This document shows, one piece after another, positions 1 to 64,000 of a stretch of 64,000 nt of DNA (position 1 is the first letter of the stretch; every line of letters starts with the position of its first letter). Origin of the DNA: Halichondria panicea (lineage: Eukaryota; Porifera; Demospongiae; Suberitida; Halichondriidae); contig NC_087389.1 in assembly GCF_963675165.1 (NCBI RefSeq), positions 4,028,830-4,092,829 of the forward strand, written 5' to 3'. The notes beneath the pieces are model-generated. The model worked only from the letters and a program-made list of their open reading frames with translations. It was not told the DNA's origin and did no database searches. A program made the translations under genes and the position numbers.

Positions 1-17
1 TTATTATCCCTCCTCAG

Positions 18-921
18 GCAAATCATCCTCTGTAATAGAAGATGTGTGTAAGGAGACTGGAGTGAGTGATCACCAACTCGACCAAGAAATCCCTGAGAGG
101 CACATCATTCTCTTAGCGGAGAAATTTCCACACCTACTGAGCGTGCACAAGGTAGGCAGTACATCTAAATCATATACGCAACTTGTCGACCTGACATTTG
201 GCAAAGCAATATATTAGGGGAGGGGTTGATGTTAAGAATATTGCTCACCAGAACCACTCAATTGTATTCCTATTGAGTTTCCTCTGGAAGGTATTTCCGA
301 GGGCAACCCCCACCAAATGAAACCCTGTTGATTTTGCTTTTGTACAGGCTTTGACAATTAACGATCTGCAACATGTTTACGAGAAACTACACACTGCACA
401 TGAAAGTGCCAGCCCTCACTGGTTCAATCTGGGATTGGCTCTAGGTCTGACTCATTTTATTCTCACCAATATCGATAGCAAGCATCATGGTGATAATGTG
501 TCATCATTGCGTGAAATGTTGGCTGAGCTCCTGCGTACGAAAGATGTAACATGGAGTCTCCTATCAGATGGTCTCAAAAAGCCCACGGTGAAGCTCATCA
601 ATTTGGCTGATAGCGTCACAGGTAACCATTTTCAGTGTTTATGCATATGGTATATACGTACATTTAATCTTTTTTCTTTGCACAGCCACAACTCCTAACC
701 TGCTCGATCGACTCAACCTCACCCCAGCCGACCTCGGTGATGTAACTGATGTCACACGTCATTATGGCAATCAAGCTGGAGTGGCTTATGCATTGAGAGT
801 GTGGCAAAGAGTGAATCCTTCCAGAGCTACCTTCAGGGCCTTGGTGGAAATTGCCATAGGACTGAGAAGAGGAGACACTGCTGTAGACATTTGTAGATTT
901 ATTGTAAAGGAACTAAACTGA
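18..921 (+). CDS. 3' end of a death-domain (NLR-family) gene
   Basis: Three exons are visible (18-150, 348-621 and 686-921) and join in frame with GT-AG introns; the 5' part lies outside the window. Exon 1 gives the N-terminal half of a death-like domain (VCKETGVSDHQLDQEI). Exon 2 gives another helical death-like block (LQHVYEKLHTAHESASPHWF). Exon 3 gives a third block with ALRVWQRVNPSRATFRAL and ends in TGA. The same blocks recur in the NLR pseudogene at 12.7-13.05 kb and the 2A genes at 2.3 and 29.5 kb. I infer the C-terminal death-domain region of an NLR or a stand-alone adaptor for cytosolic signalling. No NACHT is visible because of truncation. Exon structure is confident; the full architecture is not. 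Confidence 0.7.
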
Positions 922-1022
922 GCTTAACAATTTTTATTGAACATTTTTTGTCTGTCTAATTAGTACGTGGGCGTAGGTGTTCCAGCATAATTATGTCATA
1001 TTAATTATAACATTGTTTTCTG

Positions 1023-1631
1023 CAGGAGCACATTACAGAAGGAGCGTCTTACCTCGGGAATCGCATCTCGTGGAAGTTTGCAAAGCATGGCCTTATAATT
1101 ATGCAAAACCACTAAGTGGGTCTGCGGGCGAGTGCTAATTGAGCTGACGGTGCACTTTTGGCAAGCATAGGTCAATAAAAGTGAAAAGCTACAGCTAGCT
1201 AGCTAGCTATAGGCCTGGTAGTAAGCTCTCTCTTCTAACAACCCCAGTAAGACTCCCTACTGCAAAAAAAAAACGCCTAGTATGTGTTAGTCTAAGTCTA
1301 ACAAACTTCTCTGTACAAAGTGACTGGATATGCTCCTATTTTAGAACTTTCTGTACCTTACCGATGACAGTCTCTTCCATGATGTATACCAACATCCATC
1401 AAAGATCTAGCTATTCATTTTAGCTCTTTCTGGCTCAACCTAGCTCTCCTGCTGCTGCACTACATACAAAATCCGTTCATAATGATATTCACAGGCTGAC
1501 CGCGGTCTGTAATTTATGTACACAGTACTTACACACTTTTATTATAAGGCAATGCGGTGTTTAGGAAAGCACACGAGATGCGATTTCTGAATCCATGCAC
1601 AGTTAGACGCTCCTTCTGTAATGTGCTCCTG
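1023..1631. repeat. Inverted-repeat (MITE-like) element
   Basis: The left arm begins CAGGAGCACATTACAGAAGG and its reverse complement ends the element near 1631. Homology resumes further in (ATCGCATCTCGTG in both arms), so the arms extend about 50-75 bases with small indels. The interior has no coding signal. It fills most of the space between the first two genes. No clear target-site duplication was found. Confidence 0.6.
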
Positions 1632-1910
1632 TTTTCTGTAATGTGCTTTTTTCAACACATTGTTGTGGTAAATTATTGAGCATGCGCAGTAGGAACACAA
1701 CAACGCCCACATAGTTTGGGAATTCAGGGTGGCATATGCATGTCTAGGAGTTTTCCCAGCTGAGCTCAACAAGTGCTCCCTTGAGATCCCTGCTTTGGCT
1801 AGCTATGAAATACCAAGGTCAGCAAGGCGTTTTATTGTGCGTGAGTATCTAGATCTACTGGTACCCCTCTAAATACAAAGCCATTTGTAGCTTTCGTTAT
1901 CGAAAATAGA

Positions 1911-2613
1911 ATGGGGATCACAGTGGAGTTGTGGAGAGCTCGCATTGGGCAGTTCAGTGGTGGGAGGGGATCACAACCACACAGTAAAGCTCCCTCGACA
2001 AAATAGCCTCTACACTTCAGTGATACAGTGGGTACTACTGCAAAAGTTGTTCAAGGAGGCTTGCTTTTATTGTTAATTCTCAAGTTTCTGAGTTCTCACG
2101 ACAAATCACTTTTGCTAAAACGCACAAGAAATGCTGGTCTCCTGATGATTGCCATTGTTGGGTTGGTCCACTCTCTTGCCCATCTCTTGCTGCTAGCTGG
2201 AGACATTGAGAGCAATCCTGGGCCACAAATGGGTAATTAAGTTGTATGATTTATATTGTGAAGGTGGATGTTTCTAAATTTTCCATAATATTGTTACAGA
2301 TGAAGTTCTGACCCTCCATGAGCATCTAGAGGACGCTTGCAGCAAGCTGTTCAAGGCTCGTACAGAATGGTTCAATATTGGGCTAATTCTAGGTGTCAAT
2401 GGCAAGACTCTTACTGCTATCCGCCAGGAGCATTCTAGTAACCATGGTGACTGTCTCCGAGATATGTTGGCTCATCGTATCAAAACAATGGATTCACTCA
2501 CTTGGGGAGATCTGTGCAAGAGTCTTAGACATGTCACAGTAGGACCAAGGGCGTATACAGAGAAGAGGGCATGCAACTCGCCCAATTCTCAGAATCATCC
2601 GACTTCGTATTGA
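1911..2613 (+). pseudogene. 2A-leader plus death-domain gene with in-frame UAG
   Basis: The ATG at 1911 opens MGITVELWRARIGQF, homologous to the leader of the intact 2A-NLR at 29117 (WRARIG shared). The frame is interrupted by TAG at 2004-2006. The same frame then continues through two hydrophobic stretches to LLLLAGDIESNPGP, a canonical 2A motif (D-I-E-x-N-P-G-P). Exon 1 ends at 2232 in phase 1, as in the 29-kb gene. Exon 2 (2300 onward) encodes one death-like domain (LEDACSKLFKARTEWFNIGL). It reads to TGA at 2611-2613, or could splice at the GT at 2539. No NACHT follows; a transposon lies about 360 bases downstream. It is either a truncated pseudogene or a short 2A-Death protein using a downstream start or readthrough. 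An ATG at 2145 would leave only the second hydrophobic segment and the 2A. Confidence 0.65.
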
Positions 2614-2989
2614 GCTATTTTTAGAACTGCCCACAAAACGCCCACGCGTAATCTTTGACCGCACAAGGTAAATCAAAGTCTTTTTTATATCTGTGCTAGC
2701 TAGCTAGCTCGATTGCAGCATAGTAAAACTAGTTCTCAGCAGCAGTATGGCTCGTACTAGCAGTGTCAAAGGCAAACCATCCAACAGTTGCAACTCCAAG
2801 AAGATGAAACCTAGGTACAATAAACCTGTCTTCCTGAGTCTCTGGTACTTCTTAAGGCATATAGAATTGAGACAGAGAATTTTCATTGCATGTCTTACCA
2901 TTAACCAATACAAGTTTCTATGCAAATTTTTTCTGGCATGCATATATTACGGGTCATAAACGGGCACCTTTAATTAAACGAGAAGCGTG

Positions 2990-3018
2990 GGTATAAAAGG
3001 GGCGGGGCCCGACCAAAA
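2990..3018 (+). promoter_or_regulatory. TATA/GC core promoter of the transposase gene
   Basis: TATAAAAG at 2992-2999 is followed by a GC box-like GGGGCGGGGCCC. It lies about 200 bases before the first ATG of the transposase. The same module is present, inverted, at the other end of the element, so each gene appears to have its own copy. Confidence 0.55.
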
Positions 3019-3192
3019 AAATGTCGCACGCAAAATTTATAAGGGATAAAATGGCTACTCTTTGCGCTCAGGCTGTATCCCAGATTCACTGCCTTTAGCA
3101 ACGCTTTTATGAGTGTAAAAGGGGCGTATTGAACGCTTGACATCCGCTTAGACACGTGGTCTTTTAGTCAGTAAACAGTAAGCTAGTTTGCG

Positions 3193-5725
3193 ATGGCTAC
3201 TTCAAGGAAACGGGTGCGCTACACAATGGACGTTCACTTCGTTGATGAAGACATATGATGAAGAGGAGAAGCAAGCGTTTCTTGGTCGCCTAAAGCACGT
3301 CCGTGAGCTGCTAAAGCCTCCTGGAAGCCCTCTGCTTGACAACTTTAGCCTGTTGAGCACACTCTGTGCTTCTGTTGAAGGTGACCCAGATCACTCACAC
3401 CCTCCCCCTACCCCTGTTACTGCAATCAGGAGCTTTATGAGCAACAATGGTAAGCAATACAAGCATCATAAGTAAATGCTCTATGAAGCATCATGCAGGT
3501 ATGTACAAAAACGATACTTCCGATGGGCAACAACTCTTTGCCACGGAGTATCATTGTTTCACTGACCTAGTGAAAGGGCTTGCCACGCCCTGTCCGTGTG
3601 GGGTAACTAGAAGTCCCTGGGAAGTCCAGTCAATAGTACAGGTGTGTGTTGAAAGTTGACTGTCAGTTTCATAAATTACACGTGTGTTTTTTTGTAGAAA
3701 GGACATGTGGTACGAGCTCTTTTTTGCTGCCGACGCTGTAAGGTGCAGAAGAGAAAGTGGTCTAGCTCCCGTGTATTTGGAGGACATTATTTGGTGAACC
3801 AGAAGTAAGCTTATGGATACCACACCATAGTTATGTGTTTACTGCATCTCTGGTATATTTTATATAGGGTTGTTCATGGGTTTACTTGTGCTGGAATTCT
3901 ACCCTCCCAATACACCCACTTTAGTCAGTTCTGTGGTTTAGGGACTGTTGGTCAAAGTTACATCCGACAAGGTTAGCTCACTCCAACTATACCCAGAGTG
4001 TAAGTAAATTCATGTTTCCTCAGTGTACGGAAAGCTAGGTTACCGTGACATTGTACAAAGGGCAGCAAACGTGAGCATGATGTCGGCTGTTTTTGATGTG
4101 AAGGCCCTTCCTGAGTATACCACCAACAAAGGAGAGGTGTGTTTGTGTACCGTATTACTAGTAATAAATAATTTTATTATTGTTTTAAACTTAGTGGGTA
4201 ATCACTGATGCCCGGCACGACTCAACAGCCAACGCATACCACACAACTGTGCCTTGCCTGTCTGGAAGGTGGGAAGTTAGTGTGTCTCTGTCGGTTTTGT
4301 ATTTATTTTGTATATTTTCAGCAACAAGAAGATACTCGGCATATCAACTCTCTCTCGGGCCGAACACTCCACTGCACAGACCAGAGAACTTGCGTGTACC
4401 AAGCTTGTTATCCCTCAAGTGCAAAGCAGAGGTTTATCCCCATAATAAATGAATGCACATAATAATTATTGCCAAATCTAGGTATTGAAGTCATCGAGGT
4501 AGCTCATGATATGCAGGCGCAGGTCGCAAAGTACGTGTCAGACAAGTTGGGACTCATCAATTCCTACGACACTTGGCATGGTAAGAAAATGTGTGGTACA
4601 TGTATGTTGTATCATTTTCACACACATTTTAGGAACGAAGAATGTGTCGAAGGAAATAAAGAAAGTAACACAGGGCCTAGTTCGTGATAGAGGGAAGGTT
4701 TGGTTTCCTGAATTATCAGATAAACGTAAGAATCTACTAAGTAAACTTTCATGTACACTAGTAAGGTGTGCATTAATAGGAAGAAGTATAAAGATCCACC
4801 TGTATTGGGCAATGAAAAATTGCGGAGGGTCTGCTGAGAAACTGAAGGAGATAATAATGAATATCCCTAATCACTACCAGGTTAGTTAATTATTGTGGCG
4901 TGTTTATTAGTAATACATTGATGTTTTTGTAGAGAATCCACACAAATTGCCACCCTTCCTCTACTTGCCACATGGACGACTACGAACCCAGTAGGGACAA
5001 GCTTGTTAGCAGAAAGGCTATAGAAGCTCTCATAAAGCAGCTCCATACGACGTACATTTACCGCTATGCTAAAGATTTCTGTTCGGTAAGGATTAAACAT
5101 GTGTTGTTTGTATAACATACCCGTATATTGTATAGTGTCGTGATACCTACTGGGTTGAGTCGTTCAACCATCAACTCCTCACCTACCTGCCCAAGTGCAT
5201 TCACTTTTCGACTGAGACGTTCATAATGCGAATGAATTTGGCTGTCTTGGATTGGGTACGTACATGGAGTATTATTATGTGTACACTATGTGGGGGGAGA
5301 GCTTCTCGTACACTAATTTGTAGTAGTATTTAGAGCTTACATTTACTTTAAATTTCAGTCTATACTATCGATAATTGCTTTATTCTAGAATGAGAACGTC
5401 AATCGCTCTTACACCAGTATGAGCAAAGTGAGTGACCTTCGACGACCAGATCGCCGCACAGCAATGAAAGCCTTAGTGAAGAAAGGTTTTAAATTTGTTG
5501 CTTTGCTATGGGCAATGTATGTTGAACAAAACAAAGCTGATATGAGGTATGATTACAATGTGTACGTACATGTAAGGGCATTTGACATGTAACTTTCGTA
5601 GAGAATTGATCGAAGAAGATGACGTAGTAGAGGAGCAGAATGATGACGTGACCTTAGAAGACGGAGTGATGCCACCAGAATATTCTGACGAGTCAGAGGC
5701 TGAGGACGATGACATGGACGACTAA
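3193..5725 (+). CDS. Kolobok-like DDE transposase (14 exons)
   Basis: Fourteen exons join in frame: 3193-3449, 3499-3641, 3698-3804, 3868-3971, 4024-4136, 4195-4268, 4322-4431, 4482-4580, 4633-4725, 4762-4880, 4933-5085, 5136-5255, 5389-5546 and 5602-5725. From the ATG at 3245 this gives 573 residues. The motif order fits Kolobok transposases: a CxC/CxxC zinc-like region (PCPCG, CCRRC), first catalytic Asp in VITDARHDSTANAYHT, second Asp in IEVIEVAHDMQ followed by NSYDTWHGTKNV, then HLYWAMKNCGG, the HYQRIHTNCHP segment, and the catalytic Glu in TYWVESFNHQLL before RMNLAVLDWN. The C terminus is an acidic tail. The upstream ATG at 3193 opens a homologous-looking 21-codon frame that breaks at TGA 3256, so the true N terminus may be frameshifted by loss of two bases in an ATAT run. 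The catalytic residues are present. Confidence 0.8.
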
Positions 5726-5808
5726 CAATTAATGATGACATGGCCGACTAACAATTAATGAGTTTTATTTGCTACGTAATTGGTGTGTACAGGATAATTA
5801 TAAGGCAG

Positions 5809-6708
5809 TCACTCTCTAGAGGTGGACTCGGTTTCCATACCAGCCTCTTCTGGCAAATACTCATCAGTTTCTGCCTCAAATGTTGATCTGTAATAGTAAT
5901 AAGGAATTAGTATTTGCTTTGCTCTTGTTAGCCCCCCTATGCTAAATTCCTAGTCTCTTAGCATAGTAGGCACACTATTCCATTTGATATCAAGGCCTTA
6001 CCTGTAGTCACGGTATATGCCATTGTGGCTGGGGTACCTCCTCCTAATCTCCTACACAAGAGAAACAGTACATGTACATACCTGTAAAATTTTATCACTT
6101 ACTAAAACTACACATTTCGGGATTATTTCCCTCTTGTCATGTATCACTGTCCTCGTCTCCTTCCTAGCCAAATACTCATCATCTACCCACACTCTCAGTG
6201 TATTCAGCAACCTCCAGAACTTTCTGTACAGTTGATGTCTTTTCTCATCGTTGGCAGGATGGGGGCCACAAAATCCTCTTAGAAAGTCTGGAGGAAGCTG
6301 AATCACACACGGTGAACACAGGCAGTGTATGCAGTGATCAATGCCACGGAGAACTGGAGTTGCTGGGTTGTGCTGGTAACTACGAACATGGTGCGGGTAT
6401 TCTAATAAAAAAATTTGACTTGTGTGTTTATTCCTACTTTTATGTACATGTACCTTCTTGTGGTTCTGAGTCGTCGCTATGAGTGTCTAGTGCTAGTGTT
6501 GCATTCAACGTCAGCTGTACTGTTCGATTGCCGCTTGGTTGGTTGTTCCGGAGAAAGTCGTTCAACCTGTCCACCCAATCACTTGGAACTGCTTCCCCAC
6601 TCATTAGTATTAGCTAAAGTATGGATTTGTATGACTTTTTACATTGTTCTATTGTGTTCTTACTGTTATATCTCTATTTCCATCGCTGTTGGAGCTGCCA
6701 GAAGCCAT
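5809..6708 (-). CDS. Transposon second gene: Cys-containing protein with P2X7-ballast-like C-terminal motif
   Basis: Five exons on the minus strand (6708-6664, 6613-6454, 6401-6103, 6051-6002, 5887-5809) join in frame to 210 residues starting MASGSSNSDGNRDI. The core has a Cys/His cluster (IDHCIHCLCSPC), then PPDFLRGFCGPHPANDEKR, an aromatic-basic helix (HQLYRKFWRLLNTL) and a tail EIIPKCVVLEIRRRYPS followed by GIYRDYR. The tail resembles the C-terminal part of the P2X7 cytosolic ballast domain (I/V-P-x-C-x-V-x-x-I-R-x-x-F/Y-P, then G-x-Y); the rest aligns only loosely. The gene has its own TATA module near 6916-6923 and sits inside the TTAA element, so it is probably an accessory protein of the transposon. 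The C-terminal 25 residues are acidic. Function is unknown; a DNA- or zinc-binding cofactor is a guess. Confidence 0.7.
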
Positions 6709-6901
6709 TGTACCACAAAAAAAACCATATGGGTCTTGAAAAAACTTAGAAGTGTTGCTGCCATGTGTTCAGGCCTTCTAAGGCTACTTCTGGGCATGTG
6801 CAGTAAAATAAGTGTGTTTGTGTACTGTACGTGTGTGTGCATAGAGTCAGAGAGCAGCCAGAGTTTGAATTAGCCGCCACTTGCAGCAGCATTCACTTCC
6901 G

Positions 6902-6930
6902 GCCGGGCCCTGCCCCTTTTATACCGTGGG
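6902..6930 (-). promoter_or_regulatory. TATA/GC core promoter of the second transposon gene
   Basis: On the minus strand GCCCACGGTATAAAAGGGGC is followed by AGGGCCCGGCC. This is the inverted counterpart of the module at 2990-3018. It lies about 200 bases upstream of the minus-strand ATG at 6708. Confidence 0.5.
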
Positions 6931-7009
6931 CGTAGCGCTCTAGCAACGAGTGCGTAAACGCGCAGTTCATAGATTGCGTATCAATTTTATGCGCAAGCTT
7001 CTCGTTTAA

Positions 7010-7741
7010 AAGAGAATAATGTAATAGGCAGGCTTTGGAAACACAGGTCATGATCAGTATACACTGAGTCAGTATATAGTAGCCGTTATGGGCATCTCTG
7101 GTATAATATATGATTCTATATAGGCTATATATGTGTATTTGTTAAAACACTACAGTCATGTGCGTCATTATATAACTTGTTTGTTTGTGATGTTATACTG
7201 ATGATCGATGTATACGTACACTGAGGAATTAAGTCAACCTGGGTTGAATCTTCTGACACTGTATTAAATTATACCTCTCTAAAAAGTATACCCCATGCAA
7301 GTATATGGCTCATTGCAGCAAGTTCCTCTTATAAAAAAAATGTGTGAGTCTTTGCTGCGTTGATACGGACACTAAAATTAATGGTCGGTCGGGTTATTCA
7401 TGCATATATATCAAATGGCATGGGGTGCATGTTTTTTGGTGCTATGAGACACAGATCCCTCAACCATGCACATAATTGCATTTAGTACCAACATGTGTGG
7501 CTGTATGGCGCCACATTACTGGAATGGTGATAGACTCTAAAATCATCACATATACAGCTTTGTGAACTATTAATTATAAAGCTGCTTCATCATTACCAGC
7601 AAATCATGTGAAAATATCGACAGCTTAACAAATACGAATCAGAGATCTGAGTGTATATAAAGGTACATTCCTCAACTTTCAACCCATGCAGCTATCATCA
7701 ATCCTTGGTCAAGCTGTAAGATTTTACTTTGCGAGAACAAA
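7010..7741 (+). promoter_or_regulatory. Upstream region of the secreted cysteine-rich gene
   Basis: This 730-base AT-rich stretch has no coding frame I can support. A TATA element (GTATATAAAGG) lies at 7653-7663, about 80-90 bases before the ATG at 7742. Several blocks (for example CACATTACTGGAATGGTGAT near 7512, CAGCAAATCATGTGAAAATA near 7599 and TTTGCGAGAACAA just before the ATG) recur in order at 9420-9735. This defines the duplicated promoter unit. Confidence 0.5.
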
Positions 7742-8834
7742 ATGTGGACTTACATACTTCTTAGCATCATCGCTATAGCTACTGTTGTAGTAGCTACCCC
7801 TATAAACAGCGGTAAGAATTGAAATTATAATTAAAGACTCTGCAAGTGGCAGAGTCTAGATTTATAGTAGCTTTATCTATGTTGCATAATTGTATAGACT
7901 ATACAAGCTATAACTTATAATTAATGGGAATTAAGGCGTATATAACAAAAACAATGTTTTTGTGTTCATAATTTTAGTTGGCCTCTAATGGTGCATGTTA
8001 TCTATTTTTTTTAGGATCCGATGCTGAGCCAGGTGAAATCGTAATGACTAATTTTCTTTGCTGTTGGTTATATGGGGAGAAGGATTGCTGTGATAATGAG
8101 AAACCCAAGCTTAGGTTGCAGTCCAATGAGATGGTGACCAATCAAGGTACGCATGCACACAAATACTGATATTATAGATCAACGTTCTCTGTGTCCATAA
8201 TTTTGTTTTATTGGCCACTATTTATATAACGAAATGTCTAATGATTTTATCTCTTTTTTTAGGACCTGATACTGAGCCTGGTGAGATCGTAATGACTAAT
8301 TTTCTTTGCTGTTGGTTTTATGGGGATAAGGATTGCTGTGAAAATGAGAAACCCAAGCTTAGGTTGCAGTCCAATGAGATGGTGACCAATCAAGGTATGT
8401 ACACTAGCTTATATGACACTCAGTTAATTAAAAGATCACGTGTCCGTAATAATTGTTGTCATGTTGGCCTCTATTATGCATGGCTGCTGGATCATCAGTA
8501 CAGTATAGGGGTTGTTTTACACACACATATTTTGGACCTGAGTGCCTATATAATTATATATACAGCCTTTACATCCCAGTTGTGGCTTTTCTTCAAGAGA
8601 GGCCAGCCGCTACCGACACCTACATGTATACTAAAGTGTAGATGTAGTAGAACTACATTTACACGGAGTTTATGTATTTTTATTAGCTAACCATGCACAC
8701 AATTATTTTTCTACCTGGTTATATAGCTATCATTTTAGTCACAAAATTAATCATTGTCGCATTAAACAGAAAATTACATTGGATCAAGACATGTATTCGC
8801 AAGAAGCAGTAACCAAGACGATGGCAGTGGATAA
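7742..8834 (+). CDS. Small secreted Cys-rich protein with duplicated exon
   Basis: Four exons (7742-7811, 8015-8146, 8263-8394, 8770-8834) give 132 residues. Exon 1 is a typical signal peptide (MWTYILLSIIAIATVVVA). Exons 2 and 3 are both 132 bases, phase 1-1, and nearly identical. Each encodes a 44-residue unit with the pattern EPGEIVMTNFLCCW, five to six residues, then CC, and ends KLRLQSNEMVTNQ. Exon 4 encodes a short polar tail (NYIGSRHVFARSSNQDDGSG). Four Cys per unit suggest a disulfide-stabilised secreted peptide. I do not recognise the family; an effector or defence role is possible only from its neighbourhood. The symmetrical exon phase allows repeat expansion without breaking the frame. 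Confidence 0.75.
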
Positions 8835-9849
8835 ACGTTGCAAGCAAGCAATTAAGTGAAGAGCATGTAAATATGTATTTCTTCTATGAACATGGTAATG
8901 GACATCCTGAACTGCTTGTAGATACTGAGCTGATTTTAATGATCGGTGAAATTAGAGTTGTATACGTACCTAAATTTAAAAAGAGTCTAAGACCACATGT
9001 CAAACAACAAACTGAAATCTCTATACAAATGGAATGATAGATGGTTTGCTCCTTCTTGTGTAATTATAATTATAGCTTAATCGGATCAGTTGATTAAAAT
9101 TTCACTTCGAGTATTGACAAAGTATCACAGCTTGCATGCATTAATTGTCATTCAATGATCGCTATATGCCAGCGGCCTGCATGGTAATACACGTTGATAC
9201 ATATAACTATACAATTTAATAAGCTATATAATTATACCCTATATATAATATAGCTCTATAGCTATAGTGTATAAAAAGTCCACGAAAAGGATCAACAAAG
9301 GACAAAATTAATGTGATGAATATATAAAGTCCATGTAAAGTGTTCTTCATTATCTTAATTATATTATATACTGCTATTGTTGCTGGTGAATAGTAAACCG
9401 TATAATTAATTCAAACACGTGTGCATGGTGTTCTTTGCTGCTATGAAACAGTTAGTATCCATGCATCAACGACTTATATGTAGAGTGCAAAAAATGCATG
9501 GCGACACATTACTGGAATGGTGATAGACATTATCACATAATTATACAGTGGAATTTTAACCTCCAGCAAATCATGTGAAAATATAATGATCAACAGCATA
9601 TAACGGGTTAGTAGCTGTACGATTCAGTATTATGTATAAAAGCAATGGTGATACAGCCAATGCATGCAGATAATGGAGCTCTCGATCATCAAGCCACGAC
9701 GTTGGATTAGATTTAGCTTTGCGAGAACAAGATGAGGGTTTTAATGGAACGCCTATACATAATTATAATTGTAGCAGAACGAAACGTTTTGTGCATGTGT
9801 GAATGAAATTTTTGCTCTTCTCAGGGCCTAAAACGCACCAAATGTATGA
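8835..9849 (+). repeat. Decayed duplicate of the secreted-gene promoter and first exon
   Basis: From about 9420 to 9735 the sequence repeats, in order, blocks of the region upstream of the gene at 7742: GACACATTACTGGAATGGTG, CAGCAAATCATGTGAAAATA, a TATAAAAG at 9635-9642, and TTTGCGAGAACAAGATGAGG where the ATG should be. No signal-peptide frame follows. The preceding 8835-9420 is AT-rich non-coding sequence. The duplicate ends close to where homology to NLR genes begins (about 9850). Confidence 0.6.
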
Positions 9850-12800
9850 AAAGTTGTTGAGGCTCGTGCTAAGGGGAACCGGTTTGACATTGTGTGGAGA
9901 TTTATGTTTGGTCTAGCAACTAGGGGACAAGATTGCTACAGCAGAAAGGTTGTTAAGTTGGATGATGATGTGGTGGATAAATTTGTATTAGTCAAAGATC
10001 GTCTTGATACAAAAACTCTTTGTCATTGTGCAGTGGAGTCATTCCCTGTATCACTCACTACATCCACTAGGACAAATGACATTGAGAGTCAATGTGGAGG
10101 TCAAAATGGCTCTGTTGCCCTTGTTTCTCATGAATTGGAAAATGCTGTTGCTACTTCAGTCACTATCAAATTAGCAAGAGTAATTGATGGTTGGTTTGAA
10201 ATAGAAGTTGGTGGGACTCCTCATGACGTTGAAGCTGTACTCCACGTTCTTCGTCATACTAGAGGCTGTTCAAATGTTGTCATTAGTTTGCATAATTGTA
10301 GTATGAGTGATGAACATTTGAAGAAGCTAACTAACATTCTCTCAAATACTGGTACTAAATTGAAAGTTAGGGATTTAGCCCTTTGCGGTGACCAAGTGGG
10401 TGGAGGTGTTATTAGGTTATTGGACAATGCCTATCCTGCCCTTTCTTCTCTGGAGGAAGTAATGCTTGTTAAGTGCGGTATTACAGATTTTCCACCACGA
10501 CTTGGTACCACCTTAACATTGTTGTGGCTAGATAACAATCCTCTTGGAGTGTCTGGCAACTTGCTCTTGTTAATTTGATGGAGCTGACATTATCCAACAC
10601 CTTCACTAATGATGCCGACATCAATGGAGCATTGCTGACCACACTTTTGCCATCCATTGCCTCACACTGTCCCTTCCTGGCGCATTTTGATCTCTCTAAG
10701 AACAATTTCAGTGTGCCTGGAGCTTGTGCATTAGGAGAAGCGATATGTCTTTTGGGGATCACCAACAAACTGCCTAGTTACATATTTGTTGATGATATTA
10801 ATATCAATCAGGATGCCATGGTTTCTTTTTGTGCTCATGCGTTGACTCCTATAAAAGAGTGGCTTGAGCCTATATTTGTCTGGTTGGGCAATAATCTACT
10901 TGGCCTCGATGGTCTGTTGTCAATGTTACGAATACTTAGAAGCTCAACTTGTAAAATTGCATCACTCTCTCTTAGGAACACTGCTCTCGATCTCCACGAC
11001 CAACGGTCGATTAATATACTTTCATTTTGTCCTGATGTTTCACATGGTGTTCTAACACATCTTCAGTTAAATGACAATAATTTCAGTGGAGACAGTATAG
11101 TCATTCTAGTAGAATGTATCCGAGTGTGTCAATCGTTGGAAGCACTCCGGTGTTGTAACTGTTCTCTCACTTCAACTGATATCATTATTCTTTTGTCCAA
11201 ACTCAAGCTTTCCATCAATAATCACAAGCATCTGAAGGGGTTGGATCTTTTCAACAATTTAATTGACAATAAGGGAGCGACTGAACTCATTGAAAACTCA
11301 CAACTCATATCAGAAGTGTTTCCTAACTTGAGGATTTTAAATGTCGGTGTCCCTCCTCCTATGAACTCTAAGAGTAATATTTGTTGGGAGGTGAGCTCAC
11401 AATCACTACATTTTAATTCGAATAATATCCCCTAATTTAGTTAATGTGCCTTACTCTACCCCTCATTCACTATAATGTTTACATAAAGAAAACACGATTT
11501 GTAGCACCTCATATCACATGCTATTCATGAAGATTCAGTAGCAAAGAGTCGATTTACTCGTAATTATTTCTTTTCCCAGGCGTACGTTGAAACTGTACCA
11601 CGACAAAATTATCCAGGTCAAGATATTCCCCTGGCAAGAGCGGAGAGGAATGGTAGGAGGCGTTTGGTGATGACTGAGTGGAAGAGAACACACTCACCTC
11701 CGCAAGCTCAAGTGGTACTATAGTAAAACTGTTTTTTTGCGTACTACAAATTAGAAAATCTGCTTGACACTTCCATTAAGGCATTCCATTATTTTATAGT
11801 TTAGTTTTTGATACAAGTGTTGAAGTTCACTTCACTAGTAACTGATTAATCTCTCCTCAGCTGTTGTTTGAGTTCATGAAGATGTGGGACGAGTTGCTAT
11901 GGGAATTGTGTTATCTGGTACACACTATGGACAGGTTTCCACATCTTTTTAGATTGCCGTCAGAGGTCAAGGAGTATCCAACCGTAACTGAGATTCATGG
12001 TGTCTCACAAGAGGTAAAACTAAATACCTGTTGCTTACATAGTCTGTACATGATCGAGATTTTTCAGTTTAAGTGATTGTGGGCGGAATTCAATTCACTT
12101 CCACATGCATTATAATATTATGTGCTACATAAGTCCAATGTTCTGTATACCCACAATTGAGTACCTCCTCCATCCCATCACCCTCGCACACTCGTACAGA
12201 TTCCACCAGCCAGCTCCAGTGATGATGAGAGCTGCTATTCAGCCACTGAAGAACTGGACGAACCAGTAGAGCACCACCACACAGCTAGTGATGAGTCCAC
12301 GGTACAGTCTACTCACACAACGGACCAACAGCAATCACCAAAACGTGTGTGATTGTGCGTGTTATGCTATGATAATATTATAGCTATAGAATTGACTATA
12401 AAAATATGATTAGCATCACTTTAAATTTTAAGTGAAGTGTTAAAACTGCCCTATAGTGTGTACGATTATAATCAGCTGTTCTCCATTTCGCGAGCCCAGG
12501 TACAGTACGTATTATGCCCTGTCATGAACGTTTCACTACCCCAGGTTGTGACGAACTCCCTAATACTGTTGACAGTGCAACTGGTGTGATGACACCCCCA
12601 CTTACCACACCCTTCTCACACAGCACTCTCTCGGGTATGACCACCTGTCAATGTGACACTAATGTTGAATCAACTCACATGCAGGTGCTGGTGAACCGAG
12701 GACTGTGACCATTGAGGAATTGAAGGAACGTACAAAAGTAACAGACTCTCAACTTGACACTGAAATTAAAGAGAAGGATATGATTTTTCTGGCAGATCAC

Positions 12801-13052
12801 TTTGACAATGTGGAGACTTATCTTGTACAACTGGTACTGAGTCCTGCCGAGCAAAATGACGTTAGAATTGCTCTGCATATGCATGCTAATGGCACACAAG
12901 TAGCGATGGACAAGGCCTTGAGACTGTAGAGAGAGCATAATCCAGGAGTCGCTACTTACAGAGCTTTGGTGACGATTCTTCTGGGACTGAGAAATGTCGA
13001 TATGGCTATATTACTGGCTCGTAAATGTGAGTGCCAAATTTATGATGACTGA
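9850..13052 (+). pseudogene. Headless NLR pseudogene (LRR plus C-terminal death domain)
   Basis: Homology to the tandem NLR trio starts just after their NACHT region (NRFDIVWRFMFGLA matches DRFDIVWRFMFGLA in the copy at 46.6 kb). The NACHT is absent and a TGA precedes the homologous frame. LRR sequence follows. Near 10555-10580 a short deletion removes the segment equivalent to IQSLETAVR and shifts the frame, so the gene reads to TGA 10578 in one frame and resumes as MELTLSNTFTNDADINGALL. Linker exons can be seen at 11580-11714, 11861-12013 and 12200-12301, then a death-domain exon from 12685 (VTIEELKERTKVTDSQLD). That exon has TAG at 12927-12929 where the paralogue at the window start has Trp in LRVW; the frame stays open beyond it to TGA 13052. 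Loss of NACHT, a frameshift and a nonsense codon make this a pseudogene. Confidence 0.75.
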
Positions 13053-13115
13053 TTGTCAACTTTGCATAATTATTCTGAGTCCTTACGTGCAGCGTGCACA
13101 TCAAAATGGCCTTCA

Positions 13116-13440
13116 TACTGTAATACCTCTAATTAAAGCGACCCTCCAAATATATGCAACACCCTCGAGCTTGGTAATTTTCTTACCTCTAAAAGTAGCG
13201 ACAGCTGCATGTGTTGACAATTTTTAATGTCGCATCCTAAAAATGGAGGTAAATGTAGCCACACTCTAGCCTCAATTCTATAGCCCACATGTTTTAAGCG
13301 GCTAGAAATCGACAATTAGATGCAGCCCCTCTATAAATATGCGAAATCATACAGGTCTTCAACATAATTGTTTTACCTCCAAAAGAAGTGACCTCTGGCT
13401 TCGTAATTAAAGTGTCGCCTTAATTAGAGGTATTACGGTA
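13116..13440. repeat. MITE with TACNGTAATACC termini
   Basis: The left end TACTGTAATACCTCTAATTA and the right end (complement TACCGTAATACCTCTAATTA) form terminal inverted repeats of about 26 bases around 325 bases of non-coding DNA. The outermost TA on both sides is compatible with a TA target duplication. Confidence 0.75.
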
Positions 13441-14291
13441 GTTTATTTTACATAATAGTTATAGACACTGTTTAGGGTTTAGGAAGTTTAGAAGCCCAGG
13501 TCTTGTTATAGTATCTCGAACGCAGTGAGGGTTCTCCTAAGCCCCGAGGACTTTTAAATTACATGGCTAAAGCATTTCAGATCATAGCAAACATGAATTA
13601 GTATCTAGGCAATTAGATTTGACTAATCTTTACGTGATTTCGATTTTGTCATGATTAACGTGCACTATAATTACCTCTATATAGCCGATCAGATTGCAGA
13701 ATATTATGGCTGACATAATTATGATATGAGTATGACATTTTATGTTTTTCACTGGAGCTAAATTAATAGTGTTGTACATGCAGACCTCTAATCAAATCTT
13801 TTGCATTCTAATTCTTGCAGCAACTACAAGCTGAGAAATCGATCTATCAAAAGACTGGCTCAGTTGTGTACGCATAATGAAAAAAAAATTATTGAGATAG
13901 TGTAGTAATGTGCATAGTGTTTACTTTTAGTTGTGTTAATTAACTCATTTCCTGTGGTTAACTTTACTTCCTGTATTATACTTTTCTGCTATTGTGGTTT
14001 CTGTTCGTTAGTAGGTTCTTTCTGTATAGTTGTTCTTTGTTCCCTTTGTGCCTAGCTATAGGGGCCCGCTCCAGGCGGCTCTTTGTGTATGGGAACCTCT
14101 GCTCCACTGCCTTTTGTCTTGTACATACTTATACCTTTGTTCTTGTGCATTTTATCAGTTGTTGAATACGATTTCACTAAACTCAAATGTCTGCATGAAC
14201 CTGCGACATAACAGATAGGAAAACCATTTCCGTATTGGCAATACTATGGAATCCATGAATCAGTGTCACATTGCATGTATATAGAAACAGT
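13441..14291. other. Non-coding stretch between NLR pseudogene and MRG15
   Basis: AT-rich sequence without a supported gene. The 62-residue frame at 14030-14218 has no recognisable features. The 3' untranslated region of the minus-strand MRG15 gene should lie in its right part. Confidence 0.4.
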
Positions 14292-17200
14292 TCAGTTCAT
14301 TCTTCTGTGGTATTCTTGGGGGGCTGCGTCGTATTCCAATGAGAACAACTCCTGAGAGCTGTCAACAAACCTGCAAAATGCATCAATTAATTGATTGTCA
14401 TCGTAATTTATTAGGCCACTACAACTTTGACTTTAGTTTCCCGTCAGGAAATGATGAGGACGAGCTGTCTATTACCAGTATCCATTACTATTAAAATTTA
14501 ATTACAAAATTTCTACCAAATAAACGTTTAGTCAACATTAGCACAAAGGCCCATTTTTGGCATTACGTCATGCAATAATGTCATAATAACAAGGTACAAA
14601 GGTCAATAATGGAGTTGGACAGGAAACTAAAGTCAAAGTTGCAGTGGCCTTACCTCTTGTAATCGTATGATACAGCAATTAATCCCGTATCACATCCGGT
14701 CCAGTAATTGCACATCGTCATTGACAGCATGCAATTACCGAAAATTATACAGAGAACATCGTCATACACGATTAGAAATCAATAGTATGGTTGCTTGTGC
14801 AATAAGGGATTCATAACAAGCACGAGGCGTAGTAGTAGCTAGGCCTTGATAAATCATGCTTTTTTCACCTATCTTTAATTCTTGAAAAATGTGCCTATTA
14901 TTCTCATAAAAAATTCGCAAAAATATGACATAGCAAAATTAGATAAACACAACACACAACTTACTCTTGACAGACATAATTAGTATATCGTGTTATCTCG
15001 CTGAATTGATATTAGGTATTCTTAAAAGGGCGGCTGATCGTGAGACTAAATATTCACCTTCAGCCATTTTTGCCATGAAAACATCGTTAATATGCAAAAC
15101 GTAATGTAATGATCTTTACCAAAAATGGACATCGTTTATTCCCAATTATTCTTTAGACACCTATTATGTTAAAATTATTCTGATTAACCATACTACTAAT
15201 TGTTATCATAGATCTCTTTTACAAATACGATGATTGTACATTCTACTTGAAATCTCACGCAGTGGAATAAACAAAATACGAGCACCCTCGTTTCATAAGG
15301 ACTAATAGAAAGACTCAAGTTTAAACTGAATATAGATGTGTCCTTGATTTTAAGATGTTCATTAATTTCTATGAGTCTTTATATATAGGTGCTCCGAATG
15401 AGTTCACATTAAGGATATCTTATTTGGCAAACATTGTGCCGGTAATAGCACCATAACAGTACATGTATACAAATGTCTGAGTTGAGCTGCTCACCTTAGG
15501 AAGTCGTGTATGTGTGATCGCAGTAAAGATATACTGTCATCGTCCATTGGGGTGTGGGTGAGCATGGAGCCGAGACGAACTGATTTGTGTGTGTGCATTA
15601 GGGGGAGGGGGGTTGAAATGGTCACATGGTCACGCTAGTACAATGTGCACATGACAGTATATTGTATAGGGAATTGCCCTCACAGAAAGGACACTCATAG
15701 TCATACATGCATGTATACTTAATTGAGACCTGTGACTGTGGAAGTACTATCTAGTAGTACTATCTAGTTGTACATCTCACCAAATAGTCTCAAAAAGTGC
15801 TCCATTCCATAAATTTCCGACATGGCCTTGTTAGGATGCGCCTTCAGAATCTGAGGCACACAGTGTACAAAACATGATCTTAAAAAAGCATGATCTACAG
15901 TAATAGTAATTACCCCGTGCGTGCGCAGTAGGGGTAGAGTGATTAGTGCATGTGCTTGTGTGGACACAAAAATGAGCTGTTTGAGTGAGCTAGACATAGT
16001 TGGATGAAAGTTGAAGGCAATCTTCGAAGACGAGAAAAAACACTAGTCGATCAATCGTTGCCTTATAGATTGACAATCATCCTGATGTACGATCATTCCC
16101 CATAATGTTATAATAGGGTCATTACAGTAAAAAGTTATTGTATCCGTTTTGCCGCTGCAATGAAGCTCAATTAATGCACGGGGTGAAGGCTCTATGAGCA
16201 TCTTACTGTACATTGAAGTATAATGTTGGCAGCCTCAAGCATGGGCTCCAGCAAGCCATCTCTAACTTACATGTACACCATGGCCAAGGTTGACCGCAAT
16301 AAATAGGCATTCTAGTGTCTAGCTTATAAACAAAAAGAGCCACTATAATTATACACGCAATATTCCCCACTTGGGGTCTGTATCATAGCAACTGGGTGGG
16401 ATTTAACTACAATAAACTCCCGCATTCCTCATAAACTCCCTTGCCTTGAGGGTGCACTGATTATACTAGATCTACACAGCCAAAAAGAAGCTAGACACTT
16501 GTTGTCAAGGGCAAGACAGATGGGTGGGGCTCGCTAAACATCAGGAAGGCTGGAGGAAGGGTGACAAGTTAGTGCGTTGAGCTAGAAGCTTAGCACTGGC
16601 TACAAGCTATACGCACAAGCTTTTTGTTCCTTTACAATAGTTTTTGAGCCTGTTAGCTAGTTGTATCCAAGGTGAGGTAGCTTAGGTTGCAAGTACTTTT
16701 CATTCAAGTGGGTATATAACACTTATTGTCCACTACATTCGAATTTATAGCAAACGTAAACTATCCTTGGCCTCACCTACGCCCTATACCCTCACCACTG
16801 CTAACTAGCACATGCCCACCTACGCCCTATACCCTCACTACTGCTAACTAGCACATCCTCACCTACGCCCTATATCCTCACCACTGCTAACTGGCACATG
16901 CCCACCTACGCCCTATACCCTCACCACTGCTAACTGGCACATCCTCACCTACGCCCTATACCCTCACCACTGCTAACTGGCACATGCTCACCTACGCCCT
17001 ATACCCTCACCACTGCTAACTAGCACATCCTCACCTACGCCCTATACCCTCACCACTGCTAACTGGCACATGCCCACCTACGCCCTATACCCTCACCACT
17101 GCTAACTAGCACATCCTCACCTCTTCATACTGTGGTCTCTCAAACTTGTAGAGCAGCTGACTGCCCAGCATAGCGTTAAAGTAGCCAGTCAGTCCCACAC

Positions 17201-19891
17201 AAACTTCCTCGATCTGACCACTCCTGAAGACAACATTTAATGAGGAGCAATAAACAACTTACGCATCTTAACGCCCACCCCATCAACTGAAAGCTAAGCA
17301 TCGAGGTCGCAAACAACCACTCAACTAATACATATAGAATACACAGACAGACAGACAGACAGACTGACTACTATAACCCGTGGCGCCGCGGCGTGCCTCG
17401 GGTTAAAAAGCTAGGGGTTTCACTGTACATTCAAAACTTAGATACAGTTGTACTCAACCCTTCAATATTTTATATCATACTACATAGACACACTATTTTG
17501 CAAGGGACTATCAAGGTAGCTATAATAGCACCATGCAGAGGAAACGGTACTTATCAAAAGCTATGTAGCACATCAGCACACAACTATCAGGGAGTGTAGT
17601 ACCTCACACAGTAGCTACAGTATACCAGCTGCTTACGTTGCCTTGTCTGGGTCAGTCTTGGCTGCATGGTCCGAATACCGCTGCAGTACATCACTCACTG
17701 TCTCTCTTTTAGGTAGGCGGACAAGCTGCAGGCATCAATACAGGCGTTTAAACGGTCATAGTGTGGTGGAAAGTACAGATCACACTTAAGTTGCAAGTTA
17801 CGTACATATAGAATAAACAAAACAACAGCTGCAATGCAAGCTCTTGCATAGCCCTTGTATGGTGAATACTGGTACATCAGACATCTTTGATTTCGAGCTT
17901 ACATGCAGTGCCATATATATAGGGAACTTCAAAACATATTCTGAAAGTGAACACACTATACATGTAAGTTATCTAAGTTGGGCAAATCCTCAAAACATGG
18001 CTGGACAGATTTTGTGTATGTTGAATCTTAAATTTGAATGAATACAGCGCACTCGAGTTACACACCTGTTTCTGCCTGGTTACAAGGTCCCAATCATCGA
18101 CCAACCACTTTCTGAGCTCCTCCGGTATACTGATCTTTATCTCTCTAGACTCTACCGACTCAACCTGGGGTCATATCAGTTATAAAGTGGACATCATTGA
18201 GTTGTAATGTTTATACAAGGGAAACTACCAGTAAAAGGTGAAAGCAGATACAGTAGACTCTTGCTATTCCGGCTCTCTGAAGTACGGCCATTTGGTTTGT
18301 CACGGATTGCTATCTAGATCACCCTGAAATGCGGCCACTCGCTATTTCGTAGACTGGCCAGTACTGGCTGCCCTAAACTAGGTTTTCATTATTACGGCCG
18401 GATATGACGTTTTGGGTGTGGTTTGGCAGATTACACTTAAATAGAGAGCAGAATGATTCATTATCTTGAGACAGAACCGCAAAATTAGTCATTAGATTCG
18501 AGGTAAGGTCGGTTTTTTACCCGTGGCTATTTTCTGAAATACTTCCGGCCAAGCTGCACTGTCCCAAGGGTGACCGGATTAACGAAAGTCTACTGTAGTA
18601 GTAGATACTAATGCTGTTATTGTAGTCACGCTGAAGCATGCTTTCATCTAGGACAACAAGTTGGGAGGGAAGATTTGAGCGAGCGTAAGTGTGCTGGCTT
18701 AGTTGAGCTGATCACATTAACCAATGTGATGATGTCATGTAGTACTAATGTGATTATGTCATAATTTGGGGGGGGAAGGTTCACCCCTGCCCCCTCCCCC
18801 CCCTACTAGATGAAACCCTGTGAAGGTATGAAACTAAGCATATATTAATACTCTACATGATCATGATCAAATCATATACTGTTGGATTAAGCACACTGAT
18901 ATTTCCGCTTATTAACTACGTAATTCCCTGAAGCATGACCAGCGACATAATTTAATTATTGTTCACTCACAACAATGGATGGACTGCCCACTGGGTCTGC
19001 TAGTCTGGGGCGTTTGCGACGGGAGGAGATTGGCTCAGCCTCTACACAGGAGAGAGAGCAGTACACGTACTTGTATCTGAACACACACTAGCTATCGTCT
19101 TAACAGAAGTGGAAGCTGAACAATTTAGCCACAGAGCATAAAGTTATTCACTGCAATAACGTCACTCTTTGGGAGATCATATTACAACACAATACTATAC
19201 ACACTACAGACAGTTGACCACAGCACTATAGCCGGCCAGTGGACACACTGATTGTGACCAACCTTTCTTTGGTTTTTCCTTCTTCTTGGTTGGTCTCTTC
19301 TTACTAGAGAGGATACGACACAGCAGCATTAATAATATTCAGTCTTTATTAACTCACTCTGGGTGTTGCTGCTGAAGCTCCTTTTGTTTTTGGAGGTTGG
19401 CATCATTGTACTTGAGTGCTCTAGACTCGGGGACCCACTCGTCCCATCTATGAGGGTGTGTGTGTGGGCGGTGAATTGTGTGAAGAGTGTGAGAGGGCAT
19501 GTAATGGTTGTGTGTGGGAGGGTTTGCATATAGGCGAGTGGTGAGGGTCCATCGGTGGTGTGATGTGTGTGTCTATTATCATGCGATTGTTGTGCAGATT
19601 CATTGGATGTACAATGTACGTATGTGTCTAGTGCAGCAGGAGGGAAGTACGTTTTATTCCAGCCACTATAGTGCACAAGGAATTGTGGTACTTTATCCTT
19701 CACCTGAACCTTGGTCACCTGGATAACGAAATAAGAAGTAGAGACTTCATTGTTTATAGCTAGCCAAGACACACACTATAATTCTACAGTATGTCATAAA
19801 ATCAAGAATCTGTCACCTTGGCTTCATATAACATGGGGCCATGATAGCAGAGAACCTTCTCTCCTTCAGCAAACTTGTATTTTGGTGGCAT
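14292..19891 (-). CDS. MORF4L1: MRG15 / MORF4L1 orthologue (chromo-barrel plus MRG domain)
   Basis: Eleven exons on the minus strand join in frame to 287 residues: 19891-19817, 19718-19651, 19447-19358, 19303-19263, 19041-18971, 18158-18066, 17725-17637, 17223-17121, 15850-15781, 15579-15495 and 14370-14292. The N terminus (YKFAEGEKVLCYHGPMLYEA, then PQFLVHYSGWNKT and WDEWVPESRALKY) is the chromo-barrel that reads methylated H3K36 in this family. A basic linker (KKRPTKKKEKPKK, SRRKRPRLADP) is followed by the MRG domain: IPEELRKWLVDDWDLVTRQK, FNAMLGSQLLYKFERPQYEE, ILKAHPNKAMSEIYGMEHFL, MLTHTPMDDDSISLLRSHIH and the terminus APQEYHRRMN. MRG15 works in the NuA4/TIP60 acetyltransferase and Sin3 deacetylase complexes and is linked to splicing. 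Its start lies 317 bases from the divergent HAD gene, implying a shared promoter. A 43-bp minisatellite begins at the donor of exon 8. Confidence 0.92.
14413..14650. repeat. MITE in the last intron of MRG15
   Basis: The ends are inverted copies of GGCCACTRCAACTTTGACTT continuing into TAGTTTCC. TTA flanks both sides, compatible with a three-base target duplication. It lies wholly in the intron between the exons ending at 15495 and starting at 14370. Confidence 0.7.
15058..15180. repeat. Dispersed repeat shared with 63.49-63.6 kb
   Basis: A block with TTTGCCATGAAAAC, TATGCAAAACGTAATG, TCTTTACCAAAAATGGACA and GACACCTATTATG recurs in the same order near 63505-63585. It is non-coding and lies in an MRG15 intron. 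Confidence 0.55.
16775..17121. repeat. 43-bp minisatellite, eight copies
   Basis: Eight tandem copies of a 43-base unit (ACCTACGCCCTATACCCTCA, then CCACTGCTAACTRGCACAT plus CCTC or GCCC) run up to the splice donor of MRG15 exon 8. The two end variants (CATCCTC and CATGCCC) mostly alternate, giving an 86-base higher-order period. Copies differ by only a few bases. Confidence 0.9.
18249..18597. repeat. MITE, copy 1 (TACAGTAGACT family)
   Basis: The ends are inverted TACAGTAGACT sequences. The interior contains GAAGTACGGCCA and TTACGGCCGGATATGACGTT, shared with the second copy at 43361-43723. It lies in an MRG15 intron. Confidence 0.75.
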
Positions 19892-20208
19892 TTTGAAATC
19901 TGGGTGCATTTCTATATTGGGTAAAGATCGCTCCGTCTTTTGACCTCTGCCCTTGCGTGGGAGATAGAACTTTAATCTATGGTGTGACGACCATCGCCTG
20001 AAAGCAAACCATGTGTTGATGAGCATTCTCTTTAGCTCTTGCAGAGTTAGCGCTGTAGCAGTACAGTGTGGCGAGATTAGTGTTTCCTGTGTGCAGATTG
20101 CTGAGCTGGAAGTCTGCCAGAAGCTCAGGTGGGTCTGTCCAATTTCTGTTTGCTCCAGTATAAGCATCTGTAGGCTTTGCAGTGAAGAGAGTTTGCCAGT
20201 TCCAAAAT
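19892..20208. promoter_or_regulatory. Bidirectional promoter interval MRG15 / HAD gene
   Basis: Only 317 bases separate the divergent start codons at 19891 (minus) and 20209 (plus). No TATA motif was evident. The interval contains chance open frames that I do not regard as genes. Confidence 0.4.
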
Positions 20209-22128
20209 ATGTCTTCCAAGATCCTGTACAGACGAATTCTCCTGTCACAATCAGTGGAACCCTCTTCCCCCCCACACCCTCACAAGACGCCCACACACTC
20301 TCACACGATAACCGATGAAGTTTCATCCACAACTGACAACCCTATTAGTGTATGTATTGAATCATCCAATCCCACACCACTTAAAGATACCAGCACAGTA
20401 GATACTCAAAATGAACCAGTTACTTCCACGGACACTGCTACCACTGAAAAAATGTCAAAAGAACAGCCATTATTAATATCTCAGGATAATGAAGTGGTAT
20501 CCACTAAAATTACCCTTGGAGACACCACGGAGATAAAAGGCGTTATTTTCGACATGGACGGGACACTGACTATTCCTGTATTAAGGTTTTCTGAAATGAA
20601 GGAGAAATTAGGATTAAAACCAACAGACGATATTTTGCCAGTTGTGCAGAAGTTGCCTACAGAGGAGAGAGTGAGAGCATTTGAGATTATTGAGGAGTTC
20701 GAGAAAGAGGGGATGGAGATTATGAAGGTGTGTGTGTACTGAAGTTGGTCCACATGGCATACATGTGTTACTGTGTGCTAAAATTTGATGTGTATTCCTA
20801 CTATAAATTTAATGGTCCGCCATCAATCAGCCTTTTTATAATTACAGTATGCCTGTGTGTGCTAAGAGTAATTTTCCTGCTGTGGGTTGATCTTCTACCC
20901 CGGCCTGAGTTAGAATCACTTAATCGTTACACTCCCCCCTCTCCCCCCCCCCCCCCCCCCAACACACACATGCACACAAACCAGCTTCAACCTGGAGTCC
21001 TTGAGCTGTTCCAGTTCTTGGGAGAGAGGGACATCGAGAGAGCACTCGTGACGCGTAATGCCCGGCTACCTACCAATGCCTTCCTCAAGAGACTGAATGA
21101 GGAGCTGGAGGCTAATAAAGACAAGTATCCCTCCCTGAAACGTGACAAGCTGTTCTCCATGGTGAGTGTGGAGCTATTGGAATTACAGTGGAACCCCTTC
21201 ATATGTAGATAGTGTACACCTCAACAAACAGGGCACTTACTGTAGGCTTAAAGGTATCGTAGAAGTTCAAATGATGTTATTGCCTGAGATAGTGTACAGC
21301 TGTCACATACTTAATTTGTTTTATCAGAGACACAAAACAACTTTTGCCGCCCCTTCAGATAATTACTCGTGAGTTTGAGCCGTGTAAGCCCCACCCAGCA
21401 GCCGTGTTTGAGGTTGTCAAGAGCTGGCAGCTGTCACCAGAGGAGGTAGTATTTGTGGGGGATGATAAGACGGACATGATGTGCGGACTGAGGGCAGGGG
21501 TGGGAGGTGGGTACTGGAATATTGCAATGTATTCGTGCAATCATGCTTGCCGATTGTGGTGGTCGGTCACTCTATCAGTATGAACAGATCACCTCTATAC
21601 AATGTACAAAAGATATACTCAAACTTCGTGACAAAATTTATATATAGGGTTTTATTTTATCGTGCCTATATACAAAGTTTTAAAAAATGTTTCACTAGCT
21701 GTCAGTCAGATCATTGTACCGTATAGCGGGTAATTTTCGTGGGGTAAAAAATTTGTTATTTTCGTGGTCAAGCTGGCCTCCACGAAATTTTAACGTAGGT
21801 GTGGCTTACCGTAACGTATGAATGCAGTGTAGGCAATGAGACTAATACTCACGAAAATCACCGTTTTCTTGATAAACGAATTTTTTACCCCACAAAAATT
21901 ACCCGCTATACGGTATTGCAAATCAGCTTGTTTTAACAATAATGTTGTACGTGTAATTACTATAATTGTTGTATTCTTCCTCCTCGTGCAGTGAACATAC
22001 TCCTGAGGAATGAGCGCAACGAGAAGCAACCTGATTACAGCCACTTCACAGTTAACACTCTCCCTGAGATCATCACTCTAATGTCTTCACTCATGACTGT
22101 CCCTTTCAAGCAGGAGCTCGAACCGTAA
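20209..22128 (+). CDS. HAD-superfamily phosphatase-like hydrolase
   Basis: Four exons (20209-20727, 20985-21161, 21359-21506, 21992-22128) give 326 residues. The C-terminal part holds all four HAD motifs: motif I GVIFDMDGTLT (nucleophile Asp and acid/base Asp), motif II ALVTRNAR, motif III Lys within CKPHPAAVF, and motif IV VFVGDDKTDMMCG. The segment between I and II is a small helical cap, typical of phosphoglycolate-phosphatase-like members. The first 110 residues are Ser/Thr-rich and low in complexity; the start MSSKILYRRILLSQS is basic and could be a mitochondrial presequence. The substrate cannot be told from sequence. Intron 1 is C-rich and purine-poor before its acceptor; intron 3 carries a MITE (21717-21915). 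The frame upstream of 20209 is open only from non-ATG codons, so the ATG there is preferred. Confidence 0.85.
21717..21915. repeat. MITE, TACCGTATAGCGGG family
   Basis: The terminal inverted repeats TACCGTATAGCGGGTAATTT and complement span about 200 bases inside intron 3 of the HAD gene. The outer TA dinucleotides suit a TA target site. It shares the first nine terminal bases with the elements at 25797 and 30176 but has a different interior. Confidence 0.8.
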
Positions 22129-22451
22129 TACCTATATCTAGCTAAAACTAAGTCCATGATTTCACAATTAATACATAATTATATACTCAATGATTTCATG
22201 GTGTAATATATGTCATTCAAATATTGATGAGGATTTGGTATTATGACCTTTAACAGTCTGACTAAGCTGTAGCTAAGAGAAGCCACCACAGATAATAAAA
22301 ATTATGCTAGTTTTGTATGTTAATTTCTTTCTTTACTGCCTCACGTTGTCTTTTCGTTTTTGTTGCCTCATAATGATCAGATGTGTGTGGTTGCCACAGA
22401 GTTCATTAATGAACTCTTGTTGGCACTTTTGAGTCTGAATAGCTATCTCTG

Positions 22452-23323
22452 ATGCTTGTCCTAGCTATAGTGTGCCTGCTTGGAACTTCCTTTCAAGTCC
22501 AAGCCACTCAACTCCAGCCAAAAGAGCTGCAGCTATTCAATGATCTAGCTGGACCAGGGTCATGTGTATTGCTCAACTGTTCCAAGTCACTGCTGAATTG
22601 TCTCCTGCACTCTAGGTGCAGAGAAGCAGCCTTTTGCAATGTCGATTGCATGAACAAAACAGATAATGAGGCGTGCAATCTTCTCTGTGAGCTCACCTAT
22701 GGCACTCAGTACAGTACAGGGAGTTCTTGCAATGCATGAGTGATCACGGCTGTCTACCGAAATCTCCACCAGATGGCAAATGTTTGGCAAATGATACGGA
22801 TTCTATCAAGAATCTAACTAATCTGGCACAAGTGAAGGGGAAATGGTGGATTTTACGAGGGCTTAGATCTAATTGTGGACAAAGAAACTGGCCGGCTGGT
22901 TTCGACTTTTTTCCGTGCCAGCGCGACGAGTTCTTATTTGAGGATGATCAATGGGTGGATCACATCGCATACTGTGGAGGAAAGAACAATACTTGCAGTA
23001 CTCCTCTAATATACACTGTTGCAAACGTCTCCCTCCGAATACCTGGAGTCATGACTCATTATTACACGGACCCACCACTTAGACCTCAAAATGAAGAATG
23101 GAGAGTGTTATCATGGCCCCACCCTGACTGGATGTTGTACATCTACTGTGGGTATACACCTACAGGGCCCTATGCAGGTGGTAGTGTTGTGAGTCGATTG
23201 AACAAGCCCAGGATGGAGGACATACCTGGATATGTGCAGACTGAGTTTAAAGCTACAGCTCAACGTTTTGGGTTTGATTATGATACCATGTGTGTGAGCA
23301 ATGTGACCGAGTGTACAGACTAG
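22452..23323 (+). pseudogene. Violaxanthin-de-epoxidase-like lipocalin, frame broken by 5-bp duplication
   Basis: The ATG at 22452 opens a signal peptide (MLVLAIVCLLGTSFQVQA), then a Cys-rich N-terminal domain (LLNCSKSLLNCLLHSRCREA, DNEACNLLCELTYG) with the Cys pattern of plant VDE. The frame stops at 22739. A second frame continues from about 22715 as REFLQCMSDHGCLP into a lipocalin-like domain: VKGKWWILRGL, FDFFPCQRDEF, SWPHPDWMLYIYCGYTPTGP and YAGGSVVSRL. It ends at 23323 with Cys pairs maintained. The switch coincides with a tandem AGTAC duplication at 22709-22718; removing one copy would merge the frames. VDE proteins reduce epoxy-xanthophylls in thylakoids; the ligand here is unknown. 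The gene is intronless. It may be a pseudogene, a polymorphic allele or an assembly error. Confidence 0.7.
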
Positions 23324-23487
23324 ATCTAAATGTATTAACTATATAATTTATTGTGAAGGGTATAGATTATTGTGCCCTGGAAGTTAAGGTACATGTATAA
23401 TTATAGCTATGATTATTTCTAATTATACAAGTCATGTATACGCATTTCTAACTGTACAAAGTCAAAGTTCAATGAAAAAGCTCTAAT

Positions 23488-24354
23488 CTAATTGCTACCA
23501 GTTGTCAGTTTTAGTAACCATGGCACCTTCTCTAGTGGAAACCCAGGAATTCCAGGAATTCCAGTGCCAACAGTTTTCTTATACTGCACGTAATCTTCTT
23601 TGAAAAACTGTATCAATGTCTTTTCTTCATCAAAAATTCTCTCATTGAAAAACATCCACGAAGCTGCAGCATATCCGATCAGACTCACAGGATTACATAA
23701 AAGAACTTGAGTGCCGACACTCCAATAGAACCAGCCCACATAAGATGGATGTCGAAATACACTGTACACACCAGAGGTGACTAACTCGTGGGAGTCTCTT
23801 TTTCTGTATTGCACGATATGGGTGAAGTTGGAGGCAGCTGTAAACATTGATATCTTCCGTAATGACTCGCCAAAAACAACCAATAAAGTACCAACTATGC
23901 ACACGATTTTCATGGATTTGAGTTGAGGGAAGAAATAGTACTCTACTCCGTATTCGATCCAGCTTACAACGGCAGCTATGATGTACTCCCTGCTATGATT
24001 GATGAGGAAGGAATTGACACTCAGAGTGTGTGCATTGAATATAGACGTTGTGACGTACTCGGACAAATGAAAGAATGTCAAAGACATTAGGTACACTCCC
24101 AAAAACGCGTAAGATTTTCCGCTCAAAGCAATTAAAATTCCAAACGCAAATACGACTCCAAGAGCGTAAGATACAAGAACAACTTTCACAATGTGTTTGG
24201 AATAGAACAGAGCCAGTAGAGCCAAACAAATCGATTCGACAATGGCAGCGACAAGAGGTTGGACATTCACTGCTAGAACCAGTAGGGAAGACACAGAGAG
24301 GATAAAGCTGGCCACAGCCACACGGCCCTCATACACAGGGAAGTAACGATCCAT
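23488..24354 (-). CDS. ICMT: Protein-S-isoprenylcysteine O-methyltransferase
   Basis: A single-exon frame of 288 residues starts MDRYFPVYEGRVAVASFI. Several membrane helices are followed by the ICMT signature: LTFFHLSEYVTTSIF, then the cofactor and catalytic region NFTHIVQYRKRDSHELVTSG, GVYSVFRHPSYVGWFYWSVG, and the C-terminal ASWMFFNERIFDEEKTLIQF. ICMT methylates the prenylated C-terminal Cys of CaaX proteins such as Ras and lamins at the endoplasmic reticulum. Length matches the animal enzyme (about 285 residues). The lack of introns is unusual next to the intron-rich neighbours and could mean intron loss or a retrocopy, but the frame is intact. It diverges from twinfilin across 234 bases. 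Confidence 0.93.
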   Translation of the reverse strand: MDRYFPVYEGRVAVASFILSVSSLLVLAVNVQPLVAAIVESICLALLALFYSKHIVKVVLVSYALGVVFAFGILIALSGKSYAFLGVYLMSLTFFHLSEYVTTSIFNAHTLSVNSFLINHSREYIIAAVVSWIEYGVEYYFFPQLKSMKIVCIVGTLLVVFGESLRKISMFTAASNFTHIVQYRKRDSHELVTSGVYSVFRHPSYVGWFYWSVGTQVLLCNPVSLIGYAAASWMFFNERIFDEEKTLIQFFKEDYVQYKKTVGTGIPGIPGFPLEKVPWLLKLTTGSN

Positions 24355-24588
24355 TACATACAGGGGAGGGTGTCTAGTCTACGTCTAGTCTAGCTAGCTT
24401 TGAGTGAGACAATACGATTCTCTTTCCTTTTTTGCAGACGTCAGCAAAAGTTTGTAATATTAAACTCGTGACTGACTTTTCACCTTTAGGGATACGCCCA
24501 CACTAATCTTGATCATTATTGGCCAGATCAGACCAGAGCTGCAAGAAACAAAGCTCATATAATTAACTAGCTGTGGGAGACTGAAACT

Positions 24589-28658
<4,070 letters not shown>

Positions 28659-29116
28659 CTAGCTGTAATTTCTTCCAATATAGCTTCTAAATCTAGTATG
28701 TACGGATTTGTGTGTTTTGAAGTCTTTAGTTTGTCGTTTCACTTAGTTTATGGTTTTTTTTAGTTCTCTTGATTCTGTGAGTTTCATATTTTATTATTTA
28801 TGCTCACAGTAGATGTGTGTGTGAATTGCACTATCTCTGTATAATTATAAGAATTTGTAACAATGTAAGTAGATCTACTACATGTATGCTGAGTGTAGTA
28901 GGCGTGTTTGCGCATGCTCATTGCAATTCTGATTGTTTAATGATCTACTCTGGACTAGGAAGACTAACTCTACCTGATTTGCTCCACTGTACTAGTACTG
29001 CTGTACACTGAGGTGAGCTATTATAGTTATGCAAACTGGGTAGAAAAATAACAACAGTATCTTGAGCAGCCTCTCCTCTTTTTCAATCTTGCAGGAGTTT
29101 AGTAATTTTGTGGTTA

Positions 29117-32100
29117 ATGGATGACCTTCAAACGTGGAGGGCCAGGATTGGGCTCTACTGTGCTAGAATGCACAGAACTCACCGTGGCCCAAACAAGAGC
29201 TGTGGCCTGGACACTTACTCGACCCACGTGCACGGTAGAAAATCCCTCAGTGATGGTGCTAGCGGGGGTGCTTTGTTAGCAATGAGTCTGCTCAGTATTG
29301 CAATAGCAATGTTCTCACTGTTAACTGTGGCAGGAGATATTGAGCTGAACCCTGGCCCTGAGAAGGATACTAATCCACTTGAAGGTGCGACAATGATTGA
29401 TTTATTGATGTGCATGCATGGGGTGCGGCTTTTTAAGATTTGCGAATTATTTAATATGCAGCTCAATTGAGTTCAGTTTCACATCTGCGTGAACTCAAAA
29501 ACAAATTGTGGGATGTAAGAGTGGAATGGTTTCGGCTTGGAGTGGAGCTTGGAATTGCGGTACCGGATCTAGATGCTATCAAAGTGAAGCGTAGAGAAGA
29601 CCCTGATAACTGCTTCACCGATATGCTCTCAGTGTGGCTAAAAAACAGTGATGCTCCAACATGGACAGCTATTCTGAGTGCATTGAGGACAACTGGTACG
29701 AATCGACGACTTGCAGACAAAATAGAAACTGAGCTCAAAGAAGGCAGTGACACAACCCAAACCGACAATGGTGAGAGTATATTCATTGCATTTTTGTACT
29801 GTGTGGGTGTCCAACTGTCCATGCATGTAACCATATTCACAACCATGCATACTTTCAGACGAAATCAGCAGCTCACAACCAGGTCCAGGTGTTCATTTCA
29901 TTTCCTCATTAAAAGAGATAGCACATCTCCCTATATGCAACTGGTATGAAGTGGGGACTGCTTTAAAATTAGATCAATACGACCTTCAGAGCATTCAACA
30001 GAAAAGCACAGGAGACATGGACGTCTGCAAAATACAAATGCTTAAAAAATGGTTTAACTCAAGCACTCAAGTGACATATGAAGATCTAGTAAAGGTTTTG
30101 TTCTCAACTGGCTATGAAAATATGGAGGTTGCTAAAGAAGTTTGCAAGAATCAAGGTACGTGTTGATCATAATTATACCGTATAGCGCGAAATTTTCAAG
30201 GGGCTTAATTTTTGCTGATTTCATGGGTTAGCAATCCTACACGAAAATTAAGTCCACGAAATCAGTTAGAATTATCTGCTATAACGAGCAAAGATTAAAG
30301 GGGTGGCTTCTGGGTAAGCAGTCATTCCACGAACATTGTTCAACGAAATACTTTTAGAGGCCATTCCACGAAATATAAGTGCCTCGAAAATGTCACGCTA
30401 TACAGTAATTAACTGCTCTCATGGGCATGATAATTATATTACTATATGCACTATATACTTGCATGTATGCATGTCATACAGCATGCATGATCATCATTCC
30501 AGTTACCTGTAACCAGTAAGTTTTGCGCTATGTCCACGCATATTTGTGGTCATGCATAAATTATTGCAATGGACTATAGGTATTTCTGCGTCAACAATCA
30601 AAGTGCCTCAACCACTATGTGTGAAGCAATATGTCGAATCTTTAAAAGCTGAGTATTTATGTATGCCTATTCTGAAAAAAGACCCCTGGCCCCCACCTCC
30701 ATGTGAGAAATACTGTGACCTAATTTGGGCAAATTTTACAAATGAAGGAATGAAATTTGGAGATAACATTGCTAAAATGTTCAAAGTAAATACTGGAAAA
30801 TTACGATTTTTAGTCAATGGAATGCCTGGTGTAGGCAAAACTACTTTTTGTAAGCAAATTGCAAAAGAATGGGCAAACGGTGAGATTCTACAAAATTATG
30901 ATATAGTGCTGCTTGTTCAACTTAGAGATCCTCAAAATTCAGGAGCTAAAGCGTATGGAGATTTTTTTTATCACGATGAAGAGCGTATCAAAGAAGAAGT
31001 AGTAAAGCACATAGGTAGACGTTCGGGGAATGGTGTTCTATTTATTTTCGATGGATTTGATGAGCTCAGCAAAAGAGATAGGAACAAGGGATCATTGTTC
31101 TTAGATATCTTTAATGGTAAGAAATTAAAAGAAAGTTCTGTAGTGATTGCTTCACGTCCATATGCATCACAAAACTTGGAATTTTCCAAATATATTGAAT
31201 TGATTGGCTTCGATGATGACCTCATTAAATCATGCATTCAAGAATCAATTGAAGATAAAGCAGAGGCTGAACAGCTCCAAATTAGAATAATTGAAAACGA
31301 TGATCTAAAACATATGTGTACAGTTCCGAACAACCTCGCCATCGTGATATACATATACAAACAGGAGAAGGGGGTGCTGCCTAATACTTTAACCGGACTT
31401 TATTCCAATTTTATCAGCAATACACTACACAGAAATGCTCAACATTTAAAACCTAAAAAACGAGCAAAATATGTACGATCTCTTGAAGAACTGGCATTCA
31501 AAGGACTATCTGAAGACAAGTTAACATTTACAGTTGATGAGATGAGTGTAGAAGAAGGTTCAACTTTGGGTTTGATGACAGCTAGTGAAAGTTACAATAG
31601 TAGTGGGCAGAAAATTGCTTACAACTTTTTGCACCTAACAATTCAAGAATATCTAGCTGCATGTTGGATTGCTAACCTTCCAGGAGGGGAACAAGCACAG
31701 TTCGTAAGGAAAAACTATGATAATAGCCGATTCTATGTAACACTAATATTTTTGGCTGGATCTAGCACTAAATTAATAAATCCAGAGTTTAATGAAGCTC
31801 TACAATTCATTTTTGAAAAAGCATTGAATGACGTATACATTGATGTTACAAGTAAAAATAGACTTAATGACCGAGACAACAATTCGTGGCCTTTCTATAA
31901 CTCTCAAAATTTAGAAACCTTATGTTTACTAGTGTCTCTTCTACATGAAAGGGGGGACTTATCAGCTATAGACAGTAAAAATATGCTATCTGAATCACTT
32001 GATAGGGTACTACTTGTAGACTTGCAACATATACCGAGTAATTACAAACAAAATTTACTTGGAACTTTCATATCAAAGAGTGAGATAATGTGGGAAAGAT

Positions 32101-33590
32101 TAGAAGTAATATTTGACAGCACTAAAGGATATGAGCAGCTCGTTGAATTTGCAAAAGATTCGTATGGCCAAGTACGCCAATTGGGCTTGCACGATTTCTC
32201 ACTTTTAAACTGCAGCAATCTGTTAGAATGTCCAATGTTTGACAAACTGGAATATCTCAGAGTGGATTCCATTTTATACTTCAGAGAAGTTCGTCTTAAT
32301 GATCAAACTCCTAGGTGGGGTGCAGATAATAACCCAAAAGATTGCGATAAGCTCAAAAATCTCCTCAAAAATGGACAACTGAAACACCTTCTTTTACATC
32401 ATATCACACCACTCGAGGCAGATTATATTATCAAGCAATCAGTGACCCCTTATTTGGCAAAATGTATAAGCCTACAAACATTATGCTTGCATTTTGAACG
32501 AAAAATACCGAGTGAGCTTCTACTTGATCTATTTCGAGCTATTCAGTCTAACAGGTCTATTGTAACCCTCAATCTTTCAATTGGGTTTGATACCCTTGCA
32601 ATTGAAACACCAGTCAATCTGCCACAAGCGATAATCATGAATATACCACCAACATCTATCTTTATCAAAGTAAAGGAAAGGCAGAAAATAGTAAAGGCAC
32701 TACGCAAAATGATTGAGAAAAATAACTGTGTACAAAATCTGTCTATAACGCGAACCGAGTCTATTCGAGATAATGTTTTTCACTGGGCAGATGACACATC
32801 AAACTTTATGTCTGCCCTTGCATTCAAATCTACAGTAACAAAGCTTACCATTTCATGTAATCTACTTTATGTTCCTCTATTGGGAAATATACTCAAGCAA
32901 AACAAAACACTGACTTCCCTCACGCTGAATGAAGTCGACTCAATGTATAAAGGTGCACTGAAATCTTCAAGAGGGGTCTTCATTTTTCTAGCACAGGGGT
33001 TGAAACAAAATACAACTCTAAAGAGGCTGTGCCTTAATTCCTCAAAGTTTCATTTTTCTGGTCAATCTTATCCAAAGTGTGAACATTTTGTCGTTGACTA
33101 CTTAGTTTTTATGAATGGAATCGGAGAAGCAGAAATAGATTCAAACAATCCCTTTTTTCATTTACTAAAAGCTATTCGAACCCATTCATCTTTAGAAGAG
33201 TTAGTATTTGACTATTACTCAGACCTTCAACAATTAAAACTTCCGCAGTTACCTAAAGAAGTCCAACAATTTTGTTTATTCTCTGACAAAAATCAGAAAG
33301 CTTTGTTTGACCTACTTCTACACAATAAGTGCTTAAAATCACTCACTATCTCAGGATATAATTTTACTGAGGAACAACTAGGGCAAGCAGCACGAGCTCT
33401 AGTTCTCAATGGCCGTCGAACACATTTGTATATGATGCTAACAGAGAATTTAAGTAAAGATGATACTAAAATGGACGACTTAGTTATCCAAGATGATGGT
33501 AGTGAGATTCCACATTCGGATGCAATACGAGCTCTAGCTATGCTCGATCGAACCAAAGCAAGTATTGATTATGATCCCCAGTTACTAAAG
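29117..33590 (+). CDS. 2A-leader NLR: 2A-Death-Death-NACHT-LRR (3' end in gap)
   Basis: Exons 29117-29384, 29462-29770, 29859-30155 and 30580 into the gap are in frame, about 1295 residues to the gap. Exon 1 starts MDDLQTWRARIG, has a hydrophobic stretch (residues 51-71) and ends in LLTVAGDIELNPGP, a canonical 2A motif with the predicted ribosome-skipping point between residues 80 and 81. Exons 2 and 3 each encode a death-like domain (LKNKLWDVRVEWFRLGVELG; ICNWYEVGTALKLDQYDLQS). Exon 4 has the NACHT: Walker A GMPGVGKTT near residue 372, Walker B LFIFDGFDEL, sensor-like VIASRPYASQN, then FLHLTIQEYLAA, and C-terminal leucine-rich repeats. In sea urchin, 2A leaders on NLR-type proteins act as alternative signal sequences (cytosolic if skipping occurs, secretory if not); the same is inferred here. 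Intron 3 contains a MITE. Confidence 0.88.
29312..29362 (+). other. 2A-like ribosome-skipping motif
   Basis: The end of exon 1 encodes FSLLTVAGDIELNPGP. The D-I-E-x-N-P-G-P core is invariant in functional 2A peptides and is preceded by a hydrophobic helix that could double as a signal sequence. The exon ends ten codons later, so the leader is an exchangeable exon. Confidence 0.85.
30176..30407. repeat. MITE, TACCGTATAGCGCG family, copy 2
   Basis: The same family and size as the element at 25797-26026, with matching ends and interior. It lies in intron 3 of the 2A-NLR gene, about 20 bases after the splice donor at 30156. Confidence 0.85.
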
Positions 33591-33790
33591 NNNNNNNNNN
33601 NNNNNNNNNNNNNNNNNNNNNNNNNNNNNNNNNNNNNNNNNNNNNNNNNNNNNNNNNNNNNNNNNNNNNNNNNNNNNNNNNNNNNNNNNNNNNNNNNNNN
33701 NNNNNNNNNNNNNNNNNNNNNNNNNNNNNNNNNNNNNNNNNNNNNNNNNNNNNNNNNNNNNNNNNNNNNNNNNNNNNNNNNNNNNNNNNN
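33591..33790. other. Assembly gap (200 N)
   Basis: Two hundred unspecified bases interrupt the LRR exon of the 2A-NLR gene. The round size suggests a placeholder rather than a measured length, so the 3' end of the gene is unknown. Confidence 0.98.
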
Positions 33791-34570
33791 GGGCGTGTAC
33801 GTGGATGCCAGTGACATTTGACCTTTGACCCCATTTGCTGTCTGATCATTGATATGCGAGTGACTCAGCAGAAATAATTGCTGTATGGTATGGACATACA
33901 AGCGTTTTGCAACTCCAACTTTGGGGGTTTTATTGTTTAGTTATTGTCCTTACATAATTACTATGTGACTCTCAGCATATCCCCCTACAGAAGAAACGGT
34001 AGGTTGTGTCTGATGATCGATTTTTTTGTCTGTTCTTACCGTTTATCAGACACTAGCACATTTTCAGCTCTTGAAGACTTAGTAGTTGATATTTATCAAT
34101 TCTTTTTTGCATACATTCATAGTAACACATGCTTGATCAGATGGTGCAAAAGAAAATTTTTTATCACTGCTTGTTTCCTCAGAATGAGTGTCTGAACATG
34201 CATTGTGTCTGAATATAGATGCCTTACTCTAGCTATTTGTGAATTTATATATCTATCCAAGACAAAATGAATTGATGCACCCAGAAAAGCCATGTAGAGA
34301 TCTAGATGTATTATTATAGTCAATATTCATAACAATCCTGTTCTTTGCCATATCATAGGATTTTGTACATCTCTGAGTGTTATATGGCAAGCAGAATATA
34401 CGGTCTGTCAGGATTGAAATTACATCTCAGTCTGTGAACTATAACTGCTTTAGTATTGTCAAGTCACTGTTGTATAATAAGTATAGTAGTATAGCAAATT
34501 CACTCACTTTCCGAATTTTTTTGGTAGTTACAAACAATTTCGTTGGCAAGTACTATTAGCGATAGTCGGT
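33791..34570. other. Non-coding interval upstream of tandem NLR 1
   Basis: No gene is supported here; any remaining 3' part of the 2A-NLR cannot be recognised. Near the gap is a DR1-type hexamer pair (TGACCTTTGACCC, 33819-33831). At 34453-34473 lies a 21-base block, TATTGTCAAGTCACTG in its core, that recurs upstream of tandem NLR 2 at 46538-46558. Confidence 0.45.
34453..34473 (+). promoter_or_regulatory. Shared upstream block of NLR 1 and NLR 2
   Basis: A 21-base identical block with the core TATTGTCAAGTCACTGTTG lies 98 bases before the NLR 1 start and, at 46538-46558, 88 bases before the NLR 2 start. It may be a promoter element or simply residual duplication identity. The sequence before NLR 3 does not show it. 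Confidence 0.35.
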
Positions 34571-37500
34571 ATGGAAGCACACGTATTGAGTGAGTTTGTT
34601 GAAGGTCTTAAAGAGGCTTACAGAGAGAGGCTATTTAACATGGAGGAACAATGGCCACCAGTTAGGGGAGATAAGCTGATAAAGTTGCACTTAGTGGAGG
34701 CAGAAAAAGAAGAGGGATTTAGAGCTGGGTTGCCACAACCTGGCGCACCTAATGAAAAGGTCAAACGTACTCCAATTCTCCATGAAAACTTGTTTAAAAT
34801 CAAAGAAGGCAAGAAACCAGAGAAAAAACTTATCGTGGAAGGCAATGCTGGGATTGGTAAAACTACACTATGTACCATGCTTGCTGAAGGGTGGGCAGAG
34901 GGAAATATCCTGACACAATTCGACTGTGTCCTGTTACTTCCCCTCAGGGAACAGTTAGTTAGCTCAGCCTCCTCTCTTACTGACCTCCTGGCTCTTCATC
35001 ATCCCGACGAGATAATTTGTGAGCCTGTTGTTCGTCACTTAAAGAGAATAAGAGGAAAGGGGGTGCTCATCATTGCTGATGGATGGGACGAGCTCAGTGA
35101 AGCAAATCGTTCAAAAGCGTCTTTTCTATACAATCTTTTGTTTGGTCGTCATCTTCCTTTTATTTCTGTTCTCCTCACCTCACGACCTTCTGCTTCAGCT
35201 CCTCTTCATGATCTTCCTTCTGTGGACCGTTTGGTTGAAGTAGTCGGTTTTAATGAAGAGAATATCAAGCAGTACATAGAATCTGAGTTTGATCAATTCC
35301 CAGAGAAAGCTTCTTCTCTTATCGAGCAGCTTGAGAACAACCCAGTCCTTGAGAGTGTGTGTTCTGTACCCCTCAATTGCGCCATTGTTTGTAACTTGTG
35401 GCACACTTTAGATCGAGAGCTTCCTCGTACGCTAACTGAGCTGTACACTCAAATTGTTCTTAACATTATCCTTCGCAATATCAAAAAGAAGTTTCCTGAT
35501 TGTCCGATTGGCCTTAATAGTTTTGATGAGATTCCGAATGATCTACAAGACACCTTCTGGTTGATCTGTGAGTTTGCCTACGAGTGCTTACTACTAGATC
35601 AGCTGGTTTTTTCAGAAGCTGAATTGTCCTCTCGCTTACCTGATGTCGGTGACAAGTTGCAGTGCTTTGGTCTGTTGCAGTCTGCCCGATCACTTCTACC
35701 TGTTGGTCATGGCCTATCTTTTCACTTTGCTCACCTGACCATCCAGGAGTTCATGGCTGCTCTCCATCTTGCTACTCTCCCTAATGAGGAGAAACTGAAA
35801 GTTGTTAAGGCGAGTGCTAGGAGTGTCCGATTTAACATGGTATGGAGGTTTATGTTCGGTCTTGCTAGTAAGCTCTACCGTGAATCTGATAAGGTGATCA
35901 GTTTTAATGATAGTTTGGTGGATCAATTTCTGATGGCTAAAAATCAGGATGTTTTGGCTTTATGTCATGTGGCTTTCGAAGCTTCAGACCCTGACATTGC
36001 ACTAAGAGTTTGTAAAATGTCTGTGCGACATCTATTCCACAGAGGTCTTAGTACTCCCTTCGACTGTGTAGCTGGATTCCATGTTCTTCGTTATGCCGAA
36101 AAATGTGATAATATGGTTATCAGAATATCCTATTGTGCAATTGATGATATGTTGTTGAAGAAACTAACTGACATACTTTCCGATGCGAATGGTCATTTGC
36201 AAGTTCGAGACTTATCCCTCGTGAAGACTAAGGTGTCTGACAAAGGTGTTGCTGATTTATTCAAGAGAGCCTCAGTTGCCTTTACAGCTTTGGATACACT
36301 CCTGTTGTATAAAAATAACTTCACTGGGATAATGTCGATATTCATACACAAGACAAGTACGAGTCTCACGCAACTGGACTTATCCACCAATCCTCTTGGA
36401 GTGTCTGGTATACAGTCATTAGAGACAGCTGTACGGTCTGGTGCCCTTATCAAACTAGAAAGCCTGGGGCTATCTAACACCCTCACTGATGATGCTGACA
36501 TCAATGGGGCTCTGCTGACAACCCTCTTACAGTCTATTTCCTCACACTGTGCTCGACTGTTAGGCTTAGACCTCTCTGTTAATAATCTTGGTTTACCTGG
36601 ATTATGTTCAGTAGTGGAAAACGTTCCATTAGGATTGAATAGTATTGGTTTCTCTGGTTGCTTCCTCACCTCCGCTGACATTGTGATGCTTATCCACTTT
36701 CTCAAGTCGGCTAATGTGATATGTAAGAAGTTGAAATTGTTAAATCTCAGCTCCAATTGCATCGATGATGATGGAGTGATTGCTCTCGCTGAATGTTTAC
36801 CTGAGCGGTTTCCTAGCCTGGTTGGCTTCAATGTCAGTCCCCTGGGTGCTGTTCTTCTCTATGGAAATCCTGTGAGCGAAGAGTTGATACACATGTGCAA
36901 TGACAACTTAAAGGTACTCATTCTATATATAATTTGTCACACTTAAGTTCATTATTAAAATACAGGTCATTGAGGAAACTGCTGTGCTGAATAAGTTTAT
37001 TCCTCAAGAATATGAAGAGGTACATGTAAGTCTCTTTATAAAAGCATGCATATGAGCTGGGCATAATTATAATTTTTGATCTATTAGACGACCGATGTTT
37101 GGGATGTACTACTGTCAGAGATGATTTGCACTATTTGTGATGTAAGTGTGCCATATCTTGTGTAACTGTGCATGTCTGTATAATTATAGCACATTTTGAA
37201 TTGATTAATGTAAATCTCATTCGCTGAGGATTCTGAATCCCACTCCATGCAGGACGACAGATTGGCCAGTCATGTTACAATATTCTTTCCAGACCCATTT
37301 TTCCATAACCCGAATTCATCTAGTGATGAGCCTACCTATTCTACTACGGAGCTGCAGGGTGAGGAAGGTGAAGCAATAATTTGATAAAAGGCTAAGCTAT
37401 ATAGTTATCTGAATCTCTCTTGCAGGGACATACACTCATACTGACTCCGATGTATCAGTTGCTGACTCTAGTAGTGATGAAGTAGCTACACCAACACTCC

Positions 37501-38030
37501 CAACTTCATCTCCTTACTATCAAGCCAGTTCAGGTAGAGCATTAGCCTCGATTCCAAGCCGCGAAGAGAAAGGCTATATATAGTAGATGTGATAAAATTA
37601 ATAATCATTTATGTTGTCACTTTTACATGTAAATGCACTATCATAATGATACACTACTATATAACTAATTGTTCTTCCTCCTCCTATTCAGTTCCTCCAG
37701 AGTTGACTCTCAGTGTCCTGGACAAGGAGCTCAAGACACTCACAAAACCGATAAAGTTTGGGGTCAGTTTGGGCATTCCTCAACACATACTGGAGGTCAT
37801 CCAGCAAGACAATCGATTTAGTAAGATACATTGAAGATTCTTATAGTCTTTAGGGTTCACATTAATTTTCCCATGCAGATACTGAAGGTCAAAAGATTGC
37901 CCTGTTCCAGTTCATTGCCAAGAACTACAAGAGTCTACGAATAACTTGGAGCATTATTGCCGACGCTCTCCATGACATTGATTATGGGGACTTGTCATCA
38001 ATTGTTCGGAGAAAATACTGCACGATATAG
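34571..38030 (+). CDS. Tandem NLR 1: NACHT-LRR-linker-Death
   Basis: Seven exons (34571-36913, 36966-37019, 37088-37141, 37253-37358, 37426-37533, 37692-37820, 37879-38030) join in frame to 981 residues. The start MEAHVLSEFVEGLKEAYRER opens a short pre-NACHT region. Walker A is GNAGIGKTT (residues 91-99), Walker B LIIADGWDEL (about 166-175), then LLTSRPSASAPLHDLPSVDR and the FHFAHLTIQEFMAALHLA motif. Leucine-rich repeats follow (LTQLDLSTNPLGVSGIQSLE; LKLLNLSSNCIDDDGVIAL). Four short exons encode an acidic Ser-rich linker. The last two exons encode a death domain (ELTLSVLDKELKTLTKPIKF, then ALFQFIAKNYKSLRITWSII) and stop at 38030. No N-terminal death domain or 2A leader is present. About 65 LRR residues found in copies 2 and 3 are missing here. 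Predicted cytosolic sensor. Confidence 0.9.
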
Positions 38031-38837
38031 TACATGTGTCTAATTTGATAGTTATTTAATTGTTAACAAACATTGCACCAGAGAAAACTTGACAGAGTAA
38101 TACATAGATCTATCTATAGTATCGTATAAAACTGACACTGTAAATTTATTGTCTGTTGTGTTTGTGTTTCTTATAGCACAGTGTCTTCCTCGCTATACGC
38201 CACCGTTTTCTAGACTCTTGACCGTTGGTGTGTGCGCGTGCGTGTGTGTAATGAAAGTATTCAATTAACTCACACATAAGGTGTTGCCGGAACATTCTAG
38301 AACATTATATTCAAGATTAAGATGCTGCCAGAATGTTATACATGCACAAATGCTGCTAAAACATTCTAGGTAGATAGTTCATGATAACTGTGGAACAAAC
38401 TAAAATCTTTGTCCTATAGAGAGTATTTAACTATGCTGTGTGTTTTGTAGAGTTGTTGGATATAATTGTGATCACTATTAATTTAAAACTGTCAACCACG
38501 ATTACATGTGTGCATGTGTTTTACTGTATATGTGTGTCCAAATAGCTCCTTCAGCTCCACTTCTTACATTCCTCATTCAGCAGCAGATTTAGGTGAATGC
38601 ACTGTGTAAGTAACCCACTATGCTGGAAGTTTTAGCCACAATCTATAATTATCCTATATAGATCTAGCTAAATCTATATTTTACATCCGTCCTTGATCCC
38701 CTATAATGACATGCAGGGCTTAGGAAAACAACTCTATGGAGCAAAGTAATAATTTTCAGTACACTACAAAGCAACAAATTCTAAGATTTTGTTTTCTTTC
38801 ATGAGAAGTAATTTTCTATCTAGTTCCTCTATCTTTG

Positions 38838-39021
38838 TACAGTGGAACCTCGATTTGTGCTAACAACCACCTCCGAATAAAGGCCAGTTGCTATATAAAG
38901 GCCAGGCACCCAGGTCCCAAATGAACAGTTTGTGTACAAAACAACCTCTCAACAAAGGCCACCCCTGCATGTATAAAGGCCAATTCCCCAAAAGTGTCCG
39001 TTATAGAGGGGTTCCACTGTA
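38838..39021. repeat. MITE, TACAGTGGAACC family
   Basis: TACAGTGGAACCTC at the left and its near complement (GGGGTTCCACTGTA) at the right enclose 184 bases rich in AAAGGCCA motifs. A partial relative begins at 21185 (ACAGTGGAACCCC) in HAD intron 2. Confidence 0.75.
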
Positions 39022-40663
39022 TAACCGTTATAAAGCATCCATTGACGTTACTGAGTTTCAAAACTGTACAGCGATATATACTTCCCATGAACCTTTCACT
39101 CGAAAATATATTGGGGTAGGAAGGTGCAAGGTATAGGTGATCTGGTAATCACTTTAAGCACTATAGCTGCATGCATGCTTTATTTGATTGAGCGTGAGTA
39201 TATATAATTGTACCTTATATAGCCGTTAGATCTTCAATATGGCACTATAATTTTGAACACTGTGGAGGGATGTGTATAGATATGTAAGCAATATCGAACC
39301 CTTCAAAATATAGCCAAACTCTATTATAGATGCTTTGATAAAGTCTCAGACCTTAGCCAGAAACTGTTGGTCTTTTCTATCCCAAACCGATTACCCACTA
39401 TAACAATTATTGTTTCTGTTCTATTAATCACCACAAACCCACCACTTTATGTTGCCATGGAAGGATATTTTGTAGCTTATTCATTCACATACACAATGGT
39501 GGTATCAGCATACAATATTTTACCTGTATCTGTATTTGCATTGCGCGCGTTGAACTTGCCCTGGATACCATGTTGAAGTGCGCTGCAACTAAACAAGAAT
39601 CCATTGACAAGGCCAATAATTATTATACGCACAATCCATTCAGATTATGACATCCAATACAATTTTACCATGACCTGACAACGATTTTCGAACTTAAGGA
39701 TATTTCGCACAAAATAATAATAATGATACGGCTATAATTATAACAGATAAAGAGATATTACTCTACAGTGTCTTGCATAAGGTCCAGCCTATTAAACTAA
39801 ACCATAATAAGAGGGTTAACACCATTAGTGCAGTATAAATGTTATATGTGGGACAGGTTTAAGTAAAGTGTTTTGGGGACATTTCTAATTATACGAATAC
39901 ACTATAATAATACAAAGATAAATGCTTACTTGTAGGGATCACCTGCTTCACAGGATATTGGATGGTGTCCATGGTGACCATTGTCACAAACCAGAGAGAG
40001 TATGGTGTCACCAGTCCTGTTGAATACTGCACAGTAAAGTGCATGATCATCTATCATGTCACACTCTCACATACACATGCTCTGTTCACACATATAAAAG
40101 TGGTGGGGAAAAGTGGGTAAACTATAGTCGGTTCATATCATCAACTGACATTGCACTATAATTATATAGCTCTTATTATTTGAATCTACCTGCATGACAT
40201 GTTTATGGTAGACTTTAATTTGTGTGTCTTTTGTTGTTTATATATGTGGACATTCATGCAACAATTGGTAACAGCTGATGACGTTGTGGTACTAACGTTG
40301 TGTTGAGGGGAACAGGTTAGTAATGCAACCACTGAACGATCGGCGATTAGCGCCCTAAATGTGTGACAGGTTCAGGTAAAGTGGACATTTTACTGCCCTA
40401 AACCGTTGCTTGGAAGGAGGAAGGGAATCAAGTCTTTGTTTTTCACCTGTTACGTATGTTATTAAGTGGGTATACTAGCCAATAGCGATGAATATATTGA
40501 AATGAGTGTCGGCCACGTCTATAATCTGTCAGTCAATGATTGGAACCGATAGAATTCCACCAGTTGTAAATAAAAGCTTAATTGTTCATGTCCTACTTCT
40601 GGGCAATGGTTTAGTACACTCAATTATCACAACCAGAATGTTGTAACAAGGAAAATGAATGAA

Positions 40664-40835
40664 AAAACGGCAGTGGTGTATGATCAGACAATCAATGTGA
40701 CTATATATAGGTCAGGATCAGAGCAAGAGTCTAGCCTCGATTCCAGGCCGCCTTAAATTTCTCTTCACTGCCTGGAATCAAGGCTAGACTCTTGCTCTGA
40801 TCCTGTCACATTGATAATTGGACCACTGCCGTTTT
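40664..40835. repeat. Fold-back element with two nested inverted repeats
   Basis: AAAACGGCAGTGG and its complement bound 172 bases. Inside, GGATCAGAGCAAGAGTCTAG continuing into CCTCGATTCCAGGC pairs with the opposite arm over more than 30 bases around a short loop. RNA or single-stranded DNA would form a long hairpin. Confidence 0.8.
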
Positions 40836-41844
40836 CAATCCTTGATTCGATGGAATCAAGGCTAAGCAGAGTCGGCAAATAAACCTGGAGTGTTACAAGT
40901 AGGGCACTTCACATGCACTGGGACCGGAGTACGCTCACCACAGCAGATTCAGAAGAATAGTTATTTTGTCAAGTCACATAGATCTACATCAGAAAAGTAT
41001 AATAAACACCCATTTCTGTCCTGTCTTCTTTTCTTGAACTTTCACTGGTACTGTTCCAAAAAACACTTTCAGTTGAAATGTGAACAATTGCTAGGATATT
41101 GGTCAGTGGGGAAGCACCAAAGAGCGTAGAAGTACTGTGCATCTATCCGTCTCAACATCATGAACAGTTTAATACAAACATGCATGTATATAATTGAATT
41201 AAGCTGAAACACCATGAAACACGTCTAATGGGTCAATTACATGTAAAATATAATTTGCATTGTTAAATTAATCTGTGTGATGACATTGTGGTGGATTGAC
41301 ATACGGTATTAAAATACTTCGCTCGCGTGATCGTGACTAGGGTGATCTGATTCTCCCGCTTTCTTCTTGTTTCTACATTTTCTCCCTCCTTTCCACTTGA
41401 TTCCTTCAATGGAATACATTTAGCAACAGCATACTGTTGCATTTATAGTGCAGTGTGCAACACCTCTCTTGATTTCCTGTAGTCTACGGGCGGGCGCGCA
41501 TATTAGATCAACTTCTTCTTGTCTCGATCCATGCCCAGGGGAATGCGGCCTGGAATCGAGGCTAGTGCTGCACAGGGCATTTGTCTAGTCTCGAGGCCAG
41601 ACTCCTCCCGGGCACATGTCAGATCACGTGCAAGGGAGTGGTCTGGGGCCAGACTAGCATTTGTCGTGCCCTGATTGAGACCCTCCCACTTTTTGTGCAT
41701 AAAAGAAGGGCGTGGCAGGTGCCTCTTTTTACAACAAAAGAGCCACAACACTTTTAACAGGTATGTCTATTGAGCATTGATGTTTAAAAGAAGTAGATCT
41801 ACCTATTAAATTGCATTTTTCTAAAACAAAATAGGTGTATATTA

Positions 41845-41881
41845 TGCCGGCAATATCTATAATTTATAGATATTGCCGGCA
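41845..41881. repeat. Perfect 37-base palindrome
   Basis: TGCCGGCAATATCTAT and its exact complement are separated by five bases. It is too short to be a transposon by itself and could be a cruciform or a fold-back remnant. Confidence 0.85.
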
Positions 41882-42418
41882 ACTGCATGGCAACTGTATA
41901 TGTACACGTACTGTCAATGTCACATGATGTCAGCTTCAACTTAATTTACTGAGCCTATAACTGTGATTGTGCTATGTGTAGGATACGAGCAATTTCCACT
42001 TTTCAATCATGTGTATGTATACCCCTGATAATTAACATTCATGCTTTGACTTCTACGATACTGTTGGCTAAAGTATAATTAGACCAGTGGTGTAGGAAGG
42101 GGGGCTCCAGGGGCTGGACCCCCCCCCAGGCTATTAAAGTAGAGATGATTTATCCAAGTTGCACTATGTAGATATAGCTTTAGTACTCTTTTTTTCATTA
42201 AAAAAACTAGAGCCCCCCCCCATTGAGAAATTGCTTCCTACGCCACTCAGTGTAGACTATGTGTTTAGCTCAGGGTGCACTAGATCTAGTTTTAAATCCA
42301 GTGCTTCAAACTACACCTGTATTAATTAAATGTGCCAAATTAGCTACTGTGTAACTTATACGTCTATAAAGGGGCGTAAGCTAGCCACACATAATATGTA
42401 CCTACAGCAATGATCGGC

Positions 42419-42628
42419 TACCGTATTACTAAATGTTTTGCGAGCATCAAACATTTGCGAACTTTGCGATGGTTGATCAATTCGCAACAATAAAATCCGC
42501 AAAATTATTACTAGTAAATACACACGATCCTTACCAGAACGCAATAGTTAGATCGCAAAGGGTCAACATTTCTGCCGATTTGGCTCATTCGCAAAGGTTT
42601 TTCAGCAAAATATTCTAGTAATACGGTA
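42419..42628. repeat. MITE, TACCGTATTACTA family
   Basis: TACCGTATTACTA and its complement form the ends. The interior is rich in TTTGCGA-type motifs in both orientations. The outer TA matches the other TACCGTA elements in the window. Confidence 0.75.
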
Positions 42629-42783
42629 TACTAAAAGGCTAGCTAGAAATCAGCTTAGTGTCTATACGAACAATAATTATTATTGCGACCGATTACTTTT
42701 GAACGCATCTAAGCTAGCTGAAGCTCACTAAAAGCTTTCTATCCTGAATCGTACATGCTAGTACTCCCTCACAGTTTTTAAGC

Positions 42784-43180
42784 TACCGTAGAAACTGGAT
42801 TATTAGTGCTTACTGCTCAACTGCAAATTTTTTGAAGCGCTTTTCCAATTATGCGAAGGATATAATAGTGTGAAAATTCAGAATTGATTCATTTGTTTAT
42901 GAGTTATAGCTAGCTTGTACAGTGCATGGCAGCTATATATAGCTAGTGGATGTTGTAAAATGAACGGTAAAATGAACTGCAACATAGTAGTATGATATAG
43001 ATCCAGTTAGGGTTGCCTGCTTGCTCACTTTCTAGGTTGCTAACAAGTCATCTTTCATCACAGAGACATTCGGTTGCTGAGTGGGGCAAAATGCATACAT
43101 TGTACTTGAATATAAGCGTATAGAGCTCTGCTAATGATCGACCCCATGAGTGCAGTGCTAATAATCCAGTTTCTACAGTA
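42784..43180. repeat. MITE, TACCGTAGAAACTGG family
   Basis: TACCGTAGAAACTGGATTAT continues to TAGTGCT on the left; the complement on the right reads TACTGTAGAAACTGGATTAT then TAGCACT. This gives terminal repeats of about 27 bases around 397 bases of non-coding DNA. Confidence 0.8.
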
Positions 43181-43360
43181 TACAAATTAAGAGACATGAA
43201 CATGCACAAGCTGTTACCGGAATGATAGTTAACAGGGGCAGATATCCGTGGAAATATTGATGTTACACCCCCTTCCGATGCAATCTCCGCCCACTATCTT
43301 ACACCGTAGAAGTTGCAGAAATATAATTAATATGCTTTTTTCGTTTTGAAGTGGACTACA

Positions 43361-43723
43361 TGCAGTAGACTCTGCTCTCTGAAGTACGGCCACCTCCACA
43401 TATCGGCAATTGGTTTGGCACGGATTGCGTTTACTGCACAAAACTTTCCCTGAATTGTAGCCACTTGCTATTCTGTACAATGGCCAGTACTGCATGGCTG
43501 CCCCAAACTAGGTTTTTATTACGGCCGGATATGACGTTATGGGTGCGATTTGGCAGAATGCACTTAACTTGAATAGAGCTAATGATTCATTATCCTCAAG
43601 ACAAAACTGTAAATTTAGTCAATAGATTCGAGGTATGTAGGGTTACGGCGGCTATTTTCTGAAATACAGCCACCTCACTATTCCGGCCAAGCTGCGATGA
43701 CCGAATAATGAGAGTTTACTGTA
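43361..43723. repeat. MITE, copy 2 (TACAGTAGACT family)
   Basis: It shares GCAGTAGACTC, GAAGTACGGCCA and TTACGGCCGGATATGACGTT with the element at 18249-18597. The right end TACTGTACA mirrors the left end imperfectly. Confidence 0.75.
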
Positions 43724-44070
43724 CATGCATGTATTAGCATTGTTACATTAGAATAGCCATACTGCTTGGGGTAAAACATTCGTTTAATTTGAACAGTGGT
43801 GAATTTCGTTTGCTTGCGTGCGCGTTCTGGTAAACCTGCCTGGATAAAATGTTCGTCAAATAACAAATTATTAACCCCACTGTATTGTAACTATATACTA
43901 TGTATAATTATTTGTTGCCAACTTTTACAACTACTAGTGGGAAGAAAACCTAAAAAATTTACTATGGAATTCAGCAAAACTAATGAATACACTAAATTCC
44001 TTCAAAACACATGTCTTTTATTATGATTTATATGACCAGTCAGACGAGTTTAACGTCATTGGGCAACAAG

Positions 44071-44210
44071 TTAGTTATTGCCGGTGCCCTCGTGCAACAT
44101 GCCATATATTGCACTGGATGACATAATGCCCTCGGGGCCTGCGGCCCTCGGGCATTATATTGCTCCAGTGCAATATATGGCATGTTGCACTCTGGCTGGG
44201 CAATAACTAA
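44071..44210. repeat. 140-base near-perfect fold-back
   Basis: TTAGTTATTG pairs with CAATAACTAA, and GTGCAACATGCCATATATTG continuing to CACTGGA pairs with the opposite arm. The hairpin tip is ATGCCCTCGGGGCC with its complement. The arms are about 65 bases long with a three-base loop. Confidence 0.85.
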
Positions 44211-44956
44211 TACATACAGTCTCTTGTGCAGAGATTGTTCTTTAATTGGCCTACTTCAGGAGAGTTGCTATAATCTCTTCACAGTACACAAGACTGCAGT
44301 GCTAGCTGCTTGAAAAGTACCGCTATCTCCAAGCAAAAATTCCCTCATGGCATTTGGTATGAGATTGGACAAAGTGTTCTACCAGTAACAAGCTTAAGAC
44401 ACTCAATACAGCCTCTCTTTAGGAGACTTTTAGCCATACATTCAGACAACACGTGGCGATGCATGTATATATTGCACATGCACAACAAGTCATATTCCAG
44501 TGGCAGCCTGCCTATACAACCGCTTCATTCCACCGATTCAAAAATCCGAAATAAACACGACAACAAGAAGAATACTGATGTTATTTCCACAAGGACGATG
44601 AACTAGAAACTAGAAACTGTTTAAAAACAGCTAGACACTAAACGTATAAACTATGGCCAACTGTATTTTCCTCCAAATTAGGATAAGGTGTGATTAAAAT
44701 TAGTGCATGTATTGAATGTGAGGCAGTATTTTAGATAGCGATCTATAGACTCGAACTTAGACCATAGCAGTGGCGGATTCAGGGGGATATAAGGGAGCAA
44801 AGGAACCCCCTTTTTGCAAAACTATACCTTTTTTACGCTGATCGCATTGCAAACTCTTCAATTATTGGTACAGAGATTGAAATTTCCCACATCCATATGG
44901 GCGGAGATTGAACCGGAAGTGGACCTAACCCAACAATTTCATCCGGGAGACTACTA

Positions 44957-45641
44957 TACCGTTTACACGAGGCCGCCTTTAATCCGGGTTGGAATCCAAA
45001 CTATCCGCGTTCTTGTAAACGGGCCTAATCCGGGTTCTAATCCAGATTAGCCAACCCACTTCTGGAGGTGGTTCAAATAGTTGTTAGTAAACACATAATT
45101 ATGTTTGTGGGTGTTCCTAGAGTAAGCCTGTAGCTTCCTATCAGCTAGCCAATGTTTGCGCAAATGCAATTAGTGGTCGTTTACTATGCCCACTACAGTA
45201 GAACCTCGCTAATTCGAATAGAGCCGGACCACACCCCATCTGAATACACGGATTAACGGATGTCATTAATTGATTATGAATATCATTAACGAATACACTT
45301 TTGTACATGTATATTACTGTGGCCAGAAGGGAAGCTACTAGCTAGAATAGTCTTTTATCTCAACTTTATCTCCAGTCTTGTGAGCTCTCTCTTCGTTTTC
45401 TTTGCAGTGGCCATTGTTTTGGGCGAGCTATTGAGCTAATAAAAACTGATTCAGCAAAGCAAGTCAGATTGCGCTTGCGTAGTAGTCTATTCTACTGACA
45501 GTCCCTCCTCTTTTCAGTTTGCCAATTTGTCCAGATTAGCGAGGTTTCGGACTAAAGGGGTCCGGATTAGCGAGGTTCTACTGTACTGACTCGGATTCAA
45601 TCCGGATCGAATCCGGATTATGTGTCGTGTAAACAGGGCTT
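44957..45641. repeat. TACCGTTTACACG / TAAGCCCTGTTTACACG element with nested insertion
   Basis: The left end TACCGTTTACACGAGGCCGC and the complement of the right end (AAGCCCTGTTTACACGACAC) share GTTTACACGA followed by TAATCCGG motifs. The element at 45194-45585 is inserted inside it. A relative of its end (AAGCCCTGTTTACACGCA) begins an insertion at 56707 in the receptor pseudogene. Confidence 0.6.
45194..45585. repeat. MITE, TACAGTAGAACCTCGC family
   Basis: TACAGTAGAACCTCGCTAAT and its complement bound 392 bases, giving clear terminal inverted repeats. It sits within the larger element at 44957-45641 and so inserted later. Confidence 0.85.
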
Positions 45642-45896
45642 ACGAGCCCGTAGGACGAATAGTCTTTTAGAACCACTATTTTCTGTCCGCCAATGCAGAG
45701 GCATAGATCTACTGAACAAATGTAAAACTGCCTCTGGCTATACTCCGCTTGTAACATCTGACTAGCTATGTCTGTTTGTCTGGTTGAACCAGGAATAGCT
45801 ATAGACTATAATTATATAGTTTCACTATAGGGTTGAGTAAATTCGGCGGTAATGTATGTAGTTTGAACTGTACTAGCTGGCTGGCAGGAATCTAGT

Positions 45897-45952
45897 AAAC
45901 ACTCAATACCCCTCCATTATGATGGAAGAGCATTGAGTGTTTACTAGATTCC
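45897..45952. repeat. 56-base hairpin
   Basis: GGAATCTAGTAAACACTCAA pairs with its complement near 45932-45952, with a few bulges closer to a very short loop. The size suits a pre-miRNA-like or tiny fold-back structure. No expression evidence can be read from sequence. Confidence 0.7.
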
Positions 45953-46645
45953 AGGTTGAAATTTTTAAAGTAGCTAGAGAGTCACAGAGAGCTTACCTTC
46001 AGTTTCCAATGACTGCAAAACCATACAATAACATGTACATTGTCAAAGTTATGTATACTGGTCTGGCCACGCCCATCTAAGTCAGAGATTGTATCAATAT
46101 CAACATAAAAAGTCATTCCATTAGTCCATTCCAGTGTCCACCTCCACCGTTACATTCCACTGAGTCAAGATATACCCTTATTTGGAGGTACATTAAACCT
46201 CTGTTACAGTAGTAAGCACAAATATTTACTGCCTCTGATCATCTGATCGCCTAGTTAACCAAAGGTGTATAACGTGCAGACTTAAGTCTGTGCAAGTGGT
46301 CACAAGAATGTCTAAATTATTGGGCAACACCACATTCTAATTAGACGTTTGGAGAGTTCTCACATAATTTACTTTACTGTTTGTAGCTATGTTATAGATA
46401 TACATGAACAAAGTCTATTTACAGAAATCAAACGATGCTTTTTTTCTGCTCTCTGCTAGGTTATTGTCATCTCTAAGTACTCTACGGCACACGGTATTGG
46501 TTGTCATTATCAATTTTCGTCATGGTGGCGTGAACTGGTATTGTCAAGTCACTGTTGTGTTCAGTTCATTCCCTCCTTTTATGCGAATAGTTTGGACGCT
46601 AAACATTTCACTGGGACAATAATTATTGTTCATACAGTGGTCGGT

Positions 46646-49600
46646 ATGGAAGCACAAGAAGCCTTGAGTGAGTTTGTTGAAGGTCTTAAAGAGGCTTACA
46701 GTGAAAGGCAATTCATCACGGAGGAACAATGGCCACCAGTTAGAGGATACAAGCTGATTAACTTGCAGTTAGTGGAAGCTGAAAAAGAAGAGGGATTTAG
46801 AGCTGGTTTGCCACAACATGGTATCCCTGATGATATGGTCAAGCGTACTCCAATTATCCATGGCAACCTATTCCATGTCGAAAAAGGCAAGAAACTAGTG
46901 AGGAAGCTCATCGTTGAGGGTAATGCTGGGATCGGTAAAACCACACTGTGTACCATGCTTGCTGAAGGGTGGGCAGGAGGCAACATCCTGACACAATTTG
47001 ACTGTGTTTTGTTACTTCCACTAAGAGATCCCTTAGTTAGCTCAGCCTCCTCTCTTACTGGCCTCCTGGCTCTTCACCATCCCGACGAGATAATTTGTGA
47101 GCCTGTTGTTCGGCACTTAAAGAGGACAAGAGGAAAGGAGATGCTCATCATTGCTGATGGATGGGACGAGCTCAGTGAAACAAACCGTTCAAAAGTATCT
47201 TTTCTATATAATCTTTTGTTTGGCCGTCTTCTTCCTTCTGCTTCCGTCCTCCTCACCTCACGACCTTCTGCTTCAGCTCCTCTTCATGATCTTCCTTCTG
47301 TGGATCGTTTGGTTGAAGTAGTCGGTTTTAATGAGGAAAATATCAAGCAGTACATAGAATCAGAGTTTGATCAATTCCCAGAGAAAGCTACTTCTCTTAT
47401 CGAGCAGCTTAATAACAACCCAGTCCTTGAGAGTGTGTGTTCTGTGCCCCTCAATTGCGCCATTGTTTGTAACTTGTGGCACACTTTAGACCAAGAGCTT
47501 CCTCGTACGCTAACTGAGCTGTACACTCAAATTGTTCTTAACATTATCCTTCGCAATATCAAAAAGAAGTTTCCTGATTGTCCGATTGGCCTTAATGGAT
47601 TTGATGATATTCCCAATGATCTACAAGACACGTTTTGGTTAATCTGTGAGTTTGCGTACGAGTGTTTATTACTAGATCAGCTGGTTTTTTCGGAAACTGA
47701 ATTATCGTCTCGCTTACCCGAAAGTGGTGACAAGTTGCATTGCTTCGGTCTATTGCAGTCTGCTCGATCGCTTCTACCTGTTGGTCATGGCTTGTCTTTT
47801 CACTTTGCTCACTCGACCATCCAGGAATTCTTGGCTGCCCTCCATCTTGCTACTCTACCCAACGAAGAAAAAATGAAGGTAGTTGAAGCTCATGATGACA
47901 GTGACCGGTTCGACATTGTATGGAGATTTATGTTTGGTCTTGCTAGTAAGTACCACGATAGTTGTAGTAATCAGGTAATTGGTTTGGATGATGATTTGAT
48001 GGATAAATATATGGCGTTTAAATATGGTGATTTAGCTTCAGTATGTCATGCGGCGTTCGAAGCTTCAGACCAAAGTCTTGCGAAAAAAATTTGTAATGTT
48101 TTTGGGCAAAATCTATTATACGGTGATTTCAAAACTCCTTTTGACTGTGTAGCTAGGTTCTATGTTCTTCGTTATGCTGTGAAATGTGATAATATGGTTA
48201 TAAGAATATCCTCTTGTACAATTGGTGATAAGCTGTTGAAGGAACTAACTGACATACTTTCAAATGCGAATGGTAATTTGCAAGTACGCGACTTACTTCT
48301 TGCGCAAACCAAATTATCTGACAAAGGTGTTGCTGATTTATTCAAGAGAGCCTCAGCTGCCTTTATAGCTTTAGATGAACTCTCTTTAATTTCCAACAAT
48401 TTCACTGATATCATGTCTTCATTCGTTTCTTGTACGAGCCTCACACAATTGTACTTATCTGAAAATCCTCTTGGAGTATTTGGCATTCAGTCACTGGAGA
48501 CAGCTGTACGAGCAGGCGTTCTTGTTCGTCTGGCAACCCTGCACTTATCCAACACCCTCACCGGAGATGCTGACGTCAATGGAGCACTTCTGACCACCCT
48601 TTTTCAGTCCATTGCCTCTCACTGTGCTAACCTTGAAATCTTAAGCCTTTCTGGTAATAATCTTGGTTTACCTGGATTATGTTCAGTTGTGGAGAATATT
48701 CCATTACGATTGAATCACATCGATCTAAAAAGTACTCATCTCACGAATTCATTTCACTCAGTGTCTCAATACACAGTCACCAGTGAGATACTAAATCTCT
48801 ACCAAAACAGCGTATACTGTTTAAGAAGTATGGACTTGACTGGCTCCAATTTCAGTGGAAGTGCAGGAACTCTCTTACTGGAAAAGTCTCTTCAAGCACT
48901 TCAATCACTTGAAGAACTTAATTGCTCTGACTGTTCTATCACCTCTGTCGACATCGCAATGCTTATCCATCTTCTCAAGTCTGCTAATGTGAAATGTAAG
49001 AATTTAAAATGGTGGAATCTTGGCGATAATAACATTGATGACGAGGGAGTAATCGCTCTTACTAGGTGTTTACCTGAGTTGTTTATTCGTTTGGAAGGCT
49101 TCAGTACTAGTGTTGTATATGGTCTCACAAATGCCGTTTTCCTCATTGGTAATCCTGTGGGTGAGGAGTTGATACTCATGTGCAACGAACACTTAAAGGT
49201 ACTCACTCACTCTCTATATTTACAGTTACGTTGCATTATTTATAATTTGTGTAGGTCTTTGAAGAATCGCAGAAAATTGCACGGCTGAATGAGTGGGAGA
49301 GAACGTATTTACCTCCACAAAATGAAATGGTATATATAAAGTGATTTTATATCATGTAATTTGAAAATTGTATGGTTTCAATCTAGACTACCCATGTTTT
49401 CTGCCAGCTTTGGGATACACTTCTGTTAAAGATGATTGACATGGCTGGAGCGGTGAGTACACCATAATTATCGTGGTTGTAATTGAATGTCATGCTTTTT
49501 ATTGTAGATCTCTCCAGCTTTTTCCGGTGATGATGATAGCATATTTTTATGGCAATCAACGGACGATGCACTGAACTCTCCCAATGATGCTGCCAATAAC

Positions 49601-50381
49601 ATTCAAAAAACTTTTGTCGATAACAGTAATTCCCCTCAAGCTACAGAACGATCTAGTGATGATGACCTCATCTGTCCTGCAGTAGTGGTACAAATAACGG
49701 AACGGGGGGAGGCAGGTGAGAAAAGGGTTAGTTCATTATATTTATGAACAAAGCTGATCTACAGCTTTACATTTTGTGCAAATGATTCTCACACCTGGCT
49801 TGCATGAATTCCCCACCTGACACACACACACACAGACTCTATTGTATCAGTTTCCGACTCCAGTTGTGATGAAAGAGTTACACCACCCCTGCCAACGTCA
49901 CCAGCAAAAACAGTTCAAGCCAGTTCAGGTGTGAACTTGTCAATAATCTATTTGTCATTCGATCTTGCTGCGTCTTGCAGACACATTATTTTGTTACTGT
50001 GCGAATCATTTCTTATTCCCTATTCTGTCCTTTCAGAGTTGACTCTCAGTCTTTTAGACAAAGAGCTCAAAACCCTCACAAAACCAATACAGTTTGGAGT
50101 CAGTTTGGGCATTCCTCAGTACCGACTTGAGGTCATCCAGCAAGACAATCGATTCGGTAAATTAAAGGCGTTTTTGAAGTTTTAGTTCTCACCTATTTAT
50201 AGAGTTCACGTTAAATCTCTATACTCATGCAGATACGGAAGGTCAGAAGATCGCCCTGTTCCAGTTCATTACCAAAAACTACAAGAGTCTAGGAATAACT
50301 TGGAGTGTTATTGCCGACGCTCTCCGTGACATTGATTATAGGGACTTGTCAACAGTTGTTAGGGAAAAATACTGCACTTAA
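46646..50381 (+). CDS. Tandem NLR 2: NACHT-LRR-linker-Death
   Basis: Seven exons (46646-49198, 49255-49329, 49387-49452, 49508-49715, 49836-49928, 50037-50156, 50233-50381) join in frame to 1087 residues. The start MEAQEALSEFVEGLKEAYSE was chosen by alignment with the other two copies, although the frame is open back to 46541. NACHT motifs are GNAGIGKTT, LIIADGWDEL and FHFAHSTIQEFLAALHLA, in which Ser replaces the Leu found in the paralogues before TIQEF. The LRR region is full length (LTQLYLSENPLGVFGIQSLE; LRSMDLTGSNFSGSAGTLL). An acidic Ser-rich linker spans exons 3-5. The death domain (ELTLSLLDKELKTLTKPIQF; ALFQFITKNYKSLGITWSVI) is at the C terminus. Predicted cytosolic innate sensor; exon order and phases are the same as in NLR 1 and NLR 3. 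Confidence 0.9.
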
Positions 50382-51902
50382 TTGTAATAATGTGATTTTG
50401 TTCCTTAAAGTATATAGACTGCGTGTTGGATTTTGTTCCTTTATTAAACATGTAGATTTAGTTCTATATACTAGTTTTGGTGCTCTCCCCAATCCTATAG
50501 CCTTCTCCTCCGTTGATTTAGGGTGAATAATAAAATAGTGTTGCTGTGCTCTATAATTATGTAGCAAGAGTTCTAATTATAAAATTTATGCATTATGCAT
50601 TACACCCCATCATGGAGTTTCCTGTGAGTGGTCACAAGAATGTTGTCTGCACTAGACCACATTTTAAGAAGTGCAAACCACATGCAGAGCACACATCTTG
50701 AATAAATCTTGAACAAGAACCAGGTCTTGCATTGAAATCTTCTATTGTAACAGTTGAAATTGTAAGTTAATTGGTGGGATATCATAGACTAGATCTAGTG
50801 AGAATTTGTTAATTTGCATGCATGCATGCATGTATATACATGCATTTAAGAGTAGGGATAGAGTGATATGCAGATAGAGTAGAATATAATTTGTGTACGT
50901 TAATTTTAAGTTTACACCATTGTGTAGATGAATAATTGATTCATGAATAACTATGTTTCGGTAATCGCTTAGCGGTTCCTTAGATTTCAATGTAGCTATG
51001 GTGCCTGTGGTAGATCTTTGTGCTCTCTTGCAACTAACCTGAGTTAATTAACCCCCTAGACTAAGTGAAAACCACTAGGCTTGATGACGAATTTCAAGCC
51101 GGGATCCAACTGGGATTGCTGATCTAGTACCATCCTTGATTAGAGAAAATGACTGTGGGATCACTGCTGTTTTAGCTCCTTGAAAATATGCACTTTTTAT
51201 GCACAAATCCTTGTCTAAATGTTTGCTGTTAAACGTGGATTGTTAATTACTGAGGTACATGTGATGCGTGTCCTATCTCCTCTGGAATAGCACACACTGT
51301 TTTGTACTTGATATATTTGTGGCTAGTTTTACTATAATTATGCATGGAGCATTCACAGTGACTTAATTGTACTTACTGGGTGATGTCAATGTTATTACCC
51401 TATGCCAGGAAGTGGTAAGTGTATCACCCAGACCACTTCCTATATGATATTGATGGCCTTTTATACATGTACCTGAGCTCAGAGGAGGTACGACACGCGT
51501 GCCTCGATTAGGCTAATAATTGCCTCTGCAATAACGTTGAGCGTGGGCGGATAATCGAGGCGTGGTTACACCCACGCTCAATGTTATTGCAGAGGCAATT
51601 AGCCTAATCGAGGCACGCATGTTATACCTCCTCTGACCTGTCGCTGATGCATGCACTATAGCAGTAAGCATGATCCTTTGATCGAGGTGTGTTAACTCAT
51701 ACAATGAAAAATCAATCAATATGATCATTTCCCGCTAACAAAAGCAATCAAATGATCTGTTCCCTGTAGGTTATCGTACATCTCTATACGGCCAGCTAGC
51801 AAAGTGGAAATCGGTCTGTTATTATTGCAAGTAACGTATCGAGTGAACTTTTTGTTTGTTATACTGGACCAAATGCTCTACTGAAATTAGCTATAGTCTG
51901 GT
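50382..51902. other. Spacer between NLR 2 and NLR 3
   Basis: No gene is supported. It contains GCATGCATGCATGCATG near 50818 and the fold-back at 51479-51636. The rest is AT-rich spacer that should include the NLR 2 3' end and the NLR 3 promoter. Confidence 0.45.
51479..51636. repeat. 158-base fold-back element
   Basis: TCAGAGGAGGTA at the left is matched by its complement at the right. GTGCCTCGATTAGGCTAAT and TTGCCTCTGCAATAAC pair with the opposite arm over about 70 bases with few mismatches. Confidence 0.85.
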
Positions 51903-54900
51903 ATGGAAGCACAAGAAACACTGAGCGAGTTTGTTGAAGGTTTACAGGAAGCTTACAGAGAGAGGCAATTAAACACGGAGGAACAATGGCCACCTGTTAG
52001 GGGAGACAAGTTGATTAACTTGCAGTTAGTAGAGGCTGTAAAAGAAGAGGGATTTAGAGCTGGGTTGCCACAACCTGGCGCACCTAATGAAAAGGTCAAA
52101 CGTACTCCAATTCTCCATGAAAACTTGTTTAAAATCAAAGAAGGCAAGAAACCAGAGAAAAAACTTATCGTGGAAGGCAATGCTGGGATTGGTAAAACTA
52201 CACTATGTACCATGCTTGCTGAAGGGTGGGCCGAGGGCAAAATCCTGACACAATTCGACTGTCTCCTGTTGCTTCCACTAAGAGATCAGTTAGTCAGCTC
52301 AGCTTCTTCTCTTCCTGACCTCCTGGCCCTTCATCACCCCGATGAAATTATTTGTGAGTCTGTTGCTCGACAGCTAAAGAGGACAAGAGGGAAAAGGGTG
52401 CTTATCATAGCTGATGGCTGGGACGAGCTCAGTAAAACAAACCGTTCAAACGTATCTTTTCTATATAATCTTTTGTTTGGCCGTCTTCTTCCTTCTGCTT
52501 CCATCCTTCTCACCTCACGACCTTCTGCTTCAGCTCCTCTTCATGATCTTCCTTCTGTGGACCGTTTGGTTGAAGTAGTCGGTTTTAATGAGGAAAATAT
52601 CAAGCAGTACATAAAATCAGAGTTTGATCAATTCCCAGAGAAAGCTACTTCTCTTATCGAGCAGCTTGAGAACAACCCAGTCATTGAGAGTGTGTGTTCT
52701 GTGCCCCTCAATTGCGCCATTGTTTGCAATTTGTGGCACACTTTAGATCGAGAACTTCCTCGTACACTAACTGAGCTGTACACTCAACTTGTTCTTAACA
52801 TTGTCCTTCGCAATATCAAAAAGAAGTTTCCTGATTGTCCGATTGGCCTTAATAGTTTTGATGATATTCCGAATGATCTACAAGACACGTTCTGGTTAAT
52901 CTGTGAGTTTGCCTACGAGTGCTTATTACTAGATCAGCTGGTTTTCTCAGAAGCTGAATTGTCCGCTCGCTTACCCGAAGTTGGTGACAAAATGCAGTGC
53001 TTTGGTCTGTTGCAGTCTGCACGATCGCTTCTACCTGTTGGTCATGGTTTGTCTTTTCACTTTGCTCACTTGACCATCCAAGAGTTCTTGGCTGCTCTCC
53101 ATCTTGCTACTCTACCCAATGAAAAGAAACTGAAAGTTTTTGAGGCTAATGCTGTCAGTGGCCGGTTCGATATGGCTTGGAGATTTATGTTTGGTCTTGC
53201 TAGTAAACACCATTGTAGTTGTAGTGATAAGGTAATCAGTTTGGAAAAAATCTTAATGGATCAATTTATAGTGGCTAAAGAGCGTGATGATTTGGCTTTA
53301 TGTCATGCAGCTTTCGAAGCTTCAGACTCTGAATTTGCAAAAAAAGTTTGTTTTTTGCACGTAAAAAATCTTTTATTTAGTAATTTGGACAGTCCCTTTG
53401 ACTATATAGCTAAGTTCTATGTTCTTCGTCATGCTGCAAAATGTGATAATATGGTTATTAGAATAGCTGATTGTGCAATTAATGATAAGTTGTTGAAGGA
53501 ATTAACTGACATACTTTCGAATGCGAATGGTACATTGCAAGTTAGAGATTTATCCTTTGAGCAGACTAAGTTGTCTGACAAAGGTATTGCTGATTTATTT
53601 CAGAGAGCCTCAGCTGCCTTTACATCTTTAGGCTTACTTTGGATGAACGTAAACAACTTCACTGACATAATGTCGGCATATATTCACATATCTTGTACGA
53701 GTCTCACGCAACTGGATTTATCTACCAATCCTCTAGGAGTGTTCGGCATACAGTCACTGGAGACAGCTGTACGGGCAGGCGTTCTTGTTAACCTTGTGTC
53801 ACTGTATTTGTCCGACACCCTCACTGGCGATGTTGATATCAATGGAGCTCTATTGACCACTCTCCTACAGTCTATTTCCTCACACTGTGTTGGACTGGAA
53901 TCTTTAGACTTATCTGATAACAATCTTGGTATACCTGGATTATGTTCAGTTGTTGAGAACATTTCGTTAGTGTTGGATGAGATCGTATTAAGAGCTACCT
54001 ATCAGAGTACCTCTGAGTCTCAACACATAGTATCTTATGAGATGTCGAATTTTCCCTCAAACAATTTAAAAATTATTGAATTTACAAGCTCCAATTTCAG
54101 TGGAGCTGTGGGAACTCTTTTTCTGGCAAAATGTCTTCAAGCATTTCCATTACTGCAACGTTTAACTTGCTCTGACTGTTCTCTTACCTCGGCTGACATT
54201 GTAATGCTTATCCACAATCTCGAGTCTGCTAACGTGATATGTAAGAATTTATATTTGGTGGATCTCAGCAACAACTGCATTAATGATGAGGGAGCGATAG
54301 CTCTCATTGAGTGTATACCAGAGCGATTTCCAAGCTTGAAGCGCTCCAGTACTAGTGTTGTTCATGGTCTCGTGTGTGCCGTTCTTCTCCGTAGAAATCC
54401 TGTGAATAAAGAGTTATTATTCATGTACAACGAAAAATGGAAGGTATATACTCCATATACATATGTATAATTATAGTTCACAATTATATTTAAAATGAAG
54501 GTCATTGAGGAATCACGGAAAATCACAGTGCTAAATGAATGGGAGAGAACATATTTACCCCCACAAAATGAAGAGGTATAAGTGCATGATGTTTTTATAT
54601 AATGCTTGAGTATAATTATGCATACTATAATTATATCATTTCAATCTAGATGACCCGTCTTTTCTATAAGCTTTGGGATGTGCTTCTGTCAGAGATGATT
54701 CGCACGGCTAATCTAGTTATCGTGAGTGTATACCACATGATTATATATATATATATAGTATACATTGCTTTATCACGTCACAATATCTTATAATGTAGAT
54801 TGCTCCAGCTTTTTCTAAGAATGATGATATGCTTTTTTGGCCATCCACTGACAAGCCTGGAGAATACCATCCAACAGACGATGCACTGGACACTCTTAGC

Positions 54901-56217
54901 AATGATGGTATAGATATATTTATTCCAGAGAGCTCTCCTCAAGCAACAGAAACACCTAGTGATGAGGGTACGTGTTGTAGTGTACAGTCGACTCAAACAA
55001 CAGAGCGAGAGGAAAAGGAAACAGGTATATATAGGGTGTTTTAGATCTTAGCCATATAGGTATTCAAATCTTATAGGCTCTCACACCTAGCTTGCACTGA
55101 CCCTCACATGACACACACACATATATACAGCCTCTGTTGTATCAGTTGCTGACTCTAGTTGTGAAAGAGTTGCACCTGCTTCCCTCCCAACTCCATTCCC
55201 AAAATCAAGTTCAGGTAGAGCACCTGTCAGCAATCTTATCAATTACATGCATGCACTGCAAAGTTGTGCACTTTTCTAAAAATTACTATCACCCCCCCAA
55301 TACACTGTGACCGTAGATTCATCCCCACCCCCATTCAGTTCCTCCAGAGTTGACTCTCAGTGTTCTGGACAAGGAGCTCAAGACACTCACAAAACCGATA
55401 CAGTTTGGGGTCAGTTTAGGCATTTTTCAACACCGACTGGAGATTATACAGCAGGACAATCGATTTGGTACGTTTTTAAGTGGTATAATGATTATCGATG
55501 TTTAGTCTGCATCTACCTAGTTTTTTGGCATAGAAATCAAAGGAAAAACTATGCTAACAAGTGCCATAGACTATGTAGTAACCACAGACCGCGCTCTATT
55601 ATTTTGTGGTTGGAATAAAAAGTACGGTTTGGTAGGTAGAGCACGGCTAGTGGGGTATAGTTAGAGCACGGTTGGTGGCCAAAATAACACATTTTTAAAT
55701 GTAATGGTGGAAGTTCTCGAAGCATCTCATGGTTGTAATGTACCTACATGCAGCTAAGTGATCTATACGCTTCTAGCGATGCATGCTATATAATCTTACA
55801 AACAAAAGCTTTGTTCTCGAATAATTATAGGCTATAATAATTATAGTTTGCTTACCAGGCCATTGCAGTCTCTCCAGAATCAGGAATAGTAAAAATATGT
55901 TTTAGAAGGTTGCTATTCAGTAGTTAGCTCTACACTAGAGTGATAGCTTTATAGCTGCAAGAAGCTGCAAACTACAAACCAGTTAACGCACCGTTTCACG
56001 CTCGTGCTATATGGATATTATTATCTAGTACATACCCATGCATGCAGATACTGAAAGTCAGAAGATTGCCCTATTCCAGTTTATTGCAAAAAACTACAAG
56101 AGTCTAGAAATAAGTTGGAGCATTATTGCTGATGCTCTTCGTGACATTGATTATATGGACTTATCATCAGCTGTTAGGGGGAAATACTGCACCAGTACTT
56201 GTTCATTCCTAGCATAG
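51903..56217 (+). CDS. Tandem NLR 3: NACHT-LRR-linker-Death
   Basis: Seven exons (51903-54443, 54501-54575, 54650-54721, 54799-55024, 55131-55214, 55339-55467, 56048-56217) join in frame to 1098 residues, starting MEAQETLSEFVEGLQEAYRE. NACHT motifs are GNAGIGKTT, LIIADGWDEL and FHFAHLTIQEFLAALHLA. The LRR region is full length (LTQLDLSTNPLGVFGIQSLE; LYLVDLSNNCINDEGAIAL). The linker is acidic and Ser/Thr-rich. The death domain (ELTLSVLDKELKTLTKPIQF, GVSLGIFQHRLEIIQQDNRF, ALFQFIAKNYKSLEISWSII) ends at 56217, about nine residues longer than in the paralogues. Its last intron (580 bases) is much larger than the equivalents (58-76 bases) and probably holds an insertion. A stretch before and around Walker A is almost identical to NLR 1 at the DNA level, suggesting gene conversion. 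Confidence 0.9.
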
Positions 56218-56466
56218 ATTACAGACTGTCTGCTGTCAGTCATTCATGCATGTCTGTATTGTTGACAAAGAGTTGTAATGCAAATGACATGACATGACAA
56301 TTATAATTATGTATCAATCTTGATTTTAACTGGTTCTATAGTTCAGAGTCTATATATATTTTCCTATATAAACATTTCACTTTCAACTATAACTAATAAG
56401 TTATGATACAACATTAAAATTCTGAATAAGTCACATGTTTAAACTTGAGGGGCAGTAGTCACTCTG

Positions 56467-58110
56467 CGAATGTAGATCTTCACTAGCTCTAGAAGTGCGT
56501 CTTAATTCAAAGCCTTGATCGCCACAGAGCCTCAACTCAGTATCGTCTGTATAGTCGGTTGAGGGAGTTACTTGCAGAACCACGGCGGGTTGTTAAATTC
56601 ACAGCAAGTACTGCCATTTGCACACCCCTGACCGTCCCAAACTGGATCATCAGGGTAGAAGATAATTATGATCAAAAAGTTGTCTGCTTCCAGTTTCACA
56701 GAAATAAGCCCTGTTTACACGCAGCATCTAATACGCATTGTAAAGCGCATTACTACTAACGAGGTCTATAGTCTAAACGCACTAATGCGCTATCAAAACC
56801 GGCTTACGCAAACCGCCTACCTGATGTGGTTTGAAGCCGGATCAATGCGGTTTAGACAGTAGCTGCAAGCGCATTAAAGGATCTTGACCAACAAAAGGAG
56901 GTACAACTCCAGTGTAAGAGGTCAGGCCTTGTGCAGGGACACACCAGCTCATTCGAGTGAACTTCATCGAGTGCATTATCAAATGTGCTGATGAGGTGAC
57001 TGTCCATGGGTTAGCTAACCCACACCATCAACGTAGACATCATCAATAGATACACCTCTGTTAATGAAATACGGATAAAAAGCATCTGTAGTATTGTTTT
57101 GGTAGCCAATCACTCTCCCACAAACTTGAGAGTACTCCACCCCATTCGTTGGATAGGTAGATAGACACACATCCTGAACTAGGTACTAGACTGCCACAAG
57201 TACGCAGTGGTGGTGTTGTTCTGGATACCAGTAGAAATCCGGTTGGGCAGTTTTGGTTAGGGATCGGCCATGAAAAGGTTGACTATACTACTCTCATCCA
57301 TCCTTCTGCAGTGTTGCAACACCTTGTTTGGTCCATGTCACAATAGACCTGAACAGGTGAGCTAATACTACTTGTAAATCCAGTATTTCCCCGATGGTCT
57401 GTCTTGGGGGAGTTCACTGCAGGATTGCTTATGATTCCCACTAAATAAAATGGTTGTAGATCATGAACAATGGCTATAACACTTTAGAAAAGAAAATTTG
57501 TTTGCTTAGAAATTTTCACTTGAAGTGTCATGTTGTTGAATGTGCTGAAATTGTAGTATTTGAATCTGTATAGGTTCGACTCGCTCAGTTGAACTTGCAA
57601 CACTTAATTCGAGTCATTTAGTCAAGCTTTCAACATTTGAATCTGTTGGTTCAACTCGCTCAGTTGAGCTTGCAACACTTGATTCGAGTCATTTAGTTGA
57701 GCTTTCAACATTTGATTCGAGTCATTTAGTCGACCTGTCAACATTTGAATCTGTTGGTTCAACTCGCTCAGTTGAGCTTGCAACACTTGATTCGAGTCAT
57801 TTAGTTGAGCTTTCAACATTTGATTCGAGTCATTTAGTCGACCTGTCAACATTTGAATATGTTGGTTCAACTCGCTCAGTTGAGCTTGCAACACTTGATT
57901 CGAGTCATTTAGTTGAGCTTTCAACATTTGATTCGAGTCATTTAGTCGAGCTGTCAACATTAAATTTTGGTTTGAGTCAATTAGTCGAGCTGTCAACATC
58001 TGAATCTGTTGGCTCAGTTGAGCTTACAACACTTGATTAAAGTCATTTAGTCAAGCTTTCAACATTTTAATCTGTTTGATTGAGTCATTTAGTCGACTGA
58101 CAAGCCAACA
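56467..58110 (-). pseudogene. Degenerate paralogue of the receptor-like gene, expanded coiled coil
   Basis: From 56467 to about 57440 the minus strand parallels the gene at 58613-59698, including the Cys-rich end (matching AACCCACCGTGG-type segments and GGGTTGTTAAA), but with stops and frameshifts. An insertion of about 170 bases begins at 56707 with AAGCCCTGTTTACACGCA. Upstream, at 57622-57999, an open frame encodes a coiled coil made of three copies of a 36-residue unit: MLTGRLNDSNQ, MLKAQLNDSNQ, VLQAQLSELNQQIQ (11+11+14). This corresponds to the stalk of the intact paralogue. I regard the whole as a pseudogene; a short expressed coiled-coil protein is an alternative. Confidence 0.7.
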
Positions 58111-58612
58111 GAGCAATAGTGGAAGAGTGGCAAAAGGAAACAGAAGTACAAACAATAACAAGTAGAGTAGAGCTCATACTTTATGCTACTTTCCATGCAC
58201 CCCTGGGAGAGGTCACTGTTTCCCATTTCACAACCCTCTCTCATGCACATGCACTTGTGCATGGGGAAGAATCAAGCTTAAATTTACTCCCTAGATTTTG
58301 ATATAATAATTGTAATGTTTTAAAAAATAAATTGTGGTATGGCTGAACAGCCAAGTAGATTTTATGGCAGAAGGTCGATCGCAAACTGCTACAGACAGTC
58401 GTCATCTCTTCCAAAATTTAAGGTATGAAGAATAGTTGGCATAGTTACATAATTTTTTAAGTGAAGTACTAGCCTCGATTCAAGGCTAGTGAAGTACATG
58501 CATGATTTTCTAAGTTGGATAGAACACTGCCTTTAGCCAATCAGATTGCAGTATTTGGCTAACATAATCTAATCATTATAATACACTCATGTCAATAATA
58601 GTAAAGTATTCC

Positions 58613-59858
58613 TCATTGAACATAGATTTCAACAGTTTCGAGTAGTACATCTTCGTCATGTATGCCGTGATCAGCACAAATCCTCAATTCGATATCGTCT
58701 GTAGTCGGTTGAAAAAGTTGCTTGCAGAACCACGGTGGGTTGTTAAACTCACAGCAAGTGCTGGTACCCCCACATCCCTGACCGTCCCAGATTGGATCAT
58801 CAGGAAAAAATATTAGAGAAATTGTTTGTCGACTACCAGTTGCACAGAAATAATCTTGACCAATAAAGGGAGGTACAGCTCCTGTGTAGGTCACGTCAGG
58901 TCTAGTGCAAGGACATACAAATCTATTCCAGGCTGTTTCAGCAAGTGCATTAGCAAATGTCCAGATGTGCTGACGAGGTGACTGTCCATGAGTTAGGCTC
59001 ACACCATCAACGTAAATGTCATCAATTGACAAGTTCTGATTTCCGAAATATGGATCAAAAGCATCTGGAGTCTTATCTTGGTAGCCAATCACTCTTCCAC
59101 AAACTCGAGAGTACTCCACCCCATAAGTTGGATAGGTAGTAGACACACATCCTGCTGGTCCAGGTCTGCCACAAGTACGCAGTGGTGGTGTTGTCTTGTT
59201 CAACACCAGTCTGAATCCATCTGGGCAGTTTTGGCTGGGGTCAGTCATGTCAAGGTTGGCTACCCTCATCCATCCTCCTGTAGTGTTGCAGCTACAGCTT
59301 GTTCGGTTCATGTCACAGTAGACCTGAACAGGAGAGCTAGTACTGTCAGTTGCAATCCAGTATTCTCCAGATGGTTTGTCTTGAGGGATGTCGCGGCAAG
59401 AACTAGCTGGATTGCTTTCGATGATGCCCAATGCTGTGAATTTACGAACATCTTGGAATAGATTTTTCGAAAAACTCTCTTGGTCAGAAATTCTAATTTC
59501 AAGTGTTACGATGTCTTGTTTCAAATTGCTGATCTGGGATTCCACCTCCTGACTGGAGCTGCTCAGCTGATCTTGCTGGTTGTTTAACTCTATTATAGCA
59601 TAGCTCACTGCTACCAAAGCCACTATCAGAGAAAGGACAGCTATAACTAGAGCTAAGATAGTAGCAATAGCATGGCAATTCACTAGTACTTCCTTCATAT
59701 TGACGGACGCTTCTTTGCCTGTTGCTGGATTGATTTTTTCTTCCTTATGATATTGTGGGAGGGTTGCTACCTACTTGTAGTACTGAATCATAAACATTTT
59801 CCTCTTCTCTGCAGCAACGAACATATGCATCATTAATGACAAACTCATCTTCGTCCAT
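58613..59858 (-). CDS. Type II membrane receptor-like protein with fibrinogen-like Cys-rich ectodomain
   Basis: The main frame (59698-58613) has 361 residues from MKEVLVNCHAIATILALVIA. A probable upstream exon (59858-59775, MDEDEFVINDAYVRCC, then a YDSV sorting-type motif) joins in frame across a 31-base GT-AG intron, giving 404 residues. Order: short acidic cytoplasmic part, one membrane helix (LALVIAVLSLIVALVAVSYA), a stalk coiled coil (QVESQISNLKQDIVTLEIRI is approximate), then an ectodomain. This starts like a fibrinogen-related domain (CRDIPQDKPSGEYWI, VQVYCDM, GGWMRVANLD) and continues with many Cys (FVCPCTRPD, GQGCGGTSTCCEF) to ELRICADHGIHDEDVLLETV. It is intron-poor. Similar domains occur in sponge and cnidarian proteins of unknown ligand. 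Surface recognition is inferred. Confidence 0.75.
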
Positions 59859-60044
59859 TATGCTTGCAAGACAGACACAGTTTAGATCTAACTGGCACAC
59901 ACAATCGCCTTTAGTTAGTGCTTATAGACTGTATAAACTATGAAACGGTTAGTGTACATGATATGACTCAACAAGTATCGAGAACCAAGGGTTATAGAAC
60001 GACTCAAGCTCACCCCAATTATATATAGTGTTGCTGACACTGAA
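59859..60044. other. Upstream region of the receptor-like gene
   Basis: Short spacer before the putative first exon on the minus strand. No TATA element was recognised. Confidence 0.3.
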
Positions 60045-60263
60045 CACTTAATGACTGAAACAGCAACAATGAGCACACTGATCACGATCAATTACAATAA
60101 TAGTCAAGACACAGGAACACTTAATGACTGAAACAGCAACAATGAGCACACTGATCACGATCAATTACAATAATAGTCAAGACACATAAACACTTAATGA
60201 CTGAAACAGCAACAATGAGCACACTCAGATCACAATCAATTACAATAATAGTCAAGACACACA
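60045..60263. repeat. 73-bp tandem repeat, three copies
   Basis: Three near-identical copies of a 73-base unit, each starting CACTTAATGACTGAAACAGC and containing ATCACGATCAATTACAATAA. The third copy has two inserted bases (CTCAGATCAC) and is cut short. The chance minus-strand frame over it is not a gene. Confidence 0.9.
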
Positions 60264-61229
60264 ATAGTGGTACAAAACATGAAGAAATTAAGATAGAAAA
60301 TATTGACAAAAACGTAATTACTGAAATTCTATACCTTCAAAGAAATGTATACTGTATATAAGCGGGGTGCAGCTCAAGCAATTAGCCTCTGATTACACTC
60401 AGCAAAATATAAGCATACACATCCTGTAAAAGGCCAGAGCAGTACACAAAAAACATGGATAATAATGGACAATGGCCCAAAGCCGAAAAATGGCAAATTC
60501 TCATACAACGTGGGCTGATAATTATTGCTGAATCAAAGGTTAATTGAGCTGCTGCACCGCGTCTAAAAGTGACGCTAGCTACTGGTAGCAGATAGTATAT
60601 ACTTAATAATGTAGTGATACAAAGTCTTTCAGAAGAATGTTAGAGGGGACAGGGAATAAGTGTTCAGCGTTTCAAACCGATAAAGGCTAGCTTATGTACC
60701 GATAATAGATTTACATGCTTGTGTATCATAATACTATAACCTACATGTGATATAATTATAGTATAATTATATGGTATATATAGTGGACTATACCATGTGC
60801 ACATTGTGGGACACGGAGACGCAGGACCAAAGTGCTTCATCAATGAAAATATTTACTGCCTGCGTGTACATGCACAGCGTATAGAGGTATACCCATAAGC
60901 TCAGTTTACTCTACACATATTATTGTGGTGGCTAAACAAATGAATGTATCATCAAAATATATTATACTGCATGCATGCATGTATACCTCATTTCAGCGCC
61001 TGCCTAGTAGAAGCATGCATGCATGCTGTAGATTATAAATATCTGCGTATAGCCTAAGTTGACATTGTGTGACTTATAGTTGCGCATAAAACTGTGCACA
61101 CTATATATATATAATTATTTGTGCATGGCCATAAAAATTAATGATGTTTTATAAAACTCTAAACAACCCTGACGCAAATCATAGCAGCTTGTTTTCCTGA
61201 TTTTTGCATAATAATTATAATACCTACAT
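60264..61229. other. Non-coding interval
   Basis: AT-rich sequence with TATATA and GCATGCATGCATG runs. No gene or structured element could be supported. Confidence 0.4.
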
Positions 61230-61790
61230 ACTCCAATGCCCATGCACATATCCATGCACATCTACTCGGACACTTTGGGCTCTTGGGGGGATGCATGCAT
61301 GCAGCGCTTGCGGTCTGCTTGGCTTCCGTTACAATGGCCCCCGGCCAGTAGGGACTGCCACATTTCAATCAAAGAAATGATTCCTATTCTCATTGCCGCA
61401 GTAGTATGGGGACAGTGCCTATATCGATATCGTTTCACTCCGACAACATAAGATGTGGTGGCATTACTTAATTTGGGCTCGATCAATAATGCATTTCATG
61501 CGGTTTCTGACATTTGTGGCTGCAACATTTCATTTTCTTGTCGGCACATAGTATTCCGGGAACAAATAACGTTATTGCTGACGCACCCTCATGGAACAAT
61601 GTACAGCTATTCCTCTCTTTCCCCTCACAATACCCATGCATGCAAGGCTATCCCGGACCTCCTTCTCAAGGAAAAATGCATGGATTGGACATCGCCGGCC
61701 TGGATAAGGCTGTGGAATTCTATTTTTGCACAGACATATACACGAGTGCATGCATGTATATGTATTTGTTCCAGTGGGTGAGTGAAGTAC
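61230..61790 (+). mobile_element. Decayed DIRS-like retroelement (RNase H to recombinase junction)
   Basis: Frames interrupted by stops spell the RNase H part of DIRS-type elements: IYSDTLGSWG (normally YSDASGSWG), LPLQWPPASRDCHISIKEMI, IPILIAAVVWGQ, a degraded VVALLNLG, then in another frame SIPGTNNVIADAPSWNNVQL (normally HIPGxxNxxADALSRN), and CMDWTSPAWIRLWNSIF as in the start of the tyrosine recombinase. At least two frame changes and a stop make it dead. No ends could be delimited. A gypsy-like element is an alternative, but the WTSPAW motif favours DIRS. Confidence 0.6.
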
Positions 61791-64000
61791 TCCAATAAAA
61801 AGGAAATGGAACACAATATGAAAATGGCCAGGTATAGGAGGTATACCTTACTTCATGTAAAATATACATAATTATAGCTTCAGGATTACATGCAAATAAT
61901 TATAGCTCTAACTATTACATGAGTATATGAAATAACGTAGAACGTATTACCTAGAATCTGGGGGTAATGACGATGACGTGGCGCGCATCAGGAACTAGTT
62001 TTTGATCTAGTATGTTATATATACAATCGGTTTTAGGATGAGGCTACAGCAAATTTAGCAAAGAAATAGTACTGTAGAGTTTAAAGGTTATAGACTTACT
62101 ATAATAATGGTACTTCTTCATCTCTATCTATATAGACTTGTATACATGGTACATGCATGCAGATAACGAACATACATTGCTCACGTTGTCATTGGAAGCA
62201 CTATATATAGCTGTGATGGTGAGTCCACTATGGGCACATGATAGTCCACTATGTCACTGCACGAGGTTCTACATGAAGGTACACGGAGGTATTAAAGAAG
62301 GCCATTATAGTTATCAAGTAAGATTTGACCAACTTGAAGAGAAACGAAGAAACAGAGTAACAGTTCAACCATGTGCATGTGCACTCACCCAGCACGTGGG
62401 GGTGACAACATCAAATATAAATTTAAGCACGCAGAGATGAAATTTTTGAACCATTATACCTCGAGGCCTATATAGCCGCACGAGGGATATACAGTAAAGC
62501 TGAATGTGCATGCATGTGTATATATAATAATTATGTCTGTCTGTCTCTGTGTGTATTCTAGCCTCGACCCCAGGCCGATCCGTCTCCAATTGAATGCTAG
62601 GCGACCTAGCGTTCAATATTGCTCAACGGTTGCAATGCAACAAAAGCTAACAGCATTTTATAGGCTTCTAGCCACATCATCCTGTTGGATTTTGATTCAT
62701 GCATGGATTTGCAAACTAAAGCTTCTTTTTCGAGTTATGGCTATAATTTGACTTACAGTGAACGCTGCATGTTCTAGAAAGAAACTAGAATGTTTCGTAG
62801 CATCTGTATATAATCATCTCATTCTGTTCGCACAAAATTTCTAAGCGCTAGCTGTTGGTTAGCTACGAGATCATGACAGGAAACTTGTAGATGCTGAAAT
62901 TTAGTTCTACGGATATGAAGCTATATCCAAAGCTGTATGACAGGGATTATATGGCATTGGATCTGAATACACACTACACATATGCATGCACATGCACATG
63001 CATATGAACGAACAGACAGACCGACCGACTATACTAACACCCAGTAAAAAGCTTCCGATAGACTTTTTTCACTACTGCGTGTAACAATTAACAACATGCA
63101 AACTACTCAAGTAGATCTAGCTCCATAATTTACTAATGCATAATGTTTAAATGAAAAAATTTACTTACAAGGGTTCCTGAATAGTATATATCATGTAGAT
63201 TGTCACTCTCCAGTTCATGGTGCTCCTCCAGGGATAGACAATGTGTACAAAAATTCTACATGCTATATAGTCTACATGCGCATGTATTCCTTTATCTATG
63301 ATTAAACTATTAAATCTTTTTACAGGCCTGGCTAGTCTATAAATTGCTAATGAAAGTCCGTGAAACATGTTGTTAAGCCTTAGTTATTATGCTCAGACAG
63401 CTATATACAGGTGGGGAAATTTCAGATTACAAATACAGTCTGTCATGTGTCTATATCAGTAGAGTCTATATACTCTATACTGCACGAGACTTCAGCATAT
63501 TCTTTGCCATGAAAAAGTCGTTATGCAAAACTTATCTTTACCAAAAATGGACAGTGATGCCTATTCCCTTGGACACCTATTATGCTAATGAGCATCATTT
63601 ATCAGGGCCTACCAAAAGTACAATGAGTGCGATTGATGAGTATAATTTTATTCAAAATTTCAATGGGGTAATAAAAACTATGAGTTCACAATAATCACAA
63701 GAACAGATATATTGCATTCTAGTGCCAACAATAACAAAAATAAAGTTCAAGTTTACCACTTGGCCTTTGACCTCATAGCCATCTTAGAGGAGGTCTGGTA
63801 GTAACTGGTATCATCCACAAAATTTGACCTCTGCACAGAGTGAGCTTGGGCCCTGTATGATGGGAGGAGTTATAATCACATGCTCGTCGCTATGTATACT
63901 GAATCAGAGGAGGTTGGCCACGCGTCATCAATCATGTGAAGTTATGGCTAGCTTTGCTAAGCTTGTAACACCTGACTAGCTGTGTCCATTGTCTGGTTTG
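61791..64000. other. Non-coding right end of the window
   Basis: No supportable gene. It holds a TAGCCTCGACCCCAGGCCG fold-back-type motif near 62559 and the dispersed repeat shared with 15058-15180 near 63491-63600. The remaining open frames (for example 62138-62440 and 63389-63694) lack recognisable features. Confidence 0.4.

Follow-up and report, generated by a model that had tools for sequence, protein, structure and literature searches.

Exon 1 of a Death-Death-NACHT gene of Halichondria panicea probably works as a StopGo/2A leader, which would yield a small hydrophobic-tailed peptide and a cytosolic NLR that starts with proline. The gene lies in the 64,000-nucleotide stretch of DNA that was analyzed (the window), and we infer the skipping activity from what was observed of the leader, namely its sequence, its conservation among paralogues and the constraint on it. 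Leaders with a canonical 2A core abound in some of this genome's NLR clades, while near most of the other clades none was found.

The leader exon and the gene behind it

The leader begins at the first ATG in the open frame of exon 1 and comprises 81 residues that close with GDIELNPGP, followed by a phase-1 donor (Table 1). From the ATG at 29117 the frame reads MDDLQTWRARIGLY...SLLSIAIAMFSLLTVAGDIELNPGP|EKDTNPLE, and the complete translation to the phase-1 end at 29384 is MDDLQTWRARIGLYCARMHRTHRGPNKSCGLDTYSTHVHGRKSLSDGASGGALLAMSLLSIAIAMFSLLTVAGDIELNPGPEKDTNPLE; the donor, AAG|GTGCGA, directly follows and is weak. The D(V/I)ExNPGP core of StopGo/2A peptides is present as DIELNPGP (29336-29359), and the hexapeptide ahead of it, LLTVAG, resembles by eye the L-rich (A/S/C)G class with D at p12. 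The mean Kyte-Doolittle value of the hydrophobic block is reached by 0 of 200 shuffles, and the block stands behind an N-region of 52 residues with a net charge of +4, a position at odds with the signal-like N terminus that an initial annotation of this DNA had proposed. The leader has no Pfam match up to E 1. Relatives of the leader were also sought in viral contigs by tblastn, with none found (54 pattern stretches).

Table 1. Coordinates of the target gene and of a second leader exon in the window
Feature	Position	Strand	Remarks
Exon 1, coding part, putative 2A leader	29117..29384	+	89 codons + one base, phase-1 end
WRARIG head motif, residues 7-12	29135..29152	+	codon pattern, 33 genome loci
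Hydrophobic block, residues 53-69	29273..29323	+	best 17-residue window, mean Kyte-Doolittle 2.44
GDIELNPGP	29333..29359	+	predicted skip between Gly (29354-29356) and Pro (29357-29359)
Exon 2, likely divergent Death domain	29477..29770	+	Pfam E 0.016, below cut-off; profile search
Exon 3, second Death domain	29859..30155	+	Pfam Death E 8e-7
Exon 4, NACHT (about 30807-31256) and C-terminal region	30580..33591	+	Pfam NACHT E 4.8e-19
Second WRARIG-2A leader exon	1911..2232	+	in-frame stop ahead of 2A

Exons 1 to 4 are predicted to be joined in phase 1 throughout, which keeps the frame, with the joins placed by frame, splice consensus and comparison with paralogues. The gene has the NACHT and the N-terminal Death of an NLR, the latter by Pfam in exon 3 and by profile in exon 2. 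The exon 2 score for Pfam Death is 15.7 bits, against a cut-off of 22.6, and a profile of this exon with 11 relatives found a PIDD construct (9tuf, E 5e-4), a leucine-rich repeat and death domain protein (2of5_H, E 8e-4) and FADD (1fad, E 0.009) in the PDB, its matches spanning E 5e-4 to 0.02; the gene therefore likely carries two death domains. Pfam found no LRR in 1003 aa, and the C terminus of the target is lost to a 200-N gap that starts at 33592. The initial annotation thus holds for the exon itself, which is an open frame with exact coordinates, for its phase-1 end and for the 2A core directly ahead of Death-Death-NACHT, as seen from Pfam, the exon-2 profile and the in-phase joins.

Three more NACHT-LRR genes lie on the same strand of the window (34571-36943, 46460-49285 and 51897-54467), none with a 2A of its own because the window has just two canonical 2A cores. 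Elsewhere in the window, an ORF at 22691-23320 matches the VDE lipocalin domain (PF07137, E 7e-12), a family known from plants and algae, and there is a weak match to the fibrillar collagen C-terminal domain that falls below the cut-off (E 7e-5) and is in keeping with an animal genome.

The nearest relatives of the target are three genes on C15 (L042, L073 and L074), which share 44-46% identity with it in the leader, 45-47% in the first Death domain, 42-43% in the second and 29-40% in the longer NACHT-exon matches. All three retain SGDVELNPGP and, as in the target, a phase-1 donor 25 bases past the NPGP. The leaders of the target and of these paralogues are separated by a pS of 0.72-0.75 and a pN of 0.38-0.39, and the 2A has therefore outlasted heavy change. 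Another member of the C15 group, L072, encodes Death-Death-NACHT, but the 927 bases examined ahead of it hold no canonical 2A.

2A cores and NLR genes across the genome

A search of the 131-Mb genome with the codon pattern D-[VILMF]-E-x-N-P-G-P gave 116 exact matches (two sets, of 71 and 45) and none in the reversed control, which rules out a chance origin of the core. Many of these sites are clustered, with 41 on C14, 12 on C5 and 11 on C2 at 7.74-7.84 Mb. Sequence context was examined at 64 of the 116, and 39 of the other 52 are on C14. A Death-exon HMM, whose seeds came from the window and 13 of these loci, matched in sense within 2.5 kb downstream at 41 of these 64 sites and in antisense at none; outside the seed loci, a sense match was found at 27 of 50. 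Nearly all of the 2A sites preceded by the WRARIG head have such a Death exon (26 of 28), the two others being L057, with none in 952 bases, and L074, where it lies ∼3.9 kb downstream. Apart from the retroelements, most of the 2A sites examined are leaders of Death or NACHT genes.

At 52 of the 64 sites the first GT[AG] within 30 bases of the core is in phase 1, two of which (L043 and L044) belong to long open exons and are not leaders. The other 12 are the retroelements, L015 (phase 2) and seven loci at which the frame reads on (L032, L034, L035, L036, L037, L041 and L046). Four of these seven (L032, L036, L037 and L041) form a class with AGDVETNPGP or AGDIETNPGP that gave no Death HMM match below 0.4. 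Cores were also observed within long open exons at L034 and L043 (no Pfam match), L046 (a sub-threshold bZIP match) and L044.

The association was also seen from the NACHT side. Among the best 33 C14-type NACHT exons (60-100% identity to a C14 NACHT; scores were obtained for 150 of 247 candidates), 30 are preceded by a 2A on the same strand within 6 kb, at distances of 0.96-4.4 kb, while the opposite-strand and downstream controls gave 0 of 33 each. In a broader set comprising the best 102 of 265 candidates, 12 NACHT exons have a 2A leader within 6 kb and 90 do not, a count that leaves out C13:4063658, the next NLR in the window, whose nearest 2A belongs to the target. The NACHT exons with a 2A upstream thus include 30 of the C14 type (29 on C14 and one on C6), three on C15, two on C1 and the target itself. 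The target is thus not a lone fusion, having three paralogues on C15 and dozens of other 2A-leader genes for company.

The array on C14 is a large one, extending over about 0.50-1.63 Mb with 29 of the 30 paired C14-type NACHT exons; at least 28 of its NACHT exons are 85% or more identical, and the two of its leaders that were examined (L047 and L048) carry QSGDVEANPGP. The cluster on C2 (7.744-7.838 Mb, L017-L025) consists of eleven 2A leaders with Q[CR]GDVESNPGP, several of them followed by Death-like exons, and in the two of its long ORFs that were scanned Pfam gave sub-threshold P-loop matches only.

Leader families and the predicted products

The WRARIG codon pattern occurs 33 times in the genome and 0 times in the reversed control, and all 33 matches were examined. 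In 26 of them the leader is open from ATG to a canonical 2A (74-146 residues), and in the other seven it is interrupted by frameshifts or stops (L049, L051, L052, L056, L060, L068 and the copy at window position 1911). The 2A core is kept in 26 of 26 open leaders versus 2 of 7 broken ones (L060 and the window copy; Fisher p 9e-5), a comparison for which loci were collected by WRARIG only, so that collection bias affects it less. The broken window copy closely resembles the open copies L063 and L064 on C10 and is followed by a Death-like exon at about 2302-2560; a multi-exon gene at about 3193-5722, possibly transposase-like, adjoins it.

The WRARIG head is common to three leader families with differing linkers: family A on C5, C6, C10 and C13, family B on C3, C4, C11 and C12 (on C3 the copy is L027, whose head is altered and which does not count among the 33), and family C, made up of the C15 leaders and the target. 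Between these families the Death domains behind the leaders are 28-38% identical, which, together with the phase-1 exon end at 52 of 64 sites, agrees with the earlier description of the leader as a portable exon. At two loci, L013 and L028, short leaders that lack WRARIG precede Death domains with 66-78% identity to those of family B, and this combination points to leader exon turnover.

The end of the hydrophobic block lies 9-12 residues ahead of the last Pro of NPGP in each of the 26 open WRARIG leaders, so that release would leave a tail of 8-11 residues past the block (11 in the target). Two non-overlapping windows above 1.6 are present in 20 of the 26, although in three of those 20 both windows are halves of one long block. 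The ribosome exit tunnel holds 30-40 residues, and a block that ends 8-11 residues from the release point should therefore not have emerged when skipping is decided.

We hypothesize that ribosomes translate the leader until the nascent ...SLLTVAGDIELNPG stalls the peptidyl-transferase center, and that in most rounds the leader would be released and translation would resume at Pro, the cytosolic product being Pro-Death-Death-NACHT. With its block still in the tunnel, the free leader would escape the usual presentation to SRP, so it would reach a membrane after release, and the geometry of a C-terminal hydrophobic block with an 11-residue tail suggests that it may be inserted in the manner of tail-anchored proteins or degraded. 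A co-translational signal would come only from the fusion: when skipping fails, the emerging block would serve as a signal-anchor or internal signal and, by analogy with the sea urchin SpNLR2A proteins, direct the fused NLR to the secretory route. The positive-inside rule predicts the orientation of membrane proteins from flanking charge, and the positively charged N-region and acidic tail of the target would favor N-in, C-lumen. Across the genome, many Death and NACHT genes appear to use this leader as a phase-1 exon module, of which one class carries the WRARIG head.

Incomplete skipping could also be the point of the arrangement, with a single mRNA producing both a cytosolic and a secreted or membrane NLR, possibly in a regulated manner. 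We consider such dual targeting a serious possibility, albeit somewhat less probable than its absence, as the same device has been assayed in Strongylocentrotus purpuratus (PMC4981915), a hydrophobic block of membrane-span length is present in 26 of 26 open WRARIG leaders, and if translation of the target began at its internal Met56 the leader would have 26 residues, as in the sea urchin. The block, however, sits behind an N-region of 46-52 residues in the C15 and target leaders and a longer one in families A and B, unlike the 26-aa sequence of SpNLR2A, and the C15 paralogues do not have Met56. Four assayed StopGo motifs, including an L-rich one (motif 6), further reached efficiencies from about 92.7% to almost 100%, which would leave little fusion (PMC12846837). 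By the same analogy we expect skipping here to be efficient and the fusion to be a minority product, and the translational switch for localization put forward in the initial annotation, itself an analogy, is more than these data support. A more speculative extension of the working-leader reading, and a rather doubtful one, is that the leader is a conserved membrane micropeptide, tail-anchored-like with a cytosolic WRARIG head, that acts as a membrane partner or dock for the NLR or Death protein made along with it; the 2A would then determine whether the NLR is secretory or is cytosolic and accompanied by a tail-anchored peptide.

The leader might alternatively be nothing but context for the 2A, its L-rich stretch serving StopGo, its released peptide going to waste and the NLR beginning with Pro. 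L-rich upstream hexapeptides do belong to known StopGo motifs (PMC12846837), and the short leaders of L013 and L028 manage without WRARIG. Constraint within the leaders is informative here, bearing in mind that the head and 2A values are biased low by the collection of loci through patterns for those motifs and that gene conversion may occur between paralogues. For the 16 leaders of family A, pN/pS is 0.19 for the head, 0.40 for the linker, 0.54 for the hydrophobic block, 0.17 for the 2A and 0.38 overall; in family B (7 leaders) constraint is weaker, at 0.53 for the head, 0.64 for the linker and 1.1 for the block, with 0.15 for the 2A; and in family C without the target (3 leaders) the values are 0.31, 0.35 and 0.26, with the 2A unchanged. 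The less constrained linker of families A and B is what a mere context would predict, but the head persists in three families despite their differing linkers and has a low, if biased, pN/pS in family A. The block is also longer than a six-residue context and the 26 open leaders all keep at least 74 residues, so we regard this reading as unlikely.

It is quite improbable that exon 1 is a neutral first exon captured from a 2A-bearing non-LTR retrotransposon. Such elements exist in this genome: L012 (LLAGDIELNPGP) and L026 (LSGGDIEPNPGP) are PHD-endonuclease-RT retroelements by Pfam, L014 and L016 share their post-2A sequence, and like the target L012 and L026 have a hydrophobic stretch and 2A on the N-terminal side, here ahead of a PHD finger. 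Unlike the target, they continue into PHD-EN-RT with no intron past the 2A, for 1012 and 1015 codons, respectively, and no W-[RK]-x-RIG was found in the 1200 bases preceding the 2A of L012, L014, L016 or L026, whereas the leader remains open in the NLR paralogues. Capture could nonetheless be the ancient origin of the leader. Finally, the weak donor and the lack of a nearby leader at L072 would suit a mature mRNA without exon 1 and an NLR that begins in exon 2 or later, which is highly improbable given the open frame, the donor offset and phase shared with the C15 paralogues, and the loss of the canonical 2A from broken leaders only.

Comparison with known systems

A 2A leader on an NLR is a device already known in kind from the sea urchin, as the initial annotation had pointed out, and there it has been assayed. 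2A-like sequences are reported in 85 of 241 S. purpuratus NLRs and, in a later count, a 26-aa N-terminal 2A-like sequence in 14 of 87; the skipping of SpNLR2A6 was estimated at about 80% in vitro, and its P3A mutant was secreted in plant cells (Roulston 2016, PMC4981915). The target shares with SpNLR2A the D(V/I)ExNPGP core N-terminal to Death-NACHT NLRs, the preceding hydrophobic stretch and membership of a large gene family. It differs in that SpNLR2A is a short N-terminal signal, in contrast to the far longer leaders of the target and its WRARIG class, which have a C-terminal hydrophobic block, a conserved head and a phase-1 exon of their own.

The L-rich StopGo classes 2 and 6 resemble the target, by visual comparison, in their L-rich residues and in (A/S/C)G before D at p12, but they come from viral sequences and the class goes with S at p15, where the target has L (PMC12846837). 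The same source describes 2A as rare in cellular genes. Among sponges, the NLRD proteins of Dysidea avara are likewise Death-NACHT NLRs and transmembrane domains are reported in some NLRs, but no 2A leader was found in the passages compared, and the terms "ribosom" and "signal peptide" are absent from the main text (PMC12909245). Among the matches listed in our literature search there was no sponge NLR with a 2A, a weak sign of absence.

Relative to the literature compared, what is new is the other genome, the many genes, the layout of the leader and its conserved head. If the leaders are active, 2A-controlled NLR leaders extend past the sea urchin to another animal genome, and on a large scale. 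The natural variation of leader, block and 2A within this family makes it possible to ask whether 2A serves protein sorting or the making of a second product.
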